Positions 1 through 64,000 of a stretch of DNA of 64,000 nucleotides are shown here, one piece after another. The stretch's first letter is position 1. The number at the start of each line of letters is the position of its first letter. Where the stretch lies: positions 1 through 64,000 of the forward strand of contig NZ_VDGH01000002.1 in the NCBI RefSeq assembly GCF_006861795.1. The letters are read 5' to 3'. The notes beneath the pieces were generated by a model. That model was not told the DNA's origin. It searched no databases and saw nothing but the letters and a program-made list of their open reading frames with translations. Source of the stretch: Psychrobacillus lasiicapitis (lineage in GTDB: Bacteria > Bacillota > Bacilli > Bacillales_A > Planococcaceae). A program made the position numbers and the translations under genes.

Positions 1-424
1 CGAGCTTGCTGGTGAAATTAATAACTCTATGCCTGATTATGTTATTAACCGTGCAATGCAAATTTTAAATGATGACGGAAAAGCACTTCGTAATTCAAAA
101 GTACTTTTACTAGGCGTAGCTTATAAAAAAGATATCGATGATATGCGTGAATCTCCATCATTAAAATTAATCGAACTATTAATCCAACAAGGTGCAGATT
201 TCAAAACAGTTGATCCACATGTAGAAAAATTCAGAGTGAACGGCGAAACATTAGAAACAACTGAATTAACAGATGAACTATTGGAAGAGGCAGATATCGT
301 TATTTTAGCGACAGACCATACTGCATTTGACTATGCGAATATCGCTCAAAAATCAAAAGTAATTTTTGATACGCGTAATGCATTCAAAGGTATTGAAATG
401 CCAAATCGTTATATCAAACTGTAA
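1..424 (+). CDS. UDP-N-acetyl-hexosamine 6-dehydrogenase, C-terminal part (5' truncated by window)
   Basis: The reading frame is open from base 2 through the internal ATG at 29, so this is the end of a longer gene cut by the window edge. The visible ~140 residues contain the family signature GVAYKKDIDDMRESP and the UDP-binding C-terminal domain of the UDP-glucose/GDP-mannose dehydrogenase superfamily. These enzymes oxidise C6 of a nucleotide sugar with two NAD+. The sequence looks closest to the WecC/WbpA type, which uses UDP-ManNAc or UDP-GlcNAc. With wecB at 4188, UDP-ManNAcA is a reasonable inferred product. The N-terminal Rossmann domain and catalytic Cys lie outside the window, so substrate class is not settled. 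Confidence 0.85.
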   Translation, partial: ELAGEINNSMPDYVINRAMQILNDDGKALRNSKVLLLGVAYKKDIDDMRESPSLKLIELLIQQGADFKTVDPHVEKFRVNGETLETTELTDELLEEADIVILATDHTAFDYANIAQKSKVIFDTRNAFKGIEMPNRYIKL

Positions 425-436
425 GGGGCTGTTAAT

Positions 437-1168
437 ATGAACTTTATACATGAAACTGCTGAACTAGGAGAAAATACAACAGTTGGTCATTTTTCTGTAA
501 TAGAAGAAGGGGCAAAAATTGGTGCCAATGTTCGCATTGGTAATCGAGTAACAATCCATGCTGACTCTATTATTGGAGATGGTACGACAATTGATGATGG
601 AGCGGTAGTTGGAAAACAACCAAAACCAGCAAAAACTAGTACGATGCAAATTACAAAAGAAATTCCTCCGCTTAAGCTAGGCAAAGAATGCACAATCGGA
701 GCAAACACAATTGTCTACCGTGGAGCAATAGTTGGAGAAAGTACATTAATTGCTGATTTAGCAACTGTTCGTGAAGATGTAGAAATTGGATCTTTCGTTA
801 TAATCGGACGCAATGTTACAGTAGAAAACTTTGTAACAATTGGTGACCGTACGAAAATTCAATCGAACTCTTATATTACAGCACACTCTACTTTAGAAGA
901 TCATGTGTTCATCGCACCTTGTGTGACAACAACAAATGATAATTTCATGGGTAGAACAGAAGCTCGTTTTGACAAGATCAAAGGTGCAACTGTGAAAAGA
1001 GGAGCGCGAGTTGGCGGGGCATCTATTATCCTTCCAGGAATTACAGTAGCAGAAGAAACATTTGTAGCTGCTGGCGCGTTAGTAACAAAAGATACAGAAG
1101 AAAAAACATTGATTAAAGGGTTCCCTGCAAAATTTATGAAAAATGTACCTGAGGAGGAACTTCTCTAA
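437..1168 (+). CDS. Left-handed beta-helix (hexapeptide-repeat) acetyltransferase
   Basis: 243 residues made largely of [LIV]-G-x4 hexapeptide turns (for example IGANVRIGNRVTI, IGSFVIIGRNVTV), the left-handed beta-helix fold of LpxA/WbpD-type acyltransferases. Such enzymes acetylate or acylate an amino group on a nucleotide sugar using acetyl-CoA. It starts 12 bases after the dehydrogenase with a GGGGCTG-type ribosome site. The neighbours suggest N-acetylation of an aminated UDP-sugar for the surface polymer, but no aminotransferase or 3-dehydrogenase (WbpB/WbpE) is in view, so the exact substrate is unknown. The last residues overlap the ribosome-binding site of the next gene. Confidence 0.8.
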   Translation: MNFIHETAELGENTTVGHFSVIEEGAKIGANVRIGNRVTIHADSIIGDGTTIDDGAVVGKQPKPAKTSTMQITKEIPPLKLGKECTIGANTIVYRGAIVGESTLIADLATVREDVEIGSFVIIGRNVTVENFVTIGDRTKIQSNSYITAHSTLEDHVFIAPCVTTTNDNFMGRTEARFDKIKGATVKRGARVGGASIILPGITVAEETFVAAGALVTKDTEEKTLIKGFPAKFMKNVPEEELL

Positions 1169-2584
1169 GTGTTTTCTCAGCTAAAACGTTTAGGAGCGGA
1201 TTCGCTCCTTTACGCATTTATGAATGTAGGCACGAAACTAATAGCTTTTATCCTCTTTCCGTTGTACGCCCATTATTTAGTTGATACATCGCTAGTTGGT
1301 TTGCTTCAAATGGTAGATACGACTGTATCTATGCTTACCTTCCTAGTGATATTCGGAACTGACTCTGCTTTAGCTTTTTATTATTTCGAGTATAAAGATA
1401 AAGCAACACGTGAAAAGTATGTGCGCTCGGTTATGACATTCCGTCTCTCCATAGTTGTCTTACTTTTTGTCGTGTTTTTAATCGGTGGAGATTGGCTTTC
1501 TGCTTTAATTTTAGAATCATCGGGTTATTCTCAGCTATTTTATATTGCTCTAGGTACACTAGGTTTAGATACAATTGTTACACTAGTTTTAACTATTCTA
1601 AGATATGAGTTTCATACTAAAAGAGTGGTCTTTACAACAATCGGAAAAATGCTATTAATAGCCGTTGTTTCCGTCCTTTTCTTGATGTTTGTTTGGACTT
1701 CTTTAGAAGGTATACTTGTAGCTCGTTTACTCAGTGTAGCTATGATCGTCTTAGTTCTTATAAAACCTGTTAGAGTATATTTGAAGCCATTGTTTGATAA
1801 GGCTATCTTAAAGAAAATCTTAGTATACGCAGCTCCGTTAGTGCCTGCATCTTTAGCCTTTTGGATTATTGCTAATGCCAATAACTTCTTTATACGAGCT
1901 TATGGGACATTAGACGATGTGGGGATTTATGGGACAGCTATTAAGTTTGCAACCTTTATCACCTTATTGACTAGTGGGATACAGCTAGCCTGGAGACCAT
2001 TTTCTATGTCATTGAAGGATAAAAAAGATAGCCCCCAATTATTTGCTACTTTATATGCGGCATTTTTATTAATTGGTAGTTTTGGAGTTTTAGCTTTAGC
2101 AACCTTTATGCCATGGATTATTCTAGTCATGCCAGAGAATTTTAGAATTGCCTTTCAATACGTAGCACCGATATCCATTGCAACATTTTTAAGTTTTTAC
2201 TATATGATTGTTTCCACAGGGATATTTTACTCTAAACAGACAAAACATATTTCTATAGCATTTGGAATTGCTGCAGCTGTATCGATCATATTGAATTTTG
2301 TGTTTGTTCCACAATTTACTATTTGGGGAACTGTCATTTCTTATATTGCAGCGTATTTCTTAGCCTTATTTATGGTATTCCGTAAAAGTCAAAAACTATA
2401 TTACGTGCCTTTTTCAGGGTTTAAAATGGCTTGGACCATTGTATGGCTAATAGCAGCAACCCTGTCAATTGTATATATTCAATTACAGAATTTAAATAGT
2501 TGGCTAATCTTAGGAGTATGGATTGTATTCATGATCCTAGTATTGATCGTTCGAATGGACAAATATTTTGTGAAAAGAAAATAA
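1169..2584 (+). CDS. Wzx-type polysaccharide flippase
   Basis: 471 residues with about 12-14 hydrophobic helices spread along the whole chain, the layout of the MOP/MATE-superfamily polysaccharide exporters (PST family). It would flip undecaprenyl-linked repeat units across the membrane. The start is a GTG immediately after the previous stop, served by GAGGAGG at 1151, which lies inside the upstream gene. An O-antigen-polymerase-like protein follows at 5415, completing a Wzx/Wzy pair. No signature residue fixes the substrate. Confidence 0.85.
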   Translation: MFSQLKRLGADSLLYAFMNVGTKLIAFILFPLYAHYLVDTSLVGLLQMVDTTVSMLTFLVIFGTDSALAFYYFEYKDKATREKYVRSVMTFRLSIVVLLFVVFLIGGDWLSALILESSGYSQLFYIALGTLGLDTIVTLVLTILRYEFHTKRVVFTTIGKMLLIAVVSVLFLMFVWTSLEGILVARLLSVAMIVLVLIKPVRVYLKPLFDKAILKKILVYAAPLVPASLAFWIIANANNFFIRAYGTLDDVGIYGTAIKFATFITLLTSGIQLAWRPFSMSLKDKKDSPQLFATLYAAFLLIGSFGVLALATFMPWIILVMPENFRIAFQYVAPISIATFLSFYYMIVSTGIFYSKQTKHISIAFGIAAAVSIILNFVFVPQFTIWGTVISYIAAYFLALFMVFRKSQKLYYVPFSGFKMAWTIVWLIAATLSIVYIQLQNLNSWLILGVWIVFMILVLIVRMDKYFVKRK

Positions 2585-2598
2585 TGGGGGATAAAGAC

Positions 2599-4191
2599 AT
2601 GGCGAACAAATGTAAACTTAACCTTAGGCATAAAGAATTTTATCCTATACAAGGCGCTGGGTATGAAGGTTTTTTTAGAGGTTATTTCTACTATGAAAAT
2701 CAATATGTCACCCATGAAAATTTTGTAGATATAGTGAAAGAAGCGTCATCTGAAGAAATTACAAAGTGGAATGGTGAATTTGCGCTTATTCTACAAACGG
2801 AAGACGAAACTACTTTGGTTACAGATAAGAAAAGAACCATTCCATTATTTTATTCGAAACATGAAACAAACAGTTGGATCGTGCAAGATTTTATAGAACC
2901 AAAACCATCAATGTCTATTCGCAAAGACTCGGAAGAAGAACTTTTATTAGCTGGCTTTGTGAGCGGTGATAAAACATTATTTGATGGATGGTATCAACTT
3001 GAGGTAGCCTCTATTGTTCATTTAAAAGAAAATGCTTCTAAGTATTGCTATTACTCGTACGTTACAGAAAAGGATCAGGATTCCTTAGATAATTTTGCTG
3101 AAGAGTTAGCTCATATTCTACATCATATATTCGACGATTTAGTAGAAAGACTAGACGGACGCAAAATTATTCTCCCATTAAGTGGTGGGTATGATTCTCG
3201 AATCGTCGCTTTACTATTAAAGGATAAAGGTCTTTCTGATTCTATTATTACGTTTACATATGGCAGACCAGGAAATGGAGAAGCGACGGTTAGTAAACAA
3301 ATTGCCGACCGTTTAGGCTTACAGTGGAAGTACTTTGCTTACGATAAGGCAATGTGGGAAGAATTATATAAATCGAAGCTTTGGAAAGACTACGTAGTGT
3401 ATGCGTGTAATGGAACCTCCGTAGCCCACTTGCAGGACTTCCCAAGCACAAAATTATTGGTAGAAGAAGAGGGCTTGGAAAACGCAGTATTCATACCTGG
3501 TCATTCTCTCGATTTTTTAGGGGGCAGTCATTTGCCTTATGAAGCAATTCTAGATAAAGAATTTACTTCACAGGAAGTAGTGGACTTCATAATTCCAAAG
3601 CATTTTCGATTATGGCAATTAGAAAACGGGCTAAGCCATACAACTAGCGATATCGGTAAATCGGTAACAAAAGACGTCTCATCCTACAAAACACTAACGA
3701 ATGAACGAGTAACTTCTATAATAGATGAATGGAACTGGAAAGAAAGACAAGCTAAATTCATCATTAACTCTGTTCGAGTGTATGAATATTTCGATCAAGA
3801 TTGGACGCTGCCTTTATGGGATGATCGGTTAATTTACTTCTTTAGTAAGATACCTGCTGATTTGAAATATAAAAAGTATTTGTATGACTTCGCATTACAT
3901 AAAATGTATCCCGATTTTTATCCGTTACCACCAAAACCAGGTGCTGAAAATTCATTGAAAAATAAATATGGCGTATTATACCCTCTTTTAAGGAAAGTGT
4001 ATCGTAAACGAAAATTGTATAGACAATATTTCGAAGAACCTATGGAATGGTATGGAATCTATCCAACCTATAAACAATATAAACAATCTCTTTCTTTTAA
4101 AAGAAATGGTACAAAGTATACACACCCATATAATATAAATGCATTTATAGCCAAAGATATGATTCAAATGATGAAGGAGCTGGCGAAATGA
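2599..4191 (+). CDS. Asparagine-synthase-like ATP-dependent amidotransferase
   Basis: About 530 residues. The synthetase half carries the PP-loop LPLSGGYDSR (near residue 195), which binds ATP pyrophosphate in asparagine synthetase B-type enzymes. The N-terminal ~180 residues resemble the class II glutaminase fold but lack an N-terminal catalytic Cys at any candidate start, so glutamine hydrolysis looks absent or degenerate. Start choice: ATG 2599 has GGGGG 8-9 bases upstream; ATG 2584, overlapping the flippase stop, is an alternative. Homologues in capsule loci amidate uronic acids or other sugar carboxylates. That role is inferred from context. The end overlaps wecB by 4 bases (ATGA). Confidence 0.75.
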   Translation: MANKCKLNLRHKEFYPIQGAGYEGFFRGYFYYENQYVTHENFVDIVKEASSEEITKWNGEFALILQTEDETTLVTDKKRTIPLFYSKHETNSWIVQDFIEPKPSMSIRKDSEEELLLAGFVSGDKTLFDGWYQLEVASIVHLKENASKYCYYSYVTEKDQDSLDNFAEELAHILHHIFDDLVERLDGRKIILPLSGGYDSRIVALLLKDKGLSDSIITFTYGRPGNGEATVSKQIADRLGLQWKYFAYDKAMWEELYKSKLWKDYVVYACNGTSVAHLQDFPSTKLLVEEEGLENAVFIPGHSLDFLGGSHLPYEAILDKEFTSQEVVDFIIPKHFRLWQLENGLSHTTSDIGKSVTKDVSSYKTLTNERVTSIIDEWNWKERQAKFIINSVRVYEYFDQDWTLPLWDDRLIYFFSKIPADLKYKKYLYDFALHKMYPDFYPLPPKPGAENSLKNKYGVLYPLLRKVYRKRKLYRQYFEEPMEWYGIYPTYKQYKQSLSFKRNGTKYTHPYNINAFIAKDMIQMMKELAK

Positions 4192-5252
4192 AAGTCTTAA
4201 CAATATTAGGAGCAAGACCTCAATTTATAAAAGCTGCAGCAGTTTCCCGCGTAATCCGCGAAGAAGTGACAGAGCTTATCGTACACACAGGGCAACACTA
4301 TGATGCCAATATGTCGGATATCTTTTTTGAAGAGTTGAATATTCCAAAACCAGATTACCATCTAGGAATTGGTTCAGGAAATCACGGTAAACAAACAGGT
4401 GAAATGTTAGCTAAAATTGAAGATATTATTTTAACTGAAACGCCGGATTATGTGCTAGTTTATGGTGATACTAACTCTACACTTGCAGGTGCACTTGCCG
4501 CGGCTAAATTACATGTTCCGATTGTTCATATCGAAGCGGGACTTAGAAGCTTTAACAAGAAAATGCCAGAAGAAGTAAACCGCATTTTAACAGACCATGT
4601 ATCAACATTACTTCTTTGTCCAACAGAAACAGCTATCCAAAACTTAACAAACGAGAATATCACGGATGGCGTCTATAATGTGGGAGACGTTATGTATGAT
4701 GCAGTTTTATACAATAAAACACTTGCAGAATCTACTTCCACTATTTTAGACCGTGAAAATTTAAAAGCAAAAGATTATTTATTAATCACGATTCATCGTG
4801 CTGAAAACACAGATGATGTAGATCGTATGCAATCTATTTTAGATGCATTTAGTCAAATTTCAGAAACAAAAGTATGGCCAATCCATCCACGTACGAAGAA
4901 AAAATTAGAGGATTACGGCTTTAAGCTGGATCAAATTCCTAATTTAAAAGTTATCGAACCAGTCGGATATTTAGATATGCTTTCACTAGAAACAAGTGCA
5001 AAGAAAATCGTAACAGATTCTGGCGGAGTGCAAAAGGAAGCATATTTTGCAGAAGTTCCTTGTGTCACTGTTCGTGACCAAACGGAATGGGTTGAAACAT
5101 TGATCGAGGATGCAAATATTTTAACAGGTACAGATACAAACAAAATTGTAGAAGCTGTACAAAAACAAGTTTCGCCTTCTTATACACCTGTATTCGGAGA
5201 CGGAAAAACAGCAGAGAAAGTATTAGCTTTACTGAAGGAAAAATCTATTTAA
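4188..5252 (+). CDS. wecB: UDP-N-acetylglucosamine 2-epimerase (non-hydrolysing)
   Basis: 354 residues beginning MKVLTILGARPQFIKAAAV, the signature start of the family. VYGDTNSTLAGA, HIEAGLRSF, MPEEVNR, the phosphate-binding TIHRAEN and TDSGGVQKEA are all present. The enzyme interconverts UDP-GlcNAc and UDP-ManNAc in the cytosol and feeds the dehydrogenase at the window start. It overlaps the preceding gene by ATGA, so the two are translationally coupled. The stop codon sits inside the hairpin at 5249-5283. Length is normal for the family. Confidence 0.95.
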   Translation: MKVLTILGARPQFIKAAAVSRVIREEVTELIVHTGQHYDANMSDIFFEELNIPKPDYHLGIGSGNHGKQTGEMLAKIEDIILTETPDYVLVYGDTNSTLAGALAAAKLHVPIVHIEAGLRSFNKKMPEEVNRILTDHVSTLLLCPTETAIQNLTNENITDGVYNVGDVMYDAVLYNKTLAESTSTILDRENLKAKDYLLITIHRAENTDDVDRMQSILDAFSQISETKVWPIHPRTKKKLEDYGFKLDQIPNLKVIEPVGYLDMLSLETSAKKIVTDSGGVQKEAYFAEVPCVTVRDQTEWVETLIEDANILTGTDTNKIVEAVQKQVSPSYTPVFGDGKTAEKVLALLKEKSI

Positions 5253-5283
5253 TTCGGCATGGGGCAAACCCCAGCCGAATTAA
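5249..5283. repeat. Perfect palindromic hairpin overlapping the wecB stop
   Basis: Arms TTAATTCGGC / GCCGAATTAA and TGGGG / CCCCA enclose a CAAA loop, with one unpaired A. The wecB stop codon is part of the left arm. There is no following U-tract, so it is not a standard intrinsic terminator. It may protect the 3' end of the mRNA or be a small palindromic repeat. Confidence 0.6.
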
Positions 5284-5296
5284 ATGGAAGCCTCCG

Positions 5297-5392
5297 GCGG
5301 ATGCCACAGATTTTTTTGAGGGATTAAGGAATGCAGTCTAAGGCCACGATCTCGTTAAAATCTAGGCACAATTACGCCGAGACGTAATTGAT
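5297..5392. repeat. Structured intergenic element (probable dispersed repeat)
   Basis: The element has two nested foldings: TGCCACAGATTTT (5302-5314) pairs with AAAATCTAGGCA (5357-5368), and CAATTACG (5369) pairs with CGTAATTG (5383). It begins with GCCTCCGGCGGATGCC. It fills the gap between wecB and the polymerase gene. The style (GC-rich motif plus conserved arms) resembles intergenic repeats of Planococcaceae, but only one copy is in this window. Confidence 0.45.
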
Positions 5393-5414
5393 GAAAATAA
5401 AGTAGGTGTGAGCA

Positions 5415-6803
5415 TTGTTAATTTTTAGCATATGGCTCTTTACTGTGGTGGCTTCCACATACCTTTTTAAGAAGGTTTCTGGAAGCCTTTCTCTTGTAAA
5501 GCCAAATATGATTACCATTATATATTATTATTCTTTCCTTATCTCCAGTTATATTGGCGGATTATTAATAGCTTTAGGAATAGATGATTACTATATGATC
5601 AAAAGAATGGACCATGAGGAATATCGAATCATTGGATTTGTTTTATTGACGATATTAATGATTTTGTTCCCACTTACGCAATTGGTTGTAGGAAGAATTT
5701 TAGGTTTTAATGCACCATTAGAATTTGATCGTTACCTACATGAACCCGTTCGTACAAGTGTAGATAAGAACCAACGTATTTTTAGACTTGCTTTTTCGGC
5801 ACTTGCTGCCATTTCTGTTTTGGCAGTTGCCTTTACCTTATTAAAAACGAATACGGTTCCAATATTCGAGCTGCTAAAAGGAAATGTGAAAGATCTTGCA
5901 CAGATGAGAATCGATGCAGCTAGAGGATTTAGCGGAATTTCCGTCTATATTCGTAATATATTCGGGATTGCTCTCACTCCTGTATTATCCATTATTGCTT
6001 TTGTGTATGCTACGCAATCAAAAGCATTATATTGGAAAGTAGTATTCTTCATGCTGTTTGTTTCTTCTGTGTTAATTTCCATTTATGATTTAGCTAAATC
6101 GCCTATTTTCTTTTATATCATTATGCTGTTACTCGCAGCTGTGTATACGGGGCGTTTAAAATTGAACTGGAGAAGAATAAGCGGATATATATTAGCAGGT
6201 AGTAGCCTATTAGTGGTTATGTATGTTGCTATTCAAGGCGTGACAGAAGTAAAAAGCTTCTTGTCATATAATTCTGGTCCAATCGGTCGAATTATTTTAG
6301 CGCAAATTTCTCCATTCTTTTTACATTTGGATACTTTTTCTCATTCTATCGCTTTACTGGAAGTAAAAGGGTTACCTTCCTTTATCGCTAAAATCTTTGA
6401 TGTGGAACAAGTTCGTTCCGCGCGTATGGTAATGGAAAATGTCTTCCCAGAAAATATAGATAAAGGTACTGGCGGAGTGCTAAACACGATATTCTTAGGT
6501 GAAGCGTTTGCCTCTTTTGGTTATTTAGGCGTTATTATAGCAATTATTTACATTGCCATCGTCATCCAATTACTTTATATTGTATTTTTACGTTTACCGA
6601 AAACACCAGTTGTCCTTGCATTATTCATTTATTTCACGATTAACATTCCAAGAACGCTTGTTGGAGGAGTTTCTGACTTCTTCTTTAATCCGATTTGGAT
6701 CATGTTAACCGTTGTTTTAGGTGGATTGTTCGTACTAGAAGGATATTTTCACATCATTTGGCGCTTCGTCATGAATATCAGGAAGAAAAGAGTGAAGGCA
6801 TGA
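5415..6803 (+). CDS. Wzy-like oligosaccharide repeat-unit polymerase
   Basis: 462 residues, about 11-12 predicted membrane helices, and a large soluble segment between helices (about residues 290-360), as in O-antigen polymerases. It would join flipped lipid-linked repeat units on the outer face of the membrane. Sequence conservation in this family is low, so the call rests on topology and on the Wzx, glycosyltransferase and LCP neighbours. The start is TTG with AGGTG six bases upstream. The stop overlaps the next start (ATGA). Confidence 0.75.
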   Translation: MLIFSIWLFTVVASTYLFKKVSGSLSLVKPNMITIIYYYSFLISSYIGGLLIALGIDDYYMIKRMDHEEYRIIGFVLLTILMILFPLTQLVVGRILGFNAPLEFDRYLHEPVRTSVDKNQRIFRLAFSALAAISVLAVAFTLLKTNTVPIFELLKGNVKDLAQMRIDAARGFSGISVYIRNIFGIALTPVLSIIAFVYATQSKALYWKVVFFMLFVSSVLISIYDLAKSPIFFYIIMLLLAAVYTGRLKLNWRRISGYILAGSSLLVVMYVAIQGVTEVKSFLSYNSGPIGRIILAQISPFFLHLDTFSHSIALLEVKGLPSFIAKIFDVEQVRSARMVMENVFPENIDKGTGGVLNTIFLGEAFASFGYLGVIIAIIYIAIVIQLLYIVFLRLPKTPVVLALFIYFTINIPRTLVGGVSDFFFNPIWIMLTVVLGGLFVLEGYFHIIWRFVMNIRKKRVKA

Positions 6804-7915
6804 AAAATATCATTATTTATTATCCTTTTACGGTTGCAGCGAATCCAAAAAGTGGTTCCGCGATTCGTCCAGTGGAGATGATCAAAGCATTTGAAGCATA
6901 CGCGAAAAAAAATGACCTAGAGCTTCACATTATATCTGGAACGAGTACGGAACGTCGCCAGCAGTGGAACAAATTAGTAGAAGAGAAAAAATACGAGCAG
7001 ACATTATTCTGTTACTCAGAAAACCAAACGATTCCATTATGGCTGACTGATCCTGGACATATACCGAAAGACTGGAAAATCGATAAAGATGTTTTTCAAA
7101 CTTTAAAGAAACATCATGTCCCGATTGGCGTCTTTTATCGTGATGTCTATTGGAAGTTCGATGAGTTGTATTCGTTAAAGGGCTTGAAAAAATTCATCAT
7201 GCAAACTATTTATAAAAAGGAAGAAAAATTTTACGGCAAATATATGCATACTATCTTTTTACCGAGTGACGCGATGGGCAAATATGTGAATATAAACACA
7301 GCTAAAATGGCGTTACCTCCTGGAGGACGATTCACGGAGATCAAAACGAATAGTAATGCTATCGGAAAGCCGTTTAAAGGCATATACGTTGGTGGTATTA
7401 ATAATGATGATTACGGTCTACCTACTTTAGTAGAATCGTTTGCATTGCTAAATAAAGACGGCATAAAAGGTGAGCTAGTCATCGTCTGTCGAGAAGATGA
7501 ATATACAGAGCTTAGTGATTCAGATAAAGAAAAACTAGCAAAACCGTATATCGATTTGAAGCATGTAAGTGGTGCAGAGCTTCAGCAAGTTTATACAGAA
7601 GTAGATTTTGCGTTTATACCGCGAAAAAGATCGATTTATAACGATTTTGCGGTTCCTATCAAGTTAGTAGAATATTTAACAGCAGGACTTCCAATTATTG
7701 CGACTAATTGTTCTGCACAAGAAGATTTTATCCTGTCAGGTCCTTACGGAGTAATCACCGAAGACGATGCAGCGAGCCTTGTCCAAGGGATGCAAGATAT
7801 CCAGCCACATTTTGAAACGTATAAAAGAAATATCGAGCAATCATTTTTACAGCAGCATGCATGGAACGAACGTGCCGAACAAGCTGCACAAGCGCTTATA
7901 GGAGGTCAACAATGA
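6800..7915 (+). CDS. Glycosyltransferase, GT-B fold (capsule/teichuronic-type)
   Basis: 371 residues from the ATG that overlaps the upstream stop. The C-terminal domain has FAVPIKLVEYLTAGLPIIAT, with the Glu used by GT4-like retaining transferases to hold the donor nucleotide sugar. The N-terminal domain is less typical (it starts MKNIIIYYPFTVAANPKSGS). It probably adds one sugar to the lipid-linked repeat unit at the cytosolic membrane face. Donor and linkage cannot be read from the sequence. It is coupled to both neighbours by ATGA overlaps. Confidence 0.75.
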   Translation: MKNIIIYYPFTVAANPKSGSAIRPVEMIKAFEAYAKKNDLELHIISGTSTERRQQWNKLVEEKKYEQTLFCYSENQTIPLWLTDPGHIPKDWKIDKDVFQTLKKHHVPIGVFYRDVYWKFDELYSLKGLKKFIMQTIYKKEEKFYGKYMHTIFLPSDAMGKYVNINTAKMALPPGGRFTEIKTNSNAIGKPFKGIYVGGINNDDYGLPTLVESFALLNKDGIKGELVIVCREDEYTELSDSDKEKLAKPYIDLKHVSGAELQQVYTEVDFAFIPRKRSIYNDFAVPIKLVEYLTAGLPIIATNCSAQEDFILSGPYGVITEDDAASLVQGMQDIQPHFETYKRNIEQSFLQQHAWNERAEQAAQALIGGQQ

Positions 7916-8976
7916 AAGTTGCATTATTAGCCCCAAGCAGATCAATCCATACGCAAAAATGGGCATTGTTTTATCAATCACAAGGCATTGAGGTAAAAGT
8001 ATATACATTCAAAGATCATTATTCGGAGGACAATGCTAAACTCGTACCAACGGAGATCCTACCAAAACTACTTCCAAGCAAAGCTTCCTATTTAGCAGCG
8101 GCACCTGGTTTGAAAAAAATGCTAAAGGAATGGAATCCAGATGTATTACACGCACATTATGTATCCAGCTACGGATTATTAGGTGCGATGGTTAACTACA
8201 AAAAGTATTTCGTTTCCGTCTGGGGTAAAGACATTTTCGTCGTTCCTAAAAAAAGCAAGCTCAATCAAAAACTGATTGAATTTACATTAGATAAAGCAAC
8301 AGCCATTTTTTCAACCAGCTATGTCATGGCGAAAGAAACAAATCTATATACAAATAAAAAAGTAGAAGTTACACCATTTGGAGTAGATATCGAGCAATTT
8401 TATCCTGCCCCAGAAGGGCAAGAGACCGATGATAAAATTATTATCGGAACGGTCAAAGCGTTAGAAGATAAATATGGAATTGCTGATTTAGTAAAAGGCT
8501 TTGCTTTATTCCATAAAGAGTTTCCAAACTCTGAGCTTCTCATAACAGGTGATGGACCACAAAGAGCCGAGTATGAGCAACTAGCAAAAGATTTAGGAAT
8601 AGCAGACGTTACTACATTTACTGGAAAAGTTCCAAATACAGAAGTACCTGCTATTATTCGTAAAATGTCGATTTTTGCTGTACCATCTACAGAGGACAGT
8701 GAAAGCTTCGGCGTTGCAGCGGTGGAAGGTATGGCTTGTGGTGTACCGGTTGTCGTATCGAATGTCGGCGGCTTACCAGAAGTAGTCGTTCAAGATGTTA
8801 CTGGCATCGTGGTCGATAAAAATAGTCCAGACCAACTAGCAACGGCATTTAAAAAACTGGCGAGAAACAGCGATTTACGAGCTGTTATGGGAAAAGCCGG
8901 AGTAGCTCATGTGAAAGAGCATTATAGCTGGGTGGATAATGCGCATTATATGCTTTCATTGTATGAAAAATACTGA
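7912..8976 (+). CDS. Glycosyltransferase family 4
   Basis: 354 residues with a textbook GT4 layout: an N-terminal acceptor domain (LHAHYVSSYGLLGA), then the donor domain with VTPFGVDIEQFYP, LITGDGPQRAEYE and the ESFGVAAVEGMACGVPVV block that holds the ExxxxxxxE motif. AGGAGG sits six bases before this ATG. It overlaps the upstream transferase by ATGA. It acts in the cytosol on the growing lipid-linked oligosaccharide; the sugar specificity is unknown. The stop codon abuts the inverted-repeat element that follows. Confidence 0.85.
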   Translation: MKVALLAPSRSIHTQKWALFYQSQGIEVKVYTFKDHYSEDNAKLVPTEILPKLLPSKASYLAAAPGLKKMLKEWNPDVLHAHYVSSYGLLGAMVNYKKYFVSVWGKDIFVVPKKSKLNQKLIEFTLDKATAIFSTSYVMAKETNLYTNKKVEVTPFGVDIEQFYPAPEGQETDDKIIIGTVKALEDKYGIADLVKGFALFHKEFPNSELLITGDGPQRAEYEQLAKDLGIADVTTFTGKVPNTEVPAIIRKMSIFAVPSTEDSESFGVAAVEGMACGVPVVVSNVGGLPEVVVQDVTGIVVDKNSPDQLATAFKKLARNSDLRAVMGKAGVAHVKEHYSWVDNAHYMLSLYEKY

Positions 8977-9106
8977 TCAGACTGTTGACAAACGCTTTCA
9001 TTCTTCGTTACTTGCACATCGTTGTAAGCTCATGAACTTTTAGTTCAATTCGCTTCCGCCTCGTTCTGCGTGCCTCGACTGAAAAGCGTTTTCAAGACAG
9101 TCTGAT
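8976..9106. mobile_element. MITE-like element with ~24-bp imperfect terminal inverted repeats
   Basis: The left end ATCAGACTGTTGACAAACGC (8976) matches the reverse complement of the right end GCGTTTTCAAGACAGTCTGAT (9086-9106) with few differences. The ~80-bp interior has no gene. The size (~130 bp), the terminal inverted repeats and the intergenic position next to a stop codon fit a non-autonomous miniature element. No clear target duplication was found and no transposase is present. It could also fold as one long hairpin in mRNA. Confidence 0.55.
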
Positions 9107-9126
9107 AATTCGAAAGGTGATGGAAT

Positions 9127-9990
9127 ATGATAAAAAAGGCAGTCATTCCTGCAGCAGGATTTGGAACGCGTTTCTTACCTGCAACAAAAGCTTTACCAAA
9201 AGAAATGTTACCAATCGTAGACAAACCAAATTTACAATACATTATTGAAGAAGCAATTGCTTCGGGAATTGAAGATATTATTATCGTAACTGGACGCAAC
9301 AAAAAATCGATGGAAGACCATTTTGACAAATCAATCGAATTAGAGCTTCTATTGAAAAATACAGGGAAACATGAATTACTAGAGACAGTTGAAAATATCT
9401 CTAACTTAGTGGACATTCATTATATGCGTCAAAAGGAACCACTAGGACTAGGACATGCTATTTTATGTACGAAAAAATTCATCGGCAACGAACCATTTGC
9501 TGTTCTGCTACCGGATGATATTATCGATGCAGAAGTACCTGCTTTAAAACAAATGATTGAAAAGTACGAAGAAGTGGAAAGTAGTATTTTAGGAGTCAAT
9601 GAAGTTCCAGACGAAGACGTTCATAAATACGGAATCGTTGAATATAGTGAATCAGATAATAATTTGTTTACAGTGAAGCGCTTAGTGGAGAAGCCTTCCA
9701 TTGAAGATGCACCATCTAACCAAGCGATTGTAGGTCGTTATATTTTATCACCAGCCATTTTCGATGAACTAGAAAAGGTACAACCTGATGCAAAAGGTGA
9801 GATCCAGTTAACGGATGCAATTGATTCATTGTTAGCAAAAGAATCTATTTACTCTTACATATTCGAAGGTAAACGATATGACGTTGGAGACAAATTTGGA
9901 TTTTTACAAGCAACTTTTGACTTCGCATTAAAACGGGACAATTTAAGAGAGCCGTTACTTGCGTACTTGAAGAATAAATTGAAAGATTAA
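9127..9990 (+). CDS. galU: UTP--glucose-1-phosphate uridylyltransferase
   Basis: 287 residues starting MIKKAVIPAAGFGTRFLPAT, the nucleotidyl-binding signature. KALPKEMLPIVDKP, LLPDDIIDA and the VEKP segment follow. The enzyme makes UDP-glucose from UTP and glucose-1-P, supplying wall glycopolymer and glycolipid synthesis. B. subtilis has the equivalent gtaB near its teichuronic and wall genes. The ribosome site AAAGGTGATGG precedes the ATG. It is separated from the upstream transferases by the inverted-repeat element, so it may have its own transcription signal. Confidence 0.95.
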   Translation: MIKKAVIPAAGFGTRFLPATKALPKEMLPIVDKPNLQYIIEEAIASGIEDIIIVTGRNKKSMEDHFDKSIELELLLKNTGKHELLETVENISNLVDIHYMRQKEPLGLGHAILCTKKFIGNEPFAVLLPDDIIDAEVPALKQMIEKYEEVESSILGVNEVPDEDVHKYGIVEYSESDNNLFTVKRLVEKPSIEDAPSNQAIVGRYILSPAIFDELEKVQPDAKGEIQLTDAIDSLLAKESIYSYIFEGKRYDVGDKFGFLQATFDFALKRDNLREPLLAYLKNKLKD

Positions 9991-10003
9991 AACGGTGAAA
10001 GCT

Positions 10004-11224
10004 ATGCGTATCGTATATTTATGTCAACATTTCCCACCTGAAACAGGTGCTCCACAAATCCGAGTATATGAGGTTAGTAAGGAACTACTCGCTCAAGGGC
10101 ATGATATTCAAGTAGTGACTGCTTTTCCTCATCATCCGCATGGAATTATTCCGGATGAGTATCAAGGGAAAAAATATGAATTTGAAAAATGGGACGGGAT
10201 TCCTGTCCATCGAACTTGGATTTATCCCTCGAAAAAGGGAACTTTCTATAAACGATTAGTCTCTTATTTTTCCTTCACTTTTAGCTCCTTTTACGGGCTA
10301 ATGAAAGCAGGAAAAGTGGATGTTATCATTGTAAACTCTCCGCCAATCTTTTTAGGGTTAACTGGCCTACTTAGTGCCAAACTAAAAGGAGCGAAGTTTG
10401 TATTCAACGTGGCAGATGTTTGGCCGGAATCTGCTGTGAAGCTAGGACTTGTAAAAAATAAGTTTTTTATAAAGCTTGCGGAGATTTTAGAGTCGTTTTT
10501 ATACAAACATTCTTGGAAAATTGCTACTGCTACAGATGGTATTAAATCGTATATTATTAATCACTCGCAGCCAGAGGAGAAAGTATTTGTTTTACCAAAT
10601 GGCGTAAACACAAACTTTTTCCAACCAGCTGAAAAAAATGCAGAATATGTAGAGAAATTCGGTTTACAGGATAAATTTGTCTTTGCCTATGGTGGTAATC
10701 TTGGTTATGCACAAGGATTAGAGTTTATATTACATGCAGCGAAAAAAATGCAGGAAACTGTTCCCCACGCACATTTTTTAATCGCGGGAGCAGGCCCAGA
10801 AGAAGAAAAACTTCATCAGCTAGCGAAAGAATTAGGCCTGCAAAATCTAACTTTTTTAGGCCATTTACCTTTAAATGAAATGCCAAAGCTCTTTTCGGTG
10901 ACAGATGTAAGTATCGTGCCATTACGTGATATTGCTTTATTTGAAGGCGCACGCCCATCCAAAATTTTCCCAGCAGCATCTTCTGGTGTTCCGGTGCTCT
11001 ACTGTGGAAAAGGAGAGAGTGCGAAAATCGTGACTGATAACAATATTGGATTAGTCGCAAAACCGGAAAATGTCGATTCTATCGCAGAAACCATGTTCCA
11101 GTTTGTCGAAATGGATGAAGAAAATAGGGAAGAAATGAAACAAAGCGGAAGACAACTTGCGCTAAATGAGTATAGCTGGGTTTCTATTGTCAAAGATCTT
11201 TTGCAAAACCTTACGAAGAAGTAA
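10004..11224 (+). CDS. Glycosyltransferase family 4 (WbuB-like)
   Basis: About 406 residues. The N-terminal domain opens MRIVYLCQHFPPETGAPQIR and has HHPHGIIPDEY, typical of WbuB/WcaI-type GT4 enzymes. The donor domain has VLPNGVNTNFFQP, IAGAGPEEEKL and PSKIFPAASSGVPVLY. ATG 10004 is preferred because GGTG lies 6 bases upstream; GTG 9995 would add three residues. It lies 13 bases after galU and is probably co-transcribed. In other loci this subfamily transfers 6-deoxy-amino sugars, but specificity here is not provable. Confidence 0.82.
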   Translation: MRIVYLCQHFPPETGAPQIRVYEVSKELLAQGHDIQVVTAFPHHPHGIIPDEYQGKKYEFEKWDGIPVHRTWIYPSKKGTFYKRLVSYFSFTFSSFYGLMKAGKVDVIIVNSPPIFLGLTGLLSAKLKGAKFVFNVADVWPESAVKLGLVKNKFFIKLAEILESFLYKHSWKIATATDGIKSYIINHSQPEEKVFVLPNGVNTNFFQPAEKNAEYVEKFGLQDKFVFAYGGNLGYAQGLEFILHAAKKMQETVPHAHFLIAGAGPEEEKLHQLAKELGLQNLTFLGHLPLNEMPKLFSVTDVSIVPLRDIALFEGARPSKIFPAASSGVPVLYCGKGESAKIVTDNNIGLVAKPENVDSIAETMFQFVEMDEENREEMKQSGRQLALNEYSWVSIVKDLLQNLTKK

Positions 11225-11304
11225 TGGTCTTTTCCATATACATCGAGTAAAAATTTATGTATAATTGGTGAGATTATATTTTAACAGTAAAGTAGGGAAG
11301 TATT

Positions 11305-12345
11305 ATGACTACTTCACGTCAAAAAAAGCGAAAAACAAAGACGAGAAGAAAAATTTTATATACAATACTTATTATTTCGATGGTTCTTTTCTCTGGAGTT
11401 ATTGTGTTTGCCACAAATCTATCGCTTCAGACAAAAAATGCAATAAATAAAATATACGAGCCCTTGGAAAAGGATACAAATCCAACAGAAGAGGCAGAAA
11501 ACAAGATCGAAAGTGCCAAAGCAGAAGACTCTGCATTTACCATATTATTAGCAGGTATCGAAAATGAAGAAAAAGCAAAATATGGTCGAGCAGATGTTTT
11601 AATCTTAGCAACAATAAATCCTAAGACAGAAAAAATCTCGTTGGTTAGTATTCCACGAGATTCCAGAGTGTATGTGCCTGACTTAGGATACCAGACTAAA
11701 ATTAATCACTCCTACGCTTTCGGAGGGATTAACTATACAATCAATACATTGGAAGAAATATTAGATATTCCAATCGATTATTATGTTTCAACAGACTTTC
11801 AAGGATTTGAAGATATCGTAGATACAGTAGGCGGTGTCGATGTAGATGTTCCATTTACTTTCAGCGCTCAGCTGACAGGTAGTTTAAAATGGAAGAAGTA
11901 TACAGAAGGTCCCATGTACTTAAACGGGAACGAAGCGCTTGCTTACGTCCGTATGCGTAAAAAAGATCCTCAAGGGGATGCCGGACGTAATATTCGACAA
12001 AAACAAGTTATACAAGAGATCATTAACAAAGCGACAAGCATAAGCAACATTGCCAACATTGATGATATGATTAAAGACGTCGGCAATAACGTCAAAACAA
12101 ATATTCCTTCTTCGGATTATTTTGGTTTGATCAAGACTTATCAAAACATCAAATCATCACCAATCGAGCAGCTTCAACTAGAAGGTGTGGACACCATGAT
12201 AAGAGGAACCTCTTATTTCCTGATAGACGAAGAGTCGCTGGAAGAAGTGAAGAAACAACTGCAGCTTAACCTAGATGATTTTGGTCAAAACGCACAAAGT
12301 GAAATTAAAACAAAAACTGTCTCAGATTTAACGATAGGACAGTAA
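11305..12345 (+). CDS. LytR-CpsA-Psr (LCP) family glycopolymer-peptidoglycan ligase
   Basis: 346 residues with a basic N-terminus, one membrane helix (about 17-38) and an external LCP domain. Conserved pieces are GRADVLILATI, SIPRDSRVYVP, KINHSYAFGG, VGGVDVDVP and YVRMRKKDPQGDAGRN, which contain the Arg and Asp residues that bind the pyrophosphate lipid substrate. LCP proteins move teichoic, teichuronic or capsular polymers from undecaprenyl-PP to peptidoglycan. Its place at the end of the polysaccharide cluster fits this job. A terminator follows at 12350. A TATAAT at 11260 upstream may be a -10 box, but its -35 is weak. Confidence 0.9.
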   Translation: MTTSRQKKRKTKTRRKILYTILIISMVLFSGVIVFATNLSLQTKNAINKIYEPLEKDTNPTEEAENKIESAKAEDSAFTILLAGIENEEKAKYGRADVLILATINPKTEKISLVSIPRDSRVYVPDLGYQTKINHSYAFGGINYTINTLEEILDIPIDYYVSTDFQGFEDIVDTVGGVDVDVPFTFSAQLTGSLKWKKYTEGPMYLNGNEALAYVRMRKKDPQGDAGRNIRQKQVIQEIINKATSISNIANIDDMIKDVGNNVKTNIPSSDYFGLIKTYQNIKSSPIEQLQLEGVDTMIRGTSYFLIDEESLEEVKKQLQLNLDDFGQNAQSEIKTKTVSDLTIGQ

Positions 12346-12349
12346 AACG

Positions 12350-12376
12350 AACAGCCTGTAATGGGCTGTTTTTTTT
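12350..12376 (+). terminator. Intrinsic terminator after the LCP gene
   Basis: The hairpin ACAGCC / GGGCTGT with a TGTAAT loop is followed by eight T residues. It closes the polysaccharide operon just before the first TTGCGATT array. Confidence 0.9.
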
Positions 12377-12410
12377 GTGGGCAAATATAGTAGTCGATAG
12401 AGTAAAGGTT

Positions 12411-12800
12411 CTTGCGATTTGGGACCCCTATCTTGCGATTCTCAGAGTGCATTTTGCGATTTGAAACCCTTATCTTGCGATTCTAGGTGGAACTTGCGGT
12501 TAGTAGTCCCTATCTTGTTATTCTCGGAGAGGAACTTGCGATTTGGGACCCCTATCTTGCGATTCTTAGAGTGCATCTTGCGATTTGAAACCCTTATCTT
12601 GCGATTCTAGGTTGAACTTGCGGTTACAAGTCCCTATCTTGTGATTCTCAGAGAGGAACTTGCGATTTGGGATCCCTATCTTGTGATTCTCAGAGTGCAT
12701 CTTGCGATTCTAGGTGGAACTTGCGGTTACAAGTTCCTATCTTGTTATTCCCAGAGAGGAACTTGTGATTGGGAATCCCTATCTTGCGATTTGCGGAACC
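12411..12800. repeat. TTGCGATT array 1 (21-bp lattice, higher-order 124-bp repeat)
   Basis: The TTGCGATT core (variants TTGCGGTT, TTGTTATT, TTGTGATT) begins at 12412, 12433, 12454, 12475, 12494, 12515 and 12536 and continues in the same way to about 12790. Steps are 21 bp, with one 19-bp step per block. The 13-bp spacers differ, but the whole six-core block repeats with a 124-bp period (starts 12412, 12536, 12660). The third block is 103 bp, exactly one 21-bp unit short. Short open frames across it are by-products of the repeat. The rest of the gap to 13082 is AT-rich upstream DNA of the next gene. Confidence 0.9.
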
Positions 12801-13023
12801 TCTTCTCGAGATTCACTCATACTTTATTGTCTAAAGGGTATGAGCTGGAAAATTTTGGCCCTGAGTCAACCTAAATTGTGTTAATTTTTACAAGTACTTT
12901 TGGAAATATATTTCAGCGATTTAGAATCTTGTTACGCTAGAAATCCAGTCAGCAGACATTATGACAGAATTCTATTAAATATATTACATTTCTATGACAT
13001 TGGATTTAATTACATTAGTTGGA

Positions 13024-13052
13024 TTGTTTTATGGGGATTGGTGCATTAAAAT
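13024..13052 (+). promoter_or_regulatory. Candidate sigma-A promoter for the wall-amidase operon
   Basis: TTGTTT (13024-13029), a 17-base spacer and TAAAAT (13047-13052) lie about 30 bases before the start codon. The -35 matches consensus at only three positions, so this is a tentative call. No sigma-D -10 (GCCGATAT-like) was seen here, although lytABC of B. subtilis uses one. Confidence 0.35.
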
Positions 13053-13082
13053 GGAGAAAACACAGGTTTCAAGGAGGAACAA

Positions 13083-15686
13083 ATGAAAAAAGTAATCGCA
13101 TCATCTGTCTTAGCAACTTCTGTTCTTTTGCCACTTAATCTTCTTGCGAGTGAATCACCAACTGCATATGCCGCTTCGAATTCATCTCTAGTATTAGACG
13201 AAATTCAACAAATAGCAGGTACAACACAAAAAATAGGGAAATATGCTGCGAATATGCGCAGTGGTGCAACAACTTCCTATAGCAAAGTTGTTACAATCCC
13301 TGCAGGCACTTCTTTGGAAATACTAGATGCATTTACAAATGCGGAAAAAGAAGTGTGGTTTAATGTAGAATATAACGGTAAAAAAGGCTGGGTAACATCG
13401 GAATTATTCGAGATAAATGTTACAGCTGGTGAAAGTGGCGTAGTTATTAATGAGCCAGTTAAACCAATCGCTCAAACTGCTGTAAAAGCAGCATCCACAT
13501 CTAATGGTATTTCTTATGTGGGAACTACACAAAGAATAGGGAAAAATGCGTCGAATATGAGAAGTGGTGCAACAACTTCTTATAAAGTAGTTGCTACAAT
13601 TCCAGCTGGCACTTCATTGAAAGTACTAAGTGCATTTACAAATGCACAAAACGAAGTATGGTTTAACGTTGAATATAACGGTAAAAAAGGTTGGGTAACA
13701 TCGGATTTATTTGCATTAAACGCTACAGCTGGCGAAACAGCAACTTCTATGAAAGTTGTACAACAAACAACTGTTCATAAAGGGGCAACTAAAAGTTACG
13801 CTGTCGTTTCCACAGTAAAACCTGGGACAACTCTTGTAATCCATCAAGAGTTTACAAATGCATCTAAAGAAAAATGGTTGCAGGTTACTTATGCAACTGG
13901 CAAAAAGGGCTGGGTACTTGCTTCTGCATTCGAAGAGTCATCGATAGCAAGCAAAGTAGTGAGTAAAACATCTACTGTTCACTCTGGTGCAACGAAAAGC
14001 TATAAAACGGTAGCGACAATTCAAGTTGGAACGAAACTATCTATCCATCAAGAGTTTACAAACGCTTCCAAAGAAAAATGGTATCAAGTGACCTATGCAG
14101 TAGGGAAAAAAGGTTGGATACCTGCAGATGCATTTGAAACTGTTTCTACTGTACCCGAAAATCCAACACCTGAAACACCTTCTACTGATGCAAATATTGT
14201 AGAAGAGAAAAATAGTTTAAAAGTTTCTGTACCTGTAGCAAATATGCGTTCAGGCCCAGCAATTACATTCGATGTGGTGACACAAGCAAGACAAAACGAC
14301 GTATTTGATTCAAGTCAATATGCAACGGACGCTAAATCGGAAAAATGGTATAAAGTGAACACGACAAGTGGGGAAGCTTGGTTACATCAATCCGTTGTGT
14401 CCATAGGAGATTCTGCTGGAGAAGCACCGATCGTTACACCTGGTGCAGGTGAAAAAGGAACGATTAAACGAGCGAATGCTTTATTATACGCGAACAGCAA
14501 TTATAATTCGGCAGTTCTACAGGGTCTTGCTAAAAATACAAGCTTTACCGTATTAAACAAATTGAAGGCTTCAGACGGAACTACTTGGATCCAAATTAAT
14601 GCTGGTGGAAAAGAAGGTTGGATTCCAGACTTCGAAGTAAATGAAAATATCCCAACTAAATATGGAACAAAAACAGCTACTGTCTACAACGGAGCAAGTG
14701 CTACTGCGAAAAAAGTAGATACGATTTATTTAAGTACACCAGTTAGGGTACTTCGTACATTGAATGGATGGGTAAATATTGAAACACAAAGTGAAAAACG
14801 TGGTTGGATTCAAGCTTCTATGCTTTCCGATATTTCACCGATCCAATTATCAAATGGTCGAACAGAAGTAAGAAATGGACAAAACTATATGGTATGGTCC
14901 AAGCCTTCTAAATTCGATATTACTTATTCAACGCCTTCTGCAAATGTTTTACGCATATTTGGTAATCTATCAGATATTAACGAGATTAAATCCTCTGTTA
15001 CTGGCGTGAAAAGTATGAAAGTAGAGAAAGTATCTGGTGGAACTTCGGTTTTATTGATCACCTTTGACCCTAATTACACTTATACAATTCGAGATTATGA
15101 TAAAGAATTGACGATTAAAGTTGTAGAAAAAGGATTAGCAGGTAAGAAAATCATCTTGGATGCTGGACACGGTGCAAAAGATCCTGGAGCAGTCGGACCA
15201 AATGGAAAAAGAGAAAAAGACGTTGTGCTTGCAACTGCTAAAGCATTACAAGCAGAGCTAGAAGCTGCTGGAGCAGAAGTAGTCTTAACAAGAAGTACAG
15301 ATGTCTTCTTAGAGTTAAAACAACGCACAGATATTGCAAATAAATCGGATTATGATGCATTCATTAGTCTTCATGCTGATGCATTTAATGCATCTTCAAA
15401 AGGCACGACGACGTATTACAATGCGACGGTTAACTTTAACGGTCCGCGTAGCTTGACGCTAGCAAAAAGCATTCAATCGGATTTAGTAAAAGCAATAGGT
15501 ACGTATAATCGTGGAGTAAAAGAACAAGTATTTTATGTAAATCGTATGAACGAACTTCCTTCTGTTCTTGTAGAACTTGCATTTATATCGAACCCAACAG
15601 AAGAAGCACAACTAGCTTCAGCTGCATTCCAGAAAAAAGCAGCAGCAGGAATTCGAAAAGGATTAGAAAACTATTTCAAACAATAA
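13083..15686 (+). CDS. Secreted N-acetylmuramoyl-L-alanine amidase with multiple SH3 domains
   Basis: 867 residues. A signal peptide (residues 1 to ~30, ending near TAYAAS) is followed by about seven bacterial SH3 repeats recognised by NMRSGATTSY-like and KGWV-like motifs. Several repeats are very similar to one another, which points to internal duplication. A further ~100-residue AMIN-like beta region precedes the C-terminal Amidase_3 domain (from ~residue 688). That domain has DAGHG, the zinc-ligand Glu in REKD, SLHAD and VELAFISN, so zinc ligands and the catalytic Glu are present. It cleaves the MurNAc-L-Ala bond in peptidoglycan. AAGGAGGAAC precedes the ATG. It is followed by two more exported wall proteins, and the trio resembles lytABC in function, with SH3 repeats in place of LytC's CWB2 repeats. 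Confidence 0.9.
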   Translation: MKKVIASSVLATSVLLPLNLLASESPTAYAASNSSLVLDEIQQIAGTTQKIGKYAANMRSGATTSYSKVVTIPAGTSLEILDAFTNAEKEVWFNVEYNGKKGWVTSELFEINVTAGESGVVINEPVKPIAQTAVKAASTSNGISYVGTTQRIGKNASNMRSGATTSYKVVATIPAGTSLKVLSAFTNAQNEVWFNVEYNGKKGWVTSDLFALNATAGETATSMKVVQQTTVHKGATKSYAVVSTVKPGTTLVIHQEFTNASKEKWLQVTYATGKKGWVLASAFEESSIASKVVSKTSTVHSGATKSYKTVATIQVGTKLSIHQEFTNASKEKWYQVTYAVGKKGWIPADAFETVSTVPENPTPETPSTDANIVEEKNSLKVSVPVANMRSGPAITFDVVTQARQNDVFDSSQYATDAKSEKWYKVNTTSGEAWLHQSVVSIGDSAGEAPIVTPGAGEKGTIKRANALLYANSNYNSAVLQGLAKNTSFTVLNKLKASDGTTWIQINAGGKEGWIPDFEVNENIPTKYGTKTATVYNGASATAKKVDTIYLSTPVRVLRTLNGWVNIETQSEKRGWIQASMLSDISPIQLSNGRTEVRNGQNYMVWSKPSKFDITYSTPSANVLRIFGNLSDINEIKSSVTGVKSMKVEKVSGGTSVLLITFDPNYTYTIRDYDKELTIKVVEKGLAGKKIILDAGHGAKDPGAVGPNGKREKDVVLATAKALQAELEAAGAEVVLTRSTDVFLELKQRTDIANKSDYDAFISLHADAFNASSKGTTTYYNATVNFNGPRSLTLAKSIQSDLVKAIGTYNRGVKEQVFYVNRMNELPSVLVELAFISNPTEEAQLASAAFQKKAAAGIRKGLENYFKQ

Positions 15687-15695
15687 GAGGGAGAA

Positions 15696-16409
15696 ATGTA
15701 TACGATGAAAAAGAAACTTTTAGCAACGGTTGGTGCAGTACTAGGTTTAAGCTTACTACTTACAATTACAGTGCCTAGTGCGACAAAAGCAAGTTCCAAC
15801 CTTTTACTTGCTTCTGTGGAATGGGTACAAGCCCAACTAAATCCTATTAATACAAAAGTAACTGCACTAGAAAAAAAAGTGGCTGAACAAGATGCGATTA
15901 TTAAACAATTACAAAAAGCAGTTGCAGAAGGTGGAGCGGTTGTAACGCCGCCACCAACCACTACACCAGATCCTTCTACTGATCTACCAGCAACGGTATA
16001 TACGACTGGCAGTAGTGTAAAAGTGCATAGTGGTGCAACTCGTGACTACAAGGTATTAGCAACTTTCGGAGCAAATAAAGGACTAAAAGTTATCGATCAA
16101 CATAAATCGGCTACCGGTATTTGGTACCGCGTAGAAGTATCTGCTACAGTAAAAGGCTGGGTATTCTCAGGTGATGTTACAACAACAAAACCAAGCAATG
16201 TCGTACCATCTGAAGTCGTGGCTAAACAAGCAGTGAATGTTAGAAAAGGTGCTACAACGAACTACAAATCACTTGAATTAGTGGCGAAAGGAACTTCTTT
16301 AAAATATTTGGATTCCTTCAAAAATGCTAATGGTGAAATATGGTACAATGTGCAAACCGCTAAAGGAAATAAAGGTTGGGTGCTAAGTACGCTTACTGAG
16401 GTGAAATAA
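15696..16409 (+). CDS. Exported SH3-domain protein
   Basis: 237 residues: a signal peptide (MKKKLLATVGAVLGLSLLL, cleavage near TKAS), a short predicted coiled coil (about 45-75, KVTALEKKVAEQDAIIKQL), a Pro/Thr linker, then two SH3 domains (VKVHSGATRDYKVL and VNVRKGATTNYKSL) each ending KGWV. It has no enzyme domain. It starts 9 bases after the amidase stop and ends directly at the next start, so it is in one operon. A wall-binding or amidase-partner role is inferred from position. An ATG nine bases further in is an alternative start. Confidence 0.75.
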   Translation: MYTMKKKLLATVGAVLGLSLLLTITVPSATKASSNLLLASVEWVQAQLNPINTKVTALEKKVAEQDAIIKQLQKAVAEGGAVVTPPPTTTPDPSTDLPATVYTTGSSVKVHSGATRDYKVLATFGANKGLKVIDQHKSATGIWYRVEVSATVKGWVFSGDVTTTKPSNVVPSEVVAKQAVNVRKGATTNYKSLELVAKGTSLKYLDSFKNANGEIWYNVQTAKGNKGWVLSTLTEVK

Positions 16410-17942
16410 TTGTTAAAACAACTAATAACTGGTCTATCAGTAGTGGCACTTAGTTTAGCAGTTTCCAATACTGCATTTGCCTACAAGCAAGAAAGCTATT
16501 CAAAGCAGGTTCGAGTGGAAGTACACAACGCTTCCACCACTTCGCTTAATCTAACAGGTATTTATAAACTAGAAAACTTAACCACAAAAGAAATGTTTTT
16601 CGCATTACCGAATACACCGGTTACTTTTTCGCAAGTGAACGGTGAAGTATCGATTTATCAATCTGGAGCTTCTATGTTCTCAGCGAACGGATTTGCTTTA
16701 CATGCGTTAACTGGCAATGAAAAAATGGTCGTCTTCACAGCGGATGTCGATGGAAAAAAAGGCGCAACTGCTGACTATGAAACAGTAAAATCCTATAAAG
16801 CTTTCCAAGGCGCAAACTTTGTAAATGAATTCACAAATGCAAACGGCGAAGTATGGTATTCGATAACAGACGACCAGGGTGTCTCATCATGGGTACCGAG
16901 TACGTATGCAAAAGTAGCGGAAGTTTCATCACTTCCACTTGGAAAAACACCGACTGGCACGCAGTTTCGTGGAAGCTTTAACGTTGTAAAATCTGGTGCA
17001 ACTGTACAAATAGTAAATCGTCTAGATTTGGAAAACTACTTAAAAGGAGTTATTCCAAACGAATCGTATGCTTCCTGGCACCAAGAAGCACTTAAAGCAC
17101 AAACGGTTGCAGCTAGAAGCTATACATTAAGTAAAGCAGGCATTTTAAGTAGCACAACAAAAGACCAAATGTACAAAGGCTATACATCCGAACAAAAAAG
17201 CACCAATTCAGCTGTTGATGCAACAAAAGATTTAGTAGTGAAATCAAACGGCAAACTCGTACAAGCATATTACTACGCTGCGAGCGGCGGTAAAACAGCG
17301 AATATCGGCGAGGTTTGGGACACTGCTCAAGTACCACAATTCGTATCTGTAGATGATTCTATTGAAAAATCGCCATACGATAACTGGACAGTTTCTATAC
17401 CGAAAGCAAATATCCTGAAGAAGTTCGGATTTAGTAGCACCGATGTTTTGTTAGATGTAAAGCTAACAAAAGGTGGCTCTAACGGAGAAGTAACAGCTGT
17501 AACAGCTATCACTAATTCTGGTGAAAAAACCATCAAGGGCAACGAAACAGTTATGAGAAACGTATTTTTAGATGCAAATAATGCATCCTTAAAATCTAGC
17601 TGGTATGATATTAGTTTCACAAAACCATCCGGCGTAACTGAAGTTTCCGTACAACAAACAAATGGAACAACCGATGTCTCTTCCTTAACAGGTGCATCTG
17701 TACAAACTGCAACGGGTGTGGAAACTATTCCTAGTGGTAATGTTAACATTCAAACAAATGAAGGAATCGTATCAACAACCGGAACAACCGGCGGTATCGA
17801 TACTGTTACCGTAAAAGGTAAAGGCTTCGGTCACCGCATCGGCATGAGCCAATGGGGAGCAAAAGCCCGCGCCGACGCAGGCTGGACATACGACCGCATT
17901 CTGAAGCATTATTACCAAGGTACAACGATAGAGAAGTACTAA
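16410..17942 (+). CDS. SpoIID/LytB-domain amidase enhancer, exported
   Basis: 510 residues from a TTG start directly after the previous stop, with GAGGTG 6 bases upstream. There is a signal peptide (cleavage near AFAYK), an SH3-like segment (about 110-170) and a SpoIID domain with LENYLKGVIPNESYASWH, LKAQTVAARSYTL, YYAASGGKTANIGEVW and the C-terminal GKGFGHRIGMSQWGAKA. SpoIID itself is a lytic transglycosylase that acts on denuded glycan, while LytB of B. subtilis stimulates the LytC amidase. Here the upstream amidase is the obvious partner. A terminator follows. Confidence 0.88.
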   Translation: MLKQLITGLSVVALSLAVSNTAFAYKQESYSKQVRVEVHNASTTSLNLTGIYKLENLTTKEMFFALPNTPVTFSQVNGEVSIYQSGASMFSANGFALHALTGNEKMVVFTADVDGKKGATADYETVKSYKAFQGANFVNEFTNANGEVWYSITDDQGVSSWVPSTYAKVAEVSSLPLGKTPTGTQFRGSFNVVKSGATVQIVNRLDLENYLKGVIPNESYASWHQEALKAQTVAARSYTLSKAGILSSTTKDQMYKGYTSEQKSTNSAVDATKDLVVKSNGKLVQAYYYAASGGKTANIGEVWDTAQVPQFVSVDDSIEKSPYDNWTVSIPKANILKKFGFSSTDVLLDVKLTKGGSNGEVTAVTAITNSGEKTIKGNETVMRNVFLDANNASLKSSWYDISFTKPSGVTEVSVQQTNGTTDVSSLTGASVQTATGVETIPSGNVNIQTNEGIVSTTGTTGGIDTVTVKGKGFGHRIGMSQWGAKARADAGWTYDRILKHYYQGTTIEKY

Positions 17943-17960
17943 AAATATATTTCTAAAACC

Positions 17961-18006
17961 AAAAAGTAGAGTGAGAATCTAGATGATTCTCTAGCTCTAC
18001 TTTTTT
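17961..18006 (+). terminator. Terminator of the wall-protein operon
   Basis: AAAGTAGAG and AGAATC pair with GATTCT and CTCTACTTT around a short TAGAT loop, followed by a run of T residues. It is a long, nearly perfect stem and may work in both directions. Confidence 0.9.
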
Positions 18007-18257
18007 ATATGTATATAGAATTGATGTAATTAGAGCCAGGTGTACTTGGTATGTTAGAGATAAGTGTTTTCAGTGAGATGAGCGATAAGAGATTTTTATA
18101 GACGGTGTATTTGAAGAAATAGGAGGAGTATCGCAAAATTGAGTAGCAAAGAGTGCCCGAAATTGTATCTTCAGGCACCATTCTCTATATATGTATGTAT
18201 TTCTTCTTTCATTAAACTAAACTAGAAGCAATCTGACTCCACTCGTTTCAAGCAGGC
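18007..18257. other. Intergenic spacer without a recognisable gene
   Basis: No reading frame with a ribosome site is visible on either strand. One short hairpin (GTGCC ... GGCAC, near 18156-18180) lacks a T-tract. The stretch lies between two convergent transcription units. Confidence 0.5.
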
Positions 18258-18369
18258 GACAGACAAATAACAGCAATATTATTACCAAAAAAAGAGGGAC
18301 GTGAAGTGGCTTGCCACTTCACGTCCCTCAAAAAAACTTATCTGGTAATAATATTGCCTAAGTTCTGTC
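18258..18369 (-). terminator. Nested palindrome: minus-strand terminator inside a larger inverted repeat
   Basis: The core is a perfect 16-bp stem (GAGGGACGTGAAGTGG / CCACTTCACGTCCCTC, loop CTTG). Read on the minus strand it is followed by seven T, as expected for a terminator of the CAP-domain gene. Outside it, GCAATATTATTACC (18273) pairs with GGTAATAATATTGC (18344), and GACAG (18258) pairs with CTGTC (18365). The outer arms are not needed for termination and suggest a small palindromic element. Confidence 0.7.
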
Positions 18370-18440
18370 CAAATCATGCTAGTAGCGCAGAAGACAAATT
18401 GCATTTATGACTTGCTTGCATTCTTCTATTAATAATCTAG

Positions 18441-19598
18441 TTAAGGCTTAATAAAATTCTCCGTATAATATGGAATAGACCCATATGTCCACTTAGCAAA
18501 GAAGACACCCACGCCAACATGTGTATACGCAGTGCTTACAATATTCTTACGATGTCCAAGCGAGTTCATCAACGCCTCATGCGCAAAATAAGCATTCGTA
18601 TACCCGGTTGCTATATTTTCCCCAGCATTTCTAAAAGTCACACCACCGTTTGCGAGTCGATCAAAAGGCGACTGCCCCTGTAAATTCTCATGACTAAAAT
18701 ACTCATTCGTTCCCATGTCTACACTATGCTTTCTAGCGACCGTTGCCACTTTCGTAGCATTTTGCAAAACAGGAACTCCTTGAACCTTTCTTTCTGCATT
18801 GATTAATTCAAATAATAACGTTTCATAACTTGCTTCTAGAGAAGCGGACTTCTTCGGATATAAATTCGGATTTTTATTCATTAATTGATAATCTACTAGG
18901 AGAATGGCAGAAATCTTACTGTCATTATGTACATCGATAAAAAAGTTAGCTTCATATTTTGGTAATTGGTAGGTAATGATTTCGACTGGATAAGTATTGC
19001 CGGTCGTTTGATAATTCGTACCTAATTTATTTTCTAGTTCGCTAACTGTATTCGAAATTCCAACACCATTCACCTTGTACTGCTTATCTTTTGTATAAAG
19101 AGACGCAATTTTATTGTTTAATAAACTGATCGCATAAAAGTTTTGATAGTTTTGGTGATAAATAGAAGTGGAAGCCCCAAATTCATTGGTCACCTTTTTT
19201 TGCGCTGTTCCTAGCTTCGTTGAAACAGATGTTGCTGAATCTCCAATCGCTAACGAAGTAGAGACATTCTTTACACAACTCAATTTTTGCTTGGAAGGAG
19301 TTTGATACAAAATCGATGCTTCATCCTTAATAACTAAGCCACCACCAAGATGGTAATAGGTAGACTTATTTGCATAGACGCGGTAATTTTCCCCAGGATG
19401 AGCAGTTCTTGAAAACTCGAAATTTCCGTTTACATTTTTGTAAATAGTCGTTGGTTTTTGAATGAGCACTCGCCCTATTTGACCAGATTTCAGCTCTACA
19501 CCATCCCAGTACACAGGAGTTGTACAGGCTGCCGATGAAATCATAGGAGCTACACTTAAACTAAAAAGCAATAGGATTAATATGGACAACTTTTTCAT
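18441..19598 (-). CDS. Secreted CAP/SCP-domain protein
   Basis: 385 residues with an N-terminal signal peptide (MKKLSILILLLFSLSVAP). A middle region (~110-240) resembles the CAP-associated domain of Bacillus proteins. The C-terminal CAP domain (~255-385) has LINAERKVQGVPVL, HSVDMGTNEYFSHENLQG, NAGENIATGY and SLGHRKNI, including the His and Glu of the usual CAP cleft. CAP proteins of Bacillales are exported and of poorly known function (spore, wall or metal-linked). AGAGGTGATGAA precedes the ATG. It runs opposite to the wall-protein operon. Confidence 0.85.
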   Translation of the reverse strand: MKKLSILILLLFSLSVAPMISSAACTTPVYWDGVELKSGQIGRVLIQKPTTIYKNVNGNFEFSRTAHPGENYRVYANKSTYYHLGGGLVIKDEASILYQTPSKQKLSCVKNVSTSLAIGDSATSVSTKLGTAQKKVTNEFGASTSIYHQNYQNFYAISLLNNKIASLYTKDKQYKVNGVGISNTVSELENKLGTNYQTTGNTYPVEIITYQLPKYEANFFIDVHNDSKISAILLVDYQLMNKNPNLYPKKSASLEASYETLLFELINAERKVQGVPVLQNATKVATVARKHSVDMGTNEYFSHENLQGQSPFDRLANGGVTFRNAGENIATGYTNAYFAHEALMNSLGHRKNIVSTAYTHVGVGVFFAKWTYGSIPYYTENFIKP

Positions 19599-19626
19599 TT
19601 CATCACCTCTTATGTAAAAGTATAAT

Positions 19627-20262
19627 TCAATTCACATCAAATTCCAAAAATTCTTTTTCAATAACTTCTATTTTTGCTTGGCCGTTCGTCATTTCTATTA
19701 TCCAGTTAGTAAATGTCATTTCCTCATTTGCTTTCGTATAAACTAAAAATTCGACGGAATCTGCATAATTTATTTCTTTAAGGGGATAGGAAGAATTTCT
19801 TACTTCATTTTCTACCTTACCTAGCCATGTATAATCTACCTGTACTTTCATCAAATGGTGCAACTTTCGCTCTACTACTTTTGCTGCGGCAATCCCTTCT
19901 GTTGTGGCTTTTCCATAGGCCCGAATAAGGCCTCCGCCACCAAGTTTGATCCCTCCAAAATAACGTGTGACGACTACTACTGTATCTTTTAACCCTTGTT
20001 TTTTTAGCACTTCTAGCATAGGTACACCGGCAGTCCCACTTGGCTCCCCGTCATCGTTCGCTTTTTGGACATTATCATGCTCCCCAATTATGTATGCTGA
20101 ACAGTTATGAGTAGCATCTCTATGCAGTTGTTTGATATTATTAATGAAATCCTGTGCATCTTGCTCGGTTTCGGCTCGGTTGACATATGTGAGGAAGCGT
20201 GACTTTTGAATGAGGACCTCGCTCTCCCCATAACCTTTGACTGTATGGTAATCATTTCTCAT
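19627..20262 (-). CDS. yvyE: YigZ/IMPACT-family protein YvyE
   Basis: 211 residues with the UPF0029 (Impact) N-terminal domain, including DGEPSGTAGVPML and VTRYFGGIKLGGGGLIRAYG, and a smaller ferredoxin-like C-terminal domain. Bacterial members are cytosolic. Homology to eukaryotic IMPACT suggests a link to translation or nucleic acid, but the reaction is not established. It is divergent from degS exactly as in B. subtilis, which supports the symbol. The start is ATG after GGGAGG. Confidence 0.88.
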   Translation of the reverse strand: MRNDYHTVKGYGESEVLIQKSRFLTYVNRAETEQDAQDFINNIKQLHRDATHNCSAYIIGEHDNVQKANDDGEPSGTAGVPMLEVLKKQGLKDTVVVVTRYFGGIKLGGGGLIRAYGKATTEGIAAAKVVERKLHHLMKVQVDYTWLGKVENEVRNSSYPLKEINYADSVEFLVYTKANEEMTFTNWIIEMTNGQAKIEVIEKEFLEFDVN

Positions 20263-20311
20263 AAAAATTTCCTCCCTGTATCATTTGAAATATACTTGTA
20301 AAGTAATTTTA

Positions 20312-20340
20312 ATTTATTTTTAGTTATTAAGTGCTATAAT
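20312..20340 (+). promoter_or_regulatory. Candidate promoter for degSU
   Basis: A perfect TATAAT (20335-20340) lies 60 bases before the degS start. The matching -35 position holds only a weak TTTATT-like hexamer. The region is AT-rich and shared with the divergent yvyE gene. Confidence 0.35.
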
Positions 20341-20400
20341 AAAGTTTGTCAGCATTTATGAATGGAGACTCATTTACATGCTTAAAGGAGAAAAAAACAG

Positions 20401-21546
20401 ATGACGAAAAAGAATTTGAATACTCAATCGTTAGATGTTATTTTCGATCGAATGGTCGAAGTGATGGATCATTCGAAAAGGGATATATTCATTATAAGCG
20501 AACAAAGTCGACAAAGCTTCGAAGAAATGAAAGTTGAGCTAGAAATAATTCGAAGCAACATCGAAGCTGTTATTTTAGAAGGAGATACGCTCGAAGCGAA
20601 TTCTAGAATAGCGCGCAACCGATTAGCGGAAGTCTCAAAAAACTTTGACTCATACGATGAGCCACAGGTACGTAGTGCTTACGAAACTGCCAACGAAATT
20701 CAAATAAAGCTCCTCATTAAACGCAATGAAGAAAAGCAGTTAAGGCTACGAAGAGATGAATTAGAACGCAGATTACAAGGACTTTTAGAAATGATTGAGC
20801 GTGCCGATCAACTCGTCAACCAAGTGAATATAGTGATGAACTATTTAACTTCTGACTTAAAAGACGTAGGAGAGGCTTTAGAAAACGCAAAGATTAAACA
20901 AGATTTTACTTTAAAAATTATCGAAGCTCAAGAGGAAGAGCGTAAACGACTTTCTCGCGAAATACATGATGGTCCTGCACAAATGCTTGCCAACGTATTA
21001 CTTAGAACTGATTTGATCAATCTTACATACGAGCAGCGTGGTGGAGACGAAGCGATGAAAGAAATTATCGATCTAAAGTCAATGGTCCGAAATGCACTCT
21101 CAGAAGTTCGTCGAATCATATACGATCTTCGCCCAATGGCACTCGATGATTTAGGACTAATTCCGACACTTCGAAAATACATATCTACTATTGAGGAATA
21201 CAATCCAACGAAAAAGATTAATTTCCAAGCTTTCGGAGAAGAAAAACGAATGCAAACCAATTTCGAAGTAGCCATTTTCCGACTGGTTCAAGAATGTTTG
21301 ACGAACAGTATTAAACACGGAAAGTTTACGGAAGCATGGGTAAAAGTAGAATGGTTGCAACAAAAGATGAATATTATCGTCAAAGATAATGGGGTCGGCT
21401 TTGATCCCCAAGTTGTAAAAGAAAAATCATTTGGTTTAATCGGAATGCAAGAACGTGTGGACTTGCTAGAAGGAACGATGAAAATCATTTCTTCCCCAGG
21501 CAAAGGCGCCACTATTTTGTTCGGCATTCCCATAAAAGAAGAATAA
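20401..21546 (+). CDS. degS: Sensor histidine kinase DegS
   Basis: 381 residues with no membrane helix, so a cytosolic sensor as in B. subtilis. The N-terminal half (1-175) is a long coiled coil of the DegS sensor domain. A HisKA_3 domain follows, with the phosphorylated His in RLSREIHDGPAQ, then DLRPMALDDLGL. The ATPase domain carries ECLTNSIKHGK, KDNGVGFD, FGLIGMQERV and GKGATILFG. It phosphorylates DegU, which controls exoenzymes, competence and motility. AAAGGAG precedes the start, and degU follows after 30 bases. Confidence 0.95.
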   Translation: MTKKNLNTQSLDVIFDRMVEVMDHSKRDIFIISEQSRQSFEEMKVELEIIRSNIEAVILEGDTLEANSRIARNRLAEVSKNFDSYDEPQVRSAYETANEIQIKLLIKRNEEKQLRLRRDELERRLQGLLEMIERADQLVNQVNIVMNYLTSDLKDVGEALENAKIKQDFTLKIIEAQEEERKRLSREIHDGPAQMLANVLLRTDLINLTYEQRGGDEAMKEIIDLKSMVRNALSEVRRIIYDLRPMALDDLGLIPTLRKYISTIEEYNPTKKINFQAFGEEKRMQTNFEVAIFRLVQECLTNSIKHGKFTEAWVKVEWLQQKMNIIVKDNGVGFDPQVVKEKSFGLIGMQERVDLLEGTMKIISSPGKGATILFGIPIKEE

Positions 21547-21576
21547 CTATTGGGTTTTAATTAGGAGGAAATGTAC

Positions 21577-22251
21577 ATGACAAAAATTATAATTATAGAT
21601 GATCACCAACTATTCCGTGAAGGAGTAAAACGCATTCTAGATTTCGAAGACACATTCGAAGTAGTAGCAGAAGGTGACGACGGCAATGACGTGCTTCGCC
21701 TTTACGAACAATACATGCCGGATGTAGTACTTATGGATATTAATATGCCGACCAAAAATGGTGTAGAAGCAACAGCAGAGCTATTAGAAAAATTTCCTGA
21801 TGCAAAAGTAATCATCCTATCCATTCACGATGATGAAACATACGTATCTCATGCCCTAAAAACTGGTGCACTCGGATACATGCTAAAAGAAATGGATGCA
21901 AACGCAATCGTCTCTGCTATTAAAGTAGTAGCAAAAGGTGGTTCATACCTACATCCAAAAGTAACACGCAACCTAGTATCAGAATTCCGTCGCCTAAGCG
22001 AACGTGAAAACAAAGGAAACTTCCATCAAACAGAAATTCGCCGCCCATTCCACTTACTAACAAAGCGCGAATGTGAAGTACTCCAACTACTAACAGACGG
22101 TCAAAGTAACCGCACCATCGGAGAAACACTTTTCATCTCCGAAAAAACAGTAAAAAACCACGTTTCAAGCATTCTGCAAAAAATGAATGTTAATGACCGT
22201 ACTCAAGCCGTAGTAACCGGCATCAAAAATGGCTGGGTGGAAGTACGATAA
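21577..22251 (+). CDS. degU: Response regulator DegU
   Basis: 224 residues, near-identical in layout to B. subtilis DegU. The receiver domain (1-120) has [16 protein letters not shown], the phospho-Asp in VVLMDINMP and a Lys in LLKEMDA-like context. The C-terminal LuxR/NarL helix-turn-helix has [12 protein letters not shown] and [16 protein letters not shown]. The start is placed at ATG 21577 because AGGAGG sits 8 bases upstream; an ATG six bases earlier is too close. It forms a two-gene operon with degS and ends at the terminator at 22262. Confidence 0.95.
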
Positions 22252-22261
22252 ACAGATAATG

Positions 22262-22294
22262 AATCCTCTTGCCTGCGGGCGAGGGGATTTTTTG
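22262..22294 (+). terminator. Terminator of degSU
   Basis: AATCCTCTTGCC pairs with GGCGAGGGGATT around TGCG and is followed by TTTTTTG. TTGCGATT array 2 starts 21 bases downstream. Confidence 0.85.
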
Positions 22295-22315
22295 TTTGGG
22301 TGGAGAAGATGGATC

Positions 22316-22528
22316 TTGCGATTAATAGCCCCTATTTTGCGATTCGGTCCTAGTATCTTGCGATTCGAAGGTGCTACCTTGTGATTCACAAAAAATGTCA
22401 GGGGATCTTGCGATTTGTCGAGCCAATCTTGCGATAAGCAGTCCCTATTTTGCGATTCTGTCCTAGTATCTTGCGATTCGAAGGTGTTACTTTGCGATTC
22501 ATAAAAATTGACAGAGAAACTTGCAATA
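22316..22528. repeat. TTGCGATT array 2 (21-bp lattice with 29-bp jumps)
   Basis: Cores begin at 22316, 22337, 22358, 22379, 22408, 22429, 22450, 22471, 22492 and, degenerate, 22521. The steps are 21,21,21,29,21,21,21,21,29. A 113-bp higher-order repeat is visible (TTGCGATTAATAGCCCCTAT at 22316 against TTGCGATAAGCAGTCCCTAT at 22429). It fills the space between the convergent ends of degU and the NERD gene. Confidence 0.88.
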
Positions 22529-22580
22529 TAGTAAGTCTACCCGGCAATTCTCCACATGCTACCTTACCACCATTCAACCA

Positions 22581-22604
22581 AAAAAAGATCGATTTTTATC
22601 GATC
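22581..22604 (-). terminator. Terminator overlapping the end of the NERD gene
   Basis: On the minus strand GATCGAT-AAAA-ATCGATC is followed by TTTTTT. The last codons and the TAA stop of the gene form part of the stem and loop. Confidence 0.85.
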
Positions 22605-23531
22605 CTTTTTCTGCGTATAAAATGTTTTTGGCCCGGCCCTATGAATCTGTAAATCCATACTATTCAACATGCGGGAAGCTGCATAAACAGAATCTACCTT
22701 GCAAAAAACACGGAAATCTCTATTTCTCATTTCTTTACTCACCAACCAAAAGTACTCTTCAACAGCGTGTTTATGGGCATCTCGAGACTTTTGCTTGCAA
22801 CTAGTGCATGTCCATACTTTACCTGTTCGCTTCATGCCTAGCATGCCGCATTTCGGACATTCTACTCCTCGGATCAATTCATTTGGGGAAATTTGATAGC
22901 TTTCACAAAGAGGGCGATGGATAAAAGTTGATTGCTTTTTCCATAATGTTTGCTCAATAGAGTCTATCTGATTATTGGTCAAGCTAATAGAAGATGGAGA
23001 TTCATACATGTGTAGGATTTTCTCAATAATACTTTCTAATTTGAAAATGGGATAATGGGCTGGTTTTTGGCGGATCCTGCAGGACTTGGCGGTTAATACC
23101 ACGGCACCTGTTACTTTCATTTCGGGGAAATTAGATAATTGGAAGAACTCTTTCATAAATCTAATGTGTTTTAAGAGTTGATAATATGGATTACGATAAA
23201 CTATTTCCTGACCGGCTCTATCTACTTTATAAAATTCTTCAGAGTTCTCATTAAAATACAAGTCATCGCTAATATTTTTAGACTCTAACACGATGCAACA
23301 GCGGTCAGTAACTACTAAACAATCAATCTGAACTTTCCACTCACCAGATTGTAAACTCAAATCTGAGAAGATTCGATATGGTCCAGGCAAGCGCAATTCA
23401 TTTAATTTTTGTAATAGTCGTTTTTCTCCTCTCATACCAGATTCTATTTGGTGGATATCTTTCCGAATATCCTCCTCTTTTAAATGTGGGGTACGCAATC
23501 TTTTCATTAAAGCATATTGTTTAATTACCAA
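22596..23531 (-). CDS. NERD-domain protein with C-terminal zinc ribbon
   Basis: 311 residues. The N-terminal half (about 30-150) is a nuclease-related domain: a conserved Asp in QIDCLVVTDR and the Glu-x-Lys in VLESKNI match the catalytic pattern of the restriction-endonuclease-like fold. Near the C-terminus CPKCGMLG...CTSCKQ forms a four-Cys zinc ribbon, followed by a short alpha-beta tail. The start is TTG with GGAGGTGA 9 bases upstream. NERD proteins in Bacillales are common single genes without a proven substrate; DNA processing is inferred. It stands alone on the minus strand. Confidence 0.82.
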   Translation of the reverse strand: MVIKQYALMKRLRTPHLKEEDIRKDIHQIESGMRGEKRLLQKLNELRLPGPYRIFSDLSLQSGEWKVQIDCLVVTDRCCIVLESKNISDDLYFNENSEEFYKVDRAGQEIVYRNPYYQLLKHIRFMKEFFQLSNFPEMKVTGAVVLTAKSCRIRQKPAHYPIFKLESIIEKILHMYESPSSISLTNNQIDSIEQTLWKKQSTFIHRPLCESYQISPNELIRGVECPKCGMLGMKRTGKVWTCTSCKQKSRDAHKHAVEEYFWLVSKEMRNRDFRVFCKVDSVYAASRMLNSMDLQIHRAGPKTFYTQKKDR

Positions 23532-23667
23532 TTGTTCAGTTCACCTCCATCCTCAAAATCATACAACAAACTAACAGAACATTCCACCTATTCTAATATG
23601 AAACCAATTAATTGAGTTTTCGTCTTAAGTATGACAAAATATCCACTAGCAGGAGGGAATTGCACAT

Positions 23668-24246
23668 ATGAAAATCATCCATACACTAGCCATCGCAACT
23701 ATTGCACTACTTCTAGCAGCATGCAATAGTAATGAAGATACAAACACAAACACAGGGTCCGTAAATGACGTCGCACCAACGAACACCCAAAAAACAACCG
23801 ACCACGGTGCAAGCGACAAATCCGAAGTCGGCTTCGAAATGGCTGGCGGCAATATCGAAGAAGCAACTAACGTACCAGCAAAAGAAAAAGAAGCAATACT
23901 AAAAGCCTTCGATGAATACATGGAAGCGTTCAACGAAGAAGACATCAATCGTTACATGAACACCATTTCTAAAAATCCAGAAGGCTTCAACTATGACGAT
24001 GAAAAAGTAGTGGTCGAACAAACATTCAACGACTACGACACAATCCGAACAGCCGACAACCCAACGATCATCAAATACGACAAAACACATGCACAAGTAT
24101 TCGCGAACATCCATATCGCATTAGAACAACCAGATACAGGTGCAAAACTCGAACGTGATGGTCGCCAAGTAACCGTATTCGTCAAAGAAGACGGCAAATG
24201 GCTTGTCACAAGCGTATACTTTATCGGAGACACAGCAACAGAATAA
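23668..24246 (+). CDS. Lipoprotein with NTF2-like domain
   Basis: 192 residues. The signal peptide ends in the lipobox LLLAAC, so Cys19 would be lipidated and the protein anchored outside the membrane. An Asn/Thr-rich linker (20-50) follows. From about residue 70, KEAILKAFDEYMEAFNEEDINRYM and the final GKWLVTSVYF match the NTF2/SnoaL-like fold, a small cone-shaped binding domain. No catalytic residues are evident. AGGAGGG lies about 11 bases before the ATG. A weak promoter-like pair (TTGAGT 23612, CAAAAT 23635) precedes it. It is a single gene bounded by its own terminator. Confidence 0.75.
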   Translation: MKIIHTLAIATIALLLAACNSNEDTNTNTGSVNDVAPTNTQKTTDHGASDKSEVGFEMAGGNIEEATNVPAKEKEAILKAFDEYMEAFNEEDINRYMNTISKNPEGFNYDDEKVVVEQTFNDYDTIRTADNPTIIKYDKTHAQVFANIHIALEQPDTGAKLERDGRQVTVFVKEDGKWLVTSVYFIGDTATE

Positions 24247-24252
24247 ATCACA

Positions 24253-24295
24253 CCCCAGGCATATATGACAAATATCATGTCTGGGGCATTTTTTT
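24253..24295 (+). terminator. Terminator after the lipoprotein gene
   Basis: CCCCAGGCATATATGAC pairs imperfectly with ATCATGTCTGGGG and is followed by TTTTTTT. It separates the lipoprotein gene from degV. Confidence 0.85.
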
Positions 24296-24351
24296 GCTTC
24301 CATTTCCTACCCCAATTCAGTAAAATTAACAATAGGAGTGTGATTCACAAA

Positions 24352-25197
24352 ATGAAGACAGCAATCGTAACAGACAGCACCGCCTATATCCCAAAAGAAA
24401 TTCGCGAACAACTCGACATTCGAATGGTGCCACTAAGCGTTGTCATCGGAAATGACACTTACAAAGAAGAAACCGACATTAACGCAACCGAATTCTACGA
24501 CAAAGTTCGAAACGAGCGCACGCTACCAAAAACATCGCAGCCTGCCCTTGGAGATTTTGTCAGCACCTTCGAAGAACTATCCAAAAACTACGACGCAGTC
24601 ATTTCCATCCATCTATCGAGCGGCATTAGCGGAACACTCGCAGGTGCCAAACAAGCCGGAGAAATAGTGGACAACCTTAACGTATATACATTCGACTCAG
24701 AAATTTCCTGCATGGTACAAGGCTTCTATGTGCTTAAAGCCGCACAAATGGCAAAAGAAGGGGCACATCCTGAAGAAATCCTACAAGAACTAAACACGAT
24801 GAAACAAACAATACGCGCTTATTTCATGGTGGACAACCTCGACCATCTGCACCGCGGCGGTCGTCTAAACGGTATCGAACGTGTCATTGGTAACGTACTG
24901 CAAGTAAAACCAATCCTTTACTTCGAAAACAAAATCATCGTCCCATTCGAAAAAGTTCGAACACGTAAAAAAGCGATGAAACGCATTGCAGACCTGCTTC
25001 AAGAAGATGCAAACAAATACACAAAACTGCAAGCGACCATCATCCACGCAAGCAATGAACAAGAAGCGATCGCATGGAAAACTGAGTTAGAAGCAAATCT
25101 ACCAAACGTTGAGTTCACGATCAGCTATTTCGGTCCTGTAATCGGCACACATCTTGGCGAAGGCTCGATGGGTCTAGGATGGGTAAAAACCAACTAA
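24352..25197 (+). CDS. degV: DegV-family fatty-acid-binding protein (FakB type)
   Basis: 281 residues with the DegV signature at the start (AIVTDSTAYIPKE), TSQPALGDF, SIHLSSGISGT, a loop with RGGRLN, and the closing GPVIGTHLGEGSMGLGW. Family members bind a fatty acid in a buried channel and present it to the kinase FakA, giving acyl-phosphate. AGGAG is 13 bases before this ATG; a GTG 12 bases upstream is in frame but lies almost on the ribosome site. Its place between degSU and comFA is the same as yviA/degV in B. subtilis. Confidence 0.88.
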   Translation: MKTAIVTDSTAYIPKEIREQLDIRMVPLSVVIGNDTYKEETDINATEFYDKVRNERTLPKTSQPALGDFVSTFEELSKNYDAVISIHLSSGISGTLAGAKQAGEIVDNLNVYTFDSEISCMVQGFYVLKAAQMAKEGAHPEEILQELNTMKQTIRAYFMVDNLDHLHRGGRLNGIERVIGNVLQVKPILYFENKIIVPFEKVRTRKKAMKRIADLLQEDANKYTKLQATIIHASNEQEAIAWKTELEANLPNVEFTISYFGPVIGTHLGEGSMGLGWVKTN

Positions 25198-25208
25198 GGA
25201 GAATGCCC

Positions 25209-26534
25209 ATGGACAAACAGCTACAACAATTTCTTACTGGCCGTAACTGGCTTCGCGAACATACCCCATTCCCGCGCGAAGCCATCGACGCCCACATCGA
25301 AAGTGGCCACATCCACCTCAAACCCGGCATCCAAAAAGACGAAAACCAAGCCCTTTTTGGTCAATTAAAGAAGTACTTCTGCAACCGATGCCACAACACA
25401 ACCCAGCACTTATTTCACACATTTCACTGCGCACGCTGTAACCAAAATTGTACCTATTGCCGCCACTGCATTCGGATGGGGAGGGTGAGTAGTTGTTCTG
25501 AGTTGCTCCTATGGAAAGGAGACCATGCTCGCGGCGCGAACGCTCATGAATTTGCATGGAGCGGTAGGCTGACCCCTCTCCAGCAAAAAGCAAGCGAAGA
25601 ACTACTATCAAGTGTCCAACAAAATAAATCCCACCTCTTGCATGCGGTTTGTGGGGCAGGTAAAACAGAATTACTGTTCCCATCCATCTTCCGATGTCTT
25701 GAGCAGGGAAAGCGAGTATGCGTAGCAGCCCCAAGAACCGATGTCATCCTAGAACTATTCTCACGTTTCCAAAAAGTATTTCCGAAAACAACTATTCATG
25801 CTCTATACGGCGGAGCACCAGACCAAGAAGGATTCGCCGAACTCATACTCACAACAACCCATCAGCTCTACCGATTTGAACAAGCATTCGACGTCATATT
25901 CGTCGACGAAGCAGACGCCTTTCCATATTACGCAGATGAAACTCTCCAACGCGCAGTGAAAAAAGCAGCTAAACAAGACGCAGGCATTCACTATGTTACC
26001 GCAACGCCAACAAAATCACTCCAAACAACGAACCAATCTGTTCTTTCCAGAAGATATCACGGACACGACCTGCCCGTCCCTAGATTCGACAGTCTATGGG
26101 GTTACGCTAGGCAACTAAACAAAGGAAAAGTCCCACTAAAACTCCAGCAATGGATCGAAGAGAAAACAAAAACAAACACTCCATTTCTTGTATTCCTACC
26201 GACCATCGAAATGCTCGAAAATTTCCCAGGCGATTTACCAAGAGTACATGCAGAACATCCAGATAGAAAAGAGCTAGTCATGCATCTAAGAGAAAAGAAA
26301 ATACCTGGCTTACTCACAACAACCATCTTAGAACGAGGAATAACAATCGAAAATGTACATGTTGCAGTAGTGGGAGCAGAACAAAAAATCTTCACATCTA
26401 GTGCCCTTATCCAAATAAGCGGTCGTGTCGGCCGTTCTTTTCAATATCCCGATGGGGATATCGTCTTTTTCCATCACGGTATCTCCCGTGAAATGGACAA
26501 AGCACAAGCTGCAATAGAAGGGTGGAATCGTTAA
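25209..26534 (+). CDS. comFA: Competence DNA-translocating ATPase ComFA
   Basis: 441 residues. An N-terminal four-cysteine zinc-binding region (CNRCHNTTQHLFHTFHCARC, about residue 60) is followed by more CxxC pairs. Walker A is in VCGAGKTELLF, the DEAD box in FVDEADAF, helicase motif III in VTATPT, and motif VI in QISGRVGRS. ComFA is a membrane-associated, DEAD-box-like motor that helps pull single-stranded DNA through the ComEC channel during transformation. The ATG has AGGAG 7 bases upstream. It overlaps comFC by one base. Confidence 0.93.
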   Translation: MDKQLQQFLTGRNWLREHTPFPREAIDAHIESGHIHLKPGIQKDENQALFGQLKKYFCNRCHNTTQHLFHTFHCARCNQNCTYCRHCIRMGRVSSCSELLLWKGDHARGANAHEFAWSGRLTPLQQKASEELLSSVQQNKSHLLHAVCGAGKTELLFPSIFRCLEQGKRVCVAAPRTDVILELFSRFQKVFPKTTIHALYGGAPDQEGFAELILTTTHQLYRFEQAFDVIFVDEADAFPYYADETLQRAVKKAAKQDAGIHYVTATPTKSLQTTNQSVLSRRYHGHDLPVPRFDSLWGYARQLNKGKVPLKLQQWIEEKTKTNTPFLVFLPTIEMLENFPGDLPRVHAEHPDRKELVMHLREKKIPGLLTTTILERGITIENVHVAVVGAEQKIFTSSALIQISGRVGRSFQYPDGDIVFFHHGISREMDKAQAAIEGWNR

Positions 26535-27157
26535 TGAACTGTCTGATTTGTGGAGATGCATTCCAACCAGTCCCGACATGGGGAAAGTTATTTCTATATG
26601 AGAAAGAGTCCTCTACATGTAATAGGTGTTTCAGCAAATTTACAAAATCAGATACAACAATCGATTTCAGTGATTTCCAAGGTACTCACTACGAGGGAGC
26701 AGTGGATGCCGTTACAGCACTTTATTCATACAACGAAGCGATGAAAAGCTATTTGCATCAATATAAGTTTTTACAAGACGTAGCACTTGCTCAAGTATTT
26801 GCTAAAACATTGCACGAAACATTCGAAGGTAAAGAAGGCATTGTTGTCCCCATCCCGATGCATCCAGAAAAGCTAGTGCAAAGAACATTTGCGCAAGTCG
26901 ACGAGCTATTAAATAGTGCAGGCATTCCTTTTCAACATCTGCTAACTAAAACGGCAACTAGTGAACAAGGAAAAAAGACACGAAAGGAACGTTTAGAAGC
27001 GAGCCCGCTCTTTGAAGTTAGGGCTAGTGTAGAAGCAAAAAACTATATTTTATACGATGATATTTACACAACCGGCGCAACCATCCACCACGCAGCAAAG
27101 TTATTAAAAGACGTAGGAGCAACAAGGGTTGAAGCAATTACTTTAATAAAAGGATAA
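26534..27157 (+). CDS. comFC: Competence protein ComFC (phosphoribosyltransferase fold)
   Basis: 207 residues. An N-terminal zinc finger (CLICGDAF ... CNRCFSKF) leads to a type I phosphoribosyltransferase domain with VPIPMHPEKLVQRTF and the PRPP-binding loop YILYDDIYTTGATIH. ComFC is required for DNA uptake and binds ComFA. The start overlaps the comFA stop (TAATG), with an AAGGGTGG ribosome site 8 bases upstream. comFB, which lies between these two genes in B. subtilis, is absent here. Confidence 0.9.
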   Translation: MNCLICGDAFQPVPTWGKLFLYEKESSTCNRCFSKFTKSDTTIDFSDFQGTHYEGAVDAVTALYSYNEAMKSYLHQYKFLQDVALAQVFAKTLHETFEGKEGIVVPIPMHPEKLVQRTFAQVDELLNSAGIPFQHLLTKTATSEQGKKTRKERLEASPLFEVRASVEAKNYILYDDIYTTGATIHHAAKLLKDVGATRVEAITLIKG

Positions 27158-27202
27158 TCTGCCGATATAAAAGAGGAGACAACTGAACTTGGAGGGATCC
27201 TC

Positions 27203-27610
27203 ATGGGAGAACTAAAAAATTGCCCATCCTGCGGCGACTTTTTTAACTATACAGGGATAAGAGATGTGTGCAATAACTGCGCCACAAATGAAGAAAAATT
27301 ATACGAAACAGTGTATCGTTTCTTGCGAAAGAGGGAAAACCGTGCAGCAACCGTTGAACGAATCGTCGAAGCAACGGGTGTAGAAGAATCACTGTTACAC
27401 AAATGGGTGCGAAAAGGTCGCTTGCAGCCAGCCTTGTTTCCAAACCTTGGCTACCCATGCGATAACTGCGGCAAACTAACTACTCAAGGAAAACTATGCA
27501 CTGGCTGTACAGAAGAACTAAAAACAAGCCTACGCCAATTCGAAGCAGCTAAAGAATTCCGTGAAAAAGTAAACACAGAAGAAAATACATACCATAAGGA
27601 CTATAGATAA
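27203..27610 (+). CDS. yvyF: Flagellar-operon protein YvyF
   Basis: 135 residues with an N-terminal CPSCGDFF...CNNC zinc site, a helical MerR-like middle part (VERIVEATGVEESLLHKWVRKGRLQ) and a second zinc site CDNCGKL...CTGC. This is the TIGR03826 flagellar-operon family. Its biochemical role is unknown; a regulatory or chaperone role is inferred from its constant place before flgM. It is followed by a terminator hairpin and a sigma-D promoter. Confidence 0.88.
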   Translation: MGELKNCPSCGDFFNYTGIRDVCNNCATNEEKLYETVYRFLRKRENRAATVERIVEATGVEESLLHKWVRKGRLQPALFPNLGYPCDNCGKLTTQGKLCTGCTEELKTSLRQFEAAKEFREKVNTEENTYHKDYR

Positions 27611-27635
27611 CTCTCACTATATGTGGGAGTTTTTT
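27609..27635 (+). terminator. Terminator between yvyF and flgM
   Basis: AACTCTCAC / GTGGGAGTT with a TATAT loop is followed by T residues. The stop codon of yvyF is in the left flank. Read-through would join yvyF to the flagellar genes. Confidence 0.8.
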
Positions 27636-27654
27636 CGTGATTATAAAAAAACTC

Positions 27655-27681
27655 TAAACACTTTACAGATCAAACCGAAAT
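27655..27681 (+). promoter_or_regulatory. Sigma-D-type promoter of the flgM operon
   Basis: TAAA (27655), a 15-base spacer and ACCGAAAT (27674-27681) match the sigma-D consensus TAAA-N15-GCCGATAT at all -35 and six of eight -10 positions. Since FlgM is the anti-sigma factor of sigma-D, this implies the usual feedback loop. Confidence 0.7.
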
Positions 27682-27723
27682 ATACGGTAGACACTTTTAT
27701 CGAAGAAGGGAGGACATCACCGT

Positions 27724-27987
27724 ATGAAAATCACCAACATTGGATTAAACCAAGTAAACCCATACAAACGCAACCAACAACAAGTGGAAAAAACACAGCA
27801 GGTGGCGAAACCAACTACCGATCAACTAGAAATCTCATCTGCTGCAAAAAGCATGCAAACAAAATCTCCAGTGGAGGTAAACCAAGAAGAACGAGTTGCC
27901 GCAATCAAAGCGCAAATTGATGCGGGCACATACAAAGTAGATGCCAAGAAACTAGCATCGAATATCCTTAACTATTACCGTCTCTAA
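27724..27987 (+). CDS. flgM: Anti-sigma-D factor FlgM
   Basis: 87 residues beginning MKITNIGLNQVNPYKRN. The C-terminal half (VAAIKAQIDAGTYKVDAKKLASNIL) is the conserved sigma-28-binding helix pair. The N-terminal half is polar and probably disordered. FlgM holds sigma-D inactive until the hook-basal body is complete. AAGGGAGGACATCACC precedes the start. It is the first gene of the flgM-flgN-flgK-flgL run. Confidence 0.93.
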   Translation: MKITNIGLNQVNPYKRNQQQVEKTQQVAKPTTDQLEISSAAKSMQTKSPVEVNQEERVAAIKAQIDAGTYKVDAKKLASNILNYYRL

Positions 27988-28001
27988 AAGGAGCTTAAAA
28001 A

Positions 28002-28496
28002 ATGTCCATCGAAAAGATATTGCAATCTCTTACGAAACTTGACATGCTACACACAAGTTTACTAGAAATTGCATACAAAAAAACAGAAGCAATCAAAACT
28101 GGCGACATGGACAGTCTAAACCAACTGCTCAAGGATGAGCAGGCACACGTAGCAGGCATTTCTCAGCTGGAACAACAGCGTCAAACAGAGGTAACGGATT
28201 ACCTTCGAGCAAAAGGAATTGCTCCTACTGACAACCCAACTGTTGCACTTGTCTTAGAAAATACCAACATAAACGAAGAAAAAGAGCAGCTAGGAATAGC
28301 ACGCAACAAGCTACTCCTAACACTTGAAACACTCAAACATCAAAACGACCTAAACCAAAAGCTGACACTACAATCACTACAATTCGTCAACTTAACCTTA
28401 GATACATTACGACCAAAGCCAGACCAAATAAACTACTCAAAATCCGAAGTACAAGCCCCTTCCAAAGGTAAAGCCTACTTCGATTCACAAGCATAA
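28002..28496 (+). CDS. flgN: Flagellar export chaperone FlgN
   Basis: 164 residues, almost wholly alpha-helical and coiled-coil (FlgN fold), with a short disordered tail. FlgN chaperones FlgK and FlgL to the export gate. It corresponds to yvyG of B. subtilis. It lies 14 bases after flgM and 12 bases before flgK. Identification rests mainly on position plus helix pattern, as family sequence conservation is low. Confidence 0.88.
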   Translation: MSIEKILQSLTKLDMLHTSLLEIAYKKTEAIKTGDMDSLNQLLKDEQAHVAGISQLEQQRQTEVTDYLRAKGIAPTDNPTVALVLENTNINEEKEQLGIARNKLLLTLETLKHQNDLNQKLTLQSLQFVNLTLDTLRPKPDQINYSKSEVQAPSKGKAYFDSQA

Positions 28497-28508
28497 GGAG
28501 GCGACCTC

Positions 28509-30041
28509 ATGGGCTCAACATTCATGGGATTAGAAACAAGTAAACGCGGACTATACACACAACAATCCGCACTATATACAACCGGACATAATATCTCGAA
28601 TGCCAACACACTCGGCTACTCCCGTCAACGAGTGAACATGGAAGCGACACTAGGTTATCCAGGAACAGGTTTAAATGCTCCGAAAATACCAGGTCATCTT
28701 GGAACGGGTGTACAAGCGCAATCTGTACAACGTATTCGTGATCAGTTCATTGACCGTCAATACCGTCAGGAAACCAATAAACTAGGGTACTGGGAAGCGA
28801 AATCTAATGCAATTTCCCAAATGGAGGATATCCTATCAGAACCATCCGAATTTGGTCTAAATACTTCATTAGATCAATTTTGGAAATCGCTTCAGGATTT
28901 AAGTGCTAATCCAGAAAATGCTGGTGCTCGAAAAGTAGTTGTTCAACGGGGGATTGCAGTTGCAGAATCATTTAACTATATCAACAAACAACTGACGGAT
29001 ATTCAAGGAAATTTAAAGAATGAAATACGGGTATCAACAAATGATGTGAACTCTATATTGAATCAAATTGCATCCATCAACGAGCAAATTCAACAAATTG
29101 AACCGAACGGTTATTTGCCAAATGATTTATATGACGCTCGAGATACTTTACTAGATGAATTAAACACCTATTTCCCAATTGAAATAGAATATTCTAAATC
29201 CGGTGGAAATGCATTGGCAATTGCTGAAGGCGCAGTGAAGGTATCTATTAAAACAAACAGCGGATTAGTTGAGGTTGTAGATGGAAAAGATGCTGCAACT
29301 TTAAAGGCAGATGGCTTAAATGAAGATAATAGCTTTGAACCTTTTACCCAGTTTACAGTAGTAGGTAAGGGGAATGCAGCAGGAGGAACGATTAGTTATA
29401 GTGATTTAGAAAAAACTAAGGGTAAATTGTTAGCAACAATTGATTCCTATGGTTATTCAAGTAATGGAACTACAAAAGGATTTTATCCAGAAATGCTTAA
29501 AAACCTTGATGATATGGCTGCAGCTTTCGCGGAAAAATTTAATGAGATACACAAAGGTGGTACTGATCTAAACGGGGATGTTGGAAAAGGCTTTTTTGTT
29601 TCTAAAACAAGTGGTCAAATTTCAGCAAGTACTATTTCTGTGGATTCAATGTTTGAAAGCGACCCATCTCTATTGGCTGCTTCTTCATCCACTGGAAAAG
29701 AGGAAGGTAATGGGGCAAATGCATTATTACTTAGTAATATGAAATTTGCTCCTTTAACGATAGGTTCCACAACCAATACTACAGTGCAATCTTTCTATCA
29801 ATCTATCATCGGTAAACTTGGAGTAGATGGAGAACAGGCAAATCGGTTGGCTTATAATTCAGCGACTATTAAATTAACAGTAGAAAATAATCGTGCTGCC
29901 GTCAGCTCCGTTTCTTTAGACGAGGAAATGACAAATATGATTATATTCCAACAAGCATACAATGCCTCTGCACGAATGATTACAGTAGTAGATGAAACAT
30001 TAGATAAAATTATTAACGGCATGGGCCGAGTAGGACTATAA
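28509..30041 (+). CDS. flgK: Flagellar hook-filament junction protein FlgK
   Basis: 510 residues. The N-terminal rod/hook motif LYTTGHNISNANTLGYSRQR and the C-terminal helix VSLDEEMTNMIIFQQAYNAS are the conserved D0 parts; the middle is the variable D2-type region. FlgK (HAP1) is the first junction protein between hook and filament. AAGGAGGCGACCTC precedes the ATG. A ~121-bp dispersed repeat separates it from flgL. Confidence 0.95.
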   Translation: MGSTFMGLETSKRGLYTQQSALYTTGHNISNANTLGYSRQRVNMEATLGYPGTGLNAPKIPGHLGTGVQAQSVQRIRDQFIDRQYRQETNKLGYWEAKSNAISQMEDILSEPSEFGLNTSLDQFWKSLQDLSANPENAGARKVVVQRGIAVAESFNYINKQLTDIQGNLKNEIRVSTNDVNSILNQIASINEQIQQIEPNGYLPNDLYDARDTLLDELNTYFPIEIEYSKSGGNALAIAEGAVKVSIKTNSGLVEVVDGKDAATLKADGLNEDNSFEPFTQFTVVGKGNAAGGTISYSDLEKTKGKLLATIDSYGYSSNGTTKGFYPEMLKNLDDMAAAFAEKFNEIHKGGTDLNGDVGKGFFVSKTSGQISASTISVDSMFESDPSLLAASSSTGKEEGNGANALLLSNMKFAPLTIGSTTNTTVQSFYQSIIGKLGVDGEQANRLAYNSATIKLTVENNRAAVSSVSLDEEMTNMIIFQQAYNASARMITVVDETLDKIINGMGRVGL

Positions 30042-30044
30042 AAT

Positions 30045-30165
30045 AGAAAAGCGTAAGCGTCTACTTCTGCCCTGACAGGCAAATGGAGAATTGAAAGGAG
30101 GCAGCTCTTCAGCCACCACAGTAATTTCACATTTGATCCCGAGGGGCAAGGCGTTGGAGCTAGAC
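30045..30165. repeat. Dispersed ~121-bp repeat, copy A (between flgK and flgL)
   Basis: It begins with AGAAAAGCGTAAGCG just after the flgK stop and ends TTGGAGCTAGAC. Its reverse complement aligns along the full length with copy B (55743-55864), sharing GGTGGCTGA-GAGCTGCCTCCT, the CTCG-x-TCAAATGT-like block and the terminal ACGCTTTTCT. It lies inside an operon yet contains no T-tract terminator. No transposase or clear target duplication is seen. Confidence 0.8.
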
Positions 30166-30187
30166 AAAGAAATAGGAGGTCAATCAC

Positions 30188-31078
30188 ATGCGCGTAACAC
30201 AATCAATGCTTTCAACTAATATGCTTCGTAATTTATCAAATAGCTATAACAAAATGGCAACACTACAAGAACAGATCAACTCAGGTAAGAAAATAACACG
30301 TCCTTCTCAAGATCCAGTAGTAGCTATTAAAGGAATTGGCTACCGTACGGATTTAAACAAAGTAGAGCAATATCAACGTAATTTAGGTGAAGTAAACAAT
30401 TGGTTAGACAGTTCTGATGATGCACTTGATAAAGTTGGATCAGCACTGAAGCGAGTACAAGAACTAGTAACGGATGCTGCGAATGATACAAAAACTCCTG
30501 AAGATCGAGAAAAGATAAAAGTTGAGATAACTCAACTAAAAGCACAAATACGTGATTTAGCTAACACGAAAGTGGGAGATAAATATATTTTCTCGGGAAC
30601 GAAGACATTATCACCATTATATGATAACAACGGAAACTTCCTAGGAGAAACTGGAGTCGATGGTTCCGTTAATATTGAAGTTTACGATGGGGTAGAAATC
30701 AAAGTAAATACAAATGGAAAAATAATGTTTGAAGATATTGATAAAATGATGGAAAATATTGAGTCAGTACTTGACAGTTCAAAAACTCCTGTAGCAACAG
30801 GACCAGAGATTGCGAAATACTTAGAGGATATTAGTGGAAATCAGGATACTGTTTTAGCGGCCCGTGCAGATATCGGTGCACGTCAAAATCGAGTAGAAAT
30901 GATGGAAGACAGACTAGGAGCACAAGAAATTATTGTGACAAAGCAACTTTCTTCTAACGAAGACATCGACTATGAAAAAGCAATCACTGAAATGATTACT
31001 CAAGAATCTATCCATCGTGCTGCATTATCAGTAGGTGCTCGAATTATTCAACCTACACTTACAGATTTTTTACGTTAA
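30188..31078 (+). CDS. flgL: Flagellar hook-filament junction protein FlgL
   Basis: 296 residues, starting MRVTQSMLSTNMLRNLSNSY, with GKKITRPSQDPVVAIKG and a C-terminal helix ending ARIIQPTLTDFLR, as in flagellin-like HAP3 proteins. It caps the junction made by FlgK, before the flagellin filament. AATAGGAGGTCAATCAC precedes the ATG. Co-transcription with flgK is likely despite the inserted repeat. Confidence 0.95.
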   Translation: MRVTQSMLSTNMLRNLSNSYNKMATLQEQINSGKKITRPSQDPVVAIKGIGYRTDLNKVEQYQRNLGEVNNWLDSSDDALDKVGSALKRVQELVTDAANDTKTPEDREKIKVEITQLKAQIRDLANTKVGDKYIFSGTKTLSPLYDNNGNFLGETGVDGSVNIEVYDGVEIKVNTNGKIMFEDIDKMMENIESVLDSSKTPVATGPEIAKYLEDISGNQDTVLAARADIGARQNRVEMMEDRLGAQEIIVTKQLSSNEDIDYEKAITEMITQESIHRAALSVGARIIQPTLTDFLR

Positions 31079-31084
31079 TAATAA

Positions 31085-31121
31085 AAAGCGTTTGGACAAA
31101 TTGTTCCAAACGCTTTCTTTA
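31085..31121 (+). terminator. Terminator-like hairpin after flgL
   Basis: Perfect 12-bp arms AAAGCGTTTGGA / TCCAAACGCTTT enclose an 8-base loop, followed by a short CTTTAAA tail. The weak T-tract suggests partial termination before yviE. Confidence 0.75.
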
Positions 31122-31135
31122 AAGGGTGAGAAAAG

Positions 31136-31690
31136 ATGAATATCCCAAAACTCCAAATAAACTCAACGAAAGCACAAATCGGTTTAAATATACAAAAACC
31201 AGTGCAGCAAATAGAACAACCAAGTGCCGATCTAGATCTTCAACAACCAAAAGCAGTACAAACGATGAAAACGACAAAACCAAAGCTTTCGATAGACACT
31301 GAACAAGCACGTGCGGACGTAGATTTAAAAAGCGTTAGAAAAAGAATGGAAGATTTCGCTGCGGAAGGACATCAAGCTGTATCAGAAGGAACTGTTAGAC
31401 GTGCACAACAAGGCACCGAACTAATGCGAATTGAAAATGGTGGAAATCCCATTGCTAGTCAAGCAAAACAATCAGGAAGACAACACTATTCTTCATTAGG
31501 TATCAAATTCATTCCGTCGCAAGGGAGTGTCAAAGTAAACTTTCAACCAGGAAGCGTCGACATCCAAATAGAACCACAAAAAGTAATCAATAACACGTCT
31601 ACCAATAAACCAATTCATAACTACACACCAGGAAAAGTAAAAGTAGAAATGCTCCACCATGCATCACTAACAATCGACTGGCTTGTATAA
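31136..31690 (+). CDS. yviE: DUF6470-family protein YviE
   Basis: 184 residues, soluble, with the family start IPKLQINSTKAQIGL and repeated LSIDTEQARADVDL-type stretches. Proteins of this family sit before fliW in many Bacillales; no function is established. The sequence has no catalytic motif or signal peptide. A role in filament assembly or regulation is inferred from gene order only. It is followed by fliW after 22 bases. Confidence 0.82.
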   Translation: MNIPKLQINSTKAQIGLNIQKPVQQIEQPSADLDLQQPKAVQTMKTTKPKLSIDTEQARADVDLKSVRKRMEDFAAEGHQAVSEGTVRRAQQGTELMRIENGGNPIASQAKQSGRQHYSSLGIKFIPSQGSVKVNFQPGSVDIQIEPQKVINNTSTNKPIHNYTPGKVKVEMLHHASLTIDWLV

Positions 31691-31712
31691 CTTAACATAA
31701 GGAGTTAAACAA

Positions 31713-32150
31713 ATGAAAATCAAAACAGCTTATATGGGCGAAATAGTAATTGAACCCTCCACCCTCATGACATTCGAACATGGCATACCAGGTTTTGAAG
31801 AAGAAAGAGACTTTGCATTACTTCCGATTGAAGACAATGATGCATTTCATGTATTGCAATCAACACAAACAGAAGCTTTAGCATTTATTGTAACCAATCC
31901 ATATACAATTACAACAAACTACAATTTCGAGTTAGAGGAAGCAACAGTACACGCTCTTCAAATAAAAGACGAAATAGAAGTTGCAGTCTTTGCAATTGTT
32001 TCTTTGAAAGAAACAATCGCTCGATCAACAATCAATTTAAAAGCACCAATTATTTTAAATACAATAAACAAAAAAGCAAAACAAGTTATTTTAAATAACG
32101 AAGAATATGCCATTCGTCATCTCATCTCATCAGAAAGTCAAAAGGGGTGA
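31713..32150 (+). CDS. fliW: Flagellar assembly factor FliW
   Basis: 145 residues, FliW beta-barrel family, with MTFEHGIPGFEEERDFALLP and LVTNPY-like IVTNPYTI segments and the late LKAPIILN block. FliW binds flagellin or the CsrA protein. When flagellin accumulates, FliW releases from it, captures CsrA and lifts hag repression. Its stop overlaps the ribosome site of csrA (GGGGTGA), so the two are tightly coupled. Confidence 0.95.
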   Translation: MKIKTAYMGEIVIEPSTLMTFEHGIPGFEEERDFALLPIEDNDAFHVLQSTQTEALAFIVTNPYTITTNYNFELEEATVHALQIKDEIEVAVFAIVSLKETIARSTINLKAPIILNTINKKAKQVILNNEEYAIRHLISSESQKG

Positions 32151-32154
32151 GAAA

Positions 32155-32370
32155 ATGCTAGTATTATCTCGAAAAGCAGGAGAAACAATTTGGATCGGCG
32201 AAGATGTGGAAATTATTATTTCTGAAGTAAAAGGAGAACAAGTGAAAATCGGTATACGTGCTCCAAGAAGTATTGATGTAATCCGTGGAGAGTTAAGACA
32301 AGATGTATCAACATCTAATACGGAATCAGTAATCAACAATCTAGACTTTTTCAAAAACGATAAAGACTAA
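32155..32370 (+). CDS. csrA: Translational regulator CsrA
   Basis: 71 residues from the ATG preceded by AAAGGGGTGAGAAA. It starts MLVLSRKAGETIWIGEDV and contains EQVKIGIRAPRSIDVIRGE, which includes the conserved RNA-binding Leu/Arg residues. CsrA binds GGA motifs in mRNA loops, here very likely the hag leader at 32504-32540. The C-terminal extension is longer than in E. coli and typical of the FliW-interacting Gram-positive form. Confidence 0.96.
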   Translation: MLVLSRKAGETIWIGEDVEIIISEVKGEQVKIGIRAPRSIDVIRGELRQDVSTSNTESVINNLDFFKNDKD

Positions 32371-32407
32371 TTTCAAAAGTGGTTCAAAAAAATATTAATA
32401 AAACTAT

Positions 32408-32433
32408 TAAACATTATCTTTCCATTCCGATAA
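32408..32433 (+). promoter_or_regulatory. Sigma-D-type promoter of hag
   Basis: TAAA (32408-32411), a 14-base spacer and TCCGATAA (32426-32433) match the sigma-D consensus at six of eight -10 positions. It lies 114 bases before the flagellin start, leaving room for the CsrA-binding leader. Confidence 0.75.
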
Positions 32434-32503
32434 TATCTATGTAAGCAAGAAAAACGGGGTCCGGCCGGCTCGGTTCTCTTGTCTCATACAAAAAACAAAC
32501 ACT

Positions 32504-32540
32504 GCTCACAAGGATGTGAGCAACACATTCCAAGGAGGAA
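32504..32540 (+). promoter_or_regulatory. CsrA-binding leader of hag (hairpin plus Shine-Dalgarno site)
   Basis: GCTCAC-AAGGAT-GTGAGC forms a perfect six-bp hairpin with GGA in the loop, the preferred CsrA target. A second GGA lies in the Shine-Dalgarno AAGGAGGAA at 32532. The two are about 20 bases apart, like the two sites of B. subtilis hag, so one CsrA dimer could bridge them and block translation. Confidence 0.78.
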
Positions 32541-32546
32541 CTAATA

Positions 32547-33674
32547 ATGATTATTAATCACAATATTGCCGCACTTAACACACACCGTCAATTAGGTAGT
32601 GCAACAAATGCACAATCTAAATCTATGGAAAAGCTAGCATCAGGTATGCGTATCAACCGTGCTGGAGATGATGCAGCTGGTCTTGCTATTTCTGAAAAAA
32701 TGCGTGGACAAATTCGTGGTTTGGATATGGCTTCTAAGAACTCTCAAGATGGTATCTCTTTAATTCAAACTGCAGAAGGTGCTTTAAATGAAACGCATGA
32801 CATCCTTCAACGTATGCGTGAATTAGCAGTACAATCTTCTAATGATACAAATACAGACACAGACCGTGCTGAGCTTCAAAAAGAAATGGATCAATTGGTT
32901 GAAGAAATTGATCGAATTGCTAATACAACTGAGTTCAACACTAAGAAACTGTTGAACGGTGATTTAAAAGGTGTTAGTGATCAAGCTCAATCTGCGAAAT
33001 TTAATGAGGTTTCAGATAAAACTGTATTTACAGGTATTGCAGGGGCTGCAACAATAACTGAAGATAAAACATATAATGTTAAAATCAGTTCTGCAAATAG
33101 TAGCGGTGTTTATACATTAAGTTATACTGATGAGTCAGGCGTTACTGGAACAGTAACGACTTCTGGTGGTGGCGCTGTATCAATTGGTGATGCTAGCGTT
33201 ACAATTGGTGCATTGAGCACTGGCTCAATTGGTCAAGAAGCAACTTTCACAACACGTGAAGCAGTGAAGAATTTAGCTGATAATTCTTTAACGTACCAAA
33301 TTGGAGCTAATTCATCACAAACAATGAAAGTGTCTATTGAAGATATGAGTTCATCAGCATTAAATGTTAACGGTATTGATGTTAGTAATTCATCAGCAGC
33401 AGAAGCTTCTATTTCTGCTATAAACAAAGCAATTGAAGATGTATCTTCACAACGTTCTAAATTAGGTGCATTCCAAAACCGTTTAGAACACACTATTAAC
33501 AATCTTGGTACAGCTTCAGAGAACTTAACTGCTGCTGAATCACGTATTCGTGATGTGGATATGGCGAAAGAAATGATGAATCAAACAAAAAATTCAATCC
33601 TTTCTCAAGCAGCTCAAGCTATGTTAGCTCAAGCAAACCAACAACCACAAGGGGTTCTTCAGTTACTAAGATAA
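32547..33674 (+). CDS. hag: Flagellin Hag
   Basis: 375 residues. The N-terminal D0-D1 region (MIINHNIAALNTHRQLG, LASGMRINRAGDDAAGLAIS) and the C-terminal D1-D0 helices (ESRIRDVDMAKEMMNQTKN, ending LLR) are conserved. The central ~150-270 region is Ser/Thr/Gly-rich and variable, so surface-exposed and a candidate for O-glycosylation by the downstream transferases. It is likely transcribed alone from the sigma-D promoter, under CsrA control, and is followed by a strong terminator. Confidence 0.97.
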   Translation: MIINHNIAALNTHRQLGSATNAQSKSMEKLASGMRINRAGDDAAGLAISEKMRGQIRGLDMASKNSQDGISLIQTAEGALNETHDILQRMRELAVQSSNDTNTDTDRAELQKEMDQLVEEIDRIANTTEFNTKKLLNGDLKGVSDQAQSAKFNEVSDKTVFTGIAGAATITEDKTYNVKISSANSSGVYTLSYTDESGVTGTVTTSGGGAVSIGDASVTIGALSTGSIGQEATFTTREAVKNLADNSLTYQIGANSSQTMKVSIEDMSSSALNVNGIDVSNSSAAEASISAINKAIEDVSSQRSKLGAFQNRLEHTINNLGTASENLTAAESRIRDVDMAKEMMNQTKNSILSQAAQAMLAQANQQPQGVLQLLR

Positions 33675-33697
33675 TTGAAACTCAAGCAAAATTAATA

Positions 33698-33732
33698 AAA
33701 AGGCTGGCTAATTATATTAGTCGGCCTTTTTT
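33698..33732 (+). terminator. Terminator of hag
   Basis: AAAAGGC and CTAAT pair with ATTAG and GGCCTTTT across small mismatches, followed by a T-run. It ends the flagellin transcript. Some read-through would be needed to express the glycosylation genes unless they have their own promoter. Confidence 0.85.
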
Positions 33733-33746
33733 AAAAGGGAGATAAC

Positions 33747-34079
33747 ATGGATATACAATTATTTGAACTAAAAAACACGCTAAAAACATTAACTAAAAAC
33801 TTAATCTCTCGTATTGATTCTATTTGCATAAGTTTAGAGAATGGGGAAGAGATTGATCGTTTACTATTCTGGTTAGAGGATTTATCTATGTTCACAGAGA
33901 CGACAATAATCTTATCGCAAAATAATATGATTGATTTTGATATGGATTTATTCAACGAGAAAGTGGAATCACTTCTTGATAAAGTGGAGGAGAAAGATTA
34001 TTTATTTGTTAGTGACCTTTTAAAGTACGAACTAAAACCATTATTCTCTTATTGGGATGGATGTATGACTAATGACTAA
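33747..34079 (+). CDS. Small alpha-helical protein of the flagellin-modification island
   Basis: 110 residues, not recognised. It is acidic and predicted all-helical, without signal peptide or membrane segment. The size and helix content recall export chaperones or FliT-like proteins, but no sequence match can be claimed. AAGGGAGATAAC precedes the ATG. It overlaps the following glycosyltransferase by 8 bases, which indicates a shared role, possibly delivering flagellin to the transferase (inference). Confidence 0.6.
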   Translation: MDIQLFELKNTLKTLTKNLISRIDSICISLENGEEIDRLLFWLEDLSMFTETTIILSQNNMIDFDMDLFNEKVESLLDKVEEKDYLFVSDLLKYELKPLFSYWDGCMTND

Positions 34080-36000
34080 GAAGTTAAGTATTTGTATGAT
34101 TGTTAAGGATGAAGAGAAAAATTTACGTAGATGTTTGGATAGCTTATTGCCTTTGTTAGAAGGAAATCACGCAGAATTGATTATTGTTGATACTGGTTCA
34201 ACAGATCAAACAGTAGAAATTGCAAAAGAATATACAAATAATGTTTACTTTCATCAATGGAATGGTAATTTTTCAGATATGCGTAATATTTCGATTTCTT
34301 ATGCTAAGGGGCAATGGATTTTTATTATAGATGCTGACGAAGAACTTGAAACGCCAAACGAATTGCTTTATCTGTTTGAAGGTGTCAAAATCAATAATTA
34401 TAACACGATTAGAATTAGGGAAAAAAACTTATTATCAATAAAATTGAATAAACACGTTTACCATTTTCAAGAGAGAATATTTAAAAATGGTGGAGCGTTT
34501 CAATATAAAGGTACTGTACATAACCAACCAATCTATCAACAACCTGTATTGACAGCCCATGATATTCAGCTTATGCACTATGGATATATTAATGAAGATA
34601 AAGATTTAATGGAAAAGAAGTTTCAGCGCACAGCAAATATGCTAAAGAAAGAGCTCGAAGTAGATTCTGAACATGTGTATTATCGATTCCAGCTTGCGCG
34701 TTCATACATGATGCACGGAGATTCAGCAATTGCGCTAGAAGAAATTACAAAAGCATATGAATCAATGAAAAGACAAGATAAAAGATTAATTACTCACCGG
34801 TATTATGTATTTGGTGAATATGCACGTATGGCCCTTCATACTAATCAGTTCAAACAAGTTATTAACATTTGCATAGAGGGACTATCATATAATAAGCATT
34901 ATCTTGATTTGTATTATTATTTAGGTCATGCCTACCTTTCATTAGAAGAATACTCAAAGGGTATTGAAATGTTAAGTAAATATATTGAATTAAATATACA
35001 ATATACTAAAAATAAATTAGACTTGTCGAATTATACAGCAGTCGAGATGTATTCTCTTGATAAAACTGCACTTGAAAAAACGTTAGATAGAGTAGTATCA
35101 ATTCTTTATAAAGAGTCTAAAATTAATGAGGATATAGGACAGTACAAGTCATTTTTGAATGAAATTAAGTACATCGACAGTGCTTTAAAAGTGAAACTGT
35201 TAACAAAAATATTCATTAAAGAGAAAAACGAAACTGAGTTGTATGATTTATATAAGAATATTGAAGAAGACCAACGTTATCCATTCATAAATTATTTCGA
35301 AACGCTAAAAAAAGATCTTGATCAAGAGAAAAAGAAACTCATTGAGTTTACTTTTTCAATTTCAGAGGATGACTACGGTCTATTAAACAAAATTCGTATA
35401 ACACAAAATCGTAAAAAAATGTTGACGGAATTTATCAATAATTACGATATTATTAAATTTACTGATGGATTGATTATTGAATTTGTTACCTATTTAATGG
35501 ACTATCATTACGTAACAAGATATTTTAAGAAGATTGATAGCTTAACAATAAAGAAAATCGTTAAGGTTTTAATTGATAATGAAGGTTCAAAAAAGTATTT
35601 TTTAAAGAGTCTTAATAATGATTTTGAGTTTAATGATTTTCAACTTAATAGAGTATATATAGCGATAGCAAATATTTTATTGTTATCAGAGATTGAAGAA
35701 GAGAGAAATAAAAAAGATGTTGATTTGGAGCTAGTTTATATTTTTGAAAAGTATGTGACTAAAGGTATTGACTATGTAAGGTATTTTTATAATATTGATC
35801 ATATCCGTATTACTTATAATACGTTTGGAAATATTGAAGATAAGTTCTTTGTACTACTGCATCTTGCAGATGATATGCTCCAAAAAGGAGATATTAGAAA
35901 CTATAATAGACTTGTTTTAGAGGCAACTGAAGAGTATCCTTATTTATCAAGTTTAATGAAAAGATATGTCTCTAAAAAGTTAAAGAAAGAGATTAAATAG
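34072..36000 (+). CDS. GT2 glycosyltransferase with TPR region (probable flagellin glycosyltransferase)
   Basis: 642 residues. The N-terminal ~230 residues are a GT-A, family 2 domain: SICMIVKDEEKNLRRCLDSL, IIVDTGSTDQT and the metal-binding IDADEELE. The rest is helical and contains TPR-like repeats (about 200-330). SunS/TPR-GT2 enzymes of this layout glycosylate proteins, with the TPR part holding the polypeptide. Its place right after hag supports flagellin as acceptor. The codon use is more AT-rich than that of the flanking flagellar genes, a sign of separate ancestry. Confidence 0.8.
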   Translation: MTKKLSICMIVKDEEKNLRRCLDSLLPLLEGNHAELIIVDTGSTDQTVEIAKEYTNNVYFHQWNGNFSDMRNISISYAKGQWIFIIDADEELETPNELLYLFEGVKINNYNTIRIREKNLLSIKLNKHVYHFQERIFKNGGAFQYKGTVHNQPIYQQPVLTAHDIQLMHYGYINEDKDLMEKKFQRTANMLKKELEVDSEHVYYRFQLARSYMMHGDSAIALEEITKAYESMKRQDKRLITHRYYVFGEYARMALHTNQFKQVINICIEGLSYNKHYLDLYYYLGHAYLSLEEYSKGIEMLSKYIELNIQYTKNKLDLSNYTAVEMYSLDKTALEKTLDRVVSILYKESKINEDIGQYKSFLNEIKYIDSALKVKLLTKIFIKEKNETELYDLYKNIEEDQRYPFINYFETLKKDLDQEKKKLIEFTFSISEDDYGLLNKIRITQNRKKMLTEFINNYDIIKFTDGLIIEFVTYLMDYHYVTRYFKKIDSLTIKKIVKVLIDNEGSKKYFLKSLNNDFEFNDFQLNRVYIAIANILLLSEIEEERNKKDVDLELVYIFEKYVTKGIDYVRYFYNIDHIRITYNTFGNIEDKFFVLLHLADDMLQKGDIRNYNRLVLEATEEYPYLSSLMKRYVSKKLKKEIK

Positions 36001-36020
36001 TATGTTAAGGAGATAATCCT

Positions 36021-38396
36021 ATGAGTTTGAATCATGAACAACAGCTCTTAATAAAAGAGAAAATAGAAAAATTGATTAATAAAGGGTTTTCCAAGGAAGC
36101 AAATGAAATTTTAATGAAATATGAAAAACTCTTTCAGGATGAGAAATGGCTTCTTACAACCAAGTCAGTGATCCATCTTCTAAATGGGGAAATAGACAAA
36201 GCTGAAAAACTCTTAAAAAACGGCTTGTTAAAATATCCTTATAATGCAGACATTTTATTCAACTTAGCCTATTTGAATGAACAAAAACGTGATTTTCAAT
36301 CAGCTTATGATTATTATTTAGATGCTAAATTCGTATTAAATTTAAGCGATAAGGAAATAGCAATAAAAGCGATTAATCATTTAAGAAGCATATCTTCAAA
36401 CCTAATTGAAAAGAAAAAAATAGCAATCTTCGTTAAACCTGGTTTAGATAGTTTTATTGATGATATTATTAATGGACTTTCAGATGAGTATAGGATTCGC
36501 AAAATTTTAGTTGAATCTTATGAGCAAATTGATCAAGGGATGGAATGGGCGGATATTTGTTGGTTTGAGTGGTGTGATGAGTTACTTATATATGGGAGTT
36601 CTAAAACTAAAGATACTAACAAAATTATAATATGTAGGCTTCATCGGTTTGAAGTTTTTACTGATGCTCCTTTAAAAGTTAATTGGAGAAACGTGGATAA
36701 GCTATTTATCGTAACAAGTCATTTACAGAATCTATTGAAAGAGAAAATTCCTAATATAAAAAATATCGTATCAATTAGTGTTCTACAAAATGGAGTTGAT
36801 CTAAATAGATTCAAATTGAAGGAAAGAAACCCTGGGTATAATATTGCTTATATCGGATATATTCATTTAAGAAAGAATCCGGTATTAATTCTCCAATTAA
36901 TGAGTGAATTGGTCTCTATAGATAAAAATTATAAATTATATATTGCTGGTGAATTTCAGGATCCTTTAGTTAAAATGTATTGGGATTATCAGATAGACGC
37001 TATGGGATTAGAGAATAATATTGTCTTTGAGGGATGGCAAGAAGAAATTGATAAATGGTTGGAAGACAAAAATTATTTATTATCTACTAGTATACATGAA
37101 AGTTTTGGATATGGAATCGCAGAGGCAATGGCAAGAGGAGTAAAACCATTAGTACATAATTTCCCGTATTCTAATGAAATCTGGGATAGTAAGTATCTCT
37201 TTAATACTATAAAAGAGGCCATACATCAAGTCACTAAGGAATCGTATTCCTCAAAGGAGTATAGAAATTATATAGAAGAAAACTATTCAATTAGTAAACA
37301 AATCAAAAGGCTTAAAATGTTCCTTTTGGAAATTGAGCAAAGCTCTCAAATGAATGTATTAAAGAAGATTAAAAAAAATTTAACAGAAGAAGTTGTTTTA
37401 GATTCAATTGATCAATTGACTTTATTTATTCCAACATATAATAGAGCTCAATTGGTTATTTCCGATATTAAAAACGGGTATAAGATGGGTAACCAAAAGA
37501 AAATAATAATTGATGATTGTTCAAACACCGAGAATCAAAAATTACTCAAAAATGGGTTGAACAACTTTAATAATATTGATATTGTTATTCAACCTGAAAA
37601 TAAAGGCGTTGCTACAACATATAAAACTGCTTTAGAAAAAATTAATACTAAACTAACACAAATTCTGGGAGACGATGATCTCATTTTTTGTTATGAGCAA
37701 GAAGACTTTAAAAATTCTATTAATAAAATTGGGGACGAATATTCAATTGTAGTACCAAGGTATATCGTTAATTTAGATTCGACAGGAGCAATTAATATTT
37801 CTTATGATCGCTTAAAATTTGAAGGATTAAGTTCAGTTGATATAATCAAATATTTTTTTAAAACAGGTGAAATGCTTGCCATGATAGGCGGGGCTATTGT
37901 TTCAACAGAGATTATGAAGAAATCACTTCCAAATTCCATATTTAGAGTTTCTGAAGATTATGTTGCACTATCTAGATATTTTTCTAAAATGCCATCAAAA
38001 AAAATTAAAGTTCTTGATACTTATGTATATGTAAGAAGAGTTTCGGAAGATACATTAAGTAAAACGATCACTAATGAAAAAATAGCTTTACATCTGCTTT
38101 CACTGATTGTCTCTGGTTATTATTGCATTGTCCATGATAATATGACAAAACAAGATTTATTACACACTATAAGTGAAAGAGGAAAATTAATAAATTCTTT
38201 ATATCCTACTAATAGTGGTCTCTTAGAACATATCATGGACTTCTTAAATAATGATATTGAACTTAAACAATTTATCGAAATAGTACAAGAGAATTATATA
38301 CCAAATCTACAGTATCAAAATCTTCCCGTAGAAATCAAAGAAATAAAAAATTTAATATCTAATGAAGAAAAGAGTGTTTTCAGAAATGAAAGTTGA
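36021..38396 (+). CDS. Two-domain glycosyltransferase: helical N-terminus, GT4, then GT2
   Basis: 791 residues. Residues 1-130 are TPR-like helices. About 140-440 is a GT4 (GT-B) module: VLQNGVDLNRF, YIGYIHLRKNPVLIL and ESFGYGIAEAMARGVKPLVH. About 465-720 is a GT2 (GT-A) module: LTLFIPTYNRAQL, IIIDDCSNTE, NKGVATTYKTAL and LGDDDLIF. Two different folds in one chain suggest addition of two successive sugars to one acceptor. It starts 20 bases after the upstream transferase, with AAGGAG before the ATG. Flagellin glycan extension is inferred. Confidence 0.8.
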   Translation: MSLNHEQQLLIKEKIEKLINKGFSKEANEILMKYEKLFQDEKWLLTTKSVIHLLNGEIDKAEKLLKNGLLKYPYNADILFNLAYLNEQKRDFQSAYDYYLDAKFVLNLSDKEIAIKAINHLRSISSNLIEKKKIAIFVKPGLDSFIDDIINGLSDEYRIRKILVESYEQIDQGMEWADICWFEWCDELLIYGSSKTKDTNKIIICRLHRFEVFTDAPLKVNWRNVDKLFIVTSHLQNLLKEKIPNIKNIVSISVLQNGVDLNRFKLKERNPGYNIAYIGYIHLRKNPVLILQLMSELVSIDKNYKLYIAGEFQDPLVKMYWDYQIDAMGLENNIVFEGWQEEIDKWLEDKNYLLSTSIHESFGYGIAEAMARGVKPLVHNFPYSNEIWDSKYLFNTIKEAIHQVTKESYSSKEYRNYIEENYSISKQIKRLKMFLLEIEQSSQMNVLKKIKKNLTEEVVLDSIDQLTLFIPTYNRAQLVISDIKNGYKMGNQKKIIIDDCSNTENQKLLKNGLNNFNNIDIVIQPENKGVATTYKTALEKINTKLTQILGDDDLIFCYEQEDFKNSINKIGDEYSIVVPRYIVNLDSTGAINISYDRLKFEGLSSVDIIKYFFKTGEMLAMIGGAIVSTEIMKKSLPNSIFRVSEDYVALSRYFSKMPSKKIKVLDTYVYVRRVSEDTLSKTITNEKIALHLLSLIVSGYYCIVHDNMTKQDLLHTISERGKLINSLYPTNSGLLEHIMDFLNNDIELKQFIEIVQENYIPNLQYQNLPVEIKEIKNLISNEEKSVFRNES

Positions 38397-39348
38397 AAAT
38401 TTGAGGGTTGGTATAATTGGTATTGGTAATATGGGGAAAAATCATTTAAGGGTATTATCTACATTAAAAGCAGTTGAAATTATTTTCGCCTACGATATTT
38501 CAATAGGGGAAGCTGTAAAAACTGCAGAGAAGTATGGTGTTCGTCTATCTAATAATTTACTAGAGGATCTTAAATTAATTGATGCGTTAGTGATTGTAAC
38601 ACCTACTCATACTCATTATGATTATGTCAAGCTTGCAAGCAATTATGTCAAGTATATTTTTGTCGAAAAACCTTTAACTGACTCACTTGAAACTACATTA
38701 GATTTAGAAAAATTAGCTATAGACAACGATCTATACATCCAGGTTGGATTCATAGAACGCTTTAATCCAACTATATTAGAAATTAAAAAAATAATAGATT
38801 CAAGTAGTAATGTGATAAATATTGATTTTACCAGAACCAATAGACTAAGTAACAGAATCACAGATGTAGATGTAATTTTGGATTTGATGATTCACGATAT
38901 TGACATGGCTATATTTTTGAATGGTAAGGTAAATAACATTTCTGCATACGGTGTATTGGAAGATAACATGATTGTTTTCTCGAGTGCATTACTTACACAT
39001 GAAAATGGTGTATTTTCAAGGTTAACTGCAAGTAGAGTTACTGAAAAAAGAATTAGACAAATTTCCATAACTTGTAGTGATATGTATGTAGATTGTAATT
39101 TGGCTAAGAAAGAAATCTATATCAGTAAACAAACGATAGAACAATCATATGAAAACATTTCCTTATCATCAGTAGAAGAAACTGTATATGTATCAACACA
39201 AGAAGCATTGTTAAGTGAACTATTATCATTTGTAAATTATTGTTTACATAGATTAACAGATGAAAGTATCTCTAATATAAATGATGCAAAAGATGCTATA
39301 ATTATAGCAAAGAAAATTCAAAAACAAATTAAAGAGATGAACTTATAA
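38386..39348 (+). CDS. Gfo/Idh/MocA-family sugar dehydrogenase
   Basis: About 320 residues. The N-terminal Rossmann domain has VGIIGIGNMGKNHLRVL, TPTHTHYDYV and the catalytic-type Lys in VEKPLTDS; the C-terminal alpha/beta domain follows with DLMIHDIDM. Such enzymes oxidise or reduce nucleotide sugars with NAD(P); relatives in glycan loci make 3-keto-uronates. The start is uncertain: ATG 38386 (inside the previous gene, weak AAGAG site) gives the usual N-terminus, ATG 38362 adds eight residues. It probably supplies a modified sugar to the two transferases. Confidence 0.78.
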   Translation: MKVENLRVGIIGIGNMGKNHLRVLSTLKAVEIIFAYDISIGEAVKTAEKYGVRLSNNLLEDLKLIDALVIVTPTHTHYDYVKLASNYVKYIFVEKPLTDSLETTLDLEKLAIDNDLYIQVGFIERFNPTILEIKKIIDSSSNVINIDFTRTNRLSNRITDVDVILDLMIHDIDMAIFLNGKVNNISAYGVLEDNMIVFSSALLTHENGVFSRLTASRVTEKRIRQISITCSDMYVDCNLAKKEIYISKQTIEQSYENISLSSVEETVYVSTQEALLSELLSFVNYCLHRLTDESISNINDAKDAIIIAKKIQKQIKEMNL

Positions 39349-40034
39349 ATATTGCAATCTTGAGTTGTATAGAGTTATCTTTGAACAACTTGAACTAAGT
39401 CAGTCCTCTTTTTTCTATTTTATTTGTTGCTACTTTTATCTTTTTTCTTGGTTCAATAAAATGTTTTTGTATTGGATTAACATGGACAATATGTCTAAGA
39501 CAAAGTTTTAGTACTATAGCTTGTTGTTGTATACCATGCAGAAAACAGGATAGTACAGCTTACTATATTTTCAAATAATGAAAACATCATGATAAGAATA
39601 AATGAGGCTCTTGGTTAAAGTCGAACAACAGAGATTAGAGCGCTAGTATGGAAGAGCGAATAGAAGAGCGTGAAGAAATTGTTTGCTACCAATTGATGAA
39701 GACCTAAAAATTGAAATTATTGTGGAATTAATTTGATTATCAATTAACTGTGTGTCCAAAGTAAAAAACAAATATGGCTTATATAAACTATTATTGTATA
39801 GTCGATTTTCTAAAACAATTATTAAGTGAAAAGAGTTAACGAAACGCAATCCGATTACTGGATTGTGTTTTTAATATGAAAAAGATTATAAAGTTCTTAA
39901 CTAATCGTTAAACTAGAAGGTTTAATAAGAAATCAGAGAAAGGAGTCTAAGATTGTTATTTAATACAACTAAATCCTTATTTAGAACCCGTCGAGGTTGA
40001 ATAATTTCATTTCTTTCTAATTAAGAATTTTTAT
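39349..40034 (+). other. AT-rich, gene-poor junction between the glycosylation island and flaG
   Basis: About 690 bases without a credible gene. Short frames such as 39647-39706 (MEERIEEREEIVCYQ...) have coding-like composition but stop quickly, and a good terminator lies at 39844, so this may be the remains of a decayed gene. A 15-codon frame at 39953-40000 (TTG start) has a good AAAGGAG site but no supporting homology. Confidence 0.5.
39844..39872 (+). terminator. Orphan intrinsic terminator
   Basis: ACGCAATCC / GGATTGTGT with a 7-base loop is followed by five T. No intact gene lies directly upstream, so it either ends the Gfo/Idh transcript at a distance or belonged to a lost gene. Confidence 0.8.
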
Positions 40035-40060
40035 TAAACTCTTCTACTCGTAACCGATAT
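40035..40060 (+). promoter_or_regulatory. Sigma-D-type promoter of flaG-fliD-fliS-fliT
   Basis: TAAA (40035-40038), a 14-base spacer and ACCGATAT (40053-40060) match seven of eight -10 positions of the sigma-D consensus. It is the best sigma-D match in the window. Confidence 0.82.
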
Positions 40061-40098
40061 AAACAATAGGATATATAATACTAGGGGGGAAGATCCAT

Positions 40099-40464
40099 TT
40101 GGTGAATCGAGTTGCTGAATCTGCCACAAATTACAATTCTATTTCTAAAACAACAACTTCTGAAAACGCTTCTCAAAATATTACTCATGTTATTAGCCAT
40201 ATTGAAAGTGAAAACTTAACAACTGGAAATGAGCTCTTGTTAGCTGAAAAAGCAAAGAAAATGACAGAAAGTATGAACAAATTTCTAGAAACCACTAGCA
40301 CTGAATTGCGCTTTAAGTATCATGAACAGTTAGACACTTATTATATGACATTAATAGACACAAAAACAGAAGAAGTAGTACGAGAGATACCGGCGAAAAA
40401 AATACTGGATATGTATGCAGCTATGCAGGATTTTATGGGTCTTTTTGTAGATAAGAAAATTTAA
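40099..40464 (+). CDS. flaG: FlaG-family flagellar protein
   Basis: 121 residues. The conserved C-terminal half has ELRFKYHEQLDTYYMTLIDTKT, VREIPAKKILDMYAAM and the final FMGLFVDKKI. The N-terminal half is Ser/Thr/Asn-rich. FlaG (YvyC) influences filament length or cap assembly. The start is TTG 40099, eight bases after GGGGGGA; GTG 40102 is an alternative. It is the first gene after the sigma-D promoter. Confidence 0.9.
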   Translation: MVNRVAESATNYNSISKTTTSENASQNITHVISHIESENLTTGNELLLAEKAKKMTESMNKFLETTSTELRFKYHEQLDTYYMTLIDTKTEEVVREIPAKKILDMYAAMQDFMGLFVDKKI

Positions 40465-40479
40465 AGGGTTGGTGATTTC

Positions 40480-41985
40480 ATGCGTATTACCGGATTAGCG
40501 AGCGGTATGGATACAGATACGATGATTAAGGAATTAATGAATGCACAACGGATTCCTTTAGATAAAATTATGCAAAAGAAACAATACATGGAGTGGCAAC
40601 GTGATGATTATCGAGCAGCGAATAAAAAACTGTTTGATTTTCGTAATTTAACAAGCGATACAATGCTACGTCAATCGACATATATACAAAAAACGGTTAC
40701 TAGTTCAGCTCCTGACGAAATTAGTGTACGAAATATTAGTTCGACAAGTGATTTTACAGGGAAGATTAATGTAAAACAGCTTGCAGAATCAGCAACTATG
40801 CAAAGTACTGATCGAGTTTTAGCTTCTGATGCTGATTTAACAAAAAAACTAAAAGATTTGAAAGTTGAGGTACCATCTTCATTTACTATTAAGGCGATAA
40901 AAACAGACGGTTCTTTAGATAAAGATGGTTATGTAGTTAAAATTGATGAAAATTCCACAATGCAAAGTGTGTTGAATGACATCAATAAAAATTCAGGCGT
41001 TAACGCATTCTATGATTCTTTTACGGGGAAGATGGCTTTTACTGCAAAAAATAGTGGTGAAATTGCAAATACACTTGATGCAGGCGGAAATACCATAAAT
41101 CATCCTGAAATCGTAATTGAAGGGGACACTAATAACTTTTTGAAAGTTACTGGAGCAGTTGCGACAGAAGGTAAAAATGCTATTTTTGTTTACAATGGGT
41201 TAGAGACACAACGACAAACCAACACGTTCCAAATCAATGGATTCGAAGTTTCACTGAAAAAAGCAAGCGAGTCAGACATTACTTTTAGTTCTTCTCCAGA
41301 CACTGATAAAATACTTGAATCAGTAGTTAAATTTGTTGATGAATATAACAAGCTAATCGAAAACTTAAACAGCGAGATTCGTGAAAAGAAATATAGAGAT
41401 TTCCAACCACTTTCTACCGAGCAAAAAGCAGATATGAAGGAGAAAGAAATCGAACTTTGGGAAGAAAAGGCGAAGAGTGGGACACTTCGAAATGATAGTG
41501 TTATTTCCAGTGCATTAAGTCAAATGCGTTCTGCATTAAATGCAGCTGTGGGTGGAGTTCTTGGTGCCGATAGATTAAGTGAGATTGGTATCACTACTTC
41601 TAATAATTATATGGAAAACGGTAAATTAGTTATTGATGAAACGAAATTACGGAAAGCAATTTCAGATGATCCTAACCAAGTTTATGAACTTTTTGCTGCA
41701 GATGGTCCTAATGATTCAGATAAAGGGCTGGCAAGAAGATTAGTCGCCACTTTAGATGATACGCGTAAAAAAGTGATTGAAAAGGCTGGTACGGATACAG
41801 CAGTAAATACTACGTTTTCGCTTGGCCGTACATTAAAAGGTTTTGAAGATCAAATTTCACGTTTTGAAGATCGTCTTCAGTTAATCGAAACGCGCTACTA
41901 CAAACAATTCTCTGCAATGGAATCAGCGATCTTAAGAGCAAATAACCAATCATCTTATTTAATGAATGCATTCGGTGGGCAATAA
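40480..41985 (+). CDS. fliD: Flagellar filament capping protein FliD
   Basis: 501 residues. It has the FliD N-terminal motif MRITGLASGMDTDTMIKELM and the C-terminal coiled coil FEDQISRFEDRLQLIETRYY...QFSAMESAI that contacts the filament. FliD forms the cap at the filament tip that folds new flagellin subunits (HAP2). AAAGGGTTGGTGATTTC precedes the ATG. It has normal length for Bacillales. Confidence 0.95.
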   Translation: MRITGLASGMDTDTMIKELMNAQRIPLDKIMQKKQYMEWQRDDYRAANKKLFDFRNLTSDTMLRQSTYIQKTVTSSAPDEISVRNISSTSDFTGKINVKQLAESATMQSTDRVLASDADLTKKLKDLKVEVPSSFTIKAIKTDGSLDKDGYVVKIDENSTMQSVLNDINKNSGVNAFYDSFTGKMAFTAKNSGEIANTLDAGGNTINHPEIVIEGDTNNFLKVTGAVATEGKNAIFVYNGLETQRQTNTFQINGFEVSLKKASESDITFSSSPDTDKILESVVKFVDEYNKLIENLNSEIREKKYRDFQPLSTEQKADMKEKEIELWEEKAKSGTLRNDSVISSALSQMRSALNAAVGGVLGADRLSEIGITTSNNYMENGKLVIDETKLRKAISDDPNQVYELFAADGPNDSDKGLARRLVATLDDTRKKVIEKAGTDTAVNTTFSLGRTLKGFEDQISRFEDRLQLIETRYYKQFSAMESAILRANNQSSYLMNAFGGQ

Positions 41986-42025
41986 TAAATAATTTACAAA
42001 GCGTGAAAAAATAAGGAGTGTAAAC

Positions 42026-42427
42026 ATGGCTGTAAATAATCCATATAAAGCTTATCAACAAAATAGTGTAACCCAATCGACACCGGGTGAATTGACACTA
42101 ATGTTGTATAATGGTTGCTTGAAGTTTTTGAACCAAGCGAAAAAAGGAATCGAAACAAAAGACATTGAACTAAAAAATACGAATATCCAAAAAGCGCAAA
42201 ATATTTTACGTGAATTGATGATTACGTTAGATATGTCGGTTGCGGTTTCTGCATCAATGGCTTCTTTATATGAATATATGATTAATCGATTAGTAGAGGC
42301 TAATATTCAAAATGATACTGCTAAGGTAGATGAAGTGATTGGATATACGACTGAGTTCCGTGATACGTGGAAACAAGTCATTCAAATTAATCGACAAAAG
42401 CAATATGGTCAAACAGGTGAGGTATGA
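42026..42427 (+). CDS. fliS: Flagellin export chaperone FliS
   Basis: 133 residues with PYKAYQQNSVTQSTPGELTLMLYNGCLKFL, the signature opening of FliS, and a four-helix fold. It binds the C-terminus of flagellin and prevents early polymerisation; in B. subtilis it also takes part in the FliW-CsrA-Hag circuit. AAGGAGTGTAAAC precedes the start. The stop overlaps the next start (ATGA). Confidence 0.95.
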   Translation: MAVNNPYKAYQQNSVTQSTPGELTLMLYNGCLKFLNQAKKGIETKDIELKNTNIQKAQNILRELMITLDMSVAVSASMASLYEYMINRLVEANIQNDTAKVDEVIGYTTEFRDTWKQVIQINRQKQYGQTGEV

Positions 42428-42777
42428 TTCGAGAAAGTTTAAAAGAATGGAAAAAGGTTACAGAGCTTTTAACTAGGATATTAGACGTTCGAGAAGAAGA
42501 TAAGCGAGATGCGGTAATTGAACAAGTTGATAAACTTCTAACTAAACGCGAAGAATTGCAGCCTGCTATTCAAGCTCCGTTCACTGATGAGGAACAAATG
42601 TTCGGTGAGGAGCTGCTTCCTTTAGAAAAAAAACTTCAAGCGAAGCTTAAAGTTTATCTAAAAGATATCCGTTTAGATATATCTGAGCAGCAAAAGAAAA
42701 AAGTGTCCGTAAATGCCTATATGGATCCTTATAATCAAGTTTATCGAGATGGCACTTTTTACGATAAGAAAAAATAA
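42424..42777 (+). CDS. fliT: FliT-like flagellar chaperone
   Basis: 117 residues, all-helical, charged, and directly coupled to fliS by an ATGA overlap. Position and size match fliT of B. subtilis, the export chaperone of FliD. Sequence conservation in this family is low, so the symbol rests mostly on gene order. Confidence 0.8.
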   Translation: MIRESLKEWKKVTELLTRILDVREEDKRDAVIEQVDKLLTKREELQPAIQAPFTDEEQMFGEELLPLEKKLQAKLKVYLKDIRLDISEQQKKKVSVNAYMDPYNQVYRDGTFYDKKK

Positions 42778-42800
42778 ACTATTTACATTAGTTAATAATA

Positions 42801-42835
42801 AAGCTCCAAGAAGATCCCTTTTCTTGGAGCTTTTT
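42801..42835 (+). terminator. Terminator of the flaG-fliT operon
   Basis: Perfect 12-bp arms AAGCTCCAAGAA / TTCTTGGAGCTT enclose an 8-base loop and are followed by TTT. Confidence 0.92.
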
Positions 42836-42875
42836 AAAAGGCTATTTCCCAGGAAATATCTTTTCAAAATTAATA

Positions 42876-42904
42876 GTGAGAAAATAGTAAATTAATGCTA
42901 TGAT
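42876..42904 (+). promoter_or_regulatory. Candidate sigma-A promoter of the NlpC/P60 gene
   Basis: GTGAGA (42876-42881), 17 bases and TATGAT (42899-42904) lie 33 bases before the start codon. The -35 has four of six matches and the -10 five of six. Confidence 0.5.
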
Positions 42905-42936
42905 AAAATTACTAGTCTTATAGGAGGAGAGTATAT

Positions 42937-43707
42937 ATGTTTAAAAAGGTGCTTTTAGTAACAGTTCTTTTATTTTCATTTACATCCATAGCCTCTGCAA
43001 GCACTACTGCCTTGTATGAAGTGAAAAAAGGGGATACTTTAACGAAAATTGCAAAAGCAAATAAAGTTTCCGTGAAAGACCTGCAAACGTGGAATAAGCT
43101 CACAAAAGAGAGTATTTATGTGAAGCAGAAATTGGTAGTAAAAAAGCCGGTGGCAGCAAAGACAACGCCAAAAGTGACACAACCGGTCGTAGCAACAAAA
43201 CCTGTAACACAAGTTAAAACAGAAATGGTTGTACAACCAGTGCAAGTGAAGGCAGAAACACTAATAACATCTCCTACACCTTTAGAAGGAGAAGCAAAAG
43301 CTCTTTCAACGAGTGGACAAGCTGTTTACAGTACGCTTGTAGATTTTGCAAAACTATTGGAAGGCACTCCGTATTTGTATGCAGGTAATACGATTGCCGG
43401 GTTTGATTGTAGCGGATTTATTTATTTTGTACATACACAAGCAGGTCTGAATATAACAAGACAAAGCAGTGAAAGTTATTTTACTCAAAGTGCACCTGTT
43501 TCGACTCCTGTAATTGGGGACTTATTGTTTTTCGAAAATACATATAAAGAGGGAATCTCTCATATGGGCATTTACATAGGCAACGATGAGTTTATACATG
43601 CGGGTTCAAAAGGCGTTGAGATTACAAAGTTAAGTAATGTTTATTGGAAAGAGCATTTTGTATCCTTTAAACGTTTTCATGCAGTAAGTGAATTAGTAGC
43701 GGATTAG
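42937..43707 (+). CDS. Secreted LysM-NlpC/P60 D,L-endopeptidase
   Basis: 256 residues: a signal peptide (cleavage near ASAST), one LysM domain (about 27-70, [19 protein letters not shown]), a Lys/Pro/Val-rich linker, then an NlpC/P60 domain (about 140-256). The catalytic Cys is in FDCSGFIYF and the His in ISHMGIYIG, with a further polar residue in EFIHAGSKG. Such enzymes cut D-Glu-mesoDAP bonds in peptidoglycan (LytE/LytF/CwlS type). TAGGAGGAGAG precedes the ATG. It lies 17 bases before a chemoreceptor gene, so the two may share a transcript. Confidence 0.9.
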
Positions 43708-43724
43708 TTGGAGGGAGATTTCCT

Positions 43725-45413
43725 ATGAAAATATCGATTGGGAAAAAGATGTGGCTTGGTTTTTCTGCTATTTTATTTTTACTAATTGTCGTTGCTGTGC
43801 TTACCATTATGGCGATGATGAACACGAGTAGTAAATATCAATTTCTATTAGATGACCAGGCTGTGAAAGTGAATCTTGTGAAAGATATAGAAATGGCTCA
43901 AAAGGACACTACTAGAAGTGTAATGGATTATTTACTATCTAATACGGATGCATCGAAGAAAAGCATATCTGAAAATCATGTATTAACAACAGAACTCGCG
44001 CAACAATTAAAAGGTATTCTTTTTTCTCCCGAAATGCTTGAGCTGTCAAATGATTTTGATAAAAAAATGATGCTTTATGCTAAAAATAATGAAGAAATTA
44101 TTGCGGCGAAGATGAATAACAATACCGTGGAGGTTAGTAAGCTTTCTACGGAAGCAAAGTCGATTAGTGAGAGTATAATAAGTATCCTAGGGGAAATGGA
44201 ACAGTTTTTACAACATGATATGGAAAGCATGCGAACTGAAATAACAGGTTATGAACGAGGAGCTAAAATTTTTGCTGTTTTATTGACAGTTGCAGCAGTA
44301 TTATTAGGAATCATATTAGCTTATTTCATCAGTCGAAGTATTTCTAGACCGGTAAAGCGTGTGACTGCTGGTTTATCGGAAATCGCAGTAGGCAATTTAA
44401 CCGTTGAGCCAATCCATATTAAAAATAAGGATGAAGTTGGAGAGATGGCATCAGCGTTTAACGCGATGTCTGTGGATCTTCGTGAAATTGTTTCCAATGT
44501 TCGCGATTCATCAATGCAGCTTGCAGCAAATGCGGAAGAACTTTCAGCAAGTGCCGAAGAGAGTTTAGCTTCGTCCCAAATGGTTGCCCAATCTGCAGAA
44601 TCACAGATGGCGACAAGTGAACAGCAAGTACGCCATATGGACACCTCTGTTAACTCAATGACTGAATTAGCACAAGGAATCGAACAGATTTCTGTTGATA
44701 ATGAAGAAATGTTGCAAGCTGCGGATGATGTGACTAAGTTAGTGAAAAAAGGTTCAGATGTAGTCTCAGATGTTGCTGGTCAAATGGACACGATCCATTC
44801 GACTTTCAAAGATACATCGGTAATAATGCATAGCATGGCGAAACATTCAGATGAAATTCAGTCAATTACTGCACTTATAACGGATATTTCTGAGCAGACG
44901 AATTTGTTGGCGTTAAATGCGGCTATTGAAGCAGCACGTGCCGGTGAGTATGGTAAAGGCTTCGCAGTAGTAGCAGAAGAAGTTCGAAAACTTGCAGAGC
45001 AGTCTAAAAACTCTGCCTTTGAAATAGAAAAGATGATCCACATCATTCAAACTGCTTCCGATGATGCAGTGAAAGCAATCATGATTGGTGGAGACAAAGT
45101 GGCAGATGGTCTTGCTAAAACGAATGATTCACTTGATGTATTCAATGAAATCGAAACAGCGGTCGGAGTTGTTGGTTCTAAAATTGAATCAGTATCTGCA
45201 GCTATTGAGCAAATCCAAGCGATGACGGAATCTGTGTCAGAAGGCTCACTTGAAGTACAACGTTTGGCAGCACGTGCTGCAGATGGGGCAAATGATACAA
45301 GTGCTGCAACGGAGGAACAATTAGCTGCCAACGAAGAAATTACCTCCAATGCTCAAACATTAGCAGACCTTGCGGAAGCGCTTCAAAGTACTGTTAGCCA
45401 TTTTAAAATCTAA
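43725..45413 (+). CDS. Methyl-accepting chemotaxis protein 1
   Basis: 562 residues: membrane helix 1 (about 10-32), an extracellular four-helix-bundle-like sensor (about 35-180), membrane helix 2 (about 184-204), HAMP ([16 protein letters not shown] onward), then the cytoplasmic signalling coiled coil. The hairpin tip [21 protein letters not shown] and [14 protein letters not shown], which bind CheA and CheW, are intact. The ligand is unknown. It ends [11 protein letters not shown], with no CheR-binding pentapeptide. A close paralogue follows. Confidence 0.93.
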
Positions 45414-45428
45414 CAAAGAAATATCAAT

Positions 45429-45465
45429 GGCTTTAAGTCGAGAATTCGATTTAAGGCTATTTTTG
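45429..45465 (+). terminator. Terminator between the two chemoreceptor genes
   Basis: GGCTTTAA-TCGA pairs with TCGA-TTAAGGCT, with two G-U pairs, and is followed by ATTTTTG. Confidence 0.7.
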
Positions 45466-45477
45466 TGATTATGTAAT

Positions 45478-45506
45478 ATGACAAAATACCTTTCCAAATG
45501 TATAAT
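45478..45506 (+). promoter_or_regulatory. Sigma-A promoter of the second chemoreceptor gene
   Basis: ATGACA (45478-45483), 17 bases and TATAAT (45501-45506): five of six and six of six matches at ideal spacing, 62 bases before the start. Confidence 0.75.
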
Positions 45507-45567
45507 AGTATAGTTACTAAGTAATTAATATATAAAATAAGTTTATAGGAAAAAAGGGAGTCATAGG

Positions 45568-47253
45568 ATGAAATTTACGATTAGTAGAAAGATGTGGTTT
45601 GGATTTTTGGCGGTATTGCTCCTATTAATAATTGCAAGTGCTTTATCTATCTTCTCAACTATTGATATTACGGATAGATATAAAACAATTATTGACGAAG
45701 ATATGAGAAGAGTAGATCTTTTAGAAGAAATAGAAATTATTCAAAAGGATATGTCAAGCTCTGTTTTAGAATTTGTTATGTTCGGCAAAGAAGATTCCAT
45801 TCAGAAATTAGATGGACAAATGAAAGAGGGATCTGAAGTTGCACAGGAACTGATTGATGGCTTAGCTGATGATCAAGCTTCATTAAAATTAATGGAAGAT
45901 CTTAAAAACGATACAGTTAAATTATTTGAATCGAATAATAAAATAATTGATTTGAAACGAAAAAATGGTATGTTTGCTCAATATGCAGCAAATTCTCAGG
46001 AACTTAACAAAACTATATTGGATACATTGGCACAATTAGAACAAATACAACAAGCAAACGTGGATCAGGCACAAAAAAATCTAGATGAGTATGTAAAACT
46101 TACAAATACAGTCACAATGATACTAACTATCTTAAGCATTATTATTGGTGTACTCGTTTCTCATTTCATCAGTAGAAGCATTTCCAAACCAATTACAAAG
46201 GTTACTGCAGGTCTTGCAGATATAGCTGATGGTAACTTGGTAGTTGAAACTATTAAGATTAAAAACAAAGATGAAGTTGGCGAAATGGCTGTTGCTTTTA
46301 ATAAGATGATTACCGACCTTCGAAATATTGTTTCTAATGTCCGAGACTCTTCGATGCAACTTGCCGCAAACGCGGAGGAACTTTCTGCAAGTTCTGAAGA
46401 AAGTTTAGCATCTACTCAAATGGTGGCGAAATCTGCGGAAGGTCAACTGCTTGCAAGTGAAGAACAAATGAATCACATGGATTCTTCTGTAAAATCTATC
46501 GTAGAATTGCAACAAGGTATTGGAAAAATCGCGAAAAACAACGAGGAAATGTTGCAATCGACAGATGGTGTGAAAAACCTAATAACAAAAGGATCATCTG
46601 TTGTATCAGACGTTGCCAGTCAAATGGATACAATACACACGACGTTTAATGAAACGACAGAAATCATGAAAAGCATGGCGAAGCATTCCGATGAAATCCA
46701 ATCTATCACATCACTAATTACTGATATTTCAGAGCAAACAAATCTTCTTGCACTAAATGCAGCAATTGAAGCAGCGCGTGCTGGGGAATACGGAAAAGGT
46801 TTCGCAGTAGTAGCAGAAGAAGTGCGTAAACTAGCGGAGCAATCAAAAAACTCTGCATCTGAAATTGGATCCATGGTGCAATTAATCCAATCTGCCTCTG
46901 GTGAAGCTGTAAAAGCAATTACGACAGGCGGATCAAAAGTAGAAGAAGGTCTATCTAAAACAACAGAGTCCATTCAAGTATTCAAAGAAATTGAAAACGG
47001 CGTGGGCGATGTAGTATTTAAAGTAGAATCTGTTTCTGTAGCAATTGAGCAAATTCATGCGATGACTGAGTCCGTAACAGAAAGTGTTCATCAGGTTCAA
47101 CAGCTAGCATCTGTAGCTGCAGACGGGGCAAACGACACAAGTGCGGCTACCGAAGAACAGCTTGCGGCCAATGAAGAAATCACAGCTAATGCCCAAACAT
47201 TAGCAGATCTAGCAGAAACACTTCAATCAGAAGTAAGCCATTTTAAAATTTGA
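45568..47253 (+). CDS. Methyl-accepting chemotaxis protein 2
   Basis: 561 residues with the same plan as the upstream receptor: helix 1 (about 10-30), external sensor, helix 2 (about 183-203), HAMP ([16 protein letters not shown]), signalling domain with the identical tip [21 protein letters not shown]. The cytoplasmic halves are highly alike (shared [20 protein letters not shown] and [20 protein letters not shown]), whereas the external domains differ clearly. This is a tandem duplication with divergence of ligand specificity. It ends [10 protein letters not shown]. It has its own promoter and terminator. Confidence 0.93.
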
Positions 47254-47266
47254 TAGATAGTTTAGT

Positions 47267-47297
47267 AGCGACTCCGAGAAATTGGGGTCGCTTTTTT
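47267..47297 (+). terminator. Terminator of chemoreceptor 2
   Basis: AGCGACTCC / GGGGTCGCT with an 8-base loop is followed by TTTTTT. TTGCGATT array 3 starts 19 bases later. Confidence 0.9.
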
Positions 47298-47315
47298 ATA
47301 TGGAAGAAGAGTATC

Positions 47316-47446
47316 TTGCGATTCGGAGGGGGTATCTTGCTATTCTGGGTTGCTACCTTGCGATTTGGGGCGAGTATTTTGTGATTTTAAGCTATGATCT
47401 TGCGATTCAGTCAGTCTATCTTGCGGTTCTTGAGAATATTGCGAGA
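47316..47446. repeat. TTGCGATT array 3 (21-bp lattice)
   Basis: Cores begin at 47316, 47337, 47358, 47379, 47400, 47421 and (degenerate) 47439: five exact 21-bp steps, then 18. The spacers are unrelated to each other, so the period is kept by the core alone. It lies between the terminator of chemoreceptor 2 and the convergent protease gene. Confidence 0.88.
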
Positions 47447-47494
47447 AACGGGTTCTAGGTTACACATAAAAAGTTCAAAGTTATCAAAAACAAT

Positions 47495-47532
47495 AAAACG
47501 CGTTCCGTGAAATCTTCGGGCCGCGTTTTATG
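47495..47532. terminator. Bidirectional terminator between chemoreceptor 2 and the subtilase gene
   Basis: AAAACGCG / CGCGTTTT arms flank a second small pairing (CC/GG); A- and T-runs on both sides permit action on either strand. On the minus strand it ends the protease transcript. Confidence 0.8.
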
Positions 47533-47578
47533 ATTATAAATGTCCGAAAAATAGGAAGTCCACCACTTTTAATCATAA

Positions 47579-48544
47579 TTATTGTGAACTCAAAACCAAC
47601 TCTTTACTCTCTTTCTCAAATACACCGCTCAAATGTTCGATTACCGTCAAATAAACGAGGCCGTTACCTTCAAGCTTGGACGAGAAACCTAGTGGAATCG
47701 TCCTTTTAATTAGCTGAGCATAGAGCTCAGGCTCTGATAGTTCCCGACCGAAATTGTTGTTGACCAAGCTTTTTATGAGAGCAAGTGCCCCAGAGGCATG
47801 AGGTGCAGCCATTGAAGTTCCGCTTAATGTTGCATACTTGCCTTTTAAATACGTAGAGAGGATCTTTTCTCCCGGAGCAACTAAATCTATTTCATTATGA
47901 GAATTGGTAAAATCGGAAGAGCGACGCTCAAGGTTAATTGCACCTACACTAATGACTTCGTTATAACAGCCTGGATAGGCGAATTCATCAGTTGAATCGT
48001 CGCCATCACCCTCATTTCCAGCAGCACAAACTACAAGGATATTGTTACTGATAGCCTTTTTAATCGCTTCATGAAGTTCAGGCATATCATTTGGACCGCC
48101 TAGCGACATGGAGATAATATCCGCTTTTTGTTCAATGGCATAATTGATTCCATTGATAATCCACTCATATTGTCCCGAGCCTTTTTTATTCAATACCTTT
48201 ATGATAAGTAAATTTGCTTCAGGAGCTACTCCGACTACACCTTTATCGTTCTTCTGTGCAGCAATCGTTCCGGCAACGTGAGTGCCATGTCCATTATAAT
48301 CGAGGAATATATCGGGATTGCTTCCATCATCGTCCGTAAAGTTCCGACCGCCTATAATCCGTTCTTGTAAATCAGGATGACTACTATCGCATCCTGTATC
48401 CAGGACAGCTACCGTAATACCTTTTCCTTTTGTTTTGTCCCAAATCTTGGGTGCTTGAATTAATTCTACGCCTGTAGGAATTTCATTGGTCTCCGTCATT
48501 TGTACAATCACTTCATATGGAATTACGTGAACAAAATTATCCAT
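47579..48544 (-). CDS. Intracellular subtilisin-family serine protease (ISP)
   Basis: 321 residues, no signal peptide. The triad is Asp49 (VLDTGCD), His86 (GHGTHVAG) and Ser244 (GTSMAAPH), with oxyanion Asn177 (AAGNEGDGDD). The short N-terminal extension contains VIPYEV, matching the LIPY/F motif with which intracellular subtilisins inhibit themselves until it is cleaved. The start is placed at ATG 48544, six bases after AGGAGG; a longer frame would begin at an unlikely TTG within that ribosome site. Known ISPs degrade cytosolic proteins in stationary phase. It is divergent from the protease-nuclease gene. Confidence 0.93.
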   Translation of the reverse strand: MDNFVHVIPYEVIVQMTETNEIPTGVELIQAPKIWDKTKGKGITVAVLDTGCDSSHPDLQERIIGGRNFTDDDGSNPDIFLDYNGHGTHVAGTIAAQKNDKGVVGVAPEANLLIIKVLNKKGSGQYEWIINGINYAIEQKADIISMSLGGPNDMPELHEAIKKAISNNILVVCAAGNEGDGDDSTDEFAYPGCYNEVISVGAINLERRSSDFTNSHNEIDLVAPGEKILSTYLKGKYATLSGTSMAAPHASGALALIKSLVNNNFGRELSEPELYAQLIKRTIPLGFSSKLEGNGLVYLTVIEHLSGVFEKESKELVLSSQ

Positions 48545-48958
48545 TTTATACCTCCTCAAAGTATTATTGGAAACTTATTCAAAAACTTTTATCATTAACT
48601 TACTGTTATGGGGAATCTACTAATAGTTTTGTTTCTATTAGAAGTGATAGTGTATTGTAAAATAAATCTTATCATTGTCTGATTATTCTGTCAAATTAAT
48701 ATTGAGTAGTTTGAATAATAGATTCAGAAGACTTATTTGAGAGATATCCTATTTAGCGCTTATTCACTATTAAAGTTTAAAATATAAAGAAATATCTCTA
48801 AAACTAGTACATGTTAGATGATGCGAGTAACCGATAAATAGCTATTGAGTCTTTGGACTAAAAATTTATTATAATACCCGTAAAAAGTAACTTCCAATGA
48901 AATAATTGAAATGTTAGAATAATCAAAACGAAATGAATATACTTCAAGGAGGATAAAC
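48545..48958. other. Divergent intergenic region between ISP and protease-nuclease genes
   Basis: 414 AT-rich bases with no credible gene. They must hold the promoters of both divergent genes. On the plus strand TTGAGT (48845) and TATAAT (48870) are a possible pair with a long 19-base spacer. No clear operator palindrome was found. Confidence 0.5.
48845..48875 (+). promoter_or_regulatory. Candidate promoter of the protease-nuclease gene
   Basis: TTGAGT (48845-48850) and a perfect TATAAT (48870-48875) are separated by 19 bases, two more than optimal, about 85 bases before the start codon. Confidence 0.4.
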
Positions 48959-50758
48959 ATGTCTATTAAACGACTTGAAAAGTTTCAAAGCTATAATATG
49001 AATCTTGTAGATTTGCAACAACAACAAGCATTAAAGCGTTATATCGCGCGTTCTAGTGAACGTGAAAGAATTGCTAGTGAACTGCAAACTAAAAATCCTT
49101 TAGAAGTAGATACGCCTGAGCGAGTTACACTTCGTAAAGCAATTATAGATCCACGTGATGGACTTGCTATAGAGCGTATTATTGGTCAAGATGATCTATT
49201 TCCTATCTCTTATCTTGAAGCAGGTCTGCAAGCAGCAAGACCAGTTTGTAGAATCGAAATTCGAGATCGAATAGGCAGGGTTCTTGGACATGCTACAGGT
49301 TTTCTTGTATCACCTTCGTTATTGCTTACAAATAATCATGTTTTGGAGAACTACGATAGTGCTCAGTTTAGTCGAGCACAATTCAACTATGAAGTTGATC
49401 TTGACTTGAAAGAACGTCCGATGAAAACCTTCCGTTTAACACCTGAGCGTTTATTTATAACGGATCAGAAGCTTGATTTCACATTGGTCGCGATAGAGGA
49501 TATGTCTGCTGATGGCGCCAAAGTAAGTGATTTTGGGTTCTTACCCCTCATTCCGCAAACGGGCAAAGGATTGGTTGGTGAATATGTATCAATTATTCAA
49601 CATCCTTCAGGGGCTCCTAAAGCTGTGGCGATTAGAGAAAATCAAATTATGGATGTATTTGACGACTATATTCATTACTCCACAGATACCATGCCCGGAT
49701 CCTCTGGTTCACCTGTATATAATGACGAATGGATTGTAATCTGTCTCCACCATGCAGGCGTTCCAGATCCAAAGGATGCGGCTAAATTTATTGCCAATGA
49801 AGGGATTCGCATAAGCAGTATTATCCAGTTTGTCGTGGAGCAAAGCGCCAACTTGGGTGAAGATCAAAAGTTATTAATAAATGACATTGTGAAGGGGTGG
49901 GAAGTCCAAGGTCCTACTACTGAAGAGATGGTAGTTGAGGAGTTAAGCGATTCATGGTATGAAGGTTCGACCGGCTATGACACTCAATTTCTTGGTGACG
50001 ATTATGAAGTTCCTCATCCGATATTCAGGTCTGATCTTGAACAGGATGTTGCCCAGTTAAAAGACGGAAGCAATGTGCTCCATTATACGCATTTTTCAAT
50101 TGTCATGAGCAAATCACGCCGTTTAGCATATTATACGGTGGTTAATATTGACGGCAATCAGTTGAGGAAGATTGGTCGTAATGACAAGTGGTATCTCGAT
50201 TCTCGCATCGAAATAGAGTACCAGTGCGGTCCTGAATTATATAAAAATAATCCGCTTGATCGGGGACATCTTGTCCGCCGGCTTGATCCTGTTTGGGGAG
50301 ATTCGGCGGAAAGGGCAAATAAGGATACGTTCCACTTTACCAATTGTGCTCCTCAGCAAAGTAAGTTGAATCAAAAAACCTGGTTGGATCTGGAGAATTA
50401 TATTTTAGATAATGCCGAAAACTCGAATCTTAAAGTAACGGTGTTTACTGGACCAGTTTTTAGGATGGATGACATTATTTACAGAGGCGTTCAGATACCG
50501 GCAGAATTTTGGAAAATAGCAGTCATTGTTAAGAAAGATGGAAACCTCTCTGCAACTGCTTATTTGCAGACTCAAAAAAATCTTATTGAGGATTTGGAAT
50601 TTGCTTTCGGTGAATATAAAACATACCAAGTGCCCATTTCAAAAATCGAGGAGACTACAGGTCTTGATTTTGAAGATTTACGTAATTACGATCCTATCAA
50701 TCAATTAGAATCGACTATAGGATATGTCATTGATGCACCCGAGGATATAAAACTCTGA
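48959..50758 (+). CDS. Trypsin-like serine protease fused to a DNA/RNA non-specific endonuclease
   Basis: 599 residues, no signal peptide or membrane helix, so probably cytosolic. Residues 1-95 are helical and charged. About 96-300 is a chymotrypsin-fold protease of the V8/glutamyl-endopeptidase type with a full triad: His127 (LLTNNHVL), Asp173 (KLDFTLVAI), Ser249 (PGSSGSPVY). About 350-590 is a beta-beta-alpha-Me (NUC) nuclease: His437 in DRGHL, Asn471 in LNQKTW and Glu479 for the Mg2+ site, with FTNCAPQ between. Both halves look active. AAGGAGGATAAAC precedes the ATG. Related two-domain proteins exist in bacteria; a role in controlled self-killing or defence is inference. Confidence 0.88.
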   Translation: MSIKRLEKFQSYNMNLVDLQQQQALKRYIARSSERERIASELQTKNPLEVDTPERVTLRKAIIDPRDGLAIERIIGQDDLFPISYLEAGLQAARPVCRIEIRDRIGRVLGHATGFLVSPSLLLTNNHVLENYDSAQFSRAQFNYEVDLDLKERPMKTFRLTPERLFITDQKLDFTLVAIEDMSADGAKVSDFGFLPLIPQTGKGLVGEYVSIIQHPSGAPKAVAIRENQIMDVFDDYIHYSTDTMPGSSGSPVYNDEWIVICLHHAGVPDPKDAAKFIANEGIRISSIIQFVVEQSANLGEDQKLLINDIVKGWEVQGPTTEEMVVEELSDSWYEGSTGYDTQFLGDDYEVPHPIFRSDLEQDVAQLKDGSNVLHYTHFSIVMSKSRRLAYYTVVNIDGNQLRKIGRNDKWYLDSRIEIEYQCGPELYKNNPLDRGHLVRRLDPVWGDSAERANKDTFHFTNCAPQQSKLNQKTWLDLENYILDNAENSNLKVTVFTGPVFRMDDIIYRGVQIPAEFWKIAVIVKKDGNLSATAYLQTQKNLIEDLEFAFGEYKTYQVPISKIEETTGLDFEDLRNYDPINQLESTIGYVIDAPEDIKL

Positions 50759-50781
50759 AATTTGAACATTAAAATTTAGCT

Positions 50782-50824
50782 ATTGTTCCCCTAGTGGTAG
50801 CGGCTCTACCACTGGGCCAACTAT
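50782..50824 (+). other. Long stem-loop between the protease-nuclease and YiiX-like genes
   Basis: Nineteen-base arms, 15 of them paired, around a CGGCT loop; the inner CTAGTGGTAG / CTACCACT part is strong. There is no T-run, so it is not a plain terminator. It may be an mRNA-processing or stability element. Its resemblance to a tRNA D-arm is superficial. Confidence 0.55.
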
Positions 50825-50870
50825 AACCCTTAATATAGGTAGATAATATTGATTTGAGGAGCGATTATAA

Positions 50871-51461
50871 ATGGGGACTAGTAAATTTAATGGAATAAAT
50901 CAGATTTCCTATCAACTAGCAAAAAGTAAAATAAAAACAGGAGATATTCTTTTTTGTAGCGGTCGCTATTTAGTCAGTGAGATGATAAAAAAACTATCAA
51001 ACTCTGTATTCAGTCATGTAGCCTTGTTAGTATATTGGAATGAGCGTGTACTTGTATTGGAAAGTGTGGAAGACGACGGTGTCAGGGTGGTCCCATTATC
51101 ACATTATCTTTACAATTATGAAAATAGTAAGGAAAAGTATAATGGAGAAATGTATGTAGCCCGACATGTAGTTGTTGATAGTTCTGATTTTGATAAAGAA
51201 AAAATAAAAAGTATGTGTGGAAAAGCGATTGATTTGCTTAATCGAAATTATGACAAAGACGAGATAGCCAAGATTGTTGCACGCATAAGTCTAGGAATCG
51301 TAAGACATACGGAGGATTTTGAATATATGTGTTCTGAATTTGTAGACGAATGCTACAAGCAATTGGAAATAGAGCTTTCACGCGATCCAATGGGTTTTAT
51401 TTTCCCGGAACATATTGCGGCAGATCCCTATGTCAAACCTTTGTTCGAAATCACTCCATGA
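50871..51461 (+). CDS. YiiX/YebB-like permuted papain-fold hydrolase
   Basis: 196 residues, no signal peptide. The pattern is that of permuted NlpC/P60 (YaeF/YiiX) proteins: KTGDILFCSG, the catalytic His49 in FSHVALLVYW, the nearby Glu64 in VLES, and the catalytic Cys154 late in the chain in EYMCSEFVDECY. Such proteins hydrolyse amide or ester bonds, in some cases of lipids; the substrate here is unknown. TTGAGGAGCGATTATAA precedes the ATG. It is 112 bases after the protease-nuclease gene in the same direction and may share its transcript. Confidence 0.78.
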   Translation: MGTSKFNGINQISYQLAKSKIKTGDILFCSGRYLVSEMIKKLSNSVFSHVALLVYWNERVLVLESVEDDGVRVVPLSHYLYNYENSKEKYNGEMYVARHVVVDSSDFDKEKIKSMCGKAIDLLNRNYDKDEIAKIVARISLGIVRHTEDFEYMCSEFVDECYKQLEIELSRDPMGFIFPEHIAADPYVKPLFEITP

Positions 51462-51783
51462 TATCATTTCAGGTTTAATAAATCACAGTGATCTAGATAA
51501 CTACTAAAATTCCATTCTCTTCAGATTTCTAAAAATAAATACTTTTTTTGAGCACATTTTACTGATTCTAGGAAAATACTAAAAGTATTGTTTCTATTAT
51601 TGGTGCTTGTTGCATACTATAGATAAAAGTTACTCACATATGGAGTTGTAGTAAGTCCTATGCGCAAGCTTTATTGTTTCACAATAACGAAGTATAAAGA
51701 AATCTAGGTTTCTTAATGAATTTAGTGATATCGTATTACACTTCAAACAACAATTCATCATATAATTATAAACCTAACATACA
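51462..51783. other. AT-rich intergenic stretch
   Basis: No reading frame with a ribosome site is seen. A short inverted pair (ATACTTTT near 51540, AAAAGTAT near 51588) is the only structure noticed. It may carry the promoter of an antisense RNA to the toxin gene downstream, but no convincing -35/-10 pair was found. Confidence 0.4.
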
Positions 51784-51817
51784 ATAAAAAGGACTGAGTG
51801 TTTCAGCACTCAGTCCT
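51784..51817 (-). terminator. Minus-strand terminator downstream of the holin-like toxin gene
   Basis: Perfect 11-bp arms AGGACTGAGTG / CACTCAGTCCT with a 6-base loop; read on the minus strand they are followed by TTTTTATT. On the plus strand no T-run follows. Confidence 0.85.
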
Positions 51818-51906
51818 AAATGGTAGACTGCTAGACAAAATCATGGTCGATTTTGTGCATCGTACGACGACGTAATTAGTTGGGCAGAAAAAGCTTTTGG
51901 CTAAAG

Positions 51907-51960
51907 AAGAAAGAAGTAATTGTCCACACTCCTGCCGATGGGGGCGGTTACTTCTTTCTT
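51907..51960. terminator. 13-bp inverted repeat over the end of the toxin gene
   Basis: AAGAAAGAAGTAA (51907) is the exact reverse complement of TTACTTCTTTCTT (51948). On the minus strand the left arm contains the last toxin codons and its stop. It may terminate the toxin mRNA and a convergent antisense RNA, the usual layout of type I toxin genes. Confidence 0.6.
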
Positions 51961-52055
51961 GATAAGAAAAAGATAACTGACAACGCCACCGACATAAAAG
52001 CAATCCAACCGCCAGATAGTTGAATGAGTAAGCTTAGCAATTCGTATGTTGTCAT
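51948..52055 (-). CDS. Putative holin-like toxin, type I toxin-antitoxin (35 aa)
   Basis: The 35-codon frame reads MTTYELLSLLIQLSGGW followed by a single hydrophobic helix (IAFMSVALSVIFFL) and the basic tail SRKK. This is the layout of the Hol-Tox (PF16935) family of membrane peptides, which depolarise the cell unless silenced by an antisense RNA. A strong GGAGGTGA ribosome site lies 6 bases before the ATG. The gene was found by reading the minus strand directly. Inverted repeats cover its 3' end. The antisense RNA is expected on the plus strand between about 51820 and 51960. Confidence 0.85.
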   Translation of the reverse strand: MTTYELLSLLIQLSGGWIAFMSVALSVIFFLSRKK

Positions 52056-52275
52056 TTGTATTCACCTCCATAAATGGTGCAGTTTTTTAGGGCGTAAAAT
52101 GATAGAGATAGCCCTTTTATTATGTATATGTGCAATCAAATACGTATATGTTTAATTTCTCTAGGGAATATTAGGGATTTTCACTAATTAGTCTTTTATC
52201 TCTAAGAAGCGGGAGTTCCAGCTCCTATAGCATAGTAAAATAATAATAGTTCTGGGTACTTGTGTATCTAGAAGT

Positions 52276-52313
52276 AAAAAATCAACCCTCTATAACACAG
52301 GTTGATTTTTTTT
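52276..52313. terminator. Bidirectional terminator
   Basis: AAAAATCAACC / GGTTGATTTTT around a 12-base loop, with A- and T-runs on both sides. On the minus strand it lies exactly at the end of the decayed frame at 52290. Confidence 0.82.
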
Positions 52314-52609
52314 ATTTCCCCGAGTATCTGGTCTCGCTTTTGCCTTTAATCCTTTTGTAATATCCACGGAAGAATCCTCTACAACTTCACCACGCGATAT
52401 ATATTCATTTTGATGTCCCTACATGAGCTTAAATAACATGTGTGACCTTGGACGAAGACATGCATGACCTTTTTTATGATTTCACTTTCCTCTTGCAGCT
52501 CTTCTTCCACTTTCAACTTCGCTAACTATTCGCATGTTCTCTAGTTTGAACTGCAATCAAAGACACGCTCTCTTTATTTTCTGTTAGTATGAAGTTCGTA
52601 TTTGAACAT
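52290..52609 (-). pseudogene. Decayed coding sequence, function unknown
   Basis: Three consecutive minus-strand segments in different frames read like protein: NFILTENKESVSLIAVQTRE, then LAKLKVEEELQEESEIIKKV, then NEYISRGEVVEDSSVDITKG, the last ending at a stop inside a terminator loop. At least two frameshifts separate them. The product was not recognised. No start codon with a ribosome site is clear. The codon-like composition and the terminator position are the only support. Confidence 0.35.
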
Positions 52610-52778
52610 GTCCAATTTTTATACTGACTTCAAATATTGCGAGTAAGCACTAGATTGTTGGGAGAAACTTATTCTCTGTTGCGCGTAAGCGAACCTCCCC
52701 GAATACCATAAAATCTTCCTCAACTAGACACAACCTTCTCCGACACAATACCGTATAATATACTTAGGTGATTATTCT

Positions 52779-53210
52779 ATGTATAAATTTATAGTATTTG
52801 CACATGTATTGAGCGCAATTTTGTCTATTGGTCCGTTTTTTGTACTTTTTCCGTTATTAAATAGGATGAAACTCCAAAATAGAGAGGTGCTAGATTCACA
52901 TTTAGAGGTGTTTCAGGCTGCTATCCGTATTGTGAAGCATGCAGGACATGTGCTTGTTGTATCTGGGATTTTGCTGATGTGGCAAGGAAATTGGCCGTGG
53001 TCGACGTCGTGGGTCATTATGACGATTGTTGTAATGGTGAGTTCGATCGTTTTTCTGGCACGAGCTTTTAAGCCGAATATTCGATTGTTTCGGGATGAGA
53101 AGATAGATTTGAATACGCTTGTAGTAAAATTACGTCGCTCTGTTTGGCTCTATATTTTATTGTTACTCATCATGCTTTGGTTTATGGTAGCCAAGCCGAA
53201 TCTATGGTGA
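52779..53210 (+). CDS. Integral membrane protein (DUF2269-like)
   Basis: 143 residues with four membrane helices (about 4-26, 50-70, 75-95, 118-138) and short loops. The opening FIVFAHVLSAILSIGPFF, with a His in the first helix, resembles the DUF2269 family of small membrane proteins, for which no reaction is known. The His residues (HVL, HAGH) in membrane helices could bind haem, which is inference. It is a single gene followed by its own terminator. Confidence 0.65.
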   Translation: MYKFIVFAHVLSAILSIGPFFVLFPLLNRMKLQNREVLDSHLEVFQAAIRIVKHAGHVLVVSGILLMWQGNWPWSTSWVIMTIVVMVSSIVFLARAFKPNIRLFRDEKIDLNTLVVKLRRSVWLYILLLLIMLWFMVAKPNLW

Positions 53211-53216
53211 ATATTT

Positions 53217-53245
53217 GCCTTCCTGTGTCTATAGGAGGGCTTTTT
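53217..53245 (+). terminator. Terminator of the small membrane-protein gene
   Basis: GCCTTCCT / AGGAGGGC with an 8-base loop is followed by TTTTT. Confidence 0.82.
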
Positions 53246-53415
53246 CTTTGCAAATTAATACACTTGGTTGCTCTTAGGTCAAAATTGGTTGCTTCTTCAT
53301 AAAAATTAGTTTCCCTTAGCTTAATTTTGTTATTTAATAGAAAATAATTCCACTCGCCCCTCCTCCAAATAGTAATCCAATAACTCATTAAAACACAGAC
53401 AGATTAGCCCTTTGA

Positions 53416-53451
53416 GAACCTTTCTCACCGCCGATGTGAGGAGGTTTTTTA
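53416..53451 (+). terminator. Second terminator upstream of ilvD
   Basis: AACC-TTTCTCAC pairs with GTGAG-GAGGTT around CGCCGAT and is followed by TTTTTTA. No gene lies between it and the previous terminator. It insulates the ilvD promoter. Confidence 0.75.
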
Positions 53452-53569
53452 TTTTGAACAAAAAATTCACAATTATTTTTCAAGCGTGTAAAGTGCGATA
53501 TATCGCAAATGTAAACGATTACATAGAATATGAATATTCCAAACTAACAGATTATTTTAAAAAAGGGTG

Positions 53570-53598
53570 TTGACGGGGCATTTTAAAGGCGATATGAT
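53570..53598 (+). promoter_or_regulatory. Sigma-A promoter of the ilv-leu operon
   Basis: TTGACG (53570-53575), exactly 17 bases and TATGAT (53593-53598): five of six matches in each box. It stands 114 bases before the ilvD start, and the leader contains a CodY-like site and three small hairpins. Confidence 0.85.
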
Positions 53599-53615
53599 AA
53601 CTACAATATATTAAA

Positions 53616-53630
53616 TATTGTGAGAAAATT
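53616..53630 (+). promoter_or_regulatory. CodY-box-like operator
   Basis: TATTGTGAGAAAATT matches the CodY consensus AATTTTCWGAAAATT at 12 of 15 positions. It lies at about +11 to +25 relative to the predicted start site, where CodY would block transcription when branched-chain amino acids and GTP are high. Confidence 0.6.
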
Positions 53631-53711
53631 CACAAACTAAAAAAGACTAAAAATAGTCTGAAGCTGCAAAGCTAAACGCTAGATAAGCGGTAAGTATAGG
53701 AGCGATTGAAA

Positions 53712-55379
53712 TTGAGAAGTGACATGATTAAAAAAGGTGTAGACCGTGCCCCACACAGAAGTTTACTTTATGCAACTGGGGTCAAAACAAAAGATTTAGA
53801 TAAGCCATTTATTGGCGTTTGTAACTCCTATATTGATATTATTCCAGGCCATATGCATTTGAATAAATTTGCAGAGGTCGTTAAAGAAGCAATACGTGAA
53901 GCTGGCGGAATTCCATTTGAGTTTAACACGATTGGTGTTGATGATGGGATTGCAATGGGACATATCGGGATGAGGTATTCACTTCCGAGTCGTGAACTGA
54001 TTGCAGATTCAGCGGAAACGGTTATTAATGCCCACTGGTTCGACGGTGTGTTTTACATTCCAAACTGTGACAAGATCACTCCAGGAATGTTAATGGCAGC
54101 AGTAAGAACAAATGTCCCATCTGTTTTTGTATCAGGTGGTCCGATGGAAGCTGGTACTTCAGCTGACGGAAAACAACTTTCACTTACTTCCGTTTTTGAA
54201 GGTGTTGGTTCTTATAAATCAGGTGGAATGACAGCAGAACAACTACTAGACATCGAACAAAATGCATGTCCAACATGTGGTTCATGTTCAGGGATGTTCA
54301 CAGCTAACTCGATGAACTCTTTAATGGAAATGCTAGGGTTGACACCTCCGGGTAATGGAACAATTGTTGCTACATCCGACGAGCGTCATCGCCTTATTAA
54401 AGAAGCAGCACAACATCTTGTCAGAATGATAAAAGAAGATATTAAACCGCGTGATTTAGTCACGAAAGAAACAATTGACGATGCATTTGCACTAGACATG
54501 GCGATGGGTGGTTCTACTAATACGGTACTACATACATTAGCTATCGCACATGAGGCAGAAATCGAATACGACGTGAAAGAGATTAATGAAGTAGCGAAGC
54601 GTGTTCCTTATTTATCGAAAATTATGCCAGCTTCTGATTACTCGATGCACGATGTTCATCTTGCAGGAGGAGTCAGTGCCATTATAAAAGAACTTTGCGA
54701 AATTCCAGGAGCGGTTCATCCGGATCGTATGACGATTACAGGTAAATCACTCTATGAAAATGTAAAAGATTCTGAGATTACTAATGATCAAGTCATACGT
54801 CGAAAAGAAAATCCATATAGTCCTGTAGGTGGCTTATCCGTCTTATTCGGAAATATTGCACCTGAAGGCGGAGTTATTAAAGTCGGCGCAGTGGATCCTT
54901 CTATAAAAGAGTTTACTGGAAAAGCAATTGTCTTTGATTCACAGGAAGCTTCTCAAGAAGCAATTGATAACGGTACGGTTAAAGAAGGTCATGTAGTGGT
55001 TATTCGCTACGAAGGCCCAAGAGGCGGACCGGGAATGCCGGAAATGCTCGCTCCAACTTCAGCGATTCAAGGTCGTGGATTAGGAACGAAAGTGGCACTC
55101 ATTACAGACGGTAGATTTTCAGGTGCATCAAGAGGAATTTCCATTGGACATATTTCTCCAGAAGCAGCTGATGGTGGACCGATCGCGTTAGTCGAAGATG
55201 ACGATATTATCGTAATTGATTTGACTAATAGAACAATAGAGTTGCAGGTTAGTGAAGAAGAATTGGCAGATAGAAGAGCTAAACTTCAACCATTTGAACC
55301 GAAGATTAAAAAAGGTTATTTAGCAAGATACTCGAAGCTCGTAACATCTGCTAGTACAGGCGGAGTTATGAAAATCTAA
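53712..55379 (+). CDS. ilvD: Dihydroxy-acid dehydratase
   Basis: 555 residues. Iron-sulfur cysteines lie in NCDKITPGM and [18 protein letters not shown], with [19 protein letters not shown] and GRFSGASRG further conserved. It dehydrates the dihydroxy acids in the third step of isoleucine and valine synthesis. The TTG at 53712 gives the [10 protein letters not shown]-terminus seen in Staphylococcus and is 9 bases after AGGAG; a TTG six bases earlier is too close to it. It is the first gene of the operon; a T-box leader separates it from ilvB, so ilvD escapes that control. Confidence 0.95.
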
Positions 55380-55394
55380 GAAGATAATAATAGA

Positions 55395-55695
55395 AATCTA
55401 TGATGAGGCAAAAGTTAAGGGAACCTTGTATTTACAGAGAGCCGGTAGCGCTGGGAGCCGGCAATACAACCTTTAGCGACATCCCCTCGGAGTGAAGTGT
55501 TGAATGGGAAACCTATTAGATACTTCCGGGTGTAGTACTACTGACTACTCTCGTTAAAAATGGACAGTTGGCTGTTTTGGTTGGTTGTCTGCGAGGTAGC
55601 GGTTGCGCTGCGAACTAGGGTGGTACCATGAAAAGAATTTCATCCCTATACAAAAGAACGATAGTTTTTTTGTGTGGGGTGAAATTCTTTTCTTT
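55395..55695 (+). promoter_or_regulatory. T-box riboswitch controlling ilvBNC-leuABCD
   Basis: A T-box leader with AGAGAG(C) plus CCGG-loop-GCCGG apical hairpin of stem I (TTGTATT / AATACAA stem), the antiterminator T-box AGGGTGGTACCATG (55617-55630) whose TGGT pairs the tRNA acceptor end, and a terminator AAAAGAATTTCA-CCC / GGGGTGAAATTCTTTT followed by CTTTTTC (55630-55695). Pairing of GAGG (55404) with CCTC places AUC (Ile, 55481-55483) in the specifier loop. CUC (Leu, 55486-55488) is close by, so the specifier is not certain. Uncharged tRNA would allow read-through into ilvB. Confidence 0.92.
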
Positions 55696-55742
55696 TTCTA
55701 TAAATAACATGTAAGAAAGTAAGACTTGTCTATTCAGTTACT

Positions 55743-55864
55743 GTCTAGACTCCAGGCGCCTGCCGCTCGAGGTCGAATGTCAATTTCCTGCGGTGGCTGA
55801 GGAGCTGCCTCCTCGGAAATCGCCATTCGCTCGTCGCGGCAAAGCGGGCGCCTTACGCTTTTCT
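55743..55864. repeat. Dispersed ~121-bp repeat, copy B (between T-box and ilvB)
   Basis: It runs from GTCTAGACTCCAGGCGCC to CTTACGCTTTTCT and is the reverse orientation of copies A (30045) and C (63928). Shared blocks are the TCTAG end, GGTGGCTGAGGAGCTGCCTC and the 13-base end CTTACGCTTTTCT. It is more GC-rich than its surroundings. It lies in the ilvB leader downstream of the T-box terminator, so it is transcribed with the operon. Confidence 0.85.
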
Positions 55865-55899
55865 GTGACACTGGACGATTTGATCAAAAGGAGGAAATT

Positions 55900-57654
55900 A
55901 TGATGAAGATGACTGTTGAAGAAACAGAACAAATGTATGAAGAGCCCGAAGCCTCGGCAGCTCCGAAGCAATTGGATGGTGCAGATGTTTTAATTGAAAC
56001 ATTAAAAAAGCACCAGGTTGAAGTAGTTTTTGGTTATCCAGGTGGAGCCGTATTACCGATTTATGATGCGCTACACAAAAACCCGATCAGACATATTTTA
56101 GCGCGTCATGAGCAAGGAGCAATCCATGCAGCGGAAGGATATGCACGAGTTTCTGGAAAAGTAGGAGTAGTCATTGCAACAAGTGGCCCGGGAGCAACAA
56201 ATGTTGTCACAGGGATTGCGGATGCAATGATGGATTCGATTCCACTCGTTGTTTTTACAGGGCAAGTTGCAACAACGGTGATTGGAACAGATGCTTTCCA
56301 AGAGGCGGACATCATCAGTATTACACAACCAATTACAAAACATAATTACCAAGTAAAAGATGTAGCAGATTTACCAAGAATAGTTAACGAAGCTTTTCAT
56401 ATTGCTTCCACAGGTCGTCCAGGACCAGTCGTCGTAGATATTCCGAAAAACATGGCTACAGGGATTTTTAGTCCAACTGATGAAACAACTGGGGAAGTAA
56501 ATCTTCCAGGTTATCAACCGACGACAACACCGAACTTTTTACAAATTCAAAAAGCAGCAAATGCTATTTCGACGGCGAAACAACCGCTTATCTTAGCTGG
56601 TGCAGGTGTATTATTTGCAAAAGCATCCGATCAATTAGTGGAGCTAGCTGAGAAATATCAAATTCCTGTAACGAACACTTTACTCGGTTTAGGAACAATT
56701 GAAGGAAATCATCCATTATTTATCGGGATGGCAGGGATGCACGGCACATACACAGCAAATATGGCGATTCAAACCTGTGATCTACTGATTAACGTTGGAG
56801 CTAGATTTGATGACCGTTTAACCGGAAACTTAGCTCACTTTGCACCTAATGCAAAAGTGATTCATATCGATATAGATCCTGCAGAAATCGGAAAAAATGT
56901 ACCAACCGAAATTCCGATTGTCGCAGATGCAAAAGAAGCATTACTCGCGCTTCTAGAACAAAATGCTCCAAATGGCAATACGGCAGCGTGGTTAGAAAGC
57001 TTACAAATTAATCAAAAGGAATATCCGTTATTTTATGAAGCAAGTGAAGAAAAAGGTCTGCTTCCACAGCAAGTTGTAGAGCTCATTCACGAATATACAA
57101 ACGGAGATGCAGTTGTTACAACGGACGTAGGGCAACATCAAATGTGGGCAGCGCAGTACTATAAATTTAATCACCCACATAACTGGGTAACATCTGGCGG
57201 ACTGGGTACTATGGGCTTCGGTTTCCCGGCAGCAATTGGCGCACAGCTTGCAAAGCCAGAAGCAAAAGTAGTTTCCATCGTTGGAGATGCAGGATTCCAA
57301 ATGACGCTGCAGGAATTGTCGCTACTTCAAGAAATGCGCATTCCGGTAAAAATAGTCATTTTGAACAACCAAGCACTTGGAATGGTTCGTCAGTGGCAAG
57401 AAACGTTCCACGGCGAGCGGTACTCACATTCTCTAATCCCTGTTCAACCAGACTTTGTGAAACTAGCAGCAGCTTACGATTTAAAAGGATATAAAATTGA
57501 ATCGTACGAGGATGCAAAGGTTCAATTAAAAGAAGCACTAGAATCTGACGAACCGGTATTGATCGATTGCAGAGTAGTTCAAAAAGAAAAAGTATACCCA
57601 ATGGTTGTACCAGGTACGGCACTACACGAAATGATTGGAGTGAAGCCAGAATGA
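55900..57654 (+). CDS. ilvB: Acetolactate synthase large subunit
   Basis: 584 residues with the three ThDP-enzyme domains: [15 protein letters not shown] and the catalytic Glu in [14 protein letters not shown], the central FAD-binding domain ([10 protein letters not shown]), and the ThDP motif GDAGFQMT...[12 protein letters not shown]. It condenses two pyruvates, or pyruvate and 2-oxobutyrate. The first ~27 residues are an extra acidic extension before [23 protein letters not shown] precedes the ATG. It overlaps ilvN by 4 bases. Confidence 0.96.
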
Positions 57655-58163
57655 AACGCATCATTACAGTAACCGTGATTAACCAAAGCGGCGTATTAAA
57701 CCGCGTAACTGGCCTTCTCATGAAACGTCAGTTCAATATCGAAAGCATCACAGTAGGTCATACAGAACAACCGCAAATTTCTAAAATGACGTTTGTTGTA
57801 AATGTAGAAGACGAACAAAAACTAGAGCAACTTTTAAAACAATTACAAAAACAAGTAGATGTACTGAAAGTAAACGATATTACAGAAAAATCGATTGTCG
57901 TTCGAGAACTCGCACTTGTAAAAGTAGTCGCACCACCAACCGTAAGAGCAGAGATTAATAGTATTGTAGAACCTTTCCGAGCAGCAACAATCGACACTGG
58001 CAAAAATGTCGTGACATACCAAGTGACAGGTAATCCAGAAAAAATTGATGCATTTATCGATTTGCTCAAACCATACGGCATTAAAGATTTAACAAGAACG
58101 GGTGTTACGGCATTTGTAAGGGAAACCCAAAAAGTTCATACGCCGCAACTATCTATTTTGTAA
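57651..58163 (+). CDS. ilvN: Acetolactate synthase small (regulatory) subunit
   Basis: 170 residues starting [20 protein letters not shown], an ACT domain that binds valine for feedback control, followed by the C-terminal ALS_ss_C domain ([13 protein letters not shown]). The start ATG overlaps the ilvB stop (ATGA), which fixes it and implies coupled synthesis of the two subunits. Confidence 0.95.
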
Positions 58164-58200
58164 GCAACACAAAAATTAGTAACAAAGTTTTATACTCTAA

Positions 58201-60802
<2,602 letters not shown>

Positions 60803-60820
60803 TAAACGGGAGTGAATGAG

Positions 60821-61921
60821 ATGGAAAAAACGATAACAGTATTACCAGGAGATGGAATCGGTCCAGAAGTAACAGAAGCAGCTGTTAAAGTGCTTCAGGC
60901 AATTGAGAAACGCTATAACCATACGTTTAACTTGCAATATGCTTTGATCGGTGGAGCGGCAATTGACGCTTGCGAAAACCCACTTCCAGAAGAAACGATT
61001 AACTTATGTAGCGAAAGTGATGCCATTCTCTTAGGCGCTGTTGGCGGGCCAAAATGGGATCAAAATCCATCTCATTTACGCCCAGAAAAAGGATTACTAG
61101 CGATTCGCAAACATTTCGGACTGTATGCAAATATTCGTCCGGTAAAAGCGATTCCTGCATTACTAGAAGCATCACCGCTTAAAAAGGAAATTGCAGAATC
61201 AGTAGATCTAGTCATTGTTCGTGAATTAACTGGCGGTTTATATTTCGCAGAACCACGTAAAAAGACAAAGGATTACGCACTAGACTCACTTGTATATACT
61301 CGTGAAGAAATTGAGCGAATCGTCGATACTGCTTTCCAGCTTGCTAGAAGCCGCCGAGGAAAACTTGCTTCTGTTGATAAAGCAAATGTACTGGATTCTA
61401 GTAAGTTATGGCGTGAAATTGTAGAAGAGAAAAAACAAGGCTACCCAGATGTAGAAGTGGAGCATATGCTTGTTGACTCGACTGCAATGAAATTGATTAC
61501 AAAACCGGATGCATTTGATGTAATTGTAACAGAGAATATGTTCGGCGATATTTTAAGTGATGAAGCTTCCGTTATTACAGGTTCTTTAGGAATGCTACCA
61601 TCTGCAAGCACAAGAGAAGACGGCTTCGGTTTATATGAACCAGTCCACGGATCTGCTCCTGATATTGCAGGACAAAACAAAGCAAACCCAGCAGCAACTA
61701 TTCTGTCTGCAGCAATGATGCTGCGTGAAGCATTCCAAATGGAAACAGAAGCTGCAGCAGTAGAAGAAGCGGTATTTAATGTATTAAATGACGGTAACTT
61801 CACAGGTGATTTACAAGTAGAAGGCAAACGCGTTCTTTCAACTACAGAATGGACAGCAAAAGTATTAGAAGAATTAGACTCAGAATTTGTATCCGATAGC
61901 ATTATGTTTACGTATGTCTAA
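60821..61921 (+). CDS. leuB: 3-Isopropylmalate dehydrogenase
   Basis: 366 residues, starting [41 protein letters not shown], and the NAD site [15 protein letters not shown] with [16 protein letters not shown] are conserved. ATG 60821 is preferred, as GGGAG lies 8 bases upstream; a GTG nine bases earlier would overlap this site. It oxidises and decarboxylates 3-isopropylmalate to 2-oxoisocaproate. Confidence 0.96.
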
Positions 61922-61941
61922 CCAAAAGGAGAGGGACTAAA

Positions 61942-63351
61942 ATGGCAAAAACGATAATTGAGAAAATATGGGATGAACATGTAGTATATGAGGAAGAAGG
62001 TAAACCAGACCTTCTCTATATCGATTTACACTTACTCCATGAAGTGACATCTCCGCAAGCTTTTGAAGGGTTACGACTAAACAATCGCAAAGTTCGTCGT
62101 CCGGATCTTTGCTATGCTACGATGGATCATAATGTACCAACCCGTAATAGAGAACAAATTAAAGATGAAATTGCACGCAAGCAAATAAATACACTACAAG
62201 AAAACTGTGAAGAATTCGGTGTGCCACTTGCCAATATGGATCATCCAGATCAAGGAATCGTGCATATTATCGGACCTGAATTGGGTTTAACACAGCCAGG
62301 TAAAACAATCGTTTGTGGAGATAGCCACACATCTACACACGGTGCATTCGGTGCAATCGCTTTTGGTATCGGTACAAGTGAGGTAGAGCACGTACTTTCC
62401 ACGCAAACCCTTTGGCAAGCAAGACCGAAAACAATGGAAATCAAAGTAACTGGAGAACTAGGTTTCGGAGTAGCAGCAAAAGATATCATTTTAGCGATTA
62501 TTTCAAAGTTTGGTATCGATATGGGAACTGGTTATATCGTGGAATATACAGGCGAAGCTATTCGTAATCTATCGATGGAAGAACGTATGACAATTTGTAA
62601 TATGTCCATTGAAGCGGGAGCGCGTGCTGGTTTAATCAGCCCGGATGCAACTACCGTGGAATTCCTAAGAGGTCGCGAACATGTGCCGACTGGGGAAGCT
62701 TTTGAAAAAGAAGCAGCTCGTTGGTTAGCATTAGCATCTGATGAGGGAGCAGTTTACGATAAAACAGTTGAAATTTCTGCAGACGAAATCGAACCTTTCG
62801 TTACCTGGGGTACAAATCCATCGATGGGTTCAGGTGTTTCAAACAATATCCCACTTACATCTGATTTCACAGAAGCAAGTGACAGAGCAGCACATGAAAA
62901 AGCACTTGCTTATATGGGTCTTCAAGAAGGAATGCCATTAACCGATATTGCTATTACCAATGTATTTATCGGTTCATGCACGAACGCTCGTCTAAGTGAT
63001 TTGCGAACAGCAGCAAGCGTAATTGAAGGGCGTAAAGTCCATCCAACAGTAAAAGCAATTGTGGTTCCAGGATCACAAACTGTAAAAAAACAAGCTGAAC
63101 AAGAAGGCATCGACAAAATCTTCCTTAATGCAGGATTTGAATGGCGCGAATCTGGTTGCAGTATGTGCCTAGCGATGAATGACGACGTTGTACCAGCTGG
63201 CGAACATTGTGCTTCTACATCCAACCGTAACTTCGAAGGTCGCCAAGGTGCAGGATCTAAAACACATCTGATGAGCCCAGCAATGGCAGCGGCAGCAGCA
63301 ATCGAAGGACATATTGTAGATATTCGCAAGTTCCAACTAGTAAACGCGTAA
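61942..63351 (+). CDS. leuC: 3-Isopropylmalate dehydratase large subunit
   Basis: 469 residues of the aconitase superfamily. The [4Fe-4S] cysteines are in [13 protein letters not shown] and [11 protein letters not shown], with [15 protein letters not shown] also conserved. With LeuD it isomerises 2-isopropylmalate to 3-isopropylmalate. AAAGGAGAGGGACTAAA precedes the ATG. leuD follows after 12 bases. Confidence 0.97.
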
Positions 63352-63363
63352 GGAGGAAAAACG

Positions 63364-63939
63364 ATGGAGCCTATTAATGAAGTAAAAAGTGTTGTTACCC
63401 CTTTATATCAAAAAAATGTCGATACCGACCAAATTATTTCAAAAGAATTTCTAAAAAGAATTGAGCGCACTGGTTTTGGCAAGTACTTATTTTACCACTG
63501 GCGCTTTGATGCAGAAGGAAATCCAAATAGTAAGTTTGTATTAAATGATGGGCGCTATAAAGATTCTACTATATTAGTAGCGCATGAGAACTTCGGATGT
63601 GGGTCTTCCCGTGAGCACGCTCCGTGGGCAATTTTGGACTATGGATTCCGTGTAGTAATCGCACCAAGTTTCGCAGATATTTTTTATAATAACTGCATGA
63701 AAAATGGAATTCTTCCTATTAAATTGGCTGTCGACGAAGTTGAAGCGATTTTAAGTAAGGAAGAATATAACGTAGAAGTGAATTTAGAAGCACAAACGGT
63801 AACAGGAGAGGACGGTGTCGTTTATTCATTCGACATCGATCCATATCAAAAGAAAATGCTTATAAATGGATGGGATGAAATTTCATTGACCTTCCAATAT
63901 GAAGATCATATTAAAGCTTTTGAATTAAGAAAAGCGTAA
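63364..63939 (+). CDS. leuD: 3-Isopropylmalate dehydratase small subunit
   Basis: 191 residues with NVDTDQIISKEFLKR and the substrate-binding loop FGCGSSREHAPWAI of the aconitase swivel domain. AAGGAGGAAAAACG precedes the ATG. It is the last gene of the operon in view. The final three codons and stop (AGA AAA GCG TAA) are identical to the conserved end of the dispersed repeat, so the original C-terminus was probably replaced when the repeat inserted. Confidence 0.96.
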   Translation: MEPINEVKSVVTPLYQKNVDTDQIISKEFLKRIERTGFGKYLFYHWRFDAEGNPNSKFVLNDGRYKDSTILVAHENFGCGSSREHAPWAILDYGFRVVIAPSFADIFYNNCMKNGILPIKLAVDEVEAILSKEEYNVEVNLEAQTVTGEDGVVYSFDIDPYQKKMLINGWDEISLTFQYEDHIKAFELRKA

Positions 63940-64000
63940 GGTGACCGCTTGTCAGCGACAAATAGATGATGATTTTCGAGGAGGCAGTTCCTCAGCCACC
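63928..64000. repeat. Dispersed ~121-bp repeat, copy C (truncated by the window end)
   Basis: It starts with AGAAAAGCGTAAGGTGACCG and continues to GAGGAGGCAGTTCCTCAGCC, aligned with copy A and with the reverse complement of copy B. About 73 of ~121 bases are in the window. Its first 12 bases are leuD codons. Confidence 0.82.

Follow-up and report, generated by a model that had tools for sequence, protein, structure and literature searches.

Eukaryotic minisatellites turn over rapidly, and different loci have a short core in common while the remainder of the unit varies. In CRISPR arrays, unique spacers separate identical repeats of about 23-47 bp, and cas genes accompany them; BIMEs are intergenic elements, found close to gene 3′ ends and where genes converge. 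REPs are palindromes, as stated in an excerpt of PMC3733652. The ParR protein of pSK41 binds 20-bp repeats, and the DNA wraps round ParR in a solenoid (excerpt of PMC9426499). Most of the TAACTGA heptamer repeats in the main genome of Beggiatoaceae stand just upstream of start codons (excerpt of PMC4679880). It is beside these systems that we place a family of intergenic arrays represented in the window, by which we mean the whole stretch of 64,000 nucleotides of Psychrobacillus lasiicapitis DNA that was analysed.

Array 1 (12411..12791, + strand) holds 19 cores that resemble TTGCGATT with 0-2 mismatches, all on a single strand between 12412 and 12784. It is built of two full 124-bp blocks with steps of 21/21/21/19/21/21, a third block one unit shorter and a two-unit tail. 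The preliminary description of the region 12411-12800 had reported a regular array of cores with a six-core block every 124 bp and a last block short by one 21-bp unit. Its account of the blocks agrees with Tandem Repeats Finder, which returns a period of 124 bp over 12411-12709 (94% matches) and one of 103 bp over 12596-12791, where the last block lacks one 21-bp unit. The regularity of the cores was likewise borne out, by the 19 cores and by the source genome, where TTGCGATT-N11..15-TTGCGATT has 29 matches and the reversed control pattern has none, so the cores do not simply occur singly and indifferent to a 21-bp spacing; the cores do, however, vary in sequence, and TTGCGGTT, TTGTTATT and TTGTGATT are all found in array 1. 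The further claim that every step is 21 bp and that all cores face one side of the helix had to be given up. The step from 12475 to 12494 is 19 bp, and because all three blocks contain such a 19-bp step, the cores leave one face across blocks at 10.5 bp/turn, where coherence is 0.44, compared with 0.94 at 10.32 bp/turn (locus L269).

The array begins about 40 bp behind the intrinsic terminator (12349..12371, + strand) of a LytR-CpsA-Psr family gene (11305..12345, + strand; PF03816, E 4e-48) whose 3′ end faces it, and an SH3 / N-acetylmuramoyl-L-alanine amidase gene lies downstream (13083..15686, + strand; PF08239, PF01520). An array is found within 800 bp of the LytR-CpsA-Psr gene in 3 of 13 readable genomes, a count that leaves out G008, whose contig ends too early, and five genomes in which nothing matched the gene at the cut-off; array 1 was gained recently, in contrast to the array behind degU described below. 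Behind the same gene in G014 (L280), a run of AAAAGAT heptamers and copies of a longer dispersed repeat take the place of the array, and a second LytR-CpsA-Psr homologue (L288, G008:C31:2188-3162) carries one internal stop codon. Two short open frames (12419-12610 and 12641-12874, the second overrunning the end of the array) cross array 1, and annotation may call proteins there. A reading of this region as promoters was rejected, the two sigma-70-like sites in 12300-13100 matching the expected 2.0.

Array 2 (22315..22512, + strand) has nine cores at steps of 21/21/21/29/21/21/21/21, giving a block of 113 bp, or 4 x 21 + 29. It lies behind a response regulator gene (21571..22251, + strand) with Response_reg and GerE domains, which from its arrangement we take to be degU; on its far side is a NERD-domain gene (22596..23531, - strand; PF08378) convergent with degU. 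Array 3 (47315..47428, + strand) comprises six cores at 21-bp steps with 0-1 mismatch to TTGCGATT, behind the terminator of what appears to be a methyl-accepting chemotaxis protein gene (gene name and terminator assigned by eye). All three arrays begin just past intrinsic terminators, those of arrays 2 and 3 identified by eye, and the genes beside arrays 1 and 2 are unrelated to one another.

The preliminary description had proposed a search of related genomes for further examples, and they are there. In a sample of 261 genomes, all from one GTDB family, four TTGCG words at 21-bp steps were matched in 61 genomes and 10 of 19 genera (the reversed control in 17 genomes, counted by eye): all 19 Psychrobacillus genomes and 42 of the 242 others. 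Loci were taken from 23 of those 42. An array could be scored in 22 of them: spacers vary in 19 (adjacent identity 0.28-0.78), and the units are near-identical in 3 (G130, G134, G169). Among the matches listed by named genome, variable-spacer arrays are clear in Psychrobacillus species and Ureibacillus acetophenoni, and many of the inspected loci from neither genus are (TTTGCGA)n runs or near-identical repeats. Elsewhere in the same class the pattern was matched in 5 of 359 genomes (by eye), with 5 control matches, and among the matches listed those 5 are near-identical units or heptamers. In other phyla, L121, L123, L138 and L154 are among the few loci with differing spacers among the matches listed; of the 27 unrelated arrays scored from those matches, each with no fewer than four cores, 3 (L120, L123 and L159) have an adjacent-spacer identity below 0.75 (0.69-0.71). 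L123 (an uncultured Bacteroidetes) and L120 (Puniceicoccales), both outside the family, are 21-bp repeats of TTGCGATT whose spacers differ, at an identity of 0.69. Heptamer runs of the form (TTTGCGA)n occur at L075, L077, L093, L338 and other loci, in phyla that include Paceibacterota and Spirochaetes and in a Bacilli genome. A different dispersed repeat, near TTGCGACGAGCTTTGCGCAGGAGCAACACGATGTTGCG, is present outside the arrays in about 14 copies on C1-C7 of genome G000 among the matches listed (e.g., C1:229149-229186, C1:448515-448552 and C5:135179-135216); a genome count of TTGCG-N5..35-TTGCG (315 against 121 for the reversed pattern) was set aside because this repeat confounds it.

What the family conserves is not the TTGCGATT that the preliminary description took for a constant core. 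The invariant is TTGCG with A/T at positions -3 and +7 and weaker flanks, and ATT is one flavour of it. Across 129 family arrays, information extends from about -4 to +8 round TTGCG, itself a search requirement, and is at most 0.10 bit outside these limits. Orientation within the arrays is nearly uniform, 1386 cores lying on the same strand and 21 on the opposite one. The proposal that the spacers are free while the core is constrained was upheld when each block of 30 arrays with 78-134 bp blocks was compared with its own next copy. Mismatches amount to 3.2% in the core TTGCG, 1.1% (5/454) at position -3, 8.1% in the near flanks and 17.2% in the outer spacer (-8..-4 and +9..+12), with a core/rest ratio of 0.11-0.30 (bootstrap 95%). 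Since the comparison required one copy to have an intact core, neutral copies were simulated under the same conditioning, and they lead one to expect 12.6% in the core; an earlier, looser comparison that included arrays of other phyla gave 4.1% against 12.6%. The core is thus about four times more conserved than the neutral expectation among recent duplicates inside single arrays. Slippage in the ordinary sense also fails to describe the spacers, whose adjacent identity averages 0.52 in the 129 family arrays and 0.91 in the 27 unrelated 21-bp repeats. The assertion that the arrays are not simple slippage is therefore right as regards the diverged spacers, but whole blocks have clearly slipped or been exchanged unequally.

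The commonest step is 21 bp (1306 of 1651 steps in 164 arrays, other phyla included), a share that is inflated because arrays lacking two successive 21-bp steps were dropped, as they were from the analyses of context, flavour, period and substitution. Counted once per array, 101 of 137 odd steps are of 16-20 bp (69), 28-29 bp (18) or 38-40 bp (14), and a 22-bp step occurs in 8 arrays, in a tally that includes a few arrays of other phyla. The odd steps are most often 18, 19, 29 or 40 bp, come at about every fifth step in long arrays, and are present in 48 of the 49 family arrays with at least 10 cores, the exception (L242) being made of identical units. The commonest block has four 21-bp steps and one of 18 or 29; five 21-bp steps with one of 19, and three or four with one of 40, are also recurring plans. 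In some of the 38-40 bp steps, a core may have been lost between neighbouring steps of 21 and 18/19. The block period arises from tandem duplication of about five units, and block lengths are 82, 101-103, 112-113 or 124 bp, near 8, 10, 11 and 12 turns, in 29 of 30 arrays. Among the pure multiples of 21 bp, blocks of 84 and 105 bp are found in none of the 30 and a block of 126 bp (6 x 21) in one; in a looser set that admitted shorter shifts and other phyla, the best shift was 42, 63, 84 or 105 bp in 20 of 48 arrays.

We read the odd steps as phase corrections. The helical period fitted to 42 long family arrays is 10.23 ± 0.07 bp/turn (10.10-10.50), although these phase estimates are not independent, because blocks share descent, and by our own estimate the independent cases are nearer eight. 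Random shifts of up to 5 bp in the odd steps take the fitted period to 10.53 ± 0.34, and at 10.5 bp/turn the long arrays mostly lose their coherence. The coherence test, from which L088 and L110 of other phyla were dropped, is modest, with a combined p of 0.009 over 40 arrays, most of them not significant singly. Two other processes would leave similar marks: deletion-biased small indels would also pull the fitted period below 10.5, and block duplication alone would also give regularly spaced odd steps. For the latter reason the longest unbroken series of 21-bp steps (4.1, where shuffles of the 46 arrays give 7.5, again without L088 and L110) is not used as evidence. A-tracts are commoner in odd spacers of 17-19 bp (16/45) than in 21-bp ones (57/469; p 1e-4), which we take as a hint only.

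The array behind degU has been kept in place across the genus. All 18 readable Psychrobacillus genomes carry one behind the gene and on its strand; in the 19th (G017) the contig stops 159 bp past degU. Seventeen pass the strict criterion, and that of G018 has steps of 21 x 5, 40, 21 x 4 if TTGCA is allowed. The words differ from genome to genome (TTGCGATT, TTGCGTTA, GTTGCGCAAA, TTGCGAGTA or CTTGCGGAGA), so that location and orientation are conserved and the sequence has turned over.

A cooperative DNA-binding protein that touches the helix every two turns would suit the constrained core, the bounded site, the strict polarity, the helical register and the free spacers alike. We propose, with a probability of roughly 0.5, that a putative cooperative, polar, DNA-wrapping protein uses the arrays as its binding platforms on the chromosome. 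Sites on one face of wrapped DNA are expected to recur at less than 10.5 bp/turn; on this general ground, the register below 10.5 bp/turn points to such an arrangement here. From these features we infer recognition of the core by a protein, its polymerisation or wrapping, and a structural role for it. Its contacts would fall on a site of about 11-12 bp, [AT]NNTTGCGNN[AT], once in two helical turns, with the DNA kept in an unbroken wrap or filament, and the arrays might serve, for example, to anchor or insulate DNA behind genes. They would grow and shrink by the duplication of blocks of about five units, a process that might help to make flavours alike within a genome while selection keeps the core. 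Against this reading stand the patchy spread outside the genus and the way arrays come and go at single loci, such as that of the LytR-CpsA-Psr gene. The preliminary description had already suggested selection on protein-binding geometry; core constraint and helical phase speak for that suggestion, but the exact 21-bp lattice gives way to a period of about 10.2-10.3 bp/turn, and the protein is a putative one. More tentatively, and with rather more doubt than belief, we can imagine a new class of nucleoprotein site in the Planococcaceae. Its polymerising, wrapping protein would read only [AT]NNTTGCGNN[AT] every two turns, "leap" steps (18/19/29/40 bp, about every fifth) would keep a register of about 10.25 bp/turn, and sites of the degU type would be held for the age of the genus while nearly all other sequence turns over.

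The main rival of the binding model is a self-propagating minisatellite, in which TTGCG is a signal for duplication or conversion machinery, perhaps as a nick, break or strand-invasion site, and copies with an intact core multiply with no gain to the host. We consider it unlikely, if not by a wide measure, and much in the distribution of the arrays suits it. With matches in 42 of 242 family genomes outside the genus the arrays are patchy, and so not essential, and single genomes hold great numbers of four-core matches (219 in G196, 230 in G238, 179 in G205), although an array was read only in G196 (L215) and G238 also gave 19 control matches. Flavours are more similar within genomes than between them (0.420 against 0.357 permuted, 0/1000), blocks are duplicated, and the intergenic positions disturb little. 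In Ureibacillus acetophenoni (L080, L086, L126, L145, L148), where the plan is 4 x 21 + 18 and the flavour a different one, arrays reach 62 units. By itself, however, such an element does not predict block lengths near whole turns, the odd "leap" steps, or an array in one orientation behind degU in every readable genome.

A further alternative is that the arrays are capture sites for gyrase or a nucleoid protein, absorbing transcription-driven supercoils behind genes, as BIMEs of E. coli are said to do. Of 48 arrays (seven genomes) for which a simple ORF finder called the genes on both sides, a gene 3′ end adjoins 44; 19 lie between convergent genes, 4 between divergent ones, and the rest between co-directional genes, 14 in one orientation and 11 in the other. 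Median distances, read by eye, are 70-80 bp to gene 3′ ends and about 205-215 bp to gene starts. Blocks of 102-124 bp and a period near that of wrapped DNA also accord with capture sites. Against these points, the units are direct and on one strand, not palindromic, and gyrase is universal while in our sample only parts of one family have the arrays; we regard this explanation as distinctly improbable. The same 48 arrays have no orientation preference relative to neighbouring genes, nor is there a clear bias with replication, whose fork 9 of 25 arrays follow in the three genomes starting at dnaA (counted by hand, the terminus assumed opposite the origin). Arrays in these three genomes tend to lie mid-arm (pooled KS p 0.018, each alone 0.07-0.19), a placement to which we give no weight because orthologous loci are not independent.

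That the arrays are ordinary neutral tandem repeats, slipping and drifting, is very improbable: the number of units and blocks does differ between species, but core substitutions fall four times below the neutral expectation, and unrelated 21-bp repeats of other phyla are near-identical on average (0.91). Least credible is that the arrays encode a repeat protein or are transcribed into a regulatory or structured RNA. Although open frames cross some arrays, 21 and 18 are divisible by three and 3 of 28 folding z-scores are -2.4 or lower, the other 25 run from -1.9 to 2.6, giving no consistent folding signal (14 arrays, both strands), and arrays stand in both orientations to neighbouring genes. 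Coding was rejected on the 18 of 30 block lengths that are not multiples of three, and the Rfam covariance models had no match in the window at gathering thresholds.

If the arrays are indeed binding platforms, geometry and a five-base core, not the sequence at large, would be what evolution has kept in a bacterial repeat family, and the arrays would offer a direct handle on a DNA-organising protein. The leap steps predict a register of about 10.2-10.3 bp/turn, which a footprint could test. Even if the selfish element were the true explanation, there would be a tractable shared core in arrays of fast turnover whose place is kept across a genus.

In the open-access literature, to which our search was mostly confined rather than subscription papers, we found no description of such arrays. 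CRISPR arrays differ from them plainly: here the core is a degenerate 8 bp, spacers are mostly 13 bp, and spacers are duplicated with the blocks. A simple minisatellite or VNTR shares the tandem duplication of blocks (124, 113 and 102 bp), but its adjacent units are near-identical and these are not (0.52 against 0.91). Eukaryotic minisatellites resemble the arrays in their shared short core, variable remainder and rapid turnover, but in the arrays the spacing of the core follows the helix, with recurring odd steps. REPs and BIMEs resemble the arrays in being extragenic, near gene 3′ ends (44/48) and present at many loci per genome; those elements are palindromes, whereas the arrays are direct repeats in one orientation (1386 against 21) with no consistent hairpin signal. 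With parC/ParR of the pSK41 type they share directly repeated sites, but parC is one site beside parM/parR and the arrays are many, dispersed and chromosomal, with free spacers; a profile search of the four proteins beside arrays 1 and 2 of the window found no Par protein. The arrays are thus set apart from BIMEs and from Par centromeres (the latter for arrays 1 and 2) by the absence of the defining feature of each. They share with the TAACTGA arrays of Beggiatoaceae a short invariant word, direct repetition, intergenic position and a patchy spread across taxa (on the excerpted text of PMC4679880), but in the present family free sequence separates the cores, and the arrays lie nearer gene 3′ ends than starts. 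In behaviour, the nearest systems are the plasmid centromeres bound by ParR, the BIMEs, and short-word arrays such as TAACTGA.
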